Origin: Ilumatobacteraceae bacterium
Lineage (GTDB): Bacteria > Actinomycetota > Acidimicrobiia > Acidimicrobiales > Ilumatobacteraceae
Length of the DNA: 40,438 bases
Direction of reading: 5' to 3'
Assembly: GCA_024644465.1 (NCBI GenBank)
Contig: JAHEKY010000009.1
Span: 16,674-57,111, forward strand
Below the pieces are notes generated by a model. That model worked only from the letters and a program-made list of their open reading frames with translations. It had not been told where the DNA came from and did no database searches. This document shows, piece by piece, positions 1 to 40,438 of this stretch (positions within the stretch are counted from its first letter, which is position 1; every line of letters begins with the position of its first letter). Made by a program: the position numbers and the translations under genes.

Positions 1-140
1 GCACGCTGATCGAGCACTGTCTCGACCATCTCGCCAGGTACAAGTGCCCGACGACGGTGGTGTTCGTCGAGGAACTGCCGCGCAGCGACACCGGCAAGCT
101 GGTGCGTCGCCGTCTCGACGACGAACCTGACCCCACCTGA
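1..140 (+). CDS. Acyl-CoA synthetase / AMP-binding enzyme, C-terminal end (partial)
   Basis: Only the last 45 codons lie in the window, with the frame starting at base 3 and a TGA at 138-140. The peptide reads ARYKCPTTVVFVEELPRSDT and then GKLVRRRL. This is the A10 region of ANL-superfamily adenylating enzymes (acyl-CoA or acyl-ACP synthetases), where the lysine of the TGK motif is the catalytic lysine of the adenylation step. The substrate cannot be told from this fragment. The gene ends about 30 bases before the Rex operator, so it is probably a separate transcription unit from the heme genes. Confidence 0.8.
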   Translation, partial: TLIEHCLDHLARYKCPTTVVFVEELPRSDTGKLVRRRLDDEPDPT

Positions 141-170
141 CCGACGTCGCAGACATCCTGGCGACCGGCT

Positions 171-188
171 TTGTGAAATCGTGCACAA
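171..188. promoter_or_regulatory. Rex operator (ROP), probable rex autoregulation site
   Basis: The 18 bases TTGTGAAATCGTGCACAA match the Rex consensus TTGTGAA-N4-TTCACAA at 13 of the 14 conserved positions; the only deviation is G for T in the right half. The site lies 22 bases upstream of the rex start codon. In Streptomyces, Rex binds such a site when NADH/NAD+ is low and represses the rex-hemACD operon. The same gene order follows here, so the inferred role is autoregulation and redox control of early tetrapyrrole synthesis. Confidence 0.85.
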
Positions 189-209
189 CCGATCTAGCGT
201 GGACGTCGC

Positions 210-914
210 ATGGCCAGCCAGCGATCACGACGCCGGATACCGGAGGCGACCGTCGCTCGTCTCCCGGTGTACCTCCGCATCCTCGGAGAGCAGTTCGACG
301 AAGGCGTCACCGGCATGTCGTCCGATCAGCTCGCAGAGTTCGCCGGGGTCAACGCCGCCAAGGTTCGCAAGGACCTCAGCTATCTCGGCAGCTACGGCAC
401 CCGCGGCGTCGGCTACGACGTCGAGTTCCTCGTCTACCAGATCCGGCGCGAGCTCGGCCTGACCCACGACTGGCCGGTCGTGATCGTCGGCGCCGGCAAC
501 CTCGGCCAGGCGCTCGCCGGCTACAACGGCTTCGGCGACCGCGGGTTCCCGGTCGGCGGGATCGTCGACGTCGACGAGGCGAAGGTCGGCTCGGTCGTCG
601 GCGGTGTCCGCGTGCGCCACCTCTCCGAGCTCAAGCAGGTCGTCCAGGGGCGGAACATCTCCATCGGGGTGATCGCAACGCCCGGCGCGGCCGCTCAGGA
701 CGCCGCCGATGCGCTCGTCGGCGCCGGCGTCACGAGCATCTTGAACTTCGCGCCGACGGTGATCAACGTGCCGCACGGCATCAGCGTCGGCAAGGTCGAT
801 CTGGCGGTCGAACTGCAGATCCTCGCCTATCACGAACAGCGCCGTTCGAACGCCGCGCAAGGTTCTCCATTGGTTTCGGTTCCGGGAGAACCGCGTCGGG
901 GCGCAAGCGCCTAG
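210..914 (+). CDS. rex: Redox-sensing transcriptional repressor Rex
   Basis: This 234-residue protein has the normal Rex length and layout. The N-terminal winged helix (about residues 1-80) includes the conserved stretch RKDLSYLGSYGTRGVGY at 53-69. A Rossmann domain with VGAGNLGQAL near residues 93-102 follows, and the C-terminal helix (from about 195) is swapped between subunits in known Rex dimers. Rex binds DNA in the NAD+ state and releases it when NADH rises. The ATG at 210 follows a Rex-type operator at 171-188, and hemA begins 13 bases after the stop codon, so rex very likely heads the rex-hemACD operon. Confidence 0.95.
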   Translation: MASQRSRRRIPEATVARLPVYLRILGEQFDEGVTGMSSDQLAEFAGVNAAKVRKDLSYLGSYGTRGVGYDVEFLVYQIRRELGLTHDWPVVIVGAGNLGQALAGYNGFGDRGFPVGGIVDVDEAKVGSVVGGVRVRHLSELKQVVQGRNISIGVIATPGAAAQDAADALVGAGVTSILNFAPTVINVPHGISVGKVDLAVELQILAYHEQRRSNAAQGSPLVSVPGEPRRGASA

Positions 915-927
915 GGTTGGGGGGAGC

Positions 928-2184
928 ATGTCGATACTCGTCATTGGTGTGAACCATCGCAGCAGCCCGCTGGCGCTGCTGGAACGCCTGACGCTCGCGC
1001 CCGCGGACCTCGGCAAGGCGGTGGCCGGGCTCGCCGTCAAGGACAACATCCGCGAAGCGGTCGTACTGTCGACGTGCAACCGCACCGAGGTCTACGTCAT
1101 CACCGAGTTGTTCCACGGCGCGTACGGCGACGTGCGTGACTTCCTGTGCGAAGTCGGCGATCTGTCGGTCGACGAGTTGACGCCGCACCTGTACAGCCAA
1201 CACGACTCGGCCGCCGTCACCCACCTGTTCGAAGTCGCGGCCGGCCTCGACTCCGCCGTGCTCGGCGAGAGCGAGATCCTCGGGCAGGTGCGCGCCGCGT
1301 GGGTCACCGCCCACCAGGAGGGCGCGGCCCGGTCCGAGCTGAACCTGCTGTTCCGCTGCGCCGTCGCCACGGGCAAGCGGGCGCGCAGCGAAACCGCGAT
1401 CGGCCGCGGCACCGCCTCGATCAGTCACGCCGCCGTCGAGATGGTCACCGAGGTCGTCGGCGACCTGAGCGGCAAGCGGGTGCTCGTCGTCGGCGCGGGC
1501 TCGATGGGCGAGGGCGTCACCGTCGCGCTGCGCCGGGCCGGGGGCGCCGAGATCCTCGTCGCCAACCGAACACCCGAGCGGGGCACGACCCTCGCCGAGC
1601 GTGTCGGAGGCGTCGCAGTCGGGTTCGACCGGCTCGCCGATGCGGTCGCCGCCGCGGACGTGATCGTCGCCAGCACCGGCGCCGGCACGCCGGTCATCAC
1701 GACCGAACTGATGGCCGACGTCCGCCCGCTCACCAAGCCGCTGCACATCGTCGACATCGCGATGCCGCGCGACGTCGAGGTCGGTGTGGCCGATCTCGAC
1801 AACGTGTCCGTGCTCGACCTCGACGACCTGCGCGACTGGGCGGATCGTGGCCTCGCCCACCGGGCGACCGAGGCCGCCCGGGTCCGCGAGATCGTGGGCG
1901 AGGAAGTCGAGCACTTCACCATCGAGGCGACCGCTCGCCAGGCCGCCCCGCTCGTTGCGTCGATGCGCGAGGCTGCCGAGCGCGTCCGGACCGGCGAACT
2001 CGACCGGTTCATGGCCCGCCTCGGGCACCTCGGCGACGCCGAACGCGACGCCGTCGAATCCCTGACCCGGGCGATCGTCGCGAAGCTGCTGCACGAGCCC
2101 TCGGTCCGGCTGAAGTCGGAAGCCGGCACGCCGCAGGGTGAACGCAACGCGGCCGCCGTGCGCGACCTCTTCGGCCTGAGCTGA
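928..2184 (+). CDS. hemA: Glutamyl-tRNA reductase
   Basis: This enzyme reduces glutamyl-tRNA(Glu) to glutamate-1-semialdehyde with NADPH, the committed step of the C5 tetrapyrrole pathway. The 418-residue product has the family length. The catalytic cysteine is Cys50 in the motif LSTCNRTEVY, and the NADPH-binding motif VLVVGAGSMGEG lies near residues 185-196. A C-terminal helical dimerisation region ends in RDLFGLS. A purine-rich GGGGGGAG just before the ATG at 928 serves as the ribosome site. hemC starts 9 bases after the stop, consistent with one operon with rex, hemC and hemD. Confidence 0.96.
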   Translation: MSILVIGVNHRSSPLALLERLTLAPADLGKAVAGLAVKDNIREAVVLSTCNRTEVYVITELFHGAYGDVRDFLCEVGDLSVDELTPHLYSQHDSAAVTHLFEVAAGLDSAVLGESEILGQVRAAWVTAHQEGAARSELNLLFRCAVATGKRARSETAIGRGTASISHAAVEMVTEVVGDLSGKRVLVVGAGSMGEGVTVALRRAGGAEILVANRTPERGTTLAERVGGVAVGFDRLADAVAAADVIVASTGAGTPVITTELMADVRPLTKPLHIVDIAMPRDVEVGVADLDNVSVLDLDDLRDWADRGLAHRATEAARVREIVGEEVEHFTIEATARQAAPLVASMREAAERVRTGELDRFMARLGHLGDAERDAVESLTRAIVAKLLHEPSVRLKSEAGTPQGERNAAAVRDLFGLS

Positions 2185-2193
2185 CCCCGCGGC

Positions 2194-3063
2194 ATGCCCG
2201 CCCCACTGCGCATCGCCACCCGTGGCTCTCGACAGGCGATGGCCCAGTCGACCGCCGTCGCACGAGCGCTCTCGGCAGCGACCGGCCGTGGCGTCGAACT
2301 CGTCGAAGTGGCCACGACCGGTGACCTGCGCGCCGACGTCCCGCTCCACTCGATGGGTGGCATCGGGGTGTTCGTCAAGGAAGTGCAGCGCGCCGTGCTC
2401 GACGGGCGCGCCGACCTCGCCGCGCACTCCGCCAAGGACCTCCCGTCCGCGCCGGCGGAGGGGTTGACGATCGCGGCGTTCTGTGCACGCCGTGACCCGC
2501 GTGATGCGCTGATCGGCGCGACGCTGGCCGACCTCGCCGACGGTGCGACGGTGGCATCCGGCTCGGTGCGCCGGCGCGCGCAGCTCGCCCGCGTCCGCCC
2601 CGACCTGCACTTCGCCGAACTGCGCGGCAACATCGACACGCGGTTGTCGAAGATTCCCGCCGGGGGCGCCATCGTGATGGCGGTCGCTGCGCTGCAGATC
2701 CTCGACATGACGGACCGCATCACCGAGGTGCTCCCGCTCGACCAGTTCGTCCCGGCCGTCGGGCAGGGCTGCGTCGCGATCGAGTGCCGGTCCGACGACA
2801 CCGCCACGCGCGACGCCCTCGCCGCGATCGACGATCCGGCCACCCGACACGCGGTCGAGGTGGAGCGTGCCTTTCTCGCCGAACTCGGATCAGGTTGTTC
2901 GCTTCCCGTCGGCGGTCACGTCACGGCCGACCGGCTGTACACGTTCCTCGCTGACCCAGACGCCGGTGTGTCGATCGGCGACGAGATCGAGCTGGGCGGT
3001 GGTGCCGCCGACCTGGAGGTCGCGGCTGCGGCGGCGCGCTCGGCACGGAGCGCGCTGGCGTGA
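2194..3063 (+). CDS. hemC: Hydroxymethylbilane synthase (porphobilinogen deaminase)
   Basis: The enzyme joins four porphobilinogen units into hydroxymethylbilane. The 289-residue sequence starts with the characteristic LRIATRGSRQAMAQ. It contains the conserved basic pocket region VASGSVRRRAQL and the motif GSGCSLPVGG, in which Cys235 carries the dipyrromethane cofactor. It is slightly shorter than many homologues (about 300-315 residues), the difference lying in the C-terminal domain. Its TGA overlaps the GTG start of hemD (GTGA), indicating translational coupling. Confidence 0.95.
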   Translation: MPAPLRIATRGSRQAMAQSTAVARALSAATGRGVELVEVATTGDLRADVPLHSMGGIGVFVKEVQRAVLDGRADLAAHSAKDLPSAPAEGLTIAAFCARRDPRDALIGATLADLADGATVASGSVRRRAQLARVRPDLHFAELRGNIDTRLSKIPAGGAIVMAVAALQILDMTDRITEVLPLDQFVPAVGQGCVAIECRSDDTATRDALAAIDDPATRHAVEVERAFLAELGSGCSLPVGGHVTADRLYTFLADPDAGVSIGDEIELGGGAADLEVAAAAARSARSALA

Positions 3064-3821
3064 CATCGCACGCCGGCGTCGGCGACGGCTCGCCGCCCCG
3101 CCCGAGCGTGATCGTCACGCGCGAGCGGCCCGGTGAACTCGGTGCGCTCCTGACCGAGTACGGCGCCGACGTCGTGCACGTCCCGTTGATCCGGGTTGTC
3201 GAGCCGGATGACGGAGGCGCCGCGCTGCGCGACGCACTGCGACGGCTCGACCGGTACGACTGGCTCGTCGTCACGTCGGCCGCCGGGGCGGAGCGCGTCG
3301 GTGCAGCCGCCCGGCAACACGGTGGCGTGAAGCTCGCCGCGGTCGGCACCGCAACCGGCCGCGTCCTCGAAGAGCTGGCGGGGCGCCCCGTCGACATCAC
3401 CCCGGCCCGTCAGGTCGCCACGGAACTGGCCCGTGAGCTGGTCCGCGCGACGGGCCTCCCGCCGGCGCGCATCCTCGTCGCCCAGGCCGATCGGGCCGCC
3501 CCGACGCTGACCGACGCCCTGCTCGACGCGGGCCACGACGTGCACCCGGTCACCGCGTATGCGACCCGACTCGTCGAGCCGGACCCGGCGCGGATCGACG
3601 GCGCCGACGCGCTCCTGCTGGCGAGTGGATCGGCCGCCCGGAGCTGGGTCGACGCGTTCGGCCCCGTGGGCCCGCCCGTGATTGTCGCGATCGGTCCGAC
3701 GACCAGCGCCGTTGCGGAAGAACTCGGCCTCAAGATCACCGCCGTCGCGGCCGATCATTCAATCGGAGGGCTTGTCGCCGAACTCGCGCGGCACGTTCCC
3801 CGATTGAGACGACATGGGTGA
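3060..3821 (+). CDS. hemD: Uroporphyrinogen-III synthase
   Basis: This 253-residue protein has the HemD pattern. An opening VIVTRERPGELGALLTEYGA leads the first domain, a central YDWLVVTSAAGAERV follows, and the closing region contains LLASGSAARSWVDAFGPVG and IGPTTSAVAEELG. The enzyme closes hydroxymethylbilane with inversion of ring D. It stands alone here, whereas many actinobacteria fuse hemD to a CobA-type methyltransferase. The GTG start overlaps the hemC stop by four bases. HemD sequences diverge quickly, so position in the operon contributes much of the confidence. Confidence 0.9.
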   Translation: MTSHAGVGDGSPPRPSVIVTRERPGELGALLTEYGADVVHVPLIRVVEPDDGGAALRDALRRLDRYDWLVVTSAAGAERVGAAARQHGGVKLAAVGTATGRVLEELAGRPVDITPARQVATELARELVRATGLPPARILVAQADRAAPTLTDALLDAGHDVHPVTAYATRLVEPDPARIDGADALLLASGSAARSWVDAFGPVGPPVIVAIGPTTSAVAEELGLKITAVAADHSIGGLVAELARHVPRLRRHG

Positions 3822-3880
3822 GGGTGCCATGATGGTGATCCCCCTGCTCATGGCACTGACATCCGCCGACTGAGACGACA
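3800..3880 (+). repeat. Imperfect 15-base direct repeat, 66 bases apart
   Basis: CCGATTGAGACGACA at 3800-3814, in the last codons of hemD, recurs with one change (CCGACTGAGACGACA) at 3866-3880, just before the next gene. The copies flank the hairpin at 3824-3856. This is directly visible. It may be the remnant of a short tandem duplication that carried the hemD stop region. Confidence 0.6.
3824..3856 (+). terminator. Inverted repeat after hemD, possible terminator hairpin
   Basis: GTGCCATG at 3824-3831 is the exact inverse complement of CATGGCAC at 3849-3856, separated by 17 bases. It begins 3 bases after the hemD stop and ends before the following gene. No U-run follows, so it is either a factor-dependent terminator or an mRNA-stabilising stem. 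The stem is seen; the role is inferred. Confidence 0.45.
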
Positions 3881-3893
3881 AGTGAGGAGCGAC

Positions 3894-6395
3894 GTGGCTG
3901 CACGACGCGGAAGCCGGACACTGGCTTCGGCATCTGCAACGGTACTCGGCGCAGGGTTGATCCTGAGCGCGAGCGCAACGGGTGTCTCCGCGCGCCCGGT
4001 CGTCGATCTGCAGACACCCGAGGCAGCACCGCCCGGAGCCACCGCATCCCCTGTGGGCGACGCACTCGGCTCCCATGCATCGATCTCCGGTGACGGCAAG
4101 TTCGTCGTCTACCAGGGGGTTCCCCCCGTGCCGCCCGGTGCGGAGGCCGACACGGAGGCCGGCGCGGAGGCCGACGGCGAAGCGACGCCGGGCGACCCGC
4201 GCACCACCACGGTCTACCTCAGCAACCGCGAGGACGGCACGACGGTCGAATTGTCACCGATCCCCGCAGGGCTGCGTCACGGCGACACGGTCCGGCCGGT
4301 GATCTCCGGTGACGGCTGCAGCGTCGTGGCGGTCACCGAGATGGCACTCGACGTGTTCCGCGACGACGACGGCGGTGAGCGGTGGGACGTCTACCGGTCG
4401 GTGCTGCCCCACTGCGGTGGTGCGATCGGCAACTGGGAACTCGTGTCGACGCGCAACGACGGGTTCGGTCTCGCCCGTGACGACGTCCGGCCCGACCAGT
4501 CGCCGGCCGTCTCACGCAGCGGCGCCGAGGTCGCGTACGTCCACCCGGACGACCGACTGTTCGACGCCCCCGGCGTGAACACGATCACGCTGGTCGACCT
4601 GACCGTGCCGGTCGCCGACCCGGCCCGGTCCGTCATCGTCACCGGGATGCCGATCGATCGTCCGAACACCACGTTCGTCCACGTCGGCATCGACCAACCG
4701 GCGATCTCCCACGACGCCCGCTACGTCGCGTACCGCTCGGACGCCGTGTCGTCGGAGGCCGTGCCGACCTGGGGCACCGGGCTCGTCGACGGCGAGCGGG
4801 CGACCCAGCAGGTCTTCGTGTGGGACCGCCAGGATGCCGACCCGTTCACCGCGGTGCGCCTCGTGTCGGCGCTTCCGTCCGGCGCGCCGAGCCGCGTCGG
4901 TGCCGGCGAGCCGGCGCTGTCACGCGACGGCCGTGTCGTGGCCTTCACGTCCGCCGACCCGAGCATCGTGGACGCGACGTTCCCGCAGTGCACCGACGAG
5001 TGCCCGACCCAGATCTACCGCTTGGATCGCGACCCCGACGACAACGGGATCTTCGACGAGGTCGGCTCGACGACGCTCGACCTCGTCAGTGCCGACCCGC
5101 ACAGCGACGCGCTCGTCGCCGGCACCGGCGCGTCCTCACAGCCCGCGCTGAGCGCCGACGGCCAGTTGCTCGCGTTCATCTCGAAGGCGACGAACCTCCA
5201 GCTGATCCAGGCGCCCGGCGGCGGCGAGCCGAGCGACGGTGACGTGCTCGTCGCCGACACCGGGCGCGAGGGCCTGCGCCGGGTGACCGTGTCGTCCGAC
5301 GGCGTCCGCCCGACGATCGGCGCGCACGCCCGTCCACAGCTCAGTGACACCGGCCGGATCACGGTGTTCGACACCCTCGCGGCGTCACAACTGCTCGACG
5401 AAGGGGCGCCAGCCGGCCGTCAGGTCGTCGCACTGTCGTCGCCGCCGCGCCTGTCGCTGGCCGACGCCGATGTCGGAACGACGCTCGTCGGCGTCGAGAG
5501 CGCCGGCTGGTTCGTCGGCCTCGTCAACGACGGCCCGTCCGGCTTCGAACCGGCCGAGGTCACGATCAGCGACTCCCGCTTCGTGCTCGACCCGGAGAAC
5601 AGCACGTGCCTCGTCGGCACGCTCGTGCCGGCCGGCAGTCGATGCAACGTCGCGTTCACGTTCCGGCCGACGTCGTCGTCGGCGGTCAACGCGACGCTGA
5701 CGGTCGCCGAGGCCGGCTTCGGCGCGGTGTCGGTGGCGTCGCAACTGTCCGGAACCGGCGGCGAACCCGCCCTGCAGATCTCTCCCGGCGGTGCCGACCT
5801 CGGCAGCGTCGACGTCGGCGAGACGGCGACCGAGTTCCTCTTCGACGTCAGCAACATCGGGTTCCTCCCCACCTCGATCGACCGCATCGTGATCGGCGGT
5901 GCCCATCCGGGCGACTTCGCGCTGAGCTCGAACAACTGCGACAACCGCCCGCTCAACCCCCGGGCGAGCTGTGCGGTCGGCATCCTCTTCACCCCGAGCG
6001 ACAGCGGTCGGCGAACCGCACTCGTCGAAGTCTTCACGCCGCGGGGCCAGTCGACGTCGGTGATCCTCGCCGGCGACGGCCGGTTCGCCCCCGAGCTCGC
6101 GACGTTCACGTCCGAAGTGCAGGCCGGACGCGAATTCATCCTCGGTGGCGTCGACTATCCCGCGAACGAGGAGCTGACGATCGTCTTCGGTGACGGGCCG
6201 ACCGACACGGTCAAGGTCACGACGGACGCGACGGGCGGGTTCGTCGCGATCGTGCCGGTGGCGTCGAACGAGCGTGGCGGTGCGCGTCAGATCGTCGTGC
6301 AGTCTCCCCGCGGCGTTGCGGCGACGGCACCGATCGAAGTGATCGAGGACAGCCAGCAGTACGTCGGCATGCCCGGCTTCGGCCTCGGCGGCTGA
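3894..6395 (+). CDS. Secreted beta-propeller protein with two ASH (choice-of-anchor D-like) domains
   Basis: This 833-residue exported protein begins with a basic, then hydrophobic signal segment ending near SATGVSA. About 450 residues of TolB/PD40-type propeller repeats follow, recognisable by recurring phrases such as SISGDGKFVVYQ, AISHDARYVAYRS, ALSRDGRVVAFTS and ALSADGQLLAFIS. Two ASH-like beta-sandwich domains come next, each with a cysteine pair. A smaller C-terminal beta domain ends in a Gly-rich tail. No catalytic residues are apparent, so a cell-surface or periplasmic binding role is inferred. I chose GTG 3894 because GAGGAG lies just upstream; GTG 3882 is an alternative. It is convergent with the next gene, which also carries ASH-like domains. 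Confidence 0.75.
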   Translation: MAARRGSRTLASASATVLGAGLILSASATGVSARPVVDLQTPEAAPPGATASPVGDALGSHASISGDGKFVVYQGVPPVPPGAEADTEAGAEADGEATPGDPRTTTVYLSNREDGTTVELSPIPAGLRHGDTVRPVISGDGCSVVAVTEMALDVFRDDDGGERWDVYRSVLPHCGGAIGNWELVSTRNDGFGLARDDVRPDQSPAVSRSGAEVAYVHPDDRLFDAPGVNTITLVDLTVPVADPARSVIVTGMPIDRPNTTFVHVGIDQPAISHDARYVAYRSDAVSSEAVPTWGTGLVDGERATQQVFVWDRQDADPFTAVRLVSALPSGAPSRVGAGEPALSRDGRVVAFTSADPSIVDATFPQCTDECPTQIYRLDRDPDDNGIFDEVGSTTLDLVSADPHSDALVAGTGASSQPALSADGQLLAFISKATNLQLIQAPGGGEPSDGDVLVADTGREGLRRVTVSSDGVRPTIGAHARPQLSDTGRITVFDTLAASQLLDEGAPAGRQVVALSSPPRLSLADADVGTTLVGVESAGWFVGLVNDGPSGFEPAEVTISDSRFVLDPENSTCLVGTLVPAGSRCNVAFTFRPTSSSAVNATLTVAEAGFGAVSVASQLSGTGGEPALQISPGGADLGSVDVGETATEFLFDVSNIGFLPTSIDRIVIGGAHPGDFALSSNNCDNRPLNPRASCAVGILFTPSDSGRRTALVEVFTPRGQSTSVILAGDGRFAPELATFTSEVQAGREFILGGVDYPANEELTIVFGDGPTDTVKVTTDATGGFVAIVPVASNERGGARQIVVQSPRGVAATAPIEVIEDSQQYVGMPGFGLGG

Positions 6396-6403
6396 CGACC
6401 CGG

Positions 6404-7663
6404 TCAGTCGGCGACGGGGCGGGTGAGGCCGCGGATGTTGATCGCGGTGGTGCAGGTCGACTTCGAGGACTCGGCCCCGACCGCGTCGCACCGCACCGCG
6501 AACGTCACGTTGTCGCCCGGTTGCAGCCGGATCGGCGTGATGTTCGGCTCGAACAGCTGCCCCCGGATGTTCGACAGCGACCACTGGAAGTAGGGCTCGC
6601 CGTTCACGAGCAACGTCCCGATACCGGCATCGTTCAGCGAATTCTCGACGCGTACGTCGGTCAGGTCGAACTCGTCGGTCTCCGGGATCGACAGCGTCGA
6701 GTCGGCGGTCTGCGTGAGCGGGGCATCGACGGCCAGCCGGTAGAACGTCGGCTCGCCCTCCTCGATCGGGGTGGTCTCGACCGGGACGTCCTCGGCGATC
6801 GTCGTGGTCGGCACCTGGTCCGGGTCGGCCGGCGCCAACTCGGCGATCCGCTCGTCGACGCGAAGATCCGCGGCGTCCCTGATCTCGGGGCGGACGACGC
6901 CGAACCATGCCGCGATCGCGGCGCCGACGAGTGCGGCCACCGCGGCCACTCTGCCGAGCACGGCCAGCGGAATCGTCGGCGGCTGGACGAGCGCGAGCGA
7001 GGCGATCGCCGGCTCGTGGCCCTGCTGTTCGGCTTCGACCTCGAACTCGAGCGTGCGCGTCGACCGGCGGAACAGACCGCGTTGGGCGCGCGCCTTGAGC
7101 CGCACGAGGTTCGCCGCGCCCGGCGCGACGCCGACGGCGGGTGGGTCGAACGACCCGTCGATCCGGTTCGACGGGTCGATCAGCCGGAGGCGGCAGCTGG
7201 CCAGACCGTTGCCGTGGTTCTCGACCATGAACTCGTAGTTGGCGCGGTGCCGGGCCCGCTGGATCGGCTGGAGCGTCACGATCCGCCGGTCGTCGAAGGG
7301 GTGCACCATCAGCACCATCTCGGCGACGACCGCGTCGTCGGGAGCGCCCTGGGGGATCACCCGCACCGCGATCACGTTCGGCCCGGCCGACGTCGTCGAG
7401 AGCTGCGGCGGCGTCACGCGGACGTCGACGACGTCCTGCGAGCCGCCGAACAGCGTGATGTTGCCCCGCTGGACCGTGGTCCAACTGGCGCTCAGACCCG
7501 CCGGGACGATCGTGTACGACTCCGTGGAGTCACCGAGGTTCTGGATCGACAGTGGCAGCACCTGTTGGACGCCGGGCCGGGCCTCGATCTCGTCGGTGGA
7601 AAACCAGGTCTGCACTGACACGGTGCGAAACGCTACCCCCTGGTGCTGCGTCCGGACTGGCAT
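6404..7663 (-). CDS. Membrane protein with N-terminal ASH/Ig-like domains (COG1470-like)
   Basis: The 419-residue protein has no signal peptide. It begins with two beta-sandwich domains (about residues 10-230), including phrases like LPLSIQNLGDSTESYTIVP and YEFMVENHGNGLASCRLRL. A single transmembrane helix at about 245-270 (AVAALVGAAIAAWFGVV) follows, then an acidic, Thr-rich linker and a further beta domain. Topology would be N-terminus inside and C-terminus outside. The ATG at 7663 is preceded by a strong GGAGGTGA; the longer in-frame extension upstream is hemB antisense. Function is unknown; a structural or scaffold role is only a guess. It ends 8 bases from the convergent propeller gene. 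Confidence 0.7.
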   Translation of the reverse strand: MPVRTQHQGVAFRTVSVQTWFSTDEIEARPGVQQVLPLSIQNLGDSTESYTIVPAGLSASWTTVQRGNITLFGGSQDVVDVRVTPPQLSTTSAGPNVIAVRVIPQGAPDDAVVAEMVLMVHPFDDRRIVTLQPIQRARHRANYEFMVENHGNGLASCRLRLIDPSNRIDGSFDPPAVGVAPGAANLVRLKARAQRGLFRRSTRTLEFEVEAEQQGHEPAIASLALVQPPTIPLAVLGRVAAVAALVGAAIAAWFGVVRPEIRDAADLRVDERIAELAPADPDQVPTTTIAEDVPVETTPIEEGEPTFYRLAVDAPLTQTADSTLSIPETDEFDLTDVRVENSLNDAGIGTLLVNGEPYFQWSLSNIRGQLFEPNITPIRLQPGDNVTFAVRCDAVGAESSKSTCTTAINIRGLTRPVAD

Positions 7664-7748
7664 GGCGCGTGTCACCTCCATCGGTGAGCTGGGCCGCAGC
7701 GGCCGGCGACACGGGCCGGTCCGGGTCGTCTCAGTAGGCTCTGCTGAC

Positions 7749-8729
7749 GTGCCGACCAATCGTCCCCGTCGCCTCCGCCGCACCGCTGCGCTGCGGGATC
7801 TGGTCGCCGAGACCCATCTCCGCGTCGACGATCTCGTCGCGCCGCTGTTCGTCCGCGAGGCGATCACGTCGCCGCAGCCGATCGAATCGTTGCACGGCGT
7901 CGTGCAACACACCAGGGAGTCGTTGCGCGCCGAGGTGGTCGGCCTCGCCGAGCTGGGCGTCAAGGCGGTCATCCTGTTCGGCGTTCCCGCCGAGAAGGAC
8001 TCCATCGGCAGCGGCGCCGCCGATCCGCAGGGAATCGTGCAGCTCGCACTCGCCGATCTGCGCGTCGACGTCGGCGACGACATCGTCGTGATGTCCGACC
8101 TCTGCGTCGACGAGTACACCGACCACGGGCACTGCGGGGTCCTGGACGAGCACGGCAACGTCGACAACGACGCGACCGTCGAGCTGTACGCCCAGGCCGC
8201 GCTCGCCCAGGCCCGTGCGGGATCGCAGGTGATCGCGCCCAGCGGGATGATGGACGGCCAGGTCGCGGCGATTCGCGAAGCGCTCGATGGCGAGCGCTTC
8301 CACGACGTCGCGATTCTGGCGTACGCCGCGAAGTACGCGAGTGGGCTCTACGGCCCGTTCCGCGACGCGGTCGATGTCACGATCGTCGGCGGCGGCGATC
8401 GGAAGGGCTACCAGCAGGACCATCGCAACGCCCGCGAGGCGCAGCGCGAGATCGACCTCGACATCGCCGAAGGGGCGGACATGATCATGGTCAAGCCCGC
8501 GCTCGCGTACCTGGACGTGATCGCCGAGGCGGCAGCGAGGGTCGACCTGCCGGTCGCGGCGTACCACGTCAGCGGCGAGTACGCGATGATCCACGCGGCC
8601 GCCGAGCGGGGCTGGATCGACGGCGATGCGGTGGCGCTCGAACATCTCACCGCGATCAAGCGTGCCGGTGCGAACGTCATCCTCACCTACTTCACCCGCT
8701 GGTTCGCCGAATCCGGTGCCGAGTCGTAG
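7749..8729 (+). CDS. hemB: Delta-aminolevulinic acid dehydratase (porphobilinogen synthase)
   Basis: The enzyme condenses two 5-aminolevulinate molecules into porphobilinogen. The 326-residue product has the Schiff-base lysines Lys195 (YAAKYASG) and Lys249 (MIMVKP). Its metal site reads SDLCVDEYTDHGHCG with Cys119 and Cys129, but Asp121 replaces the middle cysteine of the three-cysteine zinc site, a mixed pattern that I recall as common in actinobacteria. I chose GTG 7749 because homologues begin near RPRRLRRTAALR; the frame stays open further upstream but that is antisense to the divergent gene. hemL follows 45 bases later. Confidence 0.95.
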   Translation: MPTNRPRRLRRTAALRDLVAETHLRVDDLVAPLFVREAITSPQPIESLHGVVQHTRESLRAEVVGLAELGVKAVILFGVPAEKDSIGSGAADPQGIVQLALADLRVDVGDDIVVMSDLCVDEYTDHGHCGVLDEHGNVDNDATVELYAQAALAQARAGSQVIAPSGMMDGQVAAIREALDGERFHDVAILAYAAKYASGLYGPFRDAVDVTIVGGGDRKGYQQDHRNAREAQREIDLDIAEGADMIMVKPALAYLDVIAEAAARVDLPVAAYHVSGEYAMIHAAAERGWIDGDAVALEHLTAIKRAGANVILTYFTRWFAESGAES

Positions 8730-8730
8730 C

Positions 8731-8743
8731 CGTGTCCGACACG
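8731..8743. repeat. Short palindrome in the hemB-hemL gap
   Basis: CGTGTC-C-GACACG is a 13-base palindrome with a single central base, directly after the hemB stop. Its core resembles the GTGYC-N-GRCAC core of the longer palindromes elsewhere in this window, but the arms stop after six bases and such a match can arise by chance in GC-rich DNA. It could be a weak operator or nothing. Confidence 0.25.
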
Positions 8744-8774
8744 ACGACGGCTCGGCCGACACGAACGGACTGAC

Positions 8775-10130
8775 ATGTCGACACCCGAGACCATGATCCC
8801 TGCCTGTGGCCCAGGATGCGCCGCGGCGGGGTGCACGCCGACCGTGTGCGTCGGCGCCGGCGTTCCGTCGAACCACGAGCTGTTCGATCGATCGCGGCGA
8901 GCGATCCCCGGCGGAGTCAACTCCTCGATCCGCGCGTTCCGGGCCGTCGGCGGTGAGCCGTACGTGGTCGCTCGTGCGAGCGGTGCCACGATCACCGACG
9001 TCGAGGGCACGACGTACTACGACCTGGTCCAGAGCTACGGGGCGGTCATCCTCGGCCATGCCCACCCGGCGATCACCGCTGCCGTTTCCCGAGCGGCGGT
9101 CGACGGAACGTCGTACGGCGCGCCGACACCACGCGAGATGAAGCTCGCCGAGGCGATTCGCGAGCGGGTGCCGAGCTGCGATCTCGTGCGGCTGATGAAC
9201 TCGGGGACCGAGGCGACGAGTACGGCGATTCGGCTCGCCCGGGGCGTCACCGGGCGGGATCGCATCGTGACGTTCGCCGGGAACTTCCACGGCGCGACCG
9301 ACGCGCTGCTCGTCGCCGGTGGCAGTGGTGTCGCGACGCTCGGTCTGCCGGGAACGGCGGGCGTGCCGAACGCGGCGGTCGCCGAGACGATGGTCGCGCC
9401 GTACAACGCGGTCCCGGTGCTCGACGAGCTCGTCGCGGCCGTGATCGTCGAACCGGTCGCGGCGAACATGGGCGTCGTCGCCCCGCGGCCGGGGTTCCTC
9501 GAAGGCCTGCGCGCCGAGTGCGATCGCGTCGGTGCACTGTTGATCTTCGACGAGGTGATCACCGGATTCCGGCTCGGCACCGGTGGGGCGCAGGCCAAGT
9601 ACGACGTGACGCCGGACATCACGTGCTTCGGCAAGGTGATCGGGGGCGGGCTGCCGATCGGCGGCGTCGGCGGTCGAGCCGACGTCATGGAGCACCTCTC
9701 GCCACTCGGGCCGGTGTTCCACGCCGGAACGCTGTCCGGCAACCCGCTGGCGACGGCGGCCGGCCTCGCGGCCCTCGACACCCTGACGCCCGACGTGTAC
9801 ATCGAGCTGATGGCACGGGCCCGACACCTCGCCGCCGGGCTGCGCGATGCCTGCGTGGCGGGCGGCTTCCGCGCCTCCTTCCCGGTCGTCGGGACGCTCG
9901 TCGGGATCGTCTGCGGCGACGACGCGGCGCCGGTGCACGACTTCGACGACGCGAAGCGGACCGACGAAGCGGCGTACGCGGCGTTCTTCCGGGCGATGCT
10001 GGCCGAAGGCGTGGCGATGGCGCCGGGCGCCTACGAGGCGATCTTCGTCGGCCTCGCGCACGACGACGCGGTGATCGACGCGATCACCGCTGCCGCCCAC
10101 CGGGCTGCCGTCGCCGCTGCCTCGGGATGA
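8775..10130 (+). CDS. hemL: Glutamate-1-semialdehyde 2,1-aminomutase
   Basis: This PLP enzyme converts glutamate-1-semialdehyde to 5-aminolevulinate, completing the C5 route with HemA. Family landmarks are RRAIPGGVNSSIRAFRAVGG near the start, the cofactor region LMNSGTEATSTAIRLARG, LIFDEVITGFRLG, and the PLP lysine in CFGKVIGGGLPIGG. The 451-residue frame is slightly long. It begins with an unusual stretch containing four cysteines (CGPGCAAAGCTPTVC) before the usual start of homology at SNHELFDRS. A GTG at 8845 would remove most of it, so the start is uncertain. It probably shares a transcript with hemB. Confidence 0.94.
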   Translation: MSTPETMIPACGPGCAAAGCTPTVCVGAGVPSNHELFDRSRRAIPGGVNSSIRAFRAVGGEPYVVARASGATITDVEGTTYYDLVQSYGAVILGHAHPAITAAVSRAAVDGTSYGAPTPREMKLAEAIRERVPSCDLVRLMNSGTEATSTAIRLARGVTGRDRIVTFAGNFHGATDALLVAGGSGVATLGLPGTAGVPNAAVAETMVAPYNAVPVLDELVAAVIVEPVAANMGVVAPRPGFLEGLRAECDRVGALLIFDEVITGFRLGTGGAQAKYDVTPDITCFGKVIGGGLPIGGVGGRADVMEHLSPLGPVFHAGTLSGNPLATAAGLAALDTLTPDVYIELMARARHLAAGLRDACVAGGFRASFPVVGTLVGIVCGDDAAPVHDFDDAKRTDEAAYAAFFRAMLAEGVAMAPGAYEAIFVGLAHDDAVIDAITAAAHRAAVAAASG

Positions 10131-10199
10131 CCGTCGCATCGGTCGGCGCGTGCGCGGGGTGCCGTTCCGCCGGCTCGGCGCACCGCTACGTTGGCAGCC

Positions 10200-10889
10200 G
10201 TGAGGCAGCTGTTCACCTGGCGATTCGTCGCGGCCATCGCTGCGCTCGCCGGGCTGGCCCTGGCGCTCAACGTGGTCCTCGTCGACGACGACGAGCTGAC
10301 CGCGGTGATCGAACCGGAGATCCCGGATCGGAGAATCGACCTGATCGCATCCGTGCAGTCCGCCCAGGTGTCGGAGGACTTTTCGATCGGGGCCGACGGG
10401 CTGACGACCGGCTACATCGACTTCGTGCTCGACGAACAGCGGGTGATGCGAGCGGCGCCGGGCACCGCCGGTGAGATGGCATGCGACCGCCTCGCCGTAG
10501 CCGACCAGTGCGTCGTCTTGGTCGACCTGCTCGGAGAGGCGGTGATCTGGTTCGCCGTGCTCCCGAAGGCCCCACGCGAGACCGTCGAGTTGCCACCGAT
10601 CCTCGACCTCGAGGGCGGCTATGCGGTGTTCGAGAACGGCTGGCAGATTCCGTACCCGCCCGTCATCGAGCGGCGCTGTGACGGCGAGGACATCGTGAGC
10701 TTCAGCGACTTCCTCCGCCGGTTCGGTCCGGGCAGCACTTCGGTGGTCGACCTGGAGACGCAGCAGGTCGTCGAGGTCCGCTGTGCCGGTACCGGTGTGC
10801 AGGAGGAGGTGCCGGTCACGACGGTCGGACCGATCTTCGTTCCGGTCGGGCCACCGACGTCGGTGCCCGCCACGACGGTCCCCGGCTGA
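10200..10889 (+). CDS. Hypothetical protein with one N-terminal membrane anchor
   Basis: I do not recognise this 229-residue protein. It opens with a short basic segment and one hydrophobic helix (FVAAIAALAGLALALNVVLV, about residues 8-28). A soluble, acidic, mostly beta-looking region with four cysteines follows, then a low-complexity tail rich in Val, Pro and Thr. That suggests an anchored or secreted extracytoplasmic protein. The GTG at 10200 is preferred; TTG at 10191 would add three residues. It stands apart from hemL (70-base gap) and meets the next gene tail to tail. Confidence 0.6.
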   Translation: MRQLFTWRFVAAIAALAGLALALNVVLVDDDELTAVIEPEIPDRRIDLIASVQSAQVSEDFSIGADGLTTGYIDFVLDEQRVMRAAPGTAGEMACDRLAVADQCVVLVDLLGEAVIWFAVLPKAPRETVELPPILDLEGGYAVFENGWQIPYPPVIERRCDGEDIVSFSDFLRRFGPGSTSVVDLETQQVVEVRCAGTGVQEEVPVTTVGPIFVPVGPPTSVPATTVPG

Positions 10890-10913
10890 GCTGCACCACC
10901 CCGCCCAGCTCAG
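10886..10913. terminator. Hairpin between convergent genes, possible bidirectional terminator
   Basis: CTGAGCTG at 10886-10893 pairs perfectly with CAGCTCAG at 10906-10913 across a 12-base loop. It spans the stop codon of the rightward gene and the stop codon of the leftward one. The stem is visible; there is no clear T-run, so termination is inferred from position. Confidence 0.45.
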
Positions 10914-11848
10914 TCGAGCAGGGCGTGGGCCGCAGCCAGCCCGGAGTTGTGCGCACCCTCGACGCGGGGCCCGGCGAACGCATCACCTGCGACGACGATC
11001 CGTCCACCCCCGGTGACCCAGCAGGGATCCGGCCAGATCCTGCGGGGCATCGCCAGCCGCCACTTCTTCAGCTGGCTCTCGACGATCGTCGCCCCGCCGA
11101 GCCACTGTTCCGCAGCCGCCCGCAACGTGGCGAGCAGTGTCGCGTGGTCGTCGTCCCAGTGCGTCTCGCTCCACTCGGGCGTCGCGTGGAATGTCACGGC
11201 GGGTTCGCGGCTGATGCCCTTCGACGAGTTGTCCCCGATGAAGCCGAACACGTCGTCGGCATGCTGCACGCCACCGGACGGCGGCAGCGCGCTCGGTCGG
11301 TCGAGCCGGGCGAGCAACGCGACCGTGCGGTCGTAGTCGATGCGAAAGACGGTCTCGTCGAGTTCAGCGCCGGATTCGATCAGCAGCGCGAACGCCTGCG
11401 GCAGCGGACACGTCACGACGACGGCGTCGAACCGGTGCGTTGCGCCGTCGTCGATCACGACATCCCACCCCCCGTCCGATGCCGGGCGGATCGCGAAGAC
11501 CATCGTCGAGCAGTTCACCCGCTGGCCGCGTGCGAGGTCCTTGGCGAGGCTGTTCATCCCCGCGGTGCCGACGTACCGCGGATGGCCGTCGTCCTGGCCG
11601 AAACCGTGGTTCCAGACACCGACGAGCCCGCGCTGCTCCCAGTCGGCGACCTGTGCGGCGAACGCCGGAGTGCGGACGGTGAAGAACTGCGCGCCGTGGT
11701 CGAGCGTCGCGGCGCCGATCCGCCGAGTCGCGAGCCGGCCACCGGGTGAGCGCCCCTTGTCGAACAGCGCAACCGTCGCCCCCGCGGAACTCAGCGCGCG
11801 CCCGGCGACCAGGCCGGCGAGCCCTGCCCCGACGATCGCGACGCGCAC
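10910..11848 (-). CDS. Renalase-like FAD-dependent oxidoreductase
   Basis: The 312-residue sequence starts with a classic FAD-binding Rossmann motif (VAIVGAGLAGLVAGRAL). The second conserved block GRSPGGRLATRR and then LDHGAQFFTVRTPAF are typical of renalase/NAD(P)-binding amine-oxidase-like proteins. A C-terminal FAD contact region reads IVVAGDAFAGPRVEGAHNSG. The substrate is unknown; bacterial renalases oxidise abnormal dihydro-NAD(P) isomers, and this could be a relative. It is the last gene of a leftward four-gene run, starting 3 bases after the hydrolase stop. Confidence 0.82.
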   Translation of the reverse strand: MRVAIVGAGLAGLVAGRALSSAGATVALFDKGRSPGGRLATRRIGAATLDHGAQFFTVRTPAFAAQVADWEQRGLVGVWNHGFGQDDGHPRYVGTAGMNSLAKDLARGQRVNCSTMVFAIRPASDGGWDVVIDDGATHRFDAVVVTCPLPQAFALLIESGAELDETVFRIDYDRTVALLARLDRPSALPPSGGVQHADDVFGFIGDNSSKGISREPAVTFHATPEWSETHWDDDHATLLATLRAAAEQWLGGATIVESQLKKWRLAMPRRIWPDPCWVTGGGRIVVAGDAFAGPRVEGAHNSGLAAAHALLD

Positions 11849-11851
11849 GCT

Positions 11852-12718
11852 TCAGCTCGCGGCGGCGTCCGGGGTGTCCTCGGCGGCCGTGTCCGCCAGG
11901 CGTTGCTGGTAGGACCGTTCGGCCCGTCCGAGGAAGTCGAGCAGGACGCGGTTGAACGTCGATGCGTGTTCGATCATCAGCCCGTGCGCGGCACCGCTGA
12001 TCACGGTCAGCTCGGCGGTCGGGATCCGTTCCGCCAGCTCTTCGCTGTCGCCGCGCGGCGTCAGGATGTCCTGGTTGCCGACGACGACGAGGGTCGGCAC
12101 GGTGATCGTCGCGACCTCCTCGGCGAGGGTCAGGTCGGCGTTCATGATCGCGTCGCACTGCGCGGCGAAGGCATGTCGCGGTCGGCCGAGCGCGAGCGGG
12201 CCGAGCCAGCCCATCGCGGGGAGGAGCCGGCGGAACGAGCGCGGCCCGATCATCCAGCGAGCCGCGTCCTTGCCCATCGAGCCGATGCCGCGTTCGAGCG
12301 CCGTGTCACGCCAGCTGGCCAGCAACTCCTCGCGCCACGGGTGGTTCCGGCCCGCGGTGCACGCCAGGGTCAGCGAGCGCATCCGCTCGGGATACTTGAC
12401 CGCGATGATCTGGCTGATCGCACCGCCCATCGACGCGCCGACGATGTGCGCGTCGGCGACGCCGGCGTCGTCGAGCACGGTGATCGCGTCGTCGGCCATC
12501 TGCTCCAGCGTGTACTCACCGTGCGGCTTGTCGCTGCGGCCTGCACCGCGGTTGTCGAGTGCAATCGCGTTGTACCAGGGGGCGGTCGCGAGCCGTTGGA
12601 GGTCCCAGCCGTGCTTGTCGACGCCGAGGCCCTGGATGAACAGGATCGGCGGCCCGCCGGGGCGACCGGTGACCCGGTAGTGGACGCGGATGCCGTCGCT
12701 CGTGCGGACGTAGGTCAC
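11852..12718 (-). CDS. Alpha/beta hydrolase
   Basis: This 288-residue protein has the alpha/beta hydrolase fold with an oxyanion region ILFIQGLGVDKHGWDLQ and a nucleophile elbow GASMGG (Ser). The acid lies in VVGNQDILTPRGD and the histidine in SGAAHGLMIEH. The pattern resembles small esterases and peroxidase-like hydrolases; the substrate cannot be predicted. The GTG start directly abuts the TGA of the upstream PlsC-like gene, and the renalase-like gene follows after 3 bases, so the genes are probably co-translated. Confidence 0.85.
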   Translation of the reverse strand: MTYVRTSDGIRVHYRVTGRPGGPPILFIQGLGVDKHGWDLQRLATAPWYNAIALDNRGAGRSDKPHGEYTLEQMADDAITVLDDAGVADAHIVGASMGGAISQIIAVKYPERMRSLTLACTAGRNHPWREELLASWRDTALERGIGSMGKDAARWMIGPRSFRRLLPAMGWLGPLALGRPRHAFAAQCDAIMNADLTLAEEVATITVPTLVVVGNQDILTPRGDSEELAERIPTAELTVISGAAHGLMIEHASTFNRVLLDFLGRAERSYQQRLADTAAEDTPDAAAS

Positions 12719-13465
12719 TCAGTTGCCGCCCATGCCGCTCAACGGCAGCCAGTCGAGCGGTGTGCCGGTGTTGATGTCGCCCATCTCGTCGAGCAGCAGG
12801 TGGATCTGGTCGCGGACGTCGTCGGCCAGCTCGAGCTCGGCGAGCGGGCCCCGGCGGCGGCGGCGGACCTTCGTCGCCGGGCCGATCTCGACGCGGGCGT
12901 GGCGACTGAACGGCGAGCTCGTCGTGGCGGCCGGGAACACCGGTGTCTTGGTGGCGATCGCGGCGCCGACGAGTGCATGGTCGACCTGGCCGACCGCGCG
13001 CGGCCCGCGGCCGGGCTTGGCCGCGGAGACGACGAGTTCGCCCGCCCGCAGCGCGCCTGCCACCTCGTCGGGATCGTCGAGCAGCCCGCCGAGGCGCTGC
13101 GCGAACGCGCCGAGCGCCCCGCCGTCCGGACGGCCGGCGAACCGCACCGGCCGGTCGACGGCGCGGCTGATCGCGAACGCCGCGAAGATCCGGGACGGCG
13201 TGAAGACATTGGCGTTGACGACGATCAGCGCACCGCTCGTGCGGGGCAGATGCTGTTCGCCGCCGGTCGTCACGTGCCAGCGCAGCTCGGAGAGCACCGT
13301 CCACACCCCGAACATCCCGGCGTCGCGGCCCCAGTCGTCGACCTGCCCGCTCGGGTCCTCGGTGAACCGTCGGATCACAGCGCTGGTGCCCGACACGGCG
13401 CCACCCGCGAGATGCGCGCCCTCCCGGACGGGGAACTGGATGACTCGGCCGAGCTTCGATGCCAT
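12719..13465 (-). CDS. Degenerate PlsC-like acyltransferase homologue
   Basis: The 248-residue protein has the outline of the lysophospholipid acyltransferase (PlsC) fold. The catalytic NHxxxxD block is replaced by NANVFTPSRIF, and the usual EGTRS block by SAAKPGRGPRA. The downstream GAAIATKTPVFPAA keeps the expected shape. Both the catalytic His and Asp therefore seem absent. Its ATG overlaps the TGA of the SDR gene by one base (TGATG). From memory, mycobacteria have a similar epimerase/PlsC-like gene pair (the Rv0501-Rv0502 region), suggesting a conserved but undefined lipid- or envelope-related partnership. Assignment rests on fold pattern only. Confidence 0.55.
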   Translation of the reverse strand: MASKLGRVIQFPVREGAHLAGGAVSGTSAVIRRFTEDPSGQVDDWGRDAGMFGVWTVLSELRWHVTTGGEQHLPRTSGALIVVNANVFTPSRIFAAFAISRAVDRPVRFAGRPDGGALGAFAQRLGGLLDDPDEVAGALRAGELVVSAAKPGRGPRAVGQVDHALVGAAIATKTPVFPAATTSSPFSRHARVEIGPATKVRRRRRGPLAELELADDVRDQIHLLLDEMGDINTGTPLDWLPLSGMGGN

Positions 13466-14436
13466 CACGCCACCTGCACCTGCGCGGGCTGGCGGACGAC
13501 ACTCGGCCAGCGATACAGGTGATCGATCACCTCGGAGGTGGTCGTCTCGGCGGCGATCCCGAGCAACTCGCGCATCCGGCCGTTGTCCGCGAGCCGGCCG
13601 CGGGTCAGGACCTCGCCGACGTGTTCGGGAATCGGCGCGCCGGCGAGGTTCGTCAACTGGCGCACCAGCCACCACTGCGGCCCGACGAGCGGGATCGGGA
13701 TGCGGCGACCGCGTCGGGCGGCGTGGAGCACGGTGATCGCGCCCGAGGCGGCCACGTTCACCGGCTCGGCGAGTTGCACCCGTGCCGCGGCCACGATCGC
13801 CCGCGCCGCGTCACGATCCTCGACCACGGTGAACGGCGGGTTGGTGAGCGCGTTGAACGGCACGGCGGGCAAGCGCAGCAACCGCCCGATCGGCGACGGG
13901 ACGTGCGGCCCGACGACCGACGCCAGCCGGACTGCGCCGATCGTGACCCCGACCCGCTCGCCGACACTGCGAGCCGTCCGCTCGATGGCGGCGACCGTCT
14001 CGCCCCATTCGCTGGTCGGCCGCAGCGGCGCGCTCTCGTCGGGCCGGGTCAGTGATCCGTCGCCGCGCCCGTAGATCTCGATGCCGCTGCGCAGGACGAT
14101 GCTGTCGAGGGCACGGCACTCGGCGGCGGCGCCGATCACCGACGTCGCGGCCTGGTCGGTGAGCGTTGCGGCGACCTTCGGCGCGGCGCGTGCGTTCGGC
14201 TCCCACACGCCGACGTGGACGAGCACGTGGGGGTTGAAGGCGGTGATCGTGTCGACGATGTGGTCGTGGTCGTCTGGATGAATCCGGTGAAAGGCCGTAC
14301 GCTGCAGGCGGCGTCGGGGTGGATCGACATCGATGCCCGACAACGAACCGACCCACGGCTCGTCCTCCAGCAGGCTCGCGACGAGCGTGCCCAGTTCGCC
14401 GCCCACGCCGCTCACGAACACCCGCCGTCCTGCCAT
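13465..14436 (-). CDS. NAD-dependent epimerase/dehydratase-family (SDR) protein
   Basis: The 323-residue sequence opens with an extended-SDR Rossmann motif (RVFVSGVGGELGTLVASLL) and has VLVHVGVWEPN and SIVLRSGIEIYGRG in the expected strand positions. Where YxxxK is normal, I read SEWGETVAAIE: Trp replaces Tyr and the Lys is missing. It may bind a nucleotide without ordinary epimerase chemistry, or use another residue. The ATG at 14436 is preceded by GGAAGG. Remarkably, this start codon overlaps the start codon of the divergent M23 gene within a single CATG. It heads the leftward operon. Confidence 0.72.
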   Translation of the reverse strand: MAGRRVFVSGVGGELGTLVASLLEDEPWVGSLSGIDVDPPRRRLQRTAFHRIHPDDHDHIVDTITAFNPHVLVHVGVWEPNARAAPKVAATLTDQAATSVIGAAAECRALDSIVLRSGIEIYGRGDGSLTRPDESAPLRPTSEWGETVAAIERTARSVGERVGVTIGAVRLASVVGPHVPSPIGRLLRLPAVPFNALTNPPFTVVEDRDAARAIVAAARVQLAEPVNVAASGAITVLHAARRGRRIPIPLVGPQWWLVRQLTNLAGAPIPEHVGEVLTRGRLADNGRMRELLGIAAETTTSEVIDHLYRWPSVVRQPAQVQVA

Positions 14437-15091
14437 GCCCTTCCAATCTACCCAGACCCGTCGACGGATGATCGGATCGGTCGTGCGCGCCTGCGGCGCG
14501 GCCGCGTTCGGTGGCGGCATCCTCACGCATGCCGCTGGTGGTGGGTCGGTGCTGAGCCTCGGGCCGACCGTCCAGGGCGCGGCGCTCGCGATGCAACCCG
14601 CGGCTCGCCTGGCGTTCGACGGTCCCCTGCACTTCCCGGTCGACGTCACGGGCGGTGACCTCGTACTGCCGAACGGGTTCGGCGGTTCCAGCGGGGTCCA
14701 CGGCTCCGGCGGACACAACGGCGTCGACATCGGCAACGGGTGCTCCGACGGCCGGGGTCGCCCGCTGCTGGCCTGCGTCGACGGGGTGCTCGCCGGTGAG
14801 CGCGTGCTCAGCTCCGCCGGTCGCGTCCGGATCCTCGCCGACGGTGTGGGGAACTTCTATCGATACCACCATCTCGACGCATACGAGCTATCGGTTCGGG
14901 TGGGAGACCGGGTGCGTCGTGGCGACGTCATCGGGTACATGGGTTCGTCCGGCAACACGAGTTGGCCGCACCTCCACTTCGAAGTGTGGATCGGCGCGCT
15001 GAGCACCCGTGAGGGCGGCGAGGTCGTCGACCCCATGCCGCGGCTTCCGCTGCCGATCGACGGCGTGACCGTCGGTCCGCCGAACTGCTGA
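14435..15091 (+). CDS. M23 (LytM-type) metallopeptidase with Tat-like signal
   Basis: This 218-residue secreted protein carries a twin-arginine-like leader (TRRRMIGSVVRACG) and a LytM/peptidase M23 domain with both zinc motifs intact: HNGVD (His94, Asp98) and HLH (His179, His181) in WPHLHFEVW. Such enzymes cut peptidoglycan cross-bridges or activate amidases. The ATG at 14435 retains the RRR motif that the neighbouring M23 protein also has; ATG 14468 would remove it. The family is thus clear and the start moderately so. The following gene encodes a second M23 protein in the same direction. Confidence 0.85.
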   Translation: MPFQSTQTRRRMIGSVVRACGAAAFGGGILTHAAGGGSVLSLGPTVQGAALAMQPAARLAFDGPLHFPVDVTGGDLVLPNGFGGSSGVHGSGGHNGVDIGNGCSDGRGRPLLACVDGVLAGERVLSSAGRVRILADGVGNFYRYHHLDAYELSVRVGDRVRRGDVIGYMGSSGNTSWPHLHFEVWIGALSTREGGEVVDPMPRLPLPIDGVTVGPPNC

Positions 15092-15274
15092 AACCCGACG
15101 GTCGGGGCGCGTCGGCGGCGTGTCGCGGCGAACGGCCAGGGTGGGGCCAATATTACGGTTTGATGTCGATTCGGTTGCCGACTTGTCATACAATGCGGTC
15201 AAGCCCGCCCGCCGACCTGCCGAAAGAGTCATACCGGCCGCTCGCGGAAGCGGACCGGCCAACGAGCGACCCTG

Positions 15275-15964
15275 ATGACCGAACCCACCACCATGTCCCG
15301 CCGCCGGATGCTTCGAGCGATGCTCGGTGCCGCCGTCGGCATCGTGGCGCTCGAGCGTGTCGCCGATGCGTTGCCGCCGGGCATCGTCACGCGGTCGGCC
15401 GGGGCCGACGTCGACGGCGAACTGCAACCTGCGGAGCGGATCCCCCCGACGACGACCACGACGACGGTCCCCCCGACCACGACGACCACGTTGCCACCGC
15501 CGCCGCCCGGGCAGATCGCGTTCCCGATCGACGCCCAGCCGGACTGCTGGATCTCGGACAACTTCGGCGACTGCCGGGGCTCGGGCTGCTCGCGCCTGCA
15601 CGAAGGCCTCGACATCATGGGCTCGAAGGGTGCGGATCTCTACGCCGTGGCGACGGGCCGGCTCACGACGAAGTACGTCGCGACCCCGGGACGAACCTAC
15701 GGTGCGGGCAACGGGTGGACGTTGTACGACGAGGAGAACGACGTCGTCTACAAGTACTTCCACATGGCGACGCACACGCCCGGGCTCGAGGAGGGCGACA
15801 TCGTGCAGTTCGGCGATGTGATCGGCACGGTCGGCAACACGGGGACGTCGGGCGCCAACAGCGACACGAACTACCACCTCCACTTCGAGTACCGGCCCGG
15901 GAACGTGGCCAAAGACCCACGCCCGCTGCTCGTGCGGCCCGCCAACTGCACGTTCTACGGCTGA
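15275..15964 (+). CDS. M23 (LytM-type) metallopeptidase with Tat-like signal and Thr/Pro linker
   Basis: The 229-residue product has the leader SRRRMLRAMLGAAVG, then a low-complexity Thr/Pro linker at about residues 57-78. An M23 domain with HEGLD (His109, Asp113) and HLHFE (His201, His203) follows, so the zinc site is complete. The linker suggests the domain is held away from the membrane or crosses the wall. It lies 183 bases downstream of the other M23 gene. That gap is locally AT-richer (around 15148-15194) and probably holds its own promoter. Its stop codon abuts the stop of the convergent DUF2510 gene. Confidence 0.85.
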   Translation: MTEPTTMSRRRMLRAMLGAAVGIVALERVADALPPGIVTRSAGADVDGELQPAERIPPTTTTTTVPPTTTTTLPPPPPGQIAFPIDAQPDCWISDNFGDCRGSGCSRLHEGLDIMGSKGADLYAVATGRLTTKYVATPGRTYGAGNGWTLYDEENDVVYKYFHMATHTPGLEEGDIVQFGDVIGTVGNTGTSGANSDTNYHLHFEYRPGNVAKDPRPLLVRPANCTFYG

Positions 15965-16834
15965 TCAGTTGAAGCCGCGCGAATCCTGCTTCAGGGCGGT
16001 GTCGACGCTCAGCGCGCTCGCGACGATCAAGGTGTTGAGCGGTTCCGGCATCCGTTGGTGGATCTGCACGACGTAGTTGTCGGCGGTGGTGAACATCGTC
16101 TTCGCGAATCCCTCGAACGTCTTGGAGATCCTCGCCACCTCGACGCCGTTGGCGTCCTCGATGCGGAAGTTCCAGGCGCGCCAGTTCTCGCCTTTGATCG
16201 AGCCGAGCGTGCGGCCGCCCGATTCGAGGCCGAAGTTGATCTTGCCGACCATCTTCTGCTGGACGATGCGGCCGAGTTCCTGCCCGTTGGGGTCTTCGAC
16301 GATGACCGTCGACTTGATCACCTTGCGCGGCCGGGTGAGCTGCATCAGGACCTGGCCGGCGGCGTCGGTGATCTGCAGCTTGTGCGTCATGAACTGGTCG
16401 AGTTGGCTGACGAGGCGCATCGCCTTCTTGACCGCCGATTGCCCGACCTGGTTGACCATCGCCAGTTGCTGACCGTCCTGGTCGAACACGCTGTACTGGT
16501 TGTTGAGTTCGATCAGCTTCGCCTTCTGGTTCACGACGAGCACTGGCTCGGTGAAGATCGTGCCACCGCCGCCCTCGACCTTGCCGGTCAGCCCGGCGCC
16601 GCGATAACCCTGGTCGGTCAGCTGCTCATGGATCTTGTCGGCGCGGCCCTCGTCGCCGACGGTCAGCGCCGAGTCGAGCCGGTCGAGACCCTTCGGCTTC
16701 GCGCCGGGGCTGACCGGGTCGGTGCTCTGGACGCCGCCGGTGCTGACGTGTTCGGTCCACGCGGTGCCGTCCCAGTAGCGCAGCTCGGCACGCTCGTTCG
16801 GGTCGGGATACCAGTTGGCGGGGGTTTCGCTCAT
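15965..16834 (-). CDS. DUF2510 and scramblase-related (LURP-one-like) domain protein
   Basis: The first 30 residues match the actinobacterial DUF2510 module (NWYPDPNERAELRYWDGTAW). After a linker, residues from about 75 onward show the beta-barrel repeats of phospholipid-scramblase-related proteins: LVVNQKAKLIELNNQYSVFD, LMQLTRPRKVIKSTVIVED and LGRIVQQKMVGK, with a hydrophobic C-terminal helix LIVASALSVD. The combination is common in actinobacteria and of unknown role, perhaps membrane-associated. No catalytic site is apparent. Confidence 0.8.
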   Translation of the reverse strand: MSETPANWYPDPNERAELRYWDGTAWTEHVSTGGVQSTDPVSPGAKPKGLDRLDSALTVGDEGRADKIHEQLTDQGYRGAGLTGKVEGGGGTIFTEPVLVVNQKAKLIELNNQYSVFDQDGQQLAMVNQVGQSAVKKAMRLVSQLDQFMTHKLQITDAAGQVLMQLTRPRKVIKSTVIVEDPNGQELGRIVQQKMVGKINFGLESGGRTLGSIKGENWRAWNFRIEDANGVEVARISKTFEGFAKTMFTTADNYVVQIHQRMPEPLNTLIVASALSVDTALKQDSRGFN

Positions 16835-16881
16835 GCGGCGAGATTACGCCACGCCTGCCCGCCGTACGGGCTCATCGGTGA

Positions 16882-17388
16882 TCAGCGCAGGTTGTGCGCG
16901 TTCATGATCACTTCGCGTGCGAAGGGGTCGAGCTGGCGTCCCGACAGCCGCTCGGTGACCTGGATCGCCTGTGTCGGATCCTCGACGAGGCCGGCCCAGC
17001 GGATGTACCCGCCCATCACACCGACGATCCGGTCACTGACCTCCTCGGCGTGCACGAGCACCTTGAGGCCGTGGTTGAGCAGGTCGTGCAGCTCCGTGTA
17101 CAGCGCGGTGAGGTAGGCGTCCAGATGCTCCTGGTTGAACGCCCGGTGGCGGTACGGGAGCTGGAGCTCGTCGTAGTTGTGGAGGTTGCTCGGCGCGGCG
17201 ATGATCGAGATGACGCAGCCGAACCCGTTCTCCCGCAGCCAGATGATCTCTTCCTGGCGGCGGACCCGGCGGTGGCTGTCGCCGACGCCGCCCGGCCGCT
17301 CGCAGATCGCGAGCTTGTCCTTGAGAATCCACGTGAAGTTGCGTGGCGTGATGCCGAGGGCCCACTTCCCACGAAGGCGGGGCGGCAT
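16882..17388 (-). CDS. Dual-specificity-phosphatase-like protein lacking the catalytic cysteine
   Basis: The 168-residue sequence follows the dual-specificity phosphatase plan. A conserved front block (ITPRNFTWILKDKLAICERP) leads to a strand GCVISIIAAP, a variable loop, and the P-loop region VLVHAEEVSDRIVGVMGGYI. In active enzymes this is HCxxxxxR. Here it is His113-Ala114-x5-Arg120, so the nucleophilic Cys is Ala, and no general-acid Asp is visible in LQLPYRHRAFN. It is thus probably a pseudophosphatase that binds rather than hydrolyses phosphoproteins. It begins 58 bases downstream of tilS on the same strand. Confidence 0.65.
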   Translation of the reverse strand: MPPRLRGKWALGITPRNFTWILKDKLAICERPGGVGDSHRRVRRQEEIIWLRENGFGCVISIIAAPSNLHNYDELQLPYRHRAFNQEHLDAYLTALYTELHDLLNHGLKVLVHAEEVSDRIVGVMGGYIRWAGLVEDPTQAIQVTERLSGRQLDPFAREVIMNAHNLR

Positions 17389-17446
17389 CAAACGGCCCTT
17401 CTGGAGCGGAAATCCGGCGAGATCGAGTTCATTACGGTCTGCGAGC

Positions 17447-18361
17447 CTACCGGCTCGGCGGCGGTGTCGAGTCACGCCGGAGGCGTTGACCCGTCCGGCG
17501 GACCGTGACGTTGCCGGCCAGTTCGCATCCGGCCGCGTTGCCCCGCGCGACGTCGAGCACCCGCTCGATCGCCGCGGCGTCCGGGGGGTAGCCGTCCGCC
17601 GCCAGCCAACTCCGCAGCGCACGGCGGCTGAGTGGCAGTGGCGCCGCTGCGAGCTGCTGTGCATCGGTCGGATCGAGCTCGGCGGCGAGCGCGTCGAGCA
17701 GCTCGTCGTCGTCCCGCAGCAGGTCGGCAGCCCGCGCGATCAGCGGTACGACATCGCGCTCGGCGATGGCGTCGGCGAGCGGCAGCAGCTCACGGCGGAC
17801 GCGGTTGCGGCGGAATCGGCGGTCGGTGTTCGTCGGATCGGTCGCGACGTCGAGCCCGAGCAGGTCGCACAACCGGTGGGTCTCGAATCTGCGGAGGCGC
17901 AGGATCGGCTTGCACGCGCCCGGTGCCATCCCGCCGAGCCCGGTGGCGCCGCTGCCGCGCAACAGTGCCAGCAGCGTCGTCTCCGCCTGGTCGTCGGCGG
18001 TGTGGCCGGTGAGCGCCGCCGTGCCGAGGACGCGGCGGCGGATCGCCCGGGCGCGCGCCTCCAGGTTCGGCCCGTCGTCGAGTTCGACGCGCTCGCAGCG
18101 GAACGTTGCGCCGAGCCGGGCGGCGATCGTCGCCGCGATCTCGGCATCGGTGGCCGACGACGGGCGCAGGCCGTGGTCGACGTGGACGGCCGTGACGTCG
18201 CACCCGGCGGCGACTGCGAGCGCGACGAGCGCGGCCGAGTCCGGCCCACCGGACAGTGCACAGACGACGTGTTCGCCGGCGGGCGGGAACGTGCAGCGTT
18301 CGAGGAGGGCAGCGGTGAACGTGTCGAGCCGCTCGCCCTCGGGCGCGGTCGGCTCGGTCAT
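17447..18361 (-). CDS. tilS: tRNA(Ile)-lysidine synthetase
   Basis: TilS modifies C34 of the CAU-anticodon isoleucine tRNA to lysidine using ATP and lysine. The 304-residue protein has the N-type ATP pyrophosphatase P-loop SGGPDS near residues 38-43, then VTAVHVDHGLR, GHTADDQAETTLLALLRG and RRFRRNRVRRELLP, all typical of TilS. It is a compact form with a short C-terminal domain, like other actinobacterial versions. The ATG at 18361 lies 7 bases beyond the stop of the small membrane protein gene, indicating cotranscription. Confidence 0.93.
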   Translation of the reverse strand: MTEPTAPEGERLDTFTAALLERCTFPPAGEHVVCALSGGPDSAALVALAVAAGCDVTAVHVDHGLRPSSATDAEIAATIAARLGATFRCERVELDDGPNLEARARAIRRRVLGTAALTGHTADDQAETTLLALLRGSGATGLGGMAPGACKPILRLRRFETHRLCDLLGLDVATDPTNTDRRFRRNRVRRELLPLADAIAERDVVPLIARAADLLRDDDELLDALAAELDPTDAQQLAAAPLPLSRRALRSWLAADGYPPDAAAIERVLDVARGNAAGCELAGNVTVRRTGQRLRRDSTPPPSR

Positions 18362-18368
18362 TGCCGAC

Positions 18369-18521
18369 CTACAGGTCGCTCTGGCGGCGACGCTTGCCGC
18401 CCGGGTACCGCTGCGACGACACGCTCTTCAGATACCCACCGATCAAGCTGATGGTCACGAGTATCCCCGCGCCGGTCAGAACGACGCCAATCCACCAATG
18501 CCAGATCTCGGCTGCGAGCAT
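18369..18521 (-). CDS. Small membrane protein (50 residues)
   Basis: Translating the leftward strand from the ATG at 18521 gives a 50-residue protein. It starts MLAAEIWHWW and has one transmembrane helix (WWIGVVLTGAGILVTISLIG, about residues 9-28). It ends in a strongly basic tail with GGKRRRQSDL. The helix followed by a positive tail suggests a single-pass protein with its C-terminus in the cytoplasm. It lies 7 bases upstream of tilS and 79 bases downstream of the anti-sigma gene, all in one direction. I do not know a function. The compositional pattern and tight packing support it being real. Confidence 0.65.
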   Translation of the reverse strand: MLAAEIWHWWIGVVLTGAGILVTISLIGGYLKSVSSQRYPGGKRRRQSDL

Positions 18522-18600
18522 GGACGTGAGGTTACCCAGCAACGGTGGATGCCGACCGCATCGGTGACCGCATCGGTCGGTCGGCGCGGCCGGATGCGGC

Positions 18601-18867
18601 TCAGCCGAGGGGGCCGTCGCCGCCGAAGTCGGTGTCGAAGCACCGTTCGATCCGCGCGAGCAGGCCGGGGGGCATCTCGTTCTCCTGGCACTTCTGGTGG
18701 ATCACGACTTTGAGTTCGGCATGGAAGTCGAATGCGCTGTGGCAATCGGGACAGCCGTCGAGGTGGTGGCGGATCCCCTCGCGGGCGTCGTCGGAGAGCT
18801 CGGCGTCGAGGAACAGGTCGAGCTCGCGCAGCGCCTCGTTGCAGTCGGGTCCGTCACATGCGTCCAT
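18601..18867 (-). CDS. RsrA-type zinc anti-sigma factor
   Basis: This 88-residue protein matches the ZAS anti-sigma family and specifically the RsrA/RshA (mycothiol-system) type. It has an early Cys in PDCNEAL, the zinc signature HxxxCxxC as HHLDGCPDC, and a later Cys in HQKCQENEMPP. RsrA of Streptomyces has a Cys pair at that last position; here there is one. In known systems the zinc form holds SigR inactive and disulfide stress releases it. Its ATG overlaps the sigma stop by one base (TGATG), so the pair is made in fixed ratio. Confidence 0.88.
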   Translation of the reverse strand: MDACDGPDCNEALRELDLFLDAELSDDAREGIRHHLDGCPDCHSAFDFHAELKVVIHQKCQENEMPPGLLARIERCFDTDFGGDGPLG

Positions 18868-19475
18868 CAGTCGTTCTCCTGCCCGGAGGCGGCGGTTGCC
18901 GAGTCCGTGCTGCCCGAACGGGCCAGCCCGCGTTCGAGTGCATACGAGTGCAACGCCTTCTGCATCGCCTTTCTTCCCCGATGCAGACGCGACATCACCG
19001 TGCCGATCGGAATCTCCAGCATCTCGGCGATCTCCTTGTACGCGAACCCCTCCACGTCGGCGAGCACGATCGGCAGCCGGAAGTTGTCCGGAAGGCTCTC
19101 GAGCGCCTGTTTGACCTCGTCGTCGGGGAGCATCTCCATCAGCGACTCCTCCGCAGAGCGCCCGATCGATGCGTCGGCGAGCGTGCCGATCCGCTTGTAG
19201 AGGTAGAGATCCTCGATGTCGCCGAGGTCGGATTCGTCGGGGCGCCGCTGCTTCGCGCGGTACTTGTTGATGTAGGTGTTCGTGAGGATGCGGAACAGCC
19301 AGGCCCGCAGGTTCGTTCCCTCGGTGAACGTGTGGAAGCTGCGGAAGCCCTTGAGGTACGTCTCCTGGACGAGGTCTTCCGCGTCGGCGCGGTTGCGGGT
19401 CATCCGCATCGCGGCCGAGTAGAGCTGTGGCGCGTACTCCATCGCCTGCTCTGCGAACACTGCCTGGTCGGCCAT
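18867..19475 (-). CDS. ECF RNA polymerase sigma factor, SigR/SigH type
   Basis: The 202-residue product has the region-2 motif [20 protein letters not shown] with the following [19 protein letters not shown], and region 4 as [20 protein letters not shown] and [14 protein letters not shown]. Both closely resemble SigR of Streptomyces and SigH of mycobacteria. Together with the RsrA-type anti-sigma encoded immediately downstream, it is predicted to drive the thiol-oxidative stress regulon. The ATG at 19475 is the natural family start. I looked upstream for a GGAAT-N18-GTT promoter and found no convincing match. Confidence 0.9.
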
Positions 19476-19500
19476 TGCGGCGGACCCTACTTGACGTCGG

Positions 19501-20049
19501 TCAGGCTGACGATTCGCCGGCGGTGGCCCCGTTGCCGTTGTCGGCATCGTCGTGCAGCGTCGCGACGACGTCGTCGATCGCCCTGATCAGGCGGTCCATC
19601 AGGTCGGCGAGCTGGGCCCGCTCGTCGGGTTCGAACGAGCCGATGATCTGGCCGATCGCGATCTCACGGCGACGGGCGACCGCGGCGTGCCGGCGCCGGC
19701 CGGTCGCGGTGGCGCGGACCATCACGACCCGGCCGTCCTCGGGTGAGGCGTACCGTTCCGCGAGGCCGTCCTTGACGATCCGCTGCACCGCTCGGGTGGC
19801 CGACGACGGGTCGATGTGGAGGCGCTCGGCGATGCCCTTCATCGTGCGGTCGCGGCGCACGAGCAGGTCGAGGGCGTCCATCTGGCCCTGTTCGAGCGGA
19901 TCGTTCTTGCCGAAGAAGTAGTCGCGCAAGGCTGCCGAACCGGCGCCGCGCCGGAGCTCGATCCACGCCCGGCCGATGCGCAGGGCGTGGTCGAGGTCGA
20001 CCGGGTTGCGGAAGTCGAACGCGGTGCGCTCGACCGGTGGGCTGGACAT
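19501..20049 (-). CDS. MarR-family transcriptional regulator
   Basis: The 182-residue protein has the MarR winged-helix arrangement. The DNA-recognition helix region reads [20 protein letters not shown], followed by the wing [20 protein letters not shown] and long dimerisation helices on either side. Such regulators usually repress their own and a divergent gene and respond to small phenolic or lipophilic ligands. It is divergent from an alpha/beta hydrolase. The 134-base gap holds a 29-base palindrome near its middle that could be its operator, although related palindromes occur elsewhere. ATG 20049 was chosen over an upstream extension lacking homology features. Confidence 0.85.
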
Positions 20050-20100
20050 CACTCTCGACCGTAGCCCCGCGATCGCCCGGATCACGTGACGGACGGCACA

Positions 20101-20129
20101 GACAACGTTGTGTCAGACACAACTTTGTC
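20101..20129. repeat. Palindrome A, type 1 (core GTGTCAGACAC)
   Basis: Left arm GACAACGTTGTGTC (20101-20114), central A, and right arm GACACAACTTTGTC (20116-20129) pair at 13 of 14 positions. The arms closely match those of palindrome B inside cruF 6.4 kb away. It sits almost midway between the marR-like start and the divergent hydrolase start. Two readings remain: an operator, or a dispersed REP-like element. Confidence 0.8.
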
Positions 20130-20183
20130 TCGGTCGTCGTCACGCTGGGTGCGGTTGCGCCGCCCGCACGCGAGGATGGGCCG

Positions 20184-20906
20184 GTGACGCAGGGCAGCGA
20201 CGACGAGGTGCAGGATCCGGGGGCGCAGCTCGACCCGGCGAACCCGACGGCGCTGGAGGCGCTGAGCCCGCTCGCGACCTCGGAGGTCGACATCACGCCG
20301 GCGATGCGTCATCGGGAGGTGTACACGACGCGCGGGCTGCTGAGCGTCCTGTGGCACGAGCCGGCCGCCGACGCCGCGCCGGCGGCGATCGTGGCATGCG
20401 GCGGTGCGATGGGTGGCCTGCTCGGCCCGGGTCACGGCCTGTACCAGACGTGGGGCGAACGTTGGGCGGCAGCCGGGGTCCGCGTGCTCCGGGTCAGCTA
20501 CCGGGAGCCGAACAACATCGACCTCTGCGCGCACGACCTCGCCTGTGGCGTCGAGTGGGCCCGCGACGCCGGCGCCGAACGTGTCGTGCTGATGGGGCAC
20601 AGTTTCGGCGGTGCGGTTGCGATCCGTACCGCGGTCGTGATGGCGAGGACCGTCGTCGGCGTCGTCACGTTCGCGACGCAGTCCGCCGGGTGCGAGGTCG
20701 CCGGCGCGTTGGACGGCCGGCCGCTGCTGCTGTTCCACGGCGAGCGCGACGAGTTGCTGCCGCCCGAGTCGAGCCTGATCGTCCGGGAGATCGCCGGCGC
20801 CGGCGAGGTCGTGATGCTGCCGGGAGACGGCCACATGCTCGCCAAGAGCGACGACATCCTCACCGAGCGCCTCGACGAGTGGCTGCCACCGGTGCTGGGG
20901 CTGTGA
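20184..20906 (+). CDS. Alpha/beta hydrolase (dienelactone-hydrolase-like)
   Basis: The 240-residue protein has the serine-hydrolase elbow GHSFGG, an acid in LFHGERDELLPPESS and a late histidine in LPGDGHMLAKSDD, giving a full catalytic triad. The opening strand region AAIVACGGAMGGLLGPGHGLY is the oxyanion-side loop. The substrate is unknown; its divergence from a MarR regulator suggests inducible turnover of a small molecule. The GTG at 20184 is chosen because the frame further upstream only reads through the palindrome and intergenic DNA. Confidence 0.78.
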   Translation: MTQGSDDEVQDPGAQLDPANPTALEALSPLATSEVDITPAMRHREVYTTRGLLSVLWHEPAADAAPAAIVACGGAMGGLLGPGHGLYQTWGERWAAAGVRVLRVSYREPNNIDLCAHDLACGVEWARDAGAERVVLMGHSFGGAVAIRTAVVMARTVVGVVTFATQSAGCEVAGALDGRPLLLFHGERDELLPPESSLIVREIAGAGEVVMLPGDGHMLAKSDDILTERLDEWLPPVLGL

Positions 20907-20949
20907 CGGAGGCGCGCGCTCAGGACACCGCTGGTGATCGCGAGCATCG

Positions 20950-21864
20950 ATGAGCCGCGCCATCTCCCAACTGGCCGACGGGCCTCTTCTCGTCGCGATC
21001 ATCGTGGCGGTCGTCATCGCGCTCGTCGGTGCCGCGGCGGGCGCCCGCCGGTTCGGCGTGTCGAGGAGCCGTCTGCTTCCGGTGTTGCTCGTGACGATGC
21101 CGATCTTCGCGGTCACGCTGTTCGACCGGCCGGGGACGCTGCGCGACGCGAGCGTCGCCGACGGATTGACGTGGTGGACGCGCGGCTGGGACGAGGTTCC
21201 TGACCTCGCCCGCGGCGACGCGGGCTGGAAGCTGAACGTGATCCTGTTCGTGCCTGCCGGTGCGGCATGGACGTGGCTCGTCCGTCGGCCGGGTTTGGTG
21301 GTGGCCGCAGCGGCCGTCGGGTCGTTCCTGATCGAGACGGTGCAGGCGGTCACCTATCTGGGCGCGCCCGATCCGGGTGACCTCGTCGCGAACGCGTCGG
21401 GTGCGGCGATCGGTGCGGCGCCGGTCGCGGTCTGGCTGCGACGGCGACACCCGGGCGAGACGCGCCCCGCCGATCGGCGGGTCGTCGCGGCGTCGATCAT
21501 CGGTCTGGCGCTCGTCGTCGCGATCGGGGTCGGGTTCGTGCAGTCCCGCGCCAACGTCGCTCGCAACGAACTGCGAGCCGAGTTGGAGTCGGCCTTGGCG
21601 GGGATCACGATCGCTGACGTCGACGCGATGTTCGTCGCCTACGAGAGCGGCGGCAGCAACCCGTTCGAATCACTCGTGTCGGTGCGGCCCGACTGGTGGG
21701 TGCACGTCGGCGACGGCGTGCCGCTGACCGCTCGCTACCCGATCGAGTTCTTCGGCGCGCACCGCTGCGTCTTCGTCACGTTCTCGGACGGCCCGCCGGA
21801 ATTTCGCAACGAGAAGGGCTCGGTCTGCACCCGCTTCCTCGGCAGCGGCCCCGTGCCGGACTGA
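20950..21864 (+). CDS. VanZ-like membrane protein
   Basis: The 304-residue protein has several transmembrane helices (about residues 13-32, 43-58, 93-120 and 178-198). The VanZ-like signature reads NVILFVPAGAAWTWL, then FLIETVQAVTY, then DPGDLVANASGAAIGA. A soluble extracytoplasmic domain of about 100 residues with two cysteines follows the last helix. VanZ-like proteins include a teicoplanin-resistance factor, but most are of unknown function. It follows the hydrolase after 43 bases and may be cotranscribed. Confidence 0.8.
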   Translation: MSRAISQLADGPLLVAIIVAVVIALVGAAAGARRFGVSRSRLLPVLLVTMPIFAVTLFDRPGTLRDASVADGLTWWTRGWDEVPDLARGDAGWKLNVILFVPAGAAWTWLVRRPGLVVAAAAVGSFLIETVQAVTYLGAPDPGDLVANASGAAIGAAPVAVWLRRRHPGETRPADRRVVAASIIGLALVVAIGVGFVQSRANVARNELRAELESALAGITIADVDAMFVAYESGGSNPFESLVSVRPDWWVHVGDGVPLTARYPIEFFGAHRCVFVTFSDGPPEFRNEKGSVCTRFLGSGPVPD

Positions 21865-21881
21865 CCCGTTCGCCGGCGGCG

Positions 21882-22262
21882 TCACGCGCCCGTGACGATG
21901 ATGCAGAACGGATTCCCCGCAGGATCCAGGAGGACGCGTTCGGTCTCCGACGTCTGAGTCGCCGCGAGTGTGGCCCCGGCGTCGATCGCATGTTGCACCG
22001 CAGCATCGAGGTCGTCAGTGGTGAAGTCCAGGTGGAGCAGCATCTGCTGGCGACCCCGCTCCGCCGGCCAGGTCGGGCGGACGGCCGCAGCGTCGCGTTG
22101 AAACGCGACCGCCGTGCCGCCGTCCGGGTGCCGGAGTGCGATCCAGTCCTGCTCGTCCATCAGCCGTGGCCAATCGAGCAGTCGCTCGTAGAAGGCGGCC
22201 AGACCGTCCGGGTCCGGCGTGTTGATCACCGTGCCTGCGAATCGAAGCGTCGTCGTCGCCAT
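21882..22262 (-). CDS. VOC-family (glyoxalase/bleomycin-resistance-like) protein
   Basis: The 126-residue product has two beta-alpha-beta-beta-beta units typical of the vicinal oxygen chelate fold: LRFAGTVINTPDPDGLAAFY, WIALRHPDGG and MLLHLDFTTDDLDAAVQHAI, ending in RVLLDPAGNPFCIIV. The final block is the standard VOC close. Metal ligands cannot be fixed by eye, although the His in LLHLDF and a Glu in TERVLLDP are candidates. It may be a dioxygenase- or lyase-type enzyme or a binding protein. It lies between VanZ-like (convergent) and tRNA-Thr. Confidence 0.82.
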   Translation of the reverse strand: MATTTLRFAGTVINTPDPDGLAAFYERLLDWPRLMDEQDWIALRHPDGGTAVAFQRDAAAVRPTWPAERGRQQMLLHLDFTTDDLDAAVQHAIDAGATLAATQTSETERVLLDPAGNPFCIIVTGA

Positions 22263-22312
22263 CCGGCCATCATGCCGCGCTCGACGGTGCCCGTGTCGCG
22301 CAGCCGCTGGTG

Positions 22313-22388
<76 letters not shown>

Positions 22389-22438
22389 GCTCCGGCGATG
22401 TTATCGGCGCGACGCCGAATCGTCTTCGGGTGTCAGCG

Positions 22439-22458
22439 CGTGTCTGGCACCAGGATGG
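22439..22458. repeat. Palindrome D, decayed copy (core GTGTCTGGCAC)
   Basis: The core GTGTC-T-GGCAC (22440-22450) joins a type 1 left half to a type 2 right half. The right side continues as CAGGATG, close to the CAGATG of palindrome C. The left arm no longer pairs. I read it as a degenerate member of the same family; the evidence is weak by itself. Confidence 0.4.
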
Positions 22459-22479
22459 TCCCGCGCGTTCACGACGCGG

Positions 22480-23169
22480 TCAGGCGAGGGGATCTCGGCC
22501 GTCCCAGGTGCCGGTCGACGCGGAGGGCTCGAAGCGCGCGAACAGTTCCTCGCCGTACCAGTCGCCGGCCCTGGTCTCCTCGACCACCTGCCGGTGCCGG
22601 GGCATCGAGTACGCGAACGTGCGGACGGCGTCCGCGGACGACCACAGGCTGAACGTGCCGAGCCGTCCCACCGGCGCCTCACCGACGCCGACGACTGCCA
22701 GCAGACCGGCGGCGGTGTGCAGCTCTGCGTCGACTTCGCGCCCCGCCCGGCCGAACGCCCGCCACGACCGCGGCCGCACGTCGGCGCGGGTGACGACCGC
22801 GACCGGCCCGTCCGCTGCGCCCGGCTCGAGCCCGTCGAGCGGATCGACCCCCCGCCACGACCCATGGCCGCCGATGCCGCGCAGGCGGACGTGCCACGAC
22901 TCCTCGGCGCGCTTCCACCGGCGGGGGATCGGGCTGGTTGCGAGGAAGTCGTCGAGGTCCGACTCGTCCCGCCACACGGCGAACAGCGCGGTGCGCCGGA
23001 GGTCGGCGCCGGGACCGGTCGTGTCGCCACGGCCGGTGCCGAGCAGGCGCCAGAACTCCAGGCCCGCAGTTCGGGCGAGGCGCGGCCGGTCGAATCCCAG
23101 TCGCGCCAGCGCGAGCGCGGCTCGCCCGCGGCGCTCGCGGACGAGGTGGAAGGATGCGATCCGGGCCAT
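22480..23169 (-). CDS. Spheroidene monooxygenase (CrtA) family protein
   Basis: The 229-residue sequence follows CrtA of purple bacteria along its length, compared from memory. It shows LEFWRLLGTGRG near residue 38, a central ALFAVW and SPIPRRWKRAEESWHVRL, HGSWRGVDPL, and VAVVTRADV. GVGEAPVGRLGTFSLW follows, with a C-terminal WYGEELFARF and GTWDGRDPL. CrtA introduces a 2-oxo group on acyclic 1-oxygenated carotenoids. The gene is close to a CruF/CrtD/GT cluster, which fits that role, but distant CrtA relatives of unknown function are common in actinobacteria. It is divergent from the PlsY-like gene by 9 bases. Confidence 0.7.
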   Translation of the reverse strand: MARIASFHLVRERRGRAALALARLGFDRPRLARTAGLEFWRLLGTGRGDTTGPGADLRRTALFAVWRDESDLDDFLATSPIPRRWKRAEESWHVRLRGIGGHGSWRGVDPLDGLEPGAADGPVAVVTRADVRPRSWRAFGRAGREVDAELHTAAGLLAVVGVGEAPVGRLGTFSLWSSADAVRTFAYSMPRHRQVVEETRAGDWYGEELFARFEPSASTGTWDGRDPLA

Positions 23170-23178
23170 GGCTCGACC

Positions 23179-23787
23179 ATGCTGTCAGCAATGAGCTCGT
23201 TCAGCACGACCGTCGGCGACGTGGTGCTCGTCGTCGTCGTCGGCTACCTGATCGGCTCGGTCCCGATCGCCAACCTCGTCGCCCGGCGACGCGGGGTCAG
23301 TGACCTCCGCGACGTCGGTGATCGCAATCCTGGGTTCTGGAACGCTCGCGAGACGCTGGGTGTGTCGGCGGCCGTACCGGTGTTCGTCGGCGACGTCGCG
23401 AAGGGTGTCGCGGCCGCCGCGGTCGGGCTGGCGATTGCCGACGGCGGCGTGTGGGGCATCCCGGTCGTGGCCACCGGGGCGGCGATGGCCGGTCACGCGT
23501 TCCCTGTCTTCGCCAGGTTCCGCGGTGGGCGCAGCGTCCTCACGTTCGTCGGCGGCGCGGCGGTGTTCGCGCCGCTGGCGGTCTCGCTCTCGGTCGGCGT
23601 GCTGCTCGTCGTCTTCACCGTGACCTCGTCGTTCGCAATCGCCGCTCGCTTCGGGATGGTGGCGTTGCCGTTCGTGCAGCTCGTCGTCGACGGTCCGCAC
23701 CGCACGGCCGCGACCGGCGCGCTGATGACGTTCATCGGCCTCCGCTTCGCGCAGGCAGCCCTCGGTGTAACACGCGGTCAGGGGTAG
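23179..23787 (+). CDS. PlsY-like glycerol-3-phosphate acyltransferase homologue, variant motifs
   Basis: The 202-residue membrane protein resembles PlsY in its opening VVGYLIGSVPIANLVARRRG, in the block DVAKGVAAAAVGLA, and in GHAFPVFARFRGGRSVLTFVG. Ordinary PlsY has GSGNIGATN and GGKGVAT; here those sites read GDRNPGFWNA and GGRSVLT, so the substrate-binding loops differ. It may acylate something other than glycerol-3-phosphate. Start codon ATG 23179 or 23191 is uncertain. Its last 10 bases overlap the end of the convergent glycosyltransferase gene of the carotenoid operon. Confidence 0.65.
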   Translation: MLSAMSSFSTTVGDVVLVVVVGYLIGSVPIANLVARRRGVSDLRDVGDRNPGFWNARETLGVSAAVPVFVGDVAKGVAAAAVGLAIADGGVWGIPVVATGAAMAGHAFPVFARFRGGRSVLTFVGGAAVFAPLAVSLSVGVLLVVFTVTSSFAIAARFGMVALPFVQLVVDGPHRTAATGALMTFIGLRFAQAALGVTRGQG

Positions 23788-24869
23788 GTGCGGCCGCGCC
23801 ACACCTGGGCGGACCCGCGGCGGATGCCGAGCGCGATCGCCGCGGCCGCCGACGGATCGGCGAGTGGGCTCGCCCAGTAGGCCCCGTCGGTCTGCGTGTA
23901 CGCGGACCGGGTGCCGACGAGCGTGCCGAGACGAGCGGCGAGCAACACGACGTCGAGCACGTCGCCGCGCCGCAGCACCAGCCGCGGCAGCGGGAGCGTC
24001 TGCGCGAGCACGACGACGGCGAGATCGAGCAACTGCCGGCGGCGCGCCTCGACGCCCGGGAGGGCGAGGGAGCGGCCCCAACCGGTCCATGTGTCCTCGA
24101 CCGACTCGAACATCCGCACCGTCAGCAGCTCGTTCGCGTCGAGAAACGCAACCGCGCCGCCGTCCGCCGCGATTCGGCGCGCCAGTGCGACGTCCTCGAC
24201 GACCTCGCCCCGAACGACCTCCATCCCGCCCCGGTCGAGGAACCGGTCCCGATGGAGCGCCATGCACTGCCCGTTCGCCATCAACCGGTCGGGTCGCCCG
24301 GCGACCCCCGGTGGGCCGAACCGGTAGACGAGTGTCGTCAACATCGCCGCGTGCAGCCAGCGGGCCGGAGGGGTCGGGCAGTCGAACCGGCCACCGACCG
24401 TCAGCAGATCGAGCCGTTCACCGATCGCTCTGGCAACGAGCGCGGTCGGCAGGCGGGGGTCCGGTCGCGTGTCGGCATCCAGCGTCACGATCCACTCCGA
24501 GGTCGCCGCCTCGATTCCCTGCTGCAGCGCCCACGCCTTGCCGGCCCAGCCGACGGGCAGTTCGGCTCCGCTGACGACCCGCGCGCCCGCGTCTCGCGCC
24601 AGCTCGGCGGTGCCATCGCTCGATCGGTCGTCGACGAGGACCACCTCGGCGACGCCGGGTGCGCCGACGATCGCGTCGAGCAGTGGGCCGATCCGCTCGC
24701 GCTCGTCACGCGCCGGGATCACCACCGAGATCGGATGCGGTGGCGTCACGGTCGGCCGGACGGGAGGCGCCGACCGCGCTGCCCGGGCGAGGCGCGTCAG
24801 CGCGACACCCGCCGCGGCGAGTCGCCCGGCGAACAAGGCGGCGTGCGCCCCGCGGCGCAGCGCACTCAT
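23778..24869 (-). CDS. Family 2 glycosyltransferase of the carotenoid operon
   Basis: The 363-residue enzyme has the GT2 fold: ISVVIPARDERERIGPLLDA, VLVDDRSSDGTAELA, the metal-binding DADT in WIVTLDADTRPDP, and the acceptor-side block VVRGEVVEDVALARRIAADG, with hydrophobic helices at both ends. Such enzymes in carotenoid clusters (for example CruC or CrtQ types) add a sugar to a hydroxyl or carboxyl end group. It is the last gene of the operon. Its ATG overlaps the desaturase stop by one base (TGATG). Glycosylation of a 1-hydroxy carotenoid is the inferred role. Confidence 0.82.
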   Translation of the reverse strand: MSALRRGAHAALFAGRLAAAGVALTRLARAARSAPPVRPTVTPPHPISVVIPARDERERIGPLLDAIVGAPGVAEVVLVDDRSSDGTAELARDAGARVVSGAELPVGWAGKAWALQQGIEAATSEWIVTLDADTRPDPRLPTALVARAIGERLDLLTVGGRFDCPTPPARWLHAAMLTTLVYRFGPPGVAGRPDRLMANGQCMALHRDRFLDRGGMEVVRGEVVEDVALARRIAADGGAVAFLDANELLTVRMFESVEDTWTGWGRSLALPGVEARRRQLLDLAVVVLAQTLPLPRLVLRRGDVLDVVLLAARLGTLVGTRSAYTQTDGAYWASPLADPSAAAAIALGIRRGSAQVWRGRTYP

Positions 24870-26326
24870 CAGGCGAAGTCCTGGTCGATCATCTCCGCGA
24901 CGATCGCGGCGCTCGTCGCCACGAGTGGCAAACCGCCGCCCGGGTGGCTCGAGCCGCCGACCAGGTACAGCCCCGCGCGAGCACCCCGGTTCGCGGGGCG
25001 GGCGAACGCCGCGCGCATGCCGTTCGAGGACGTCCCGTAGATCGCACCTCCGGGCGATCGGTAGAGCCGCTCGATGTCGGCGGGCGCCATCCGGGCGGCG
25101 AACGTCATCCGCTCGCGCAGGTCGACGCCGTGCTCGGCGAGCCGTGCGAGGACGACGTCGCGATACCGCTCGGTGTCGACGTCGACGTCCGGCGGGGTGT
25201 TGACGAGCAGGAACCAGTTCTCGTCGCCGTCGGGCGCCTGGCTCTGGTCGGTCACTGCCGAGACACAGCCGTAGATCGTCGGGTCGTCCGCGAGTTGGCC
25301 GGCGTCGAGCGCCCGGAACTCCTGGTAGTAGTCGTCGGAGAACCAGACGTTGTGGTGCCCGATGCCGGGTGTCGTACCGCGTGCGCCCACGCACAGAACG
25401 AACCCGCTCGTCGACCGGTCGGCCCGACGCACCCGGCGCAGTGCACGATCGTCCGGCAGCAGGTCGGCGTAGAGATGCTCGGCGTCGACGTTCGCGATCA
25501 CGATGTCAGCGTCGACGATCTCGCCGTCGGCGAGCTGGATCCCGCTGACCGAGCGCGCGTCCGCCGCGACGTCGACCACCTCCGTCGACGTGCGGACCTC
25601 GACGCCGAGTTCGATCGCCACCCGCTCGAACGCATCACGCAGCGTGCCGAGACCGCCCATCGGGTACCAGCAGCCGTACTCGGCCTCGACGTGCGGGATG
25701 CACGCCATCGTCGCCGGCACGTGTCGCGGCGACGACCCGGAGTAGGTGGCATATCGGCCCACCCATTGGCGGAGGTGGTCGTCGTCGAACGTTTCGCGAG
25801 CCGCGTCGTTCAGCGTGCGCAGTGCGTCGATGCGCAGCAGGTCGCGCGGCGAGTTCATCCGGCGCAGCACGGTGAGCGGGCCGGTCATCGGCCCGGCGAA
25901 GAACGTGCGCTGCGCGACCTTCCAGATCTCGCCGCCGTGCGCGTCGAACGCGCGCCACGCCGACCCGGCGCCGGGCCGGAACGCCTCGAACGCGGCCGCG
26001 GTTGCGTCGTTGTCGTCGTGAACCGTCAGGGTGGCACCGTCTCGCCAGAAGTAACGGAACTGCGGGTCGAGGCGGACGAGGTCGACTTGCTCGGCGAGCG
26101 CCGTGCCCGCGAGGCGGAACACGTCGTCGAAGACGTGCGGCAGCGTCAGCAGCGACGGCCCGATGTCGAACGTGAAGCCGTCGCGGGTGTACGTCGACAG
26201 CTTGCCGCCGACGCGGGCGTTGCGCTCGAAGATCGTGACGTCGTGGCCGGCGCTGCGGAGCCGGATCGCTGCCGCGAGCCCGCCGACCCCACCGCCGACG
26301 ACCGCGATGCGGCGAGATGCGTTCAT
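24869..26326 (-). CDS. CrtI/CrtD-type carotenoid desaturase (second copy)
   Basis: The 485-residue flavoprotein starts [20 protein letters not shown] and has [20 protein letters not shown] and a C-terminal [20 protein letters not shown], the CrtI-family FAD signature. It differs clearly from the other desaturase in this window. Its [15 protein letters not shown] region and its position between a cruF-type hydratase and a glycosyltransferase suggest a CrtD-type 3,4-desaturase acting on 1-hydroxy carotenoids. Its ATG overlaps the cruF stop (ATGA), so it is translationally coupled. CrtO-like or isomerase roles cannot be excluded. Confidence 0.82.
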
Positions 26327-27096
26327 CGGCCCGTCACCGCTCGGGCGACGCCGACGGCGGCGAACGGAAGCATCGCCGCGCCGCCGACGGCCGCGACGAG
26401 CGGATCGCGGAAGTACCGCGCGAAGCCGAGTGTCTCCATCACGCCCATGTACGCATACGTCCCCACCAGCCGCCCGTCCGTCAAAGTTGTGTCTGACACA
26501 ACTTTGACGGGCAGGAGGGTGTCGAGGGCGGTCATCACGGCGAGGCCGGTGGCGAACCAGCCGAGGAAGTTGGTGAGCGGGATGCCGCGGTAGACGCCGC
26601 GCCGGACCCACGCCCAGTAGCCCTCGCCGACCATCTGTGGGTCGAGGAACAGATCCCACGCGGTCAGCGCGGCCGACCCGAGCACCGCCCGCCGTGCCCG
26701 CGTCGACGACGACCCGAGTGCGGCGTGTGCGGTTTCGCGCGCCGGGAGCGCCATTGCGAACCAGGCGAGCGGCACGATCGCCGGCACGTGCGCAACCTGC
26801 GGCTGCAGCGCCCGTGTGTAGGCGTACCGCCCGAACGGGACGCCCGTCATCGTTCCGACCCGCTCGACGACGGTCGTCGCCGCGGCGACCGTGCCCGCGG
26901 CGACCGCCGTGCGCCGGGCCCCCCAGCGGCGCACTGCGTTCGCGGTCGTCGTGGCGAACAGCCCGGTGACGACCACGGTCGACAGCACGCGGCGGCCCGC
27001 CCCGCGCTGCGGCAGCAACGGCGTCGCGATCATGCCGGCGACCGTGGCGAGGCCGGCAACGGCTGCGACGCGGTCCGCTGAGCCGATGCGGGCCAT
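26323..27096 (-). CDS. cruF: CruF-type carotenoid 1',2'-hydratase, carrying an inserted palindrome
   Basis: The 257-residue membrane protein has the CruF-family signature. [17 protein letters not shown] comes first, then [34 protein letters not shown], and [20 protein letters not shown]. CruF adds water across the terminal double bond of lycopene-type ends to give a 1'-hydroxyl. About six hydrophobic helices are visible. Between LDTLLP and [10 protein letters not shown] lies [12 protein letters not shown], encoded by a perfect 33-base palindrome (26478-26510); it falls in a loop and keeps the frame. The start at 27096 overlaps the crtB stop by one base. Confidence 0.85.
26478..26510. repeat. 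Palindrome B, type 1, perfect 33 bp, inside cruF
   Basis: The arm CCGTCAAAGTTGTGTC (26478-26493), a central T and the arm GACACAACTTTGACGG (26495-26510) are perfect inverse complements. The central 25 bases match palindrome A with one exception besides the centre base. In the cruF reading frame it encodes most of [12 protein letters not shown]. The local base composition is much more AT-rich than the surrounding codons, as expected for an insertion. Confidence 0.92.
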
Positions 27097-28016
27097 CAGC
27101 GAATCAGCGAGGCGACCATCGTCGCCTTCTCCCGCGTCGAGACGGTCGCCCGCGACCGGAACACGTCGTAGTCCTGCTCCTCGATCTTGTCGAGGATCCG
27201 GCCGTACAGCGTGTGCGCGGCCCGCACACACTTCGCGGAGCGAGCCGGCAACATCGCGATGCCGACATCGGCCGACCGGTAGAGGGACCGGCACCGGTCG
27301 ATCTCGAACCGCATCAGCGCGACGAACTCCGGCGACACCGCGCGAGCGGTCAGGTCGACGCCGAACTCGCGGCTGTCCTCGAGCGGGATGTACTGGCGGC
27401 CGCGATCGAGGTCTTCGTCGATGTCGCGCAGGAAGTTCGTCAGCTGGAACGCGTTGCCGAGGTCGCGGGCGTGGGGCAGTGCGACGTCGTAGTCGGAGGG
27501 CTCCAGGATCGGCAGCATCATCTCGCCGATCACGGCGGCCGACCCGTCCATGTAGACGAGGAGGTCATCCCATGTGTCGTACGACTCGATGGTCAGGTCC
27601 ATCGTCATCGACCGCAGGAACCGGTGGAACGCCTCGATGTCGATGTCGAACGCCCGCACCGTGTGGACGACCGCCTTGAGGATCGGGTCGTCGGAGCGGC
27701 CCGCCGCGAGGTCGTCGAAGAAGCGCTCGCCGAAGTCGCGCAGGGCCGCGGCCCGCACGTCGGTCGGCACGTCGCGACCGCCCTGCGCGGGGATCTCGTC
27801 GACGATGTCGTCGGCGTACCGTGCGAACGCGTACAGCGCATGCACGTGGTGGCGCTTGATCGCCGGCAGCACCTTCGTCGACCAGTAGTAGGTCGTGCCG
27901 TGACGCTTGTTGAACTCCCGGCACAGCGCGTAGCTCTCGTCCAACGTCACGGGCCCCGTCGGCAGCAGTTGCGTCGTCGGCAGGGGCGGCGTGCGGCGGC
28001 GGAGAGGAAGTCGCAT
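27096..28016 (-). CDS. crtB: Phytoene synthase
   Basis: CrtB condenses two geranylgeranyl diphosphates into phytoene. The 306-residue product carries the two aspartate-rich motifs of squalene/phytoene synthases: DDIVDE in [14 protein letters not shown], and the second in [20 protein letters not shown], followed by [12 protein letters not shown] 28016 is preferred; GTG 28019 is immediately upstream and in frame. No clear ribosome site precedes it, and it starts 27 bases after the crtI stop, so translation may depend on coupling. A large palindrome overlaps the end of crtI in this gap. Confidence 0.95.
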
Positions 28017-28039
28017 CACGGCCGAGCGTAGGGGGACAT

Positions 28040-28076
28040 GGCGCTACATCTGGTGCCTGGCACCAGATGTGACGCC
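28040..28076. repeat. Palindrome C, type 2, over the crtI stop codon
   Basis: ACATCTGGTGCC (28046-28057), a central T and GGCACCAGATGT (28059-28070) pair perfectly. After a two-base mismatch, four more pairs (GGCG with CGCC) extend it to 37 bases. The core GTGCCTGGCAC shares the GTGYCWGRCAC plan of the other palindromes. It supplies the last codons and the stop of crtI and would form a strong hairpin in the mRNA just before crtB. Confidence 0.9.
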
Positions 28077-29549
28077 GTACTGCGCAACTCGCTCGGCGGC
28101 GAGCTTGCCGGACACGAGAACCATCGGCACGCCGACGCCCGGCAAGGTGGACGAGCCGGTGAACACGAGGCCCGGCACCTTCTTGGTGACGTTGTTCGGG
28201 CGGAACGGGCCGGTCTGGAAGAACGTGTGGGCGAGCGCGAACGGCGTACCCTGCTCCATGCCCATCCGTTCCCAGTCCTGCGGGTCGTAGACGCGCTCGA
28301 CGACGACGTCGGTCGGATAGCCGAGCGCCGCCGTGCGGGCGCGGAGGTCGTCGGCGATGCGGTCGCGCTCGCGCGACCAGTCGATCGTGCCGCTGAGGTT
28401 CGGCGTCGGTTCGAGCACGTAGATGCTCGAGCACCCGTCCGGCGCGAGCGACCGGTCGTCGAGGCTGTGCAGCGTCACGAGGATCGAGGGGTCGGGCATC
28501 CGCACGCCGTCCTCGATCAGTGCCTTGAACGAACCGTCCCAGTCGGCACCGAAGTGGATGTTGTGGTGTGTCGCGTCCGCGGGTGGCAGCCCGTTCACCC
28601 CCGCGATCCACAGGAGACACGACGGCGAGTACTTGCCCTTCGCAGCAGCGCGCGGCATCTCGACGCCGTCGAGCAGTTCGCGGTACGCCACCGGCAGGTC
28701 GGGGTTGCACACCACGGCATCCGCCGCGAGCAGTTCGGCGCCCTCTGCGCCGCGCTCGCCCAATTGCACGCCCCGCACGGAGCCGTCGGCGAACCGCACG
28801 ATCTGCGACACGGGCGTCTCGTAGCGGATCGTCACGCCGGCCGCCTCGACTGCCTCGGCGAGGCCGGCCGCCATCATGTGCATCCCACCCTCGGGCACGA
28901 ACACACCCTCGACGGAATCCATGTACGTGATCACGGCGTACAGCGCGAGCGCCTCGTACGGGGCGAGGCCGGCGTACATCGACTGGAAGCTGAAGATCCG
29001 TTGCAGCCGCTCGTCGTCGAAGAACGACGCGACCTTCTTGCCGAGCTTGCCGAACCCACCGAGGCGGACGAGTTCGAGACCTGCCCGCCACGGCTTGACG
29101 AGGTCGAGCGGGGAGTCGAAGTTGGCGTCGATGAACGAGCCCATCTCGGCGCGGTACAACTTGGCGAGCCAGTCGCTGAACCGGCCGAATGCCTCGGCGT
29201 CCTTGTCGCCGGAGAAGCGTGCGATCTCCTCGGTCATCGCCTCGCGCCCGTGGCGGACGAACAGCGTCGAACCGTCGGCGTACACGGCGCGGTACATCGG
29301 GTCGACCGGCTTGATCGTGATGTGGTCGGCCATCGTCGCGCCACAGGCGGCGAACGCGCCCTCCAGCAGGTTCGGCATCGTCAGCACCGTCGGGCCGTTG
29401 TCGAGCCGGAAGCCGTGCTCGATCACCATCCCCGCCCGGCCGCCGGGCATCGTTGCGCGCTCGACGATCGTGACGGAATGGCCGGCACCGGCGAGATGCG
29501 CAGCTGCGGACAATCCACCGAGCCCGGCGCCGATGACGACGACGTTCAT
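28044..29549 (-). CDS. crtI: Phytoene desaturase
   Basis: The 501-residue flavoprotein begins VVVIGAGLGGLSAAAHLAGA and has the CrtI blocks MPGGRAGMVIEHGFRLDNGP and PMYRAVYADGSTLFV. A middle AEMGSFIDANFDSPLDLV follows, with a C-terminal LVFTGSSTLPGVGVPMVLVS. It should desaturate phytoene to lycopene or a related red product, using FAD. The ATG at 29549 follows the crtE stop by 10 bases. The final residues SGARHQM are coded by palindrome C rather than by conserved sequence, so the natural C-terminus may have been replaced there. Confidence 0.92.
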   Translation of the reverse strand: MNVVVIGAGLGGLSAAAHLAGAGHSVTIVERATMPGGRAGMVIEHGFRLDNGPTVLTMPNLLEGAFAACGATMADHITIKPVDPMYRAVYADGSTLFVRHGREAMTEEIARFSGDKDAEAFGRFSDWLAKLYRAEMGSFIDANFDSPLDLVKPWRAGLELVRLGGFGKLGKKVASFFDDERLQRIFSFQSMYAGLAPYEALALYAVITYMDSVEGVFVPEGGMHMMAAGLAEAVEAAGVTIRYETPVSQIVRFADGSVRGVQLGERGAEGAELLAADAVVCNPDLPVAYRELLDGVEMPRAAAKGKYSPSCLLWIAGVNGLPPADATHHNIHFGADWDGSFKALIEDGVRMPDPSILVTLHSLDDRSLAPDGCSSIYVLEPTPNLSGTIDWSRERDRIADDLRARTAALGYPTDVVVERVYDPQDWERMGMEQGTPFALAHTFFQTGPFRPNNVTKKVPGLVFTGSSTLPGVGVPMVLVSGKLAAERVAQYGVTSGARHQM

Positions 29550-29559
29550 GGCGCCGGGG

Positions 29560-30621
29560 TCACGTGGCCCGCCGGCTGACGTAGATCGCCAGCTCGACGA
29601 GCTCGGTCTTGACGTGCTCGGTGATCGGTGCTGCGTCGAGCGACGCGACCGCCGTGTCGGTGAGCGTCGCGATGTGTGCTTCCAACTCGTCGAGGGCGCC
29701 GGTCTCGACGATGACGTCCTGCACCCGCCGCACGGCCGCGACGTCCATGTCCGGGTCACCGACGAGTTGCAGCACCTCGAGCTGCGCAGCGGTTGCTCGG
29801 CGCGTCGCACGGGCGAGCAGCGGCGTCGGCTTGCCCTCGATCAGGTCACCGCCGACCGGCTTGCCGGTGACCGCCTCGTCACCGAACGCACCCATCACGT
29901 CGTCGCGCATCTGGAACGCATCGCCGAGCGGCAGCCCGTAGTTGCTGAGGTGGGGGAGCAGTTCCGCGGTTCGCCCGGGCGCGGCGAGCGCAGCACCGAG
30001 ATGCAGCGGCCGCTCGATCGTGTACTTGCCGGACTTGTACCGGCAGATCCGTTCGGCGGTCTCGACGTCACGGGTGCGTCGTACGCCGCCGAGGATGTCG
30101 AGGTACTGGCCGATGTTGAGCTCGATCCGCAGCTCGTTCCAGATCTGTGACGCCTCGGCCGACGCCTCCTCCAGCAACTGGTCGGCGTAGACGAACGCGA
30201 GGTCGCCGACCAGGATCGCGACACCTTCACCGAAGCGGCGCGACTCGCCGGCCCAACCGTCGCGTCCGTGCAACTCCGAGGCCACGGTGTGCGTCGTCGG
30301 TTGCCCGCGACGCGAGGTCGCGTCGTCCATCACGTCGTCGTGGAAGAGCGCGAAGGCGTGCATCAGCTCGAATGCCGCCCCGGCGTCGATGTCGATCTGG
30401 TCGTTCTCGCCGCCGCCGGCGCCGACGTAGCCCCAGTGGCAGAACGCGGGGCGCAGGCGCTTGCCGCCCGACAGCACGAGCCGGCGGATCTCGTCGATCG
30501 GATGGGCGAGCTCGTCGTCGAATTCGGCCCACCGCCGGCGCTCAGCTGCCAGGAACTCGTCCAACCTGACGTCGACGCGGGCCGCGAGCGCGCGCAGTGA
30601 CGGAGGCGGTGAGCCGGACAT
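29560..30621 (-). CDS. crtE: Geranylgeranyl diphosphate synthase
   Basis: The 353-residue polyprenyl diphosphate synthase supplies the C20 precursor for crtB. It has GGKRLRP at 52-58, the first aspartate-rich motif DDVMDD at 95-100 in ALFHDDVMDDATSRRG, YKSGKYTIERPLHLGAALA, and the second aspartate-rich motif in FQMRDDVMGAFGD. It starts 44 bases after the xseB stop. The pairing of exonuclease VII genes with a prenyl synthase recalls the xseB-ispA order of enterobacteria. Chain length (C20 or C25) cannot be settled by eye; the neighbours favour C20. Confidence 0.92.
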   Translation of the reverse strand: MSGSPPPSLRALAARVDVRLDEFLAAERRRWAEFDDELAHPIDEIRRLVLSGGKRLRPAFCHWGYVGAGGGENDQIDIDAGAAFELMHAFALFHDDVMDDATSRRGQPTTHTVASELHGRDGWAGESRRFGEGVAILVGDLAFVYADQLLEEASAEASQIWNELRIELNIGQYLDILGGVRRTRDVETAERICRYKSGKYTIERPLHLGAALAAPGRTAELLPHLSNYGLPLGDAFQMRDDVMGAFGDEAVTGKPVGGDLIEGKPTPLLARATRRATAAQLEVLQLVGDPDMDVAAVRRVQDVIVETGALDELEAHIATLTDTAVASLDAAPITEHVKTELVELAIYVSRRAT

Positions 30622-30665
30622 GCTGCCCGAGGGTAGTGGTGCGCACTCGCGTCCGTCGCCGTGGA

Positions 30666-30872
30666 TCAGCCGTCGAGTTCGGCCGTGACCTGTTCGATCT
30701 TGACCTGGGCGTTCGTGATCTTCTCACGACAGAGCGCGATCAGCTCGGCGGCGCGGGCCACCCGCTCGGCGAGGTGATCGACGTCGACGTCGGATCCCTC
30801 GAGTTCGCGGAGGATCTCGTCGAGCTCGCCGAGCGCGGCGGCATATCCGGGGGTGTCGGGCGGGTCGGCCAT
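30666..30872 (-). CDS. xseB: Exodeoxyribonuclease VII small subunit
   Basis: The 68-residue product matches XseB in size and pattern: YAAALGELDEILRELEGSDV, then DHLAERVARAAELIALCRE and ITNAQVKIEQV. It is a small helical subunit that joins XseA in the single-strand exonuclease VII complex. The ATG at 30872 lies 2 bases after the xseA stop codon, so the two are translationally coupled and the start is well supported. Confidence 0.92.
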   Translation of the reverse strand: MADPPDTPGYAAALGELDEILRELEGSDVDVDHLAERVARAAELIALCREKITNAQVKIEQVTAELDG

Positions 30873-30874
30873 GA

Positions 30875-32329
30875 TCAGTCCTTCTGGTCTGCGGTGTCGG
30901 GTGGGTCGAGGTGGGTCGTTGCCGGTGGTGCGGTGGTGCCGGCAGGGTGCGGCGCAGCAGGATGTGGCGCAGCGGGGTGCGGTGCGGCTGCGGTGCGGAC
31001 GTCGTCGACCACGCTCGTGATCACGCCGTCGATCACCTGCGTCGTGAGCACGTCGGCCGCCCCGACGGCTTCGGCGGATCGTACGATCCCACCGTCGGCG
31101 GTGCGGGTGATCGTCCATCCGCGAGCGAGCTGCACTGCTGGGTCGACGGCGCCGAGCCGGGCGGCGAGGACGTCGAGCCGTCGCCCCGATTGCGCCAGCA
31201 GCTCGCCGGGACGCTCGACGAGGCGGACCGCGGCCCGCTCGACGTGCTCGGTCGAGCGACGCAGCGCGCTCGGGCCGCTGCGCGCCAACCGGTCGACGCG
31301 CATCCGGAGCCGCTCGTCGGACCGCTCGACGGCCGCATGCGTGCGGCGGGCGATCCGGTGTGCGGTGTCCGACAGCTCATTGCCGACCTCGGACAGCACG
31401 ACGCCCGATCGCCGGCAGATCGCCGCGAAGTGCTGCTCGGCGTCGGCCGCGTATCGCTGCGCCCGCCCGATCAACTCACCGGCACACGCAGTCGGCGTCT
31501 TCAAGGCGGTGTGGGCGACCTCGTCGGCGACGCTGCGATCGACCTCGTGGCCGAGCCCGGTCAGAACCGGCACCGGCGACGTCGCGATCATCCGGGCGAT
31601 CTTCTCGGAGTCGAAGACGGCCAGTTCGTTGCGCGCCCCGCCGCCCCGGATGACGACGATCGCGTCGAGGCCGCCGTGCAGCCCCAGCCCGGCGATCGCC
31701 GCAGTGACCATGTTCTCCGCAAGGTCACCCTGGACGCGGGTGTCGGCGACCGTCAGCCGGAATCCGATGCCACTGTGCTCGATCTCGTTGCGGAAGTCGT
31801 GCCACGCGGCGCTGCCGACCGACGTGACGACGCCGACGCGCAGCGGGATCGGCGACAGTGGCCGTCGTTTGTTCGTGTCGAGCAGGCCGTCGGCGACGAG
31901 GCGGCGCATGATCTCGTCGCGCGACTGGGCGATCGCGCCGATCGTGTACTTCGGGTCGAGGCTCGCCATCTTCAGCCCGAGCCGGCCGCCCTGCGCCCAG
32001 AAGTCGAGATGGCCGTGGATCCGCACCTTCATCCCGTTGCGCAGTTCGAGCCGGAACTTGCGCAGCATCGGCGCGAGACGTGCCTTGGTCGGCGCGAAGA
32101 GCTGCACGTTGATGACCGCCTTGTCGCCGTCGACGTCCTCGACGAGCGAGAAGTACGTGTGCGGCCCGCGCTGCTGGAGGCCGCTGATCTCGCCGCGCAC
32201 CCAGACACCGTCGCGAAAGCTCCGTCGCAACGAGTCGTTGATCGCGCCCGCCAGCTCGCCGACGGTGTAGGTCGGGTCGGCGAAGTCGGCCGGGATCTCG
32301 TCGCCGAAGTCGAACGCGGGCTGGCTCAC
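30875..32329 (-). CDS. xseA: Exodeoxyribonuclease VII large subunit
   Basis: XseA is the catalytic subunit of exonuclease VII, which degrades single-stranded DNA to oligonucleotides. The protein has the N-terminal OB-fold (YTVGELAGAINDSL, VWVRGEISGL, HTYFSLVED), the catalytic region VGVVTSVGSAAWHDF and VIRGGGARNELAVFDSE, and GLGHEVDRSVADEVAHTALK followed by TPTACA. A coiled coil comes next. The tail is unusual: three PHPAA repeats and a Pro/Thr stretch. Start is uncertain; GTG 32329 fits homologues, GTG 32353 is also in frame. Confidence 0.93.
   Translation of the reverse strand: MSQPAFDFGDEIPADFADPTYTVGELAGAINDSLRRSFRDGVWVRGEISGLQQRGPHTYFSLVEDVDGDKAVINVQLFAPTKARLAPMLRKFRLELRNGMKVRIHGHLDFWAQGGRLGLKMASLDPKYTIGAIAQSRDEIMRRLVADGLLDTNKRRPLSPIPLRVGVVTSVGSAAWHDFRNEIEHSGIGFRLTVADTRVQGDLAENMVTAAIAGLGLHGGLDAIVVIRGGGARNELAVFDSEKIARMIATSPVPVLTGLGHEVDRSVADEVAHTALKTPTACAGELIGRAQRYAADAEQHFAAICRRSGVVLSEVGNELSDTAHRIARRTHAAVERSDERLRMRVDRLARSGPSALRRSTEHVERAAVRLVERPGELLAQSGRRLDVLAARLGAVDPAVQLARGWTITRTADGGIVRSAEAVGAADVLTTQVIDGVITSVVDDVRTAAAPHPAAPHPAAPHPAGTTAPPATTHLDPPDTADQKD
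30945..30989 (-). repeat. Three 15-base tandem repeats in the xseA tail
   Basis: Three adjacent 15-base units (30945-30959, 30960-30974, 30975-30989) differ from each other at a few positions. On the coding strand they give repeated AAPHP. This is a likely slippage-prone minisatellite in the non-conserved C-terminal extension of XseA. Confidence 0.7.
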
Positions 32330-32381
32330 GCTGCTCGATTCAATCAGGCGCACGCCGTGTCACGGGCGCGTTCGGACCCGA

Positions 32382-33698
32382 TCAGGCGCCGAGCCGGCGG
32401 ATCGTGCCGTCGACCGGCGTCTCGTTGTCGTCGACGTCCTTGGGGAGCGCGAACAGCTCGCCGTCGACGGGCAGGTTCCGCTCCTGGCGGATGCCGTCGA
32501 GCTCGCGGAGCGGGCGCTCCAGCGCGCGGCGGCGGGTGCCGGCGAGTGCCTCGAACTCGCGCTCGACACCCTCGAACCGCTTCTTCACCTTGTCGACCTG
32601 CTCCGCGTACTTCGTCCACTGCGCGCCGAACTTCCCGATCAGCTGGAGGATCTCGTCGCTGGTCTGTTCGATCATGAAGTTGTCGAACGCCTGGCGGATG
32701 ACGCCGACGAACGCGAACAGCGTCAGCGGCGAGCACATCACCACCTGCTGGCCCATCGCGTCGTCGAGCAGGTCGGGGTCGTGCTCGTGGATGAACCCGG
32801 TCAGCTGTTCGTTCGGGATGAACAGCAACACGTAGTCGACCGCCAACTGGTCGCCGACCTTGCCGTAGTCGCGCTTGGCGAGTTCCTTCACCCGCAGGCG
32901 GACGTCGCGCAGGAAGTTCTTGAGGTGGGTCTCGCGTTCGGCGTCCGTGCCCGCCTCGAGATAGCGCAGGTACGACGCCATCGGGAACTTGACGTCCATG
33001 TACAGCGCGTGGCCCTTCGGCATGTTGAACGTGTAGTCCGGGCGGCCCGACGCGCCGTCGATCTGGGCCTGCTTCGTGTAGTTGACGTTCTCGATGAAGC
33101 CGGCGAGCCGCAGCACGTCCTCGGCCATCCGCTCACCCCACTGGCCGCGCGCCTGTGGGTTCGACAGTGCGGCCCGCAGCGACTGCGTCGACTCGGCGAG
33201 CGTGCTCGCGACCTCGGCATGTGCCCGCAGCGACGTCTCGACCTGGCCGAACTTCTCCGCGTTCGTGCGCCCCAGCGCGCCGACCATCTCCGACAGCTTG
33301 CCCAGCTCGCTGCGCATCTCACTGTGGACCTGCTCGAGCCGTGTGTCGATGACGTCCTTCTTCGAGGCCAGGTCGGCGGTGGCGTGCTGCTGCACCTCGC
33401 GCGCGGCCGCCCCGAGTTGCTCGCGCTGCAGTACCGCGCTCTGCTGGAGGGCGGCGGCCACCGCTGCATCGCGCTCGGCGGACGCCAGGCCGCGGACCTC
33501 GGCGACTGCGGCCTCGACCGCCGCCGCGACCGACGACTGCAGCGACTCGCTCGACAGCGCCTGGTGCTGCAACTCGCCCTCCAGCCGCGACGCGTTGCGT
33601 AGGTCGGCCTGGCGCTGTGCGAACAAGTAGGCCGCGACGGCGGCGACCACGGCGAGCACGATGCCGAGGAAGATGACGACGATCAACATGGTGCCCAT
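32382..33698 (-). CDS. rmuC: RmuC-family DNA recombination protein
   Basis: The 438-residue protein has an N-terminal membrane helix (LIVVIFLGIVLAVVAAVAAY) and a long coiled coil rich in Ala, Glu and Gln (about residues 30-190). The RmuC core follows: RGQWGERMAEDVLRLAGF, GRPDYTFNMP, LYMDVKFPMASYLRYLEA and VVMCSPLTLFAFVGVIRQAF. The core resembles a restriction-endonuclease-like fold; genetic work in E. coli links RmuC to limiting inversions at repeats. Its gene precedes xseA by 28 bases (or 52), giving two DNA-processing genes at the head of the operon. Confidence 0.9.
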   Translation of the reverse strand: MGTMLIVVIFLGIVLAVVAAVAAYLFAQRQADLRNASRLEGELQHQALSSESLQSSVAAAVEAAVAEVRGLASAERDAAVAAALQQSAVLQREQLGAAAREVQQHATADLASKKDVIDTRLEQVHSEMRSELGKLSEMVGALGRTNAEKFGQVETSLRAHAEVASTLAESTQSLRAALSNPQARGQWGERMAEDVLRLAGFIENVNYTKQAQIDGASGRPDYTFNMPKGHALYMDVKFPMASYLRYLEAGTDAERETHLKNFLRDVRLRVKELAKRDYGKVGDQLAVDYVLLFIPNEQLTGFIHEHDPDLLDDAMGQQVVMCSPLTLFAFVGVIRQAFDNFMIEQTSDEILQLIGKFGAQWTKYAEQVDKVKKRFEGVEREFEALAGTRRRALERPLRELDGIRQERNLPVDGELFALPKDVDDNETPVDGTIRRLGA

Positions 33699-33830
33699 GA
33701 TGCCCAGGGGGTGTCACACCGTTCGCGGACCCTGCTGCGAGACGATTCGGGACGCCGCCGTCGGGGCCGGATCGGGGGAGCGTTCGAGCGGCGGATCCGG
33801 CCGAGGATCACCGCCGTTACGCTGCCCGCG

Positions 33831-34742
33831 ATGCCGTATCAGGAGCCCGAGTTCCTGCCCTGGGACGGGCGGCGGGTGCCGATCACCTTCGTCGGCGGAT
33901 ACCTCGGCGCCGGCAAGACCACCGCGATCAATGCGCTGCTCGCGGGCACCGATCGCCCGATCGCGGTGCTCGTCAACGACGTCGGCTCGGTCAACGTCGA
34001 CGCGGCGATGATCCGCCGTCGCCACGGTGACACGATCGAGCTGACCGACGGGTGCGTGTGCTGCAGCTCCGTCGAGGGGTTCGGCGCGGCGTTCGACGCG
34101 CTGCGGGCCCGCCCGACACCGCCCGACCACGTCGTCGTCGAGTTGAGCGGTGTCGCAGAACCCGCCCGCGTCCTGCCGTGGGGGAACACCGCCGGCTTCC
34201 GGCTCGACGGGGTCGTCGTTGTCGTCGCGGCCGACCGCCTGGTCGAGGACGACGCATCGGAGACCGTCCGCACCGCGATCGAGCACCAGATCACCCAAGC
34301 CGACATCGTGCTCCTCACGAAGACCGATCTGCTCGACGCCGGGCAGGACGCGGCCGCCCGCGCGCGCCTCGCCGAGCTCGCCCCATGGACGCCGATCGTC
34401 GAATCGGTGGCTGCCGGGCCGGCCGGCGCCGGAACGCTGCTCGCGCTCGGCGGGCGACGTCCCGGCGGGGTGAGCGCGGTTCCGGCCCCGACGCTGTTCG
34501 ACGCCCACGAGGTGCACGCCGTGTCCCTGCCAACGCCTCTGCGCAGCGCCGACGTCGCGGCCGCCGTGGATGCCGCACTCGCGGGCATCGACCGTGTCGT
34601 CCGCGCGAAGGGCGTCGTCGCACCGGTCGACGGGCCGCCCCTGCTGGTCCAGGTCGTCGGGTCCCGTCGCGAGATCAGCGCGTTGCCCGACCCCGAGGCG
34701 CAGCCACCGACACCGCTGACCGTGATCACGCTGCGCTCGTAG
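33831..34742 (+). CDS. CobW/G3E-family GTPase (metallochaperone type)
   Basis: The 303-residue protein has the G3E P-loop FVGGYLGAGKTT, the metal motif CxCC in DGCVCCSS, the VVELSGVAEPARV block, and the guanine motif TKTD in VLLTKTDLLD. G3E proteins deliver zinc, cobalt or other metals to target enzymes. The C-terminal CobW_C region is short. No metal target lies next to it, so its client is unknown. The ATG at 33831 was chosen because the upstream frame shows no homology. It is divergent from rmuC across 132 bases. Confidence 0.87.
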   Translation: MPYQEPEFLPWDGRRVPITFVGGYLGAGKTTAINALLAGTDRPIAVLVNDVGSVNVDAAMIRRRHGDTIELTDGCVCCSSVEGFGAAFDALRARPTPPDHVVVELSGVAEPARVLPWGNTAGFRLDGVVVVVAADRLVEDDASETVRTAIEHQITQADIVLLTKTDLLDAGQDAAARARLAELAPWTPIVESVAAGPAGAGTLLALGGRRPGGVSAVPAPTLFDAHEVHAVSLPTPLRSADVAAAVDAALAGIDRVVRAKGVVAPVDGPPLLVQVVGSRREISALPDPEAQPPTPLTVITLRS

Positions 34743-34751
34743 GATGCGCCG

Positions 34752-35630
34752 ATGACCGTCCTCGTCGACACTCGCGTCGGGTCGTCCCACTGGGCCGCCG
34801 AGCTGCGATCCGCGTTGCCGGGTACGACGGTGGTGACGGCCGACGACGACGTCGACCCGTCCGCCGTCGAGTTCGTCGTGATGTGGCATGCCCCGGTCGA
34901 ACGGTTGCGGTCGCTCCCGAACCTCCGCGCCGTGCTGCTGATCGGCGCGGGATTCGACCATCTCGACCTCGACGAGTTGCCGGACGTCCCACTCGTGCGC
35001 CTCGTCGACCCAGCGATGGCCGCTGACATCGCGCTGTACGTCCTCAGCTGGGTCGTCCACTTCCAGCGCGACTTCGACCGATGTGCGGCGGCGGCCCGCG
35101 ACCGCGTGTGGGAGGACGACCTGCCGGCGCGGTTCCCGCGTGACTGGGTCGTCGGCGTGCTCGGCACCGGCTCGATCGGCACCGTCGTACTCGAGACCTG
35201 CGCGGCTCACGGCTTCGCGACGATCGGATGGTCGCGCTCGGCCCATGACCGGCCGCTGCACCGCTTCCTGCACGACGTCGACGTCGTCGTCGATCTCGTG
35301 CCGCTGTCGCCGGCGACGGATGGGTTGCTGGGACGCGAGGAGTTCGCGGCGCTGGGCGACGGCGTGTTGATCAACGTCGGGCGCGGCGGAACCGTCGACA
35401 CCGATGCGCTGATCGAGGCACTCGACGGCGACCTGCGCGCCGCGGTGCTCGACGTGTTCGAGACCGAACCGCTGCCGCCCGGGTCGGAGCTGTGGCGACG
35501 ACCCGACGTGATCATCACGCCCCACATCGCCGGTCGGTCGGACCCGGTGACCGGCGCACCGATCATCGCGGCGGACATCGAGCGGTTGCGGGCGGGAGGG
35601 ACGCCCGCCAACGTCATTCGCCGACGGTGA
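34752..35630 (+). CDS. D-2-hydroxyacid dehydrogenase (GhrA-like)
   Basis: The 292-residue enzyme has the NAD(P) motif VVGVLGTGSIGTVV. The three catalytic residues sit in INVGRGGTVDTDALIEAL (Arg), VLDVFETEPLPPGSELW (Glu) and ITPHIAGRSDP (His), typical of glyoxylate/hydroxypyruvate reductase A-type enzymes. It should reduce a 2-oxoacid. It starts 9 bases after the GTPase gene, so the two are probably cotranscribed. Its 3' end overlaps the convergent cupredoxin gene by 17 bases. Confidence 0.87.
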   Translation: MTVLVDTRVGSSHWAAELRSALPGTTVVTADDDVDPSAVEFVVMWHAPVERLRSLPNLRAVLLIGAGFDHLDLDELPDVPLVRLVDPAMAADIALYVLSWVVHFQRDFDRCAAAARDRVWEDDLPARFPRDWVVGVLGTGSIGTVVLETCAAHGFATIGWSRSAHDRPLHRFLHDVDVVVDLVPLSPATDGLLGREEFAALGDGVLINVGRGGTVDTDALIEALDGDLRAAVLDVFETEPLPPGSELWRRPDVIITPHIAGRSDPVTGAPIIAADIERLRAGGTPANVIRRR

Positions 35631-36063
35631 AGCTGGCCCGCTGCCCGCGGGACAGGTGGTCGTCGACGTCGCAGATCACCTGGTACAGGCCGGGTGACGC
35701 GAACGTGACGGTGATCTCGCCGACTTCACCCGGCGCGAGCTGCTCCGTGCGGTCGACGAGTCGCGCATCGGTGTCGAGCAACTGGAGTTCGTGGATCAGC
35801 CCGCCGTCGTTGCGAACGACGAACCGGATCGTCTCCCCGGCCGTGATCGTCGTCGGGTCGCCGCTGAACGCGTACTCGGTGGCGACGATCTCGATCGTGC
35901 GCGTGTTCTCCGGCACGTCCGTCGTGGCCTCGTCGGCGGACCCGCACGCGGCGAGCCAGACGGTCAGCACGGACACGACGATCGCCAGCAGCCGGCGCGA
36001 CGGCCCGGGCCGCGACGGGAACGGGGCCGCGTCGTGTTCGAGCCGGTACCGCGCCGTCGCCAT
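35614..36063 (-). CDS. Cupredoxin-like lipoprotein with Gln in the axial position
   Basis: The 149-residue precursor has a signal segment with the lipobox LAAC (Cys40), so it is anchored outside the membrane. The mature part follows the cupredoxin pattern: EYAFSGDPTTITAGETIRF, GGLIHELQLL (His91) and GLYQVICDVDDHLSRGQ. The copper ligands would be His91, Cys131, His136 and Gln141. The spacing C-x4-H-x4-Q is that of stellacyanin-type phytocyanins; the usual ligand is Met. Electron transfer is inferred, its partner unknown. Confidence 0.78.
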   Translation of the reverse strand: MATARYRLEHDAAPFPSRPGPSRRLLAIVVSVLTVWLAACGSADEATTDVPENTRTIEIVATEYAFSGDPTTITAGETIRFVVRNDGGLIHELQLLDTDARLVDRTEQLAPGEVGEITVTFASPGLYQVICDVDDHLSRGQRASFTVGE

Positions 36064-36153
36064 CCGGCGGGACGGTAACGGACCGGCCGGAGTGGCGCAA
36101 GATCGGCACACAACCCGACGCCGCCACGGTCGGTGGGCGCAGACCGCGCAACG

Positions 36154-36187
36154 TGTCGAGATCCAGCTTTCGTCGAGGATCTCGACA
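36154..36187. promoter_or_regulatory. 11-base inverted repeat upstream of the GGDEF-EAL gene
   Basis: TGTCGAGATCC (36154-36164) and GGATCTCGACA (36177-36187) are perfect inverse complements separated by 12 bases, ending 43 bases before the start codon. It could be an operator spanning two helical turns, or a stem-loop in the 5' untranslated region. No regulator gene is adjacent. The repeat is directly visible; its role is inferred. Confidence 0.6.
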
Positions 36188-36230
36188 ACTTCCTCTCAAG
36201 GACGTCACCGCAGCACCCGAAGGCCTAACC

Positions 36231-39200
36231 ATGAGGGCGAACGCGTGGAAGATCTATCTGCTGTTGGCGGTCGCCGTCGCGGCGACGTACTTCCTGGTCG
36301 AGACGACGAGCCTGTCGAAGCTGGTGCTCTACAACGGCATCGGTCTGTCGGCGGTGATCGCCGTGCTGATCGGGATCTGGCGGAACCAGCCGACCAACAA
36401 GAAGGCGTGGTTCCTGATCGCCGGTTCGCTCGCCTCGTTCCTCACCGCTGACATCGTCTACTACGTCCTCGAGATCATCCACGACGAGCCCCCATTCCCC
36501 TCCGTCGCCGACGTGTTCTACCTCGGCATGTACCCGGTGATGATCTTCGGCATGCTCAGCTTGCTGCGCACGGTCTCACCCGGTCGCGACATGGCCGGCC
36601 TGATCGACGCCGCCCTCGTCGCCGTCGCGACCTTCGCGGTGCTCGGCATCCTCGTGATGGACACGTACATCACCGACGCCAACGTGACCCTGATGGAACG
36701 CCTCATCTCGATCGCGTACCCGGTCATGGACGTCGCGCTCGTCGCAGTGGCCGCCAGGTTGATGGCCGCGGTGCACCTCAAGCAGTCGACGTTCGTGTTG
36801 ATGACGATGGGCCTGTCGAGCCTGCTCGTCGCCGACACGCTGTACGGCGTGCTCGGCATCGCCGGAACGTTCACCACCGGTGGACCCGCCGACGCGTTCT
36901 GGCTCGGCTTCTACTGCCTGATCGCCGCCGGTGCACTGCACCCGTCGATGGGCGACAGCATCGAAGCCCGCGACTCCAACCTCGCGACGATCACCAAGCC
37001 GCGACTCGGGCTGCTGTTCCTCGTCGTGTTCGCCGTGCCGCTGATCGACCTGCTCTGGGGCGAGCCGTTCGACAAGTTGCTGACGACAGTCGCGTCGATG
37101 ATCATGTTCAGCCTCGTGCTCGTCCGCCTGATGGGCCTGATGTCGGTCGTCCAGCACAAGGAGAAGCAGGCCCGTCACGACGCCCGTCACGACGCACTCA
37201 CCGGCCTCGCCAACCGCGTCCTCTTCGGCGAGCGCGTCGAGAGCTTCGTCAACCAGCGCAAGGACGGCGTTGTCTCGGTGCTGTTCGTCGACCTCGACGA
37301 CTTCAAGTTCATCAACGACAGCCTCGGCCACCACGTCGGTGACGAGCTGCTCGTCGCCGTCGCCGCCCGCCTGGAAGACTGCGTCCGCACCAACGACGTC
37401 GTCGCCCGCCTCAGCGGTGACGAGTTCGCCGTGCTGCTCGAGAGTGCGGTCGACCGTCAGGACGCCGTCGCCGTGGCCCAGCGCGTCCAGGACAGCCTCG
37501 AGGACCCCGTCATCATCGACGATCGCGAGATCATGATCTCGGCCAGCGTCGGCATCGCCGTCGAGCGGCGCTCGAACATCGAGCGGGCCGAGACGATCCT
37601 GCGGGCGGCCGACGTCGCGATGTACCGCGCCAAGAGCAAGGGCAAGGGCCGGTTCGAGTTCTTCGAGCAGGGCATGCACCTCGAGGCGATCGAACGGCTC
37701 GACCTCAAGACCGATCTCCAGGTCGCCCTCGAGCGCGGCCAGTTCGAGCTGAACTACCAGCCGATCGTCGACATGAACACCGAGAAGGTGCGCAGTGTCG
37801 AGGCACTGATCCGCTGGAACCATCCGACGCGCGGCTACGTCCTGCCCGACCGGTTCATCAACCTCGCCGAGCAGACCGGCCAGATCGTGCCGATCGGCCG
37901 CTGGGTGTTGCGCGAGGCCTGCAACCAGGTGATGCGCTGGCGCAAGGAGCACCCGGACACGGCACCGAAGGGTGTCGCCGTCAACCTGTCGGTGCGCCAG
38001 CTGCACGACCCGAAGTTGCTCGAGGACGTCGCCGACGCGCTTTCGGTGTCCGGTCTCGAACCCCAGGCGCTGACGCTGGAGATCACCGAGTCGATGCTGA
38101 TCGAGGAGACCGACCGCGGCTCACGGGCGCTCGATCAGCTGAAGGCGATGAAGGTCAAGGTCGCGATCGACGACTTCGGCACCGGCTACTCGTCGCTGTC
38201 GTACCTCCGCCGCTTCCCGGTCGACACGATCAAGATCGACAAGTCGTTCGTCGCCGAGATGGAGACGTCGCCGACGTCGGTCGCCCTCGTCCGCGCCGTG
38301 ATCGATCTGGCGCACAGCCTCGAGGTGGCCACGGTCGCCGAGGGCATCGAGACCGAGGACCAGAAGCTCCAGCTGAGCGGGCTCAACTGCACGTACGGTC
38401 AGGGCTACTACTTCTCACGGCCGATGTCGGCGGGCGCGATCGACGAGAAACTCGTCACCGCGGCGAAGAACGCGAAGGCCCGCCGCCATGCCCCCCTCGA
38501 CGTCGAGATCCTCGACGGCCTCGAGGCGACCCGCGACGTCGTCCCGCAGCTCGGCAGCCTCCACTCCGAACTCGGTGTCCCGGTCATGGCCCGGACACGC
38601 TGGATGGAGACGTGGGCGTCGGTCTACGACGAATGGAGCCCGATGACCGTTCTCGTCCGCGAGCGGATGACGGGACGCGTCGAGGCAGCCGCACTGCTCG
38701 CCCATCGCGAGGACGGCCTCGGTGGCCACGACATCGTCGCGATGGGTCACGGCACCGTCGCCTGCACCCGCTTCCCCTCCCGCAGCGAGCGCGCCTCGAA
38801 GCTGCTGACCAAGGGCATCAAGGACCGCCTCAACCAGTTCGGCAAGTGGACGTTGCACTTCCAGCAGCTGCCCGAGGGCGACCCGGTCACGAAGCTGCTC
38901 GCGCAGCAGTTGTCGAACGCGGAGATGACCCCCGACCTCTGGGTGCCCCAGGTCATCTTCGACGACGAGTCCTCGCTCAACGACTTCCTCTCGCGCAACA
39001 TGCGCCGCCAGATCAAGAAGGCCTGGAACCGGCTCGCAACGGACGGCCATCGCGTCGAGATGAAGATCGCCCGGTCGGAGTTCGAGATCATGGAGGTGCT
39101 CCCGCTGATCGAGAAGATCCACGTCGAGCGCGATCACGACACCGGACGGGAGAGCGATCTCGACGACCCGAAGGTGAACGAGCTCTGGCGTCGCCTCGTG

Positions 39201-39668
39201 CTCGCGCACGGTGCCTCGGGTCAGATCGAGATCTCGACGATGCTGATCGACGGCGAGATCGCCGGGTTCGTGATCGGCATCATCGACGACGACGCCTACC
39301 GCGTCTTCGACGGCCACTTCAAGAGCGAGTTCCACCGCTACTCGCCCGGCCGGATCATCGAGTCCGCTGTGCTCGAGCGGGCTGCCGTCGACGCCCGCTT
39401 CCAGGAGCTCGACTGGATGGCCGGCGTCGCTGCCGAGAAGATCCTGACGTCGAACCACAACGAGGGCCGGATGCAGCTCGTCGCGTCGTCGAAGGCGAAC
39501 GCCAAGCCGGCGCCGAAGCCGATCCCCGACCATGCTCCGAACGGCGCCGACCGCGAGGTGGCCGACGACGCCACGGTCGCGCCGGACGCCGATCCCGCGG
39601 CGAAGCCGAAAGCGGGTCGTGGCAAGTCGACGAAGAAGGATTCGAGCGTGCTGCTCGGGAACAACTGA
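36231..39668 (+). CDS. Membrane GGDEF-EAL protein fused to a CelD/FemAB-like acyltransferase domain
   Basis: This 1145-residue protein has an N-terminal block of about nine membrane helices (residues 8-305). A GGDEF domain follows (DALTGLANRVLF, DLDDFK, LSGDEF near 395), then an EAL domain (EALIRW near 524, AIDDFGTGYSSL near 646, VAEGIETED near 702). After a linker comes a GNAT-fold domain at about 780-1085 with FLSRNMRRQIKKAWNRL and RYSPGRIIESAVLERA, as in CelD/BioF2-type acyltransferases. The tail is Ala/Pro/Lys-rich. SGDEF is usually catalytically competent, so both synthesis and breakdown of c-di-GMP are possible. ATG 36231 fits the membrane start. Confidence 0.88.
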   Translation: MRANAWKIYLLLAVAVAATYFLVETTSLSKLVLYNGIGLSAVIAVLIGIWRNQPTNKKAWFLIAGSLASFLTADIVYYVLEIIHDEPPFPSVADVFYLGMYPVMIFGMLSLLRTVSPGRDMAGLIDAALVAVATFAVLGILVMDTYITDANVTLMERLISIAYPVMDVALVAVAARLMAAVHLKQSTFVLMTMGLSSLLVADTLYGVLGIAGTFTTGGPADAFWLGFYCLIAAGALHPSMGDSIEARDSNLATITKPRLGLLFLVVFAVPLIDLLWGEPFDKLLTTVASMIMFSLVLVRLMGLMSVVQHKEKQARHDARHDALTGLANRVLFGERVESFVNQRKDGVVSVLFVDLDDFKFINDSLGHHVGDELLVAVAARLEDCVRTNDVVARLSGDEFAVLLESAVDRQDAVAVAQRVQDSLEDPVIIDDREIMISASVGIAVERRSNIERAETILRAADVAMYRAKSKGKGRFEFFEQGMHLEAIERLDLKTDLQVALERGQFELNYQPIVDMNTEKVRSVEALIRWNHPTRGYVLPDRFINLAEQTGQIVPIGRWVLREACNQVMRWRKEHPDTAPKGVAVNLSVRQLHDPKLLEDVADALSVSGLEPQALTLEITESMLIEETDRGSRALDQLKAMKVKVAIDDFGTGYSSLSYLRRFPVDTIKIDKSFVAEMETSPTSVALVRAVIDLAHSLEVATVAEGIETEDQKLQLSGLNCTYGQGYYFSRPMSAGAIDEKLVTAAKNAKARRHAPLDVEILDGLEATRDVVPQLGSLHSELGVPVMARTRWMETWASVYDEWSPMTVLVRERMTGRVEAAALLAHREDGLGGHDIVAMGHGTVACTRFPSRSERASKLLTKGIKDRLNQFGKWTLHFQQLPEGDPVTKLLAQQLSNAEMTPDLWVPQVIFDDESSLNDFLSRNMRRQIKKAWNRLATDGHRVEMKIARSEFEIMEVLPLIEKIHVERDHDTGRESDLDDPKVNELWRRLVLAHGASGQIEISTMLIDGEIAGFVIGIIDDDAYRVFDGHFKSEFHRYSPGRIIESAVLERAAVDARFQELDWMAGVAAEKILTSNHNEGRMQLVASSKANAKPAPKPIPDHAPNGADREVADDATVAPDADPAAKPKAGRGKSTKKDSSVLLGNN

Positions 39669-39698
39669 TTCTCCGGCTGCCCGCCTGAGGCTCTCCTG

Positions 39699-40438
39699 AT
39701 GTCCGCCCTCCTCGCGCTCGCCGCCGCCATCGGTTGGGGTTCCTCCGACTTCGCCGCCGGGTACGCCAGCCGCAAGTCGTCGGCGGTCTCGGTCGTCATC
39801 CTCACCCACTTCGCCGCGGCGATCGCGCTGCTGTGCGTCGCCCTCGACTTCGCGCCGGTGGGGACGATGATCGGCGATCTCGTCGCCGTCGTCGGCCCCG
39901 GCGACGCGCCGGACGCGATCCGGTGGGCCGCCCCGGGAATCGCCGGTTCGCCGACTGCGGCGGACATCGGCTGGGGCATCGCCGCGGGGCTCGGCGGCGG
40001 AGCGGGCGCGATGCTGCTGTTCCGCGGCCTCGGCAAGGGTTCGATGGCAGTCGTCGCACCGATCACCGCGACCGGCGCAGCCACGATCCCGGTCCTGTTC
40101 GGTCTGCTGACGGGTGACCCGGTCACCGCCGTCGGCATCGCCGGCATCGCACTCGCGCTCTTCGCGATCGTGCTCGTCTCCCTCGGTGGCGACGATCTGA
40201 ACGTCGCCGACCTGACCGTTCCCGAGGCGTGGTCGAACCAGTTCCGACTCCCGCCACCGCATGCGCCGGACGCGCCGGCGCGGCCCCCCACGTTCCCGGC
40301 CCCGGGTGGACCGGCGCTCCACGGGCCGGGATCGCCGGCGTCCATGCCGGCCTCGGTCCCGCCGCCGCGCGCCCGTCCTGGCTCACAAGATGTTCCACTA
40401 CAAATGCTGGTTCGCTATCGCCTAGGAATCTCAAAAAG
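39699..40438 (+). CDS. EamA/DMT-family transporter, partial at the right edge
   Basis: The frame opens at the ATG at 39699 and runs off the window. The first 170 residues have about five hydrophobic helices (LLALAAAIGWGSSDFAAGYA, VVILTHFAAAIALLCVAL, GIAAGLGGGAGAMLLFRGLG, and more), matching one EamA repeat of drug/metabolite exporters. A long Pro/Ala-rich hydrophilic stretch follows, where a second EamA repeat would normally start. The last 58 bases are compositionally different. Substrate is unknown. Confidence 0.7.
   Translation, partial: MSALLALAAAIGWGSSDFAAGYASRKSSAVSVVILTHFAAAIALLCVALDFAPVGTMIGDLVAVVGPGDAPDAIRWAAPGIAGSPTAADIGWGIAAGLGGGAGAMLLFRGLGKGSMAVVAPITATGAATIPVLFGLLTGDPVTAVGIAGIALALFAIVLVSLGGDDLNVADLTVPEAWSNQFRLPPPHAPDAPARPPTFPAPGGPALHGPGSPASMPASVPPPRARPGSQDVPLQMLVRYRLGISK
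40381..40438. other. Low-GC terminal segment
   Basis: From about 40381 to the end the sequence is roughly half A+T with codons such as CTA, TCA and AAA, whereas the preceding kilobases are strongly GC-rich. The frame of the transporter stays open through it. It may be a contig-end artefact, a chimeric join, or the start of foreign DNA. Confidence 0.5.

Follow-up and report, generated by a model that had tools for sequence, protein, structure and literature searches.

Short palindromes that are dispersed in bacterial genomes and linked to a transposase have been described repeatedly, and the literature already covers REPs, their occurrence inside genes and REP 'orthoswitches'. RAYT-associated REPs (Nunvar et al. 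2010, PMC2817692) are found in many dispersed, mainly extragenic copies, and their transposase, marked by a His-hydrophobic-His motif and a Tyr, lies between two inverted palindromes and evolves faster than its neighbour; the REPs tabulated there have a conserved head (GTAG, GTGG) and an imperfect palindrome. The GTAG/CGTC REPs carry an unpaired tag at one end, adjoin gene 3' ends, provide stop codons with their termini and include intragenic members that are read within genes, among them Rickettsia conorii RPE-4 and RPE-6, which are placed in the class tagged with an unpaired CGTC; the CGTC repeats are said there to have no transposase of their own (PMC3733652). REPINs are inverted doublets; within a genome they make up a population of sequences that is linked to a RAYT and has a single-stranded hairpin (PMC3116915, PMC8049555). 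In the REP 'orthoswitch', orthologous RAYTs of related genomes have different flanking REP versions; the model is that old copies stay and decay as new ones spread, and its authors describe the molecular mechanism as speculation only (PMC3686654). The palindrome reported here, from an actinobacterium, is probably (at roughly 0.8, judged from sequence) one of the copies of a small repeat that is non-autonomous and belongs to a RAYT-type (REP-associated Y1/HUH) transposase.

The window analysed is a stretch of 40,438 nucleotides from a draft genome of an Ilumatobacteraceae bacterium (3.37 Mb, 195 contigs, 83% complete). Its features that concern us are the following:

20100..20130, no strand: second copy of the palindrome, with one arm base unpaired, in a gap between divergent gene calls (marR and hydrolase in the first-pass annotation), located by core search.

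26323..27096, minus strand: cruF-like gene (Caroten_synth) with the palindrome in its reading frame, located by gene call and Pfam match.

26478..26510, no strand: 33-bp perfect palindrome, probable copy of a RAYT-linked repeat, in frame within cruF, identified by arm pairing and genome-wide exact copies.

The palindrome at 26478-26510 is CCGTCAAAGTTGTGTC-T-GACACAACTTTGACGG, with 16-nt arms around one central base, exactly as the first-pass annotation had described it, and as single-stranded DNA it has a folding energy of -16.3 kcal/mol, a z of about -7 relative to 200 shuffles. The gene at 26323-27096 on the minus strand matches Pfam Caroten_synth (PF04240, E 2.4e-42), the label cruF being that of the earlier annotation, and its in-frame reading of the palindrome gives the 12 residues that had been predicted. 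A near-identical copy had also been proposed 6.4 kb away. Searched with at most 3 mismatches, the core AAGTTGTGTCNGACACAACTT occurs at two places in the window, 26484-26504 (exact) and 20105-20125 (1 mismatch), against an expectation of 0.00 in 100 shuffles, and the distant copy is consequently counted as real. The assumption that the two conserved cruF blocks are normally close together fared less well: the loop holding the palindrome varies in length among 20 aligned relatives, several of which have extra residues there, so that a net lengthening of cruF itself by the palindrome is unsupported. Unrelated residues stand at this place in 19 of these 20 relatives, and the remaining one, the sister species G001, has a sister palindrome. 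A single-sequence structure prediction of cruF, with a mean pLDDT of 43.6, was set aside.

The 29-mer GTCAAAG...CTTTGAC is found at 19 exact places in the genome, the cruF copy among them. The 19-mer AGTTGTGTCAGACACAACT has 59 exact copies in the source genome, one in G001, which belongs to the same genus, and none in the other 58 of 60 genomes, while the 17-mer core GTTGTGNCNGNCACAAC has 71 copies in the source genome and 94 in G001 and is absent from the eight remaining genomes of this genus. Among 395 genomes sampled across the class, a set that did not list G001, the core is present in four, namely the source genome, G069 of the same family (19 copies), G140 (2) and G137 (1). The two outcomes named beforehand as fatal to the insertion idea, residues shared across the homologues with unrelated codons and a palindrome restricted to cruF, were both absent.

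The anatomy of the repeat was followed in the 71 own copies and 78 G001 copies recovered in the DNA fetched. The arms are symmetric, with pairing that extends to about position 14-15. At pair 13, which may be A-T or T-A, the two bases covary: they match in 54/70 own copies, where shuffling gives a mean of 28.6 and a maximum of 39, and in 59/77 G001 copies, where it gives 37.0 and 50. Pair 2 carries the compensatory change that distinguishes the two species, being T-A in 70/71 own copies and C-G in 73/78 of those of G001; three or four G001 cores are mixed, with one arm per version. Unlike the tabulated RAYT-associated REPs, the repeat is symmetric to its ends, without an unpaired head, and unlike the GTAG- and CGTC-tagged superfamilies it has no unpaired GTAG or CGTC end. 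A CGTC-type REP was considered because many copies start with CGTC, and was rejected because this CGTC is mostly paired. With the REPINs the repeat shares the character of a within-genome population tied to a RAYT and a single-stranded hairpin, but the inverted doublet is not its unit: only 10/71 own and 8/78 G001 copies have another copy within 150 bp, and 61 of the 71 own copies are singlets.

Several further palindromes were observed in the course of this survey. Five close pairs, 34-53 bp apart and with opposite central bases, resemble REPIN doublets (L057 4707/4760, L070 2500/2543, L062 2500/2534, L073 2454/2496 and L030 1453/1500). A second family, TACATCTGGTGCCNGGCACCAGATGTA, has the inner GTGCCNGGCAC in common with the repeat and different arms; it is present in both species, at 28040-28076 of the window and at L038 ~2873 in the source genome, and at L136 ~2600, L178 ~1257 and L224 ~1880 in G001. 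A third family, TCAGGCAGGTGTCNGACACCTGCCTGA, has three perfect copies in the fetched G001 DNA (L140 ~3966, L200 ~7410, L186 ~11827) and none in the fetched own DNA. In G069, from another genus of the family, the 19 copies are of the core GTTGTGCCNGGCACAAC, and the one that was read (L261) has different outer arms; in G140, from another family, two cores lie 60 bp apart (L263).

A search of the source genome for Y1_Tnp gave a single match (C125:8371-8694), and this Y1/HUH transposase gene sits between inverted copies of the repeat at 8272-8300 and 9140-9168 of the same contig (locus L048), the arrangement described for RAYT-associated REPs. The gene codes for 275 aa and ends within the downstream copy, which provides its TGA, just as the termini of the GTAG/CGTC REPs provide stop codons; it reads this copy in a different frame from the other coding copies and stops there. 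G001 has an orthologous RAYT beside the same neighbour gene, which we take to be a hexose-phosphate mutase in both species, and it too lies between two palindromes, of the sister version, with GTGCC/GGCAC replacing GTGTC/GACAC; its reading of the downstream copy is VKVVPGTTL. As in the orthoswitch, orthologous RAYTs of related genomes are thus flanked by different versions of a repeat. In each genome, the two copies that flank the gene have opposite central bases. By eye, the RAYT alignment keeps HFH/HYH and the Tyr of RYVHRN, presumably the HxH and catalytic Tyr positions of the family. Residue identity between the two species is 184/275 for the RAYT and 274/313 for the neighbour, in agreement with the faster evolution noted for RAYTs. 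Y1_Tnp matches occur in 8 of the 10 genus genomes, some of them near other palindromes; a second, partial match in G001 (C47) lies at a locus from which this palindrome is absent. In G006, a Y1_Tnp gene (L123) is located between two inverted copies (987-1019 and 1898-1928) of a perfect palindrome with an unrelated sequence, CGGACGGTTTGTCTCNGAGACAAACCGTCCG, which shows that the genus also has RAYT-repeat pairs with other sequences. The RAYT of the source genome would recognise the single-stranded hairpin and then copy or move it.

Gene calls made with a purpose-made codon-use gene finder place 35 own copies in tandem gaps, 24 in convergent and 4 in divergent ones, 5 inside genes and 3 at contig ends. 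The repeat is thus mainly extragenic, as are the RAYT-associated REPs, and like the GTAG/CGTC REPs it adjoins gene 3' ends, most copies standing immediately after a stop codon: among copies adjoining such an end, 47/59 in the source genome and 45/63 in G001 lie within 10 bp of it, compared with 12% for random placement in G001 gaps. Convergent gaps hold 24 of the 63 classified intergenic own copies, whereas random placement would put 7% in convergent and 39% in divergent gaps. Although coding calls cover about 92% of the G001 stretches, only 5/71 own and 8/78 G001 copies are inside gene calls, and copies within genes are therefore rare. Insertions may persist chiefly where they are nearly harmless, behind genes or, in frame-keeping lengths, in variable loops and tails of proteins.

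The five own copies within genes are carried by the cruF-like protein, a DUF5317 protein, an AMP-binding (acyl-CoA) ligase whose best solved relative is benzoate-CoA ligase, a Lon protease and a HAD/reductase-like protein. All five are read in one frame (frame 0), as (V/D)KVVSDTTL(S/T). In G001, six of the eight in-gene calls likewise use frame 0, which here gives VVPGT; they belong to cruF, the ligase, three C-terminal tails and the RAYT. The other two, g23 and g47, are read in another frame and were left out as doubtful starts, g23 lying on a stretch aligned with the window's 20.1-kb gap and g47 beginning at residue 3 of its call. With shared sites counted once, 9/9 read-through sites are in frame 0 (9/11 with g23 and g47), and the chance of all nine falling in this frame, calculated by hand from the frames open per copy, is 1 in 5832; the own RAYT, whose frame stops inside the copy, is excluded from this count. 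The idea put forward in the first-pass annotation, of a dispersed element that got into a coding sequence and left it intact, is upheld as far as sequence can show by the 71 core copies and the five in frame within genes. The likeness to the Rickettsia palindromic elements that it had drawn stands as one of kind only, a dispersed palindrome in frame in five unrelated proteins, the unpaired CGTC tag of the RPE-4/RPE-6 class being absent. In contrast to the CGTC repeats, a RAYT is present here and the read-through copies share one frame.

The effect of the repeat on its host proteins is clearest for Lon, where 11 residues (33 nt) are missing at the repeat spot in G005 and G004. The position is a variable linker ahead of the Walker A motif, in which two other members of the genus have long unrelated inserts, and the Lon orthologue was not found in the G001 draft. 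By this alignment, Lon is a case of an insertion that lengthened its host protein. In seven relatives of the HAD-like protein the C terminus is no more than about a dozen residues from the repeat start, and its G001 counterpart has a decayed palindrome at the same point, read as VVPGT. The repeat is absent from the DUF5317 protein of G001, and the ligase loop at the repeat site is variable in relatives. In the analysis of empty sites, intergenic DNA had diverged too far, and neither target duplications nor exact ends of an insertion were obtained; the one clean case is the 33-nt difference in Lon.

The aligned stretches of the source genome and G001 are mostly 75-90% identical (84% around the two window copies), and both flanks could be placed in the fetched G001 DNA for 28 of the 71 own copies. 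In 25 of these 28 intervals G001 has a palindrome too (22 C-G, 2 T-A, 1 mixed) and in three it has none. Thus each species has its own version in 22/28 intervals, cruF and the ligase among them, and both have the same version in 2/28; in the orthoswitch model, by contrast, old copies stay and decay. Most of the G001 stretches had been selected for holding copies, and on those not so selected 10/11 rows have a palindrome; some rows share one G001 copy (o22, o23) or cover longer G001 gaps (o39, o53, o54). A base-for-base aligned flank on at least one side is available for nine sites, eight of them T-A in the source genome and C-G in G001 and one T-A in both; this set comprises the 9 of 19 rows that were paired in the interval comparison and had a flank of at least 14/20, the 10 dropped being near chance level or unpaired. 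Two of the eight switched sites are inside genes, cruF and the ligase, at the same codon, and at the cruF site Ser-Asp in the source genome stands against Pro-Gly in G001. Shared sites are mixed as to the orientation of the central base, which was left out of the argument.

In our estimation there is a negligible probability that chance or local selection produced the cruF palindrome independently of the other copies. It lies in a variable loop where several relatives have extra residues, but 29 of 29 bases agree with a form that occurs exactly at 18 further places in the genome, and with the nil expectation of the core in the window this led us to reject a chance palindrome. A more serious alternative is that the palindromes are selected host features, such as bidirectional terminators, mRNA-end hairpins or operators, and that the transposase gene merely happens to lie between two of them. 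The strong preference for gene 3' ends and for convergent gaps (24/63 against the 7% of random placement) is what such features would produce. However, a like placement is described for REPs in PMC3733652, so both readings may hold, and neither the copies within genes, nor the lack of the exact core in 58/60 genomes, nor the lack of a T run after the copies inspected by eye is what it would lead one to expect. Since both orthologous transposases are flanked by their own species' version and copies occur in coding regions, we do not prefer a terminator or operator reading and regard it as improbable.

Within the RAYT-linked reading, the difference between the two species could have arisen in two ways. 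We favour, with some reserve, replacement of the old copies in place in one lineage, reading frames included, over the same spots having been hit twice. The version of the RAYT and its repeat would have changed, and old copies would have been replaced by conversion or by re-insertion at the old hairpin; host-protein residues would then have changed along with the repeat, to Ser-Asp here or Pro-Gly in the sister species. If instead the two versions of the RAYT-linked repeat had inserted independently into spots that both prefer, one would expect what is seen in some shared intervals (o0, o38), where the copies stand at shifted positions; moreover, both versions favour the base pairs right after a stop codon, which allows two hits on one gap. 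Against this, eight of the nine sites with a base-for-base flank differ in version, and in cruF and the ligase the two versions occupy the same codon, which makes independent insertion rather unlikely in our view. Going further than in-place replacement as such, we suggest only tentatively that a one-base-pair stem change in RAYT specificity led to near-complete in-place replacement of the repeat in one sister species, in intergenic and coding DNA alike. The RAYT would then be a genome-wide conversion engine that rewrites Ser-Asp/Pro-Gly in unrelated proteins, and the constant frame (KVV-turn-TTL, perhaps a small beta hairpin) would be a tolerated repeat-encoded peptide.

In the literature searched, mostly outside subscription journals, we recognised no report of in-place REP switching or of Ilumatobacter REPs. 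As far as that literature goes, three points are new: an actinobacterial RAYT with a repeat that is symmetric and untagged, the use of one reading frame, and the switch of version site by site. Two sister species with orthologous RAYTs, a one-base-pair difference and dozens of comparable sites would open the mechanism of the orthoswitch to direct test. The coding copies are a case, in an actinobacterium, of in-frame repeats for which a candidate transposase can be identified, and suggest that one version switch can change several host proteins together.
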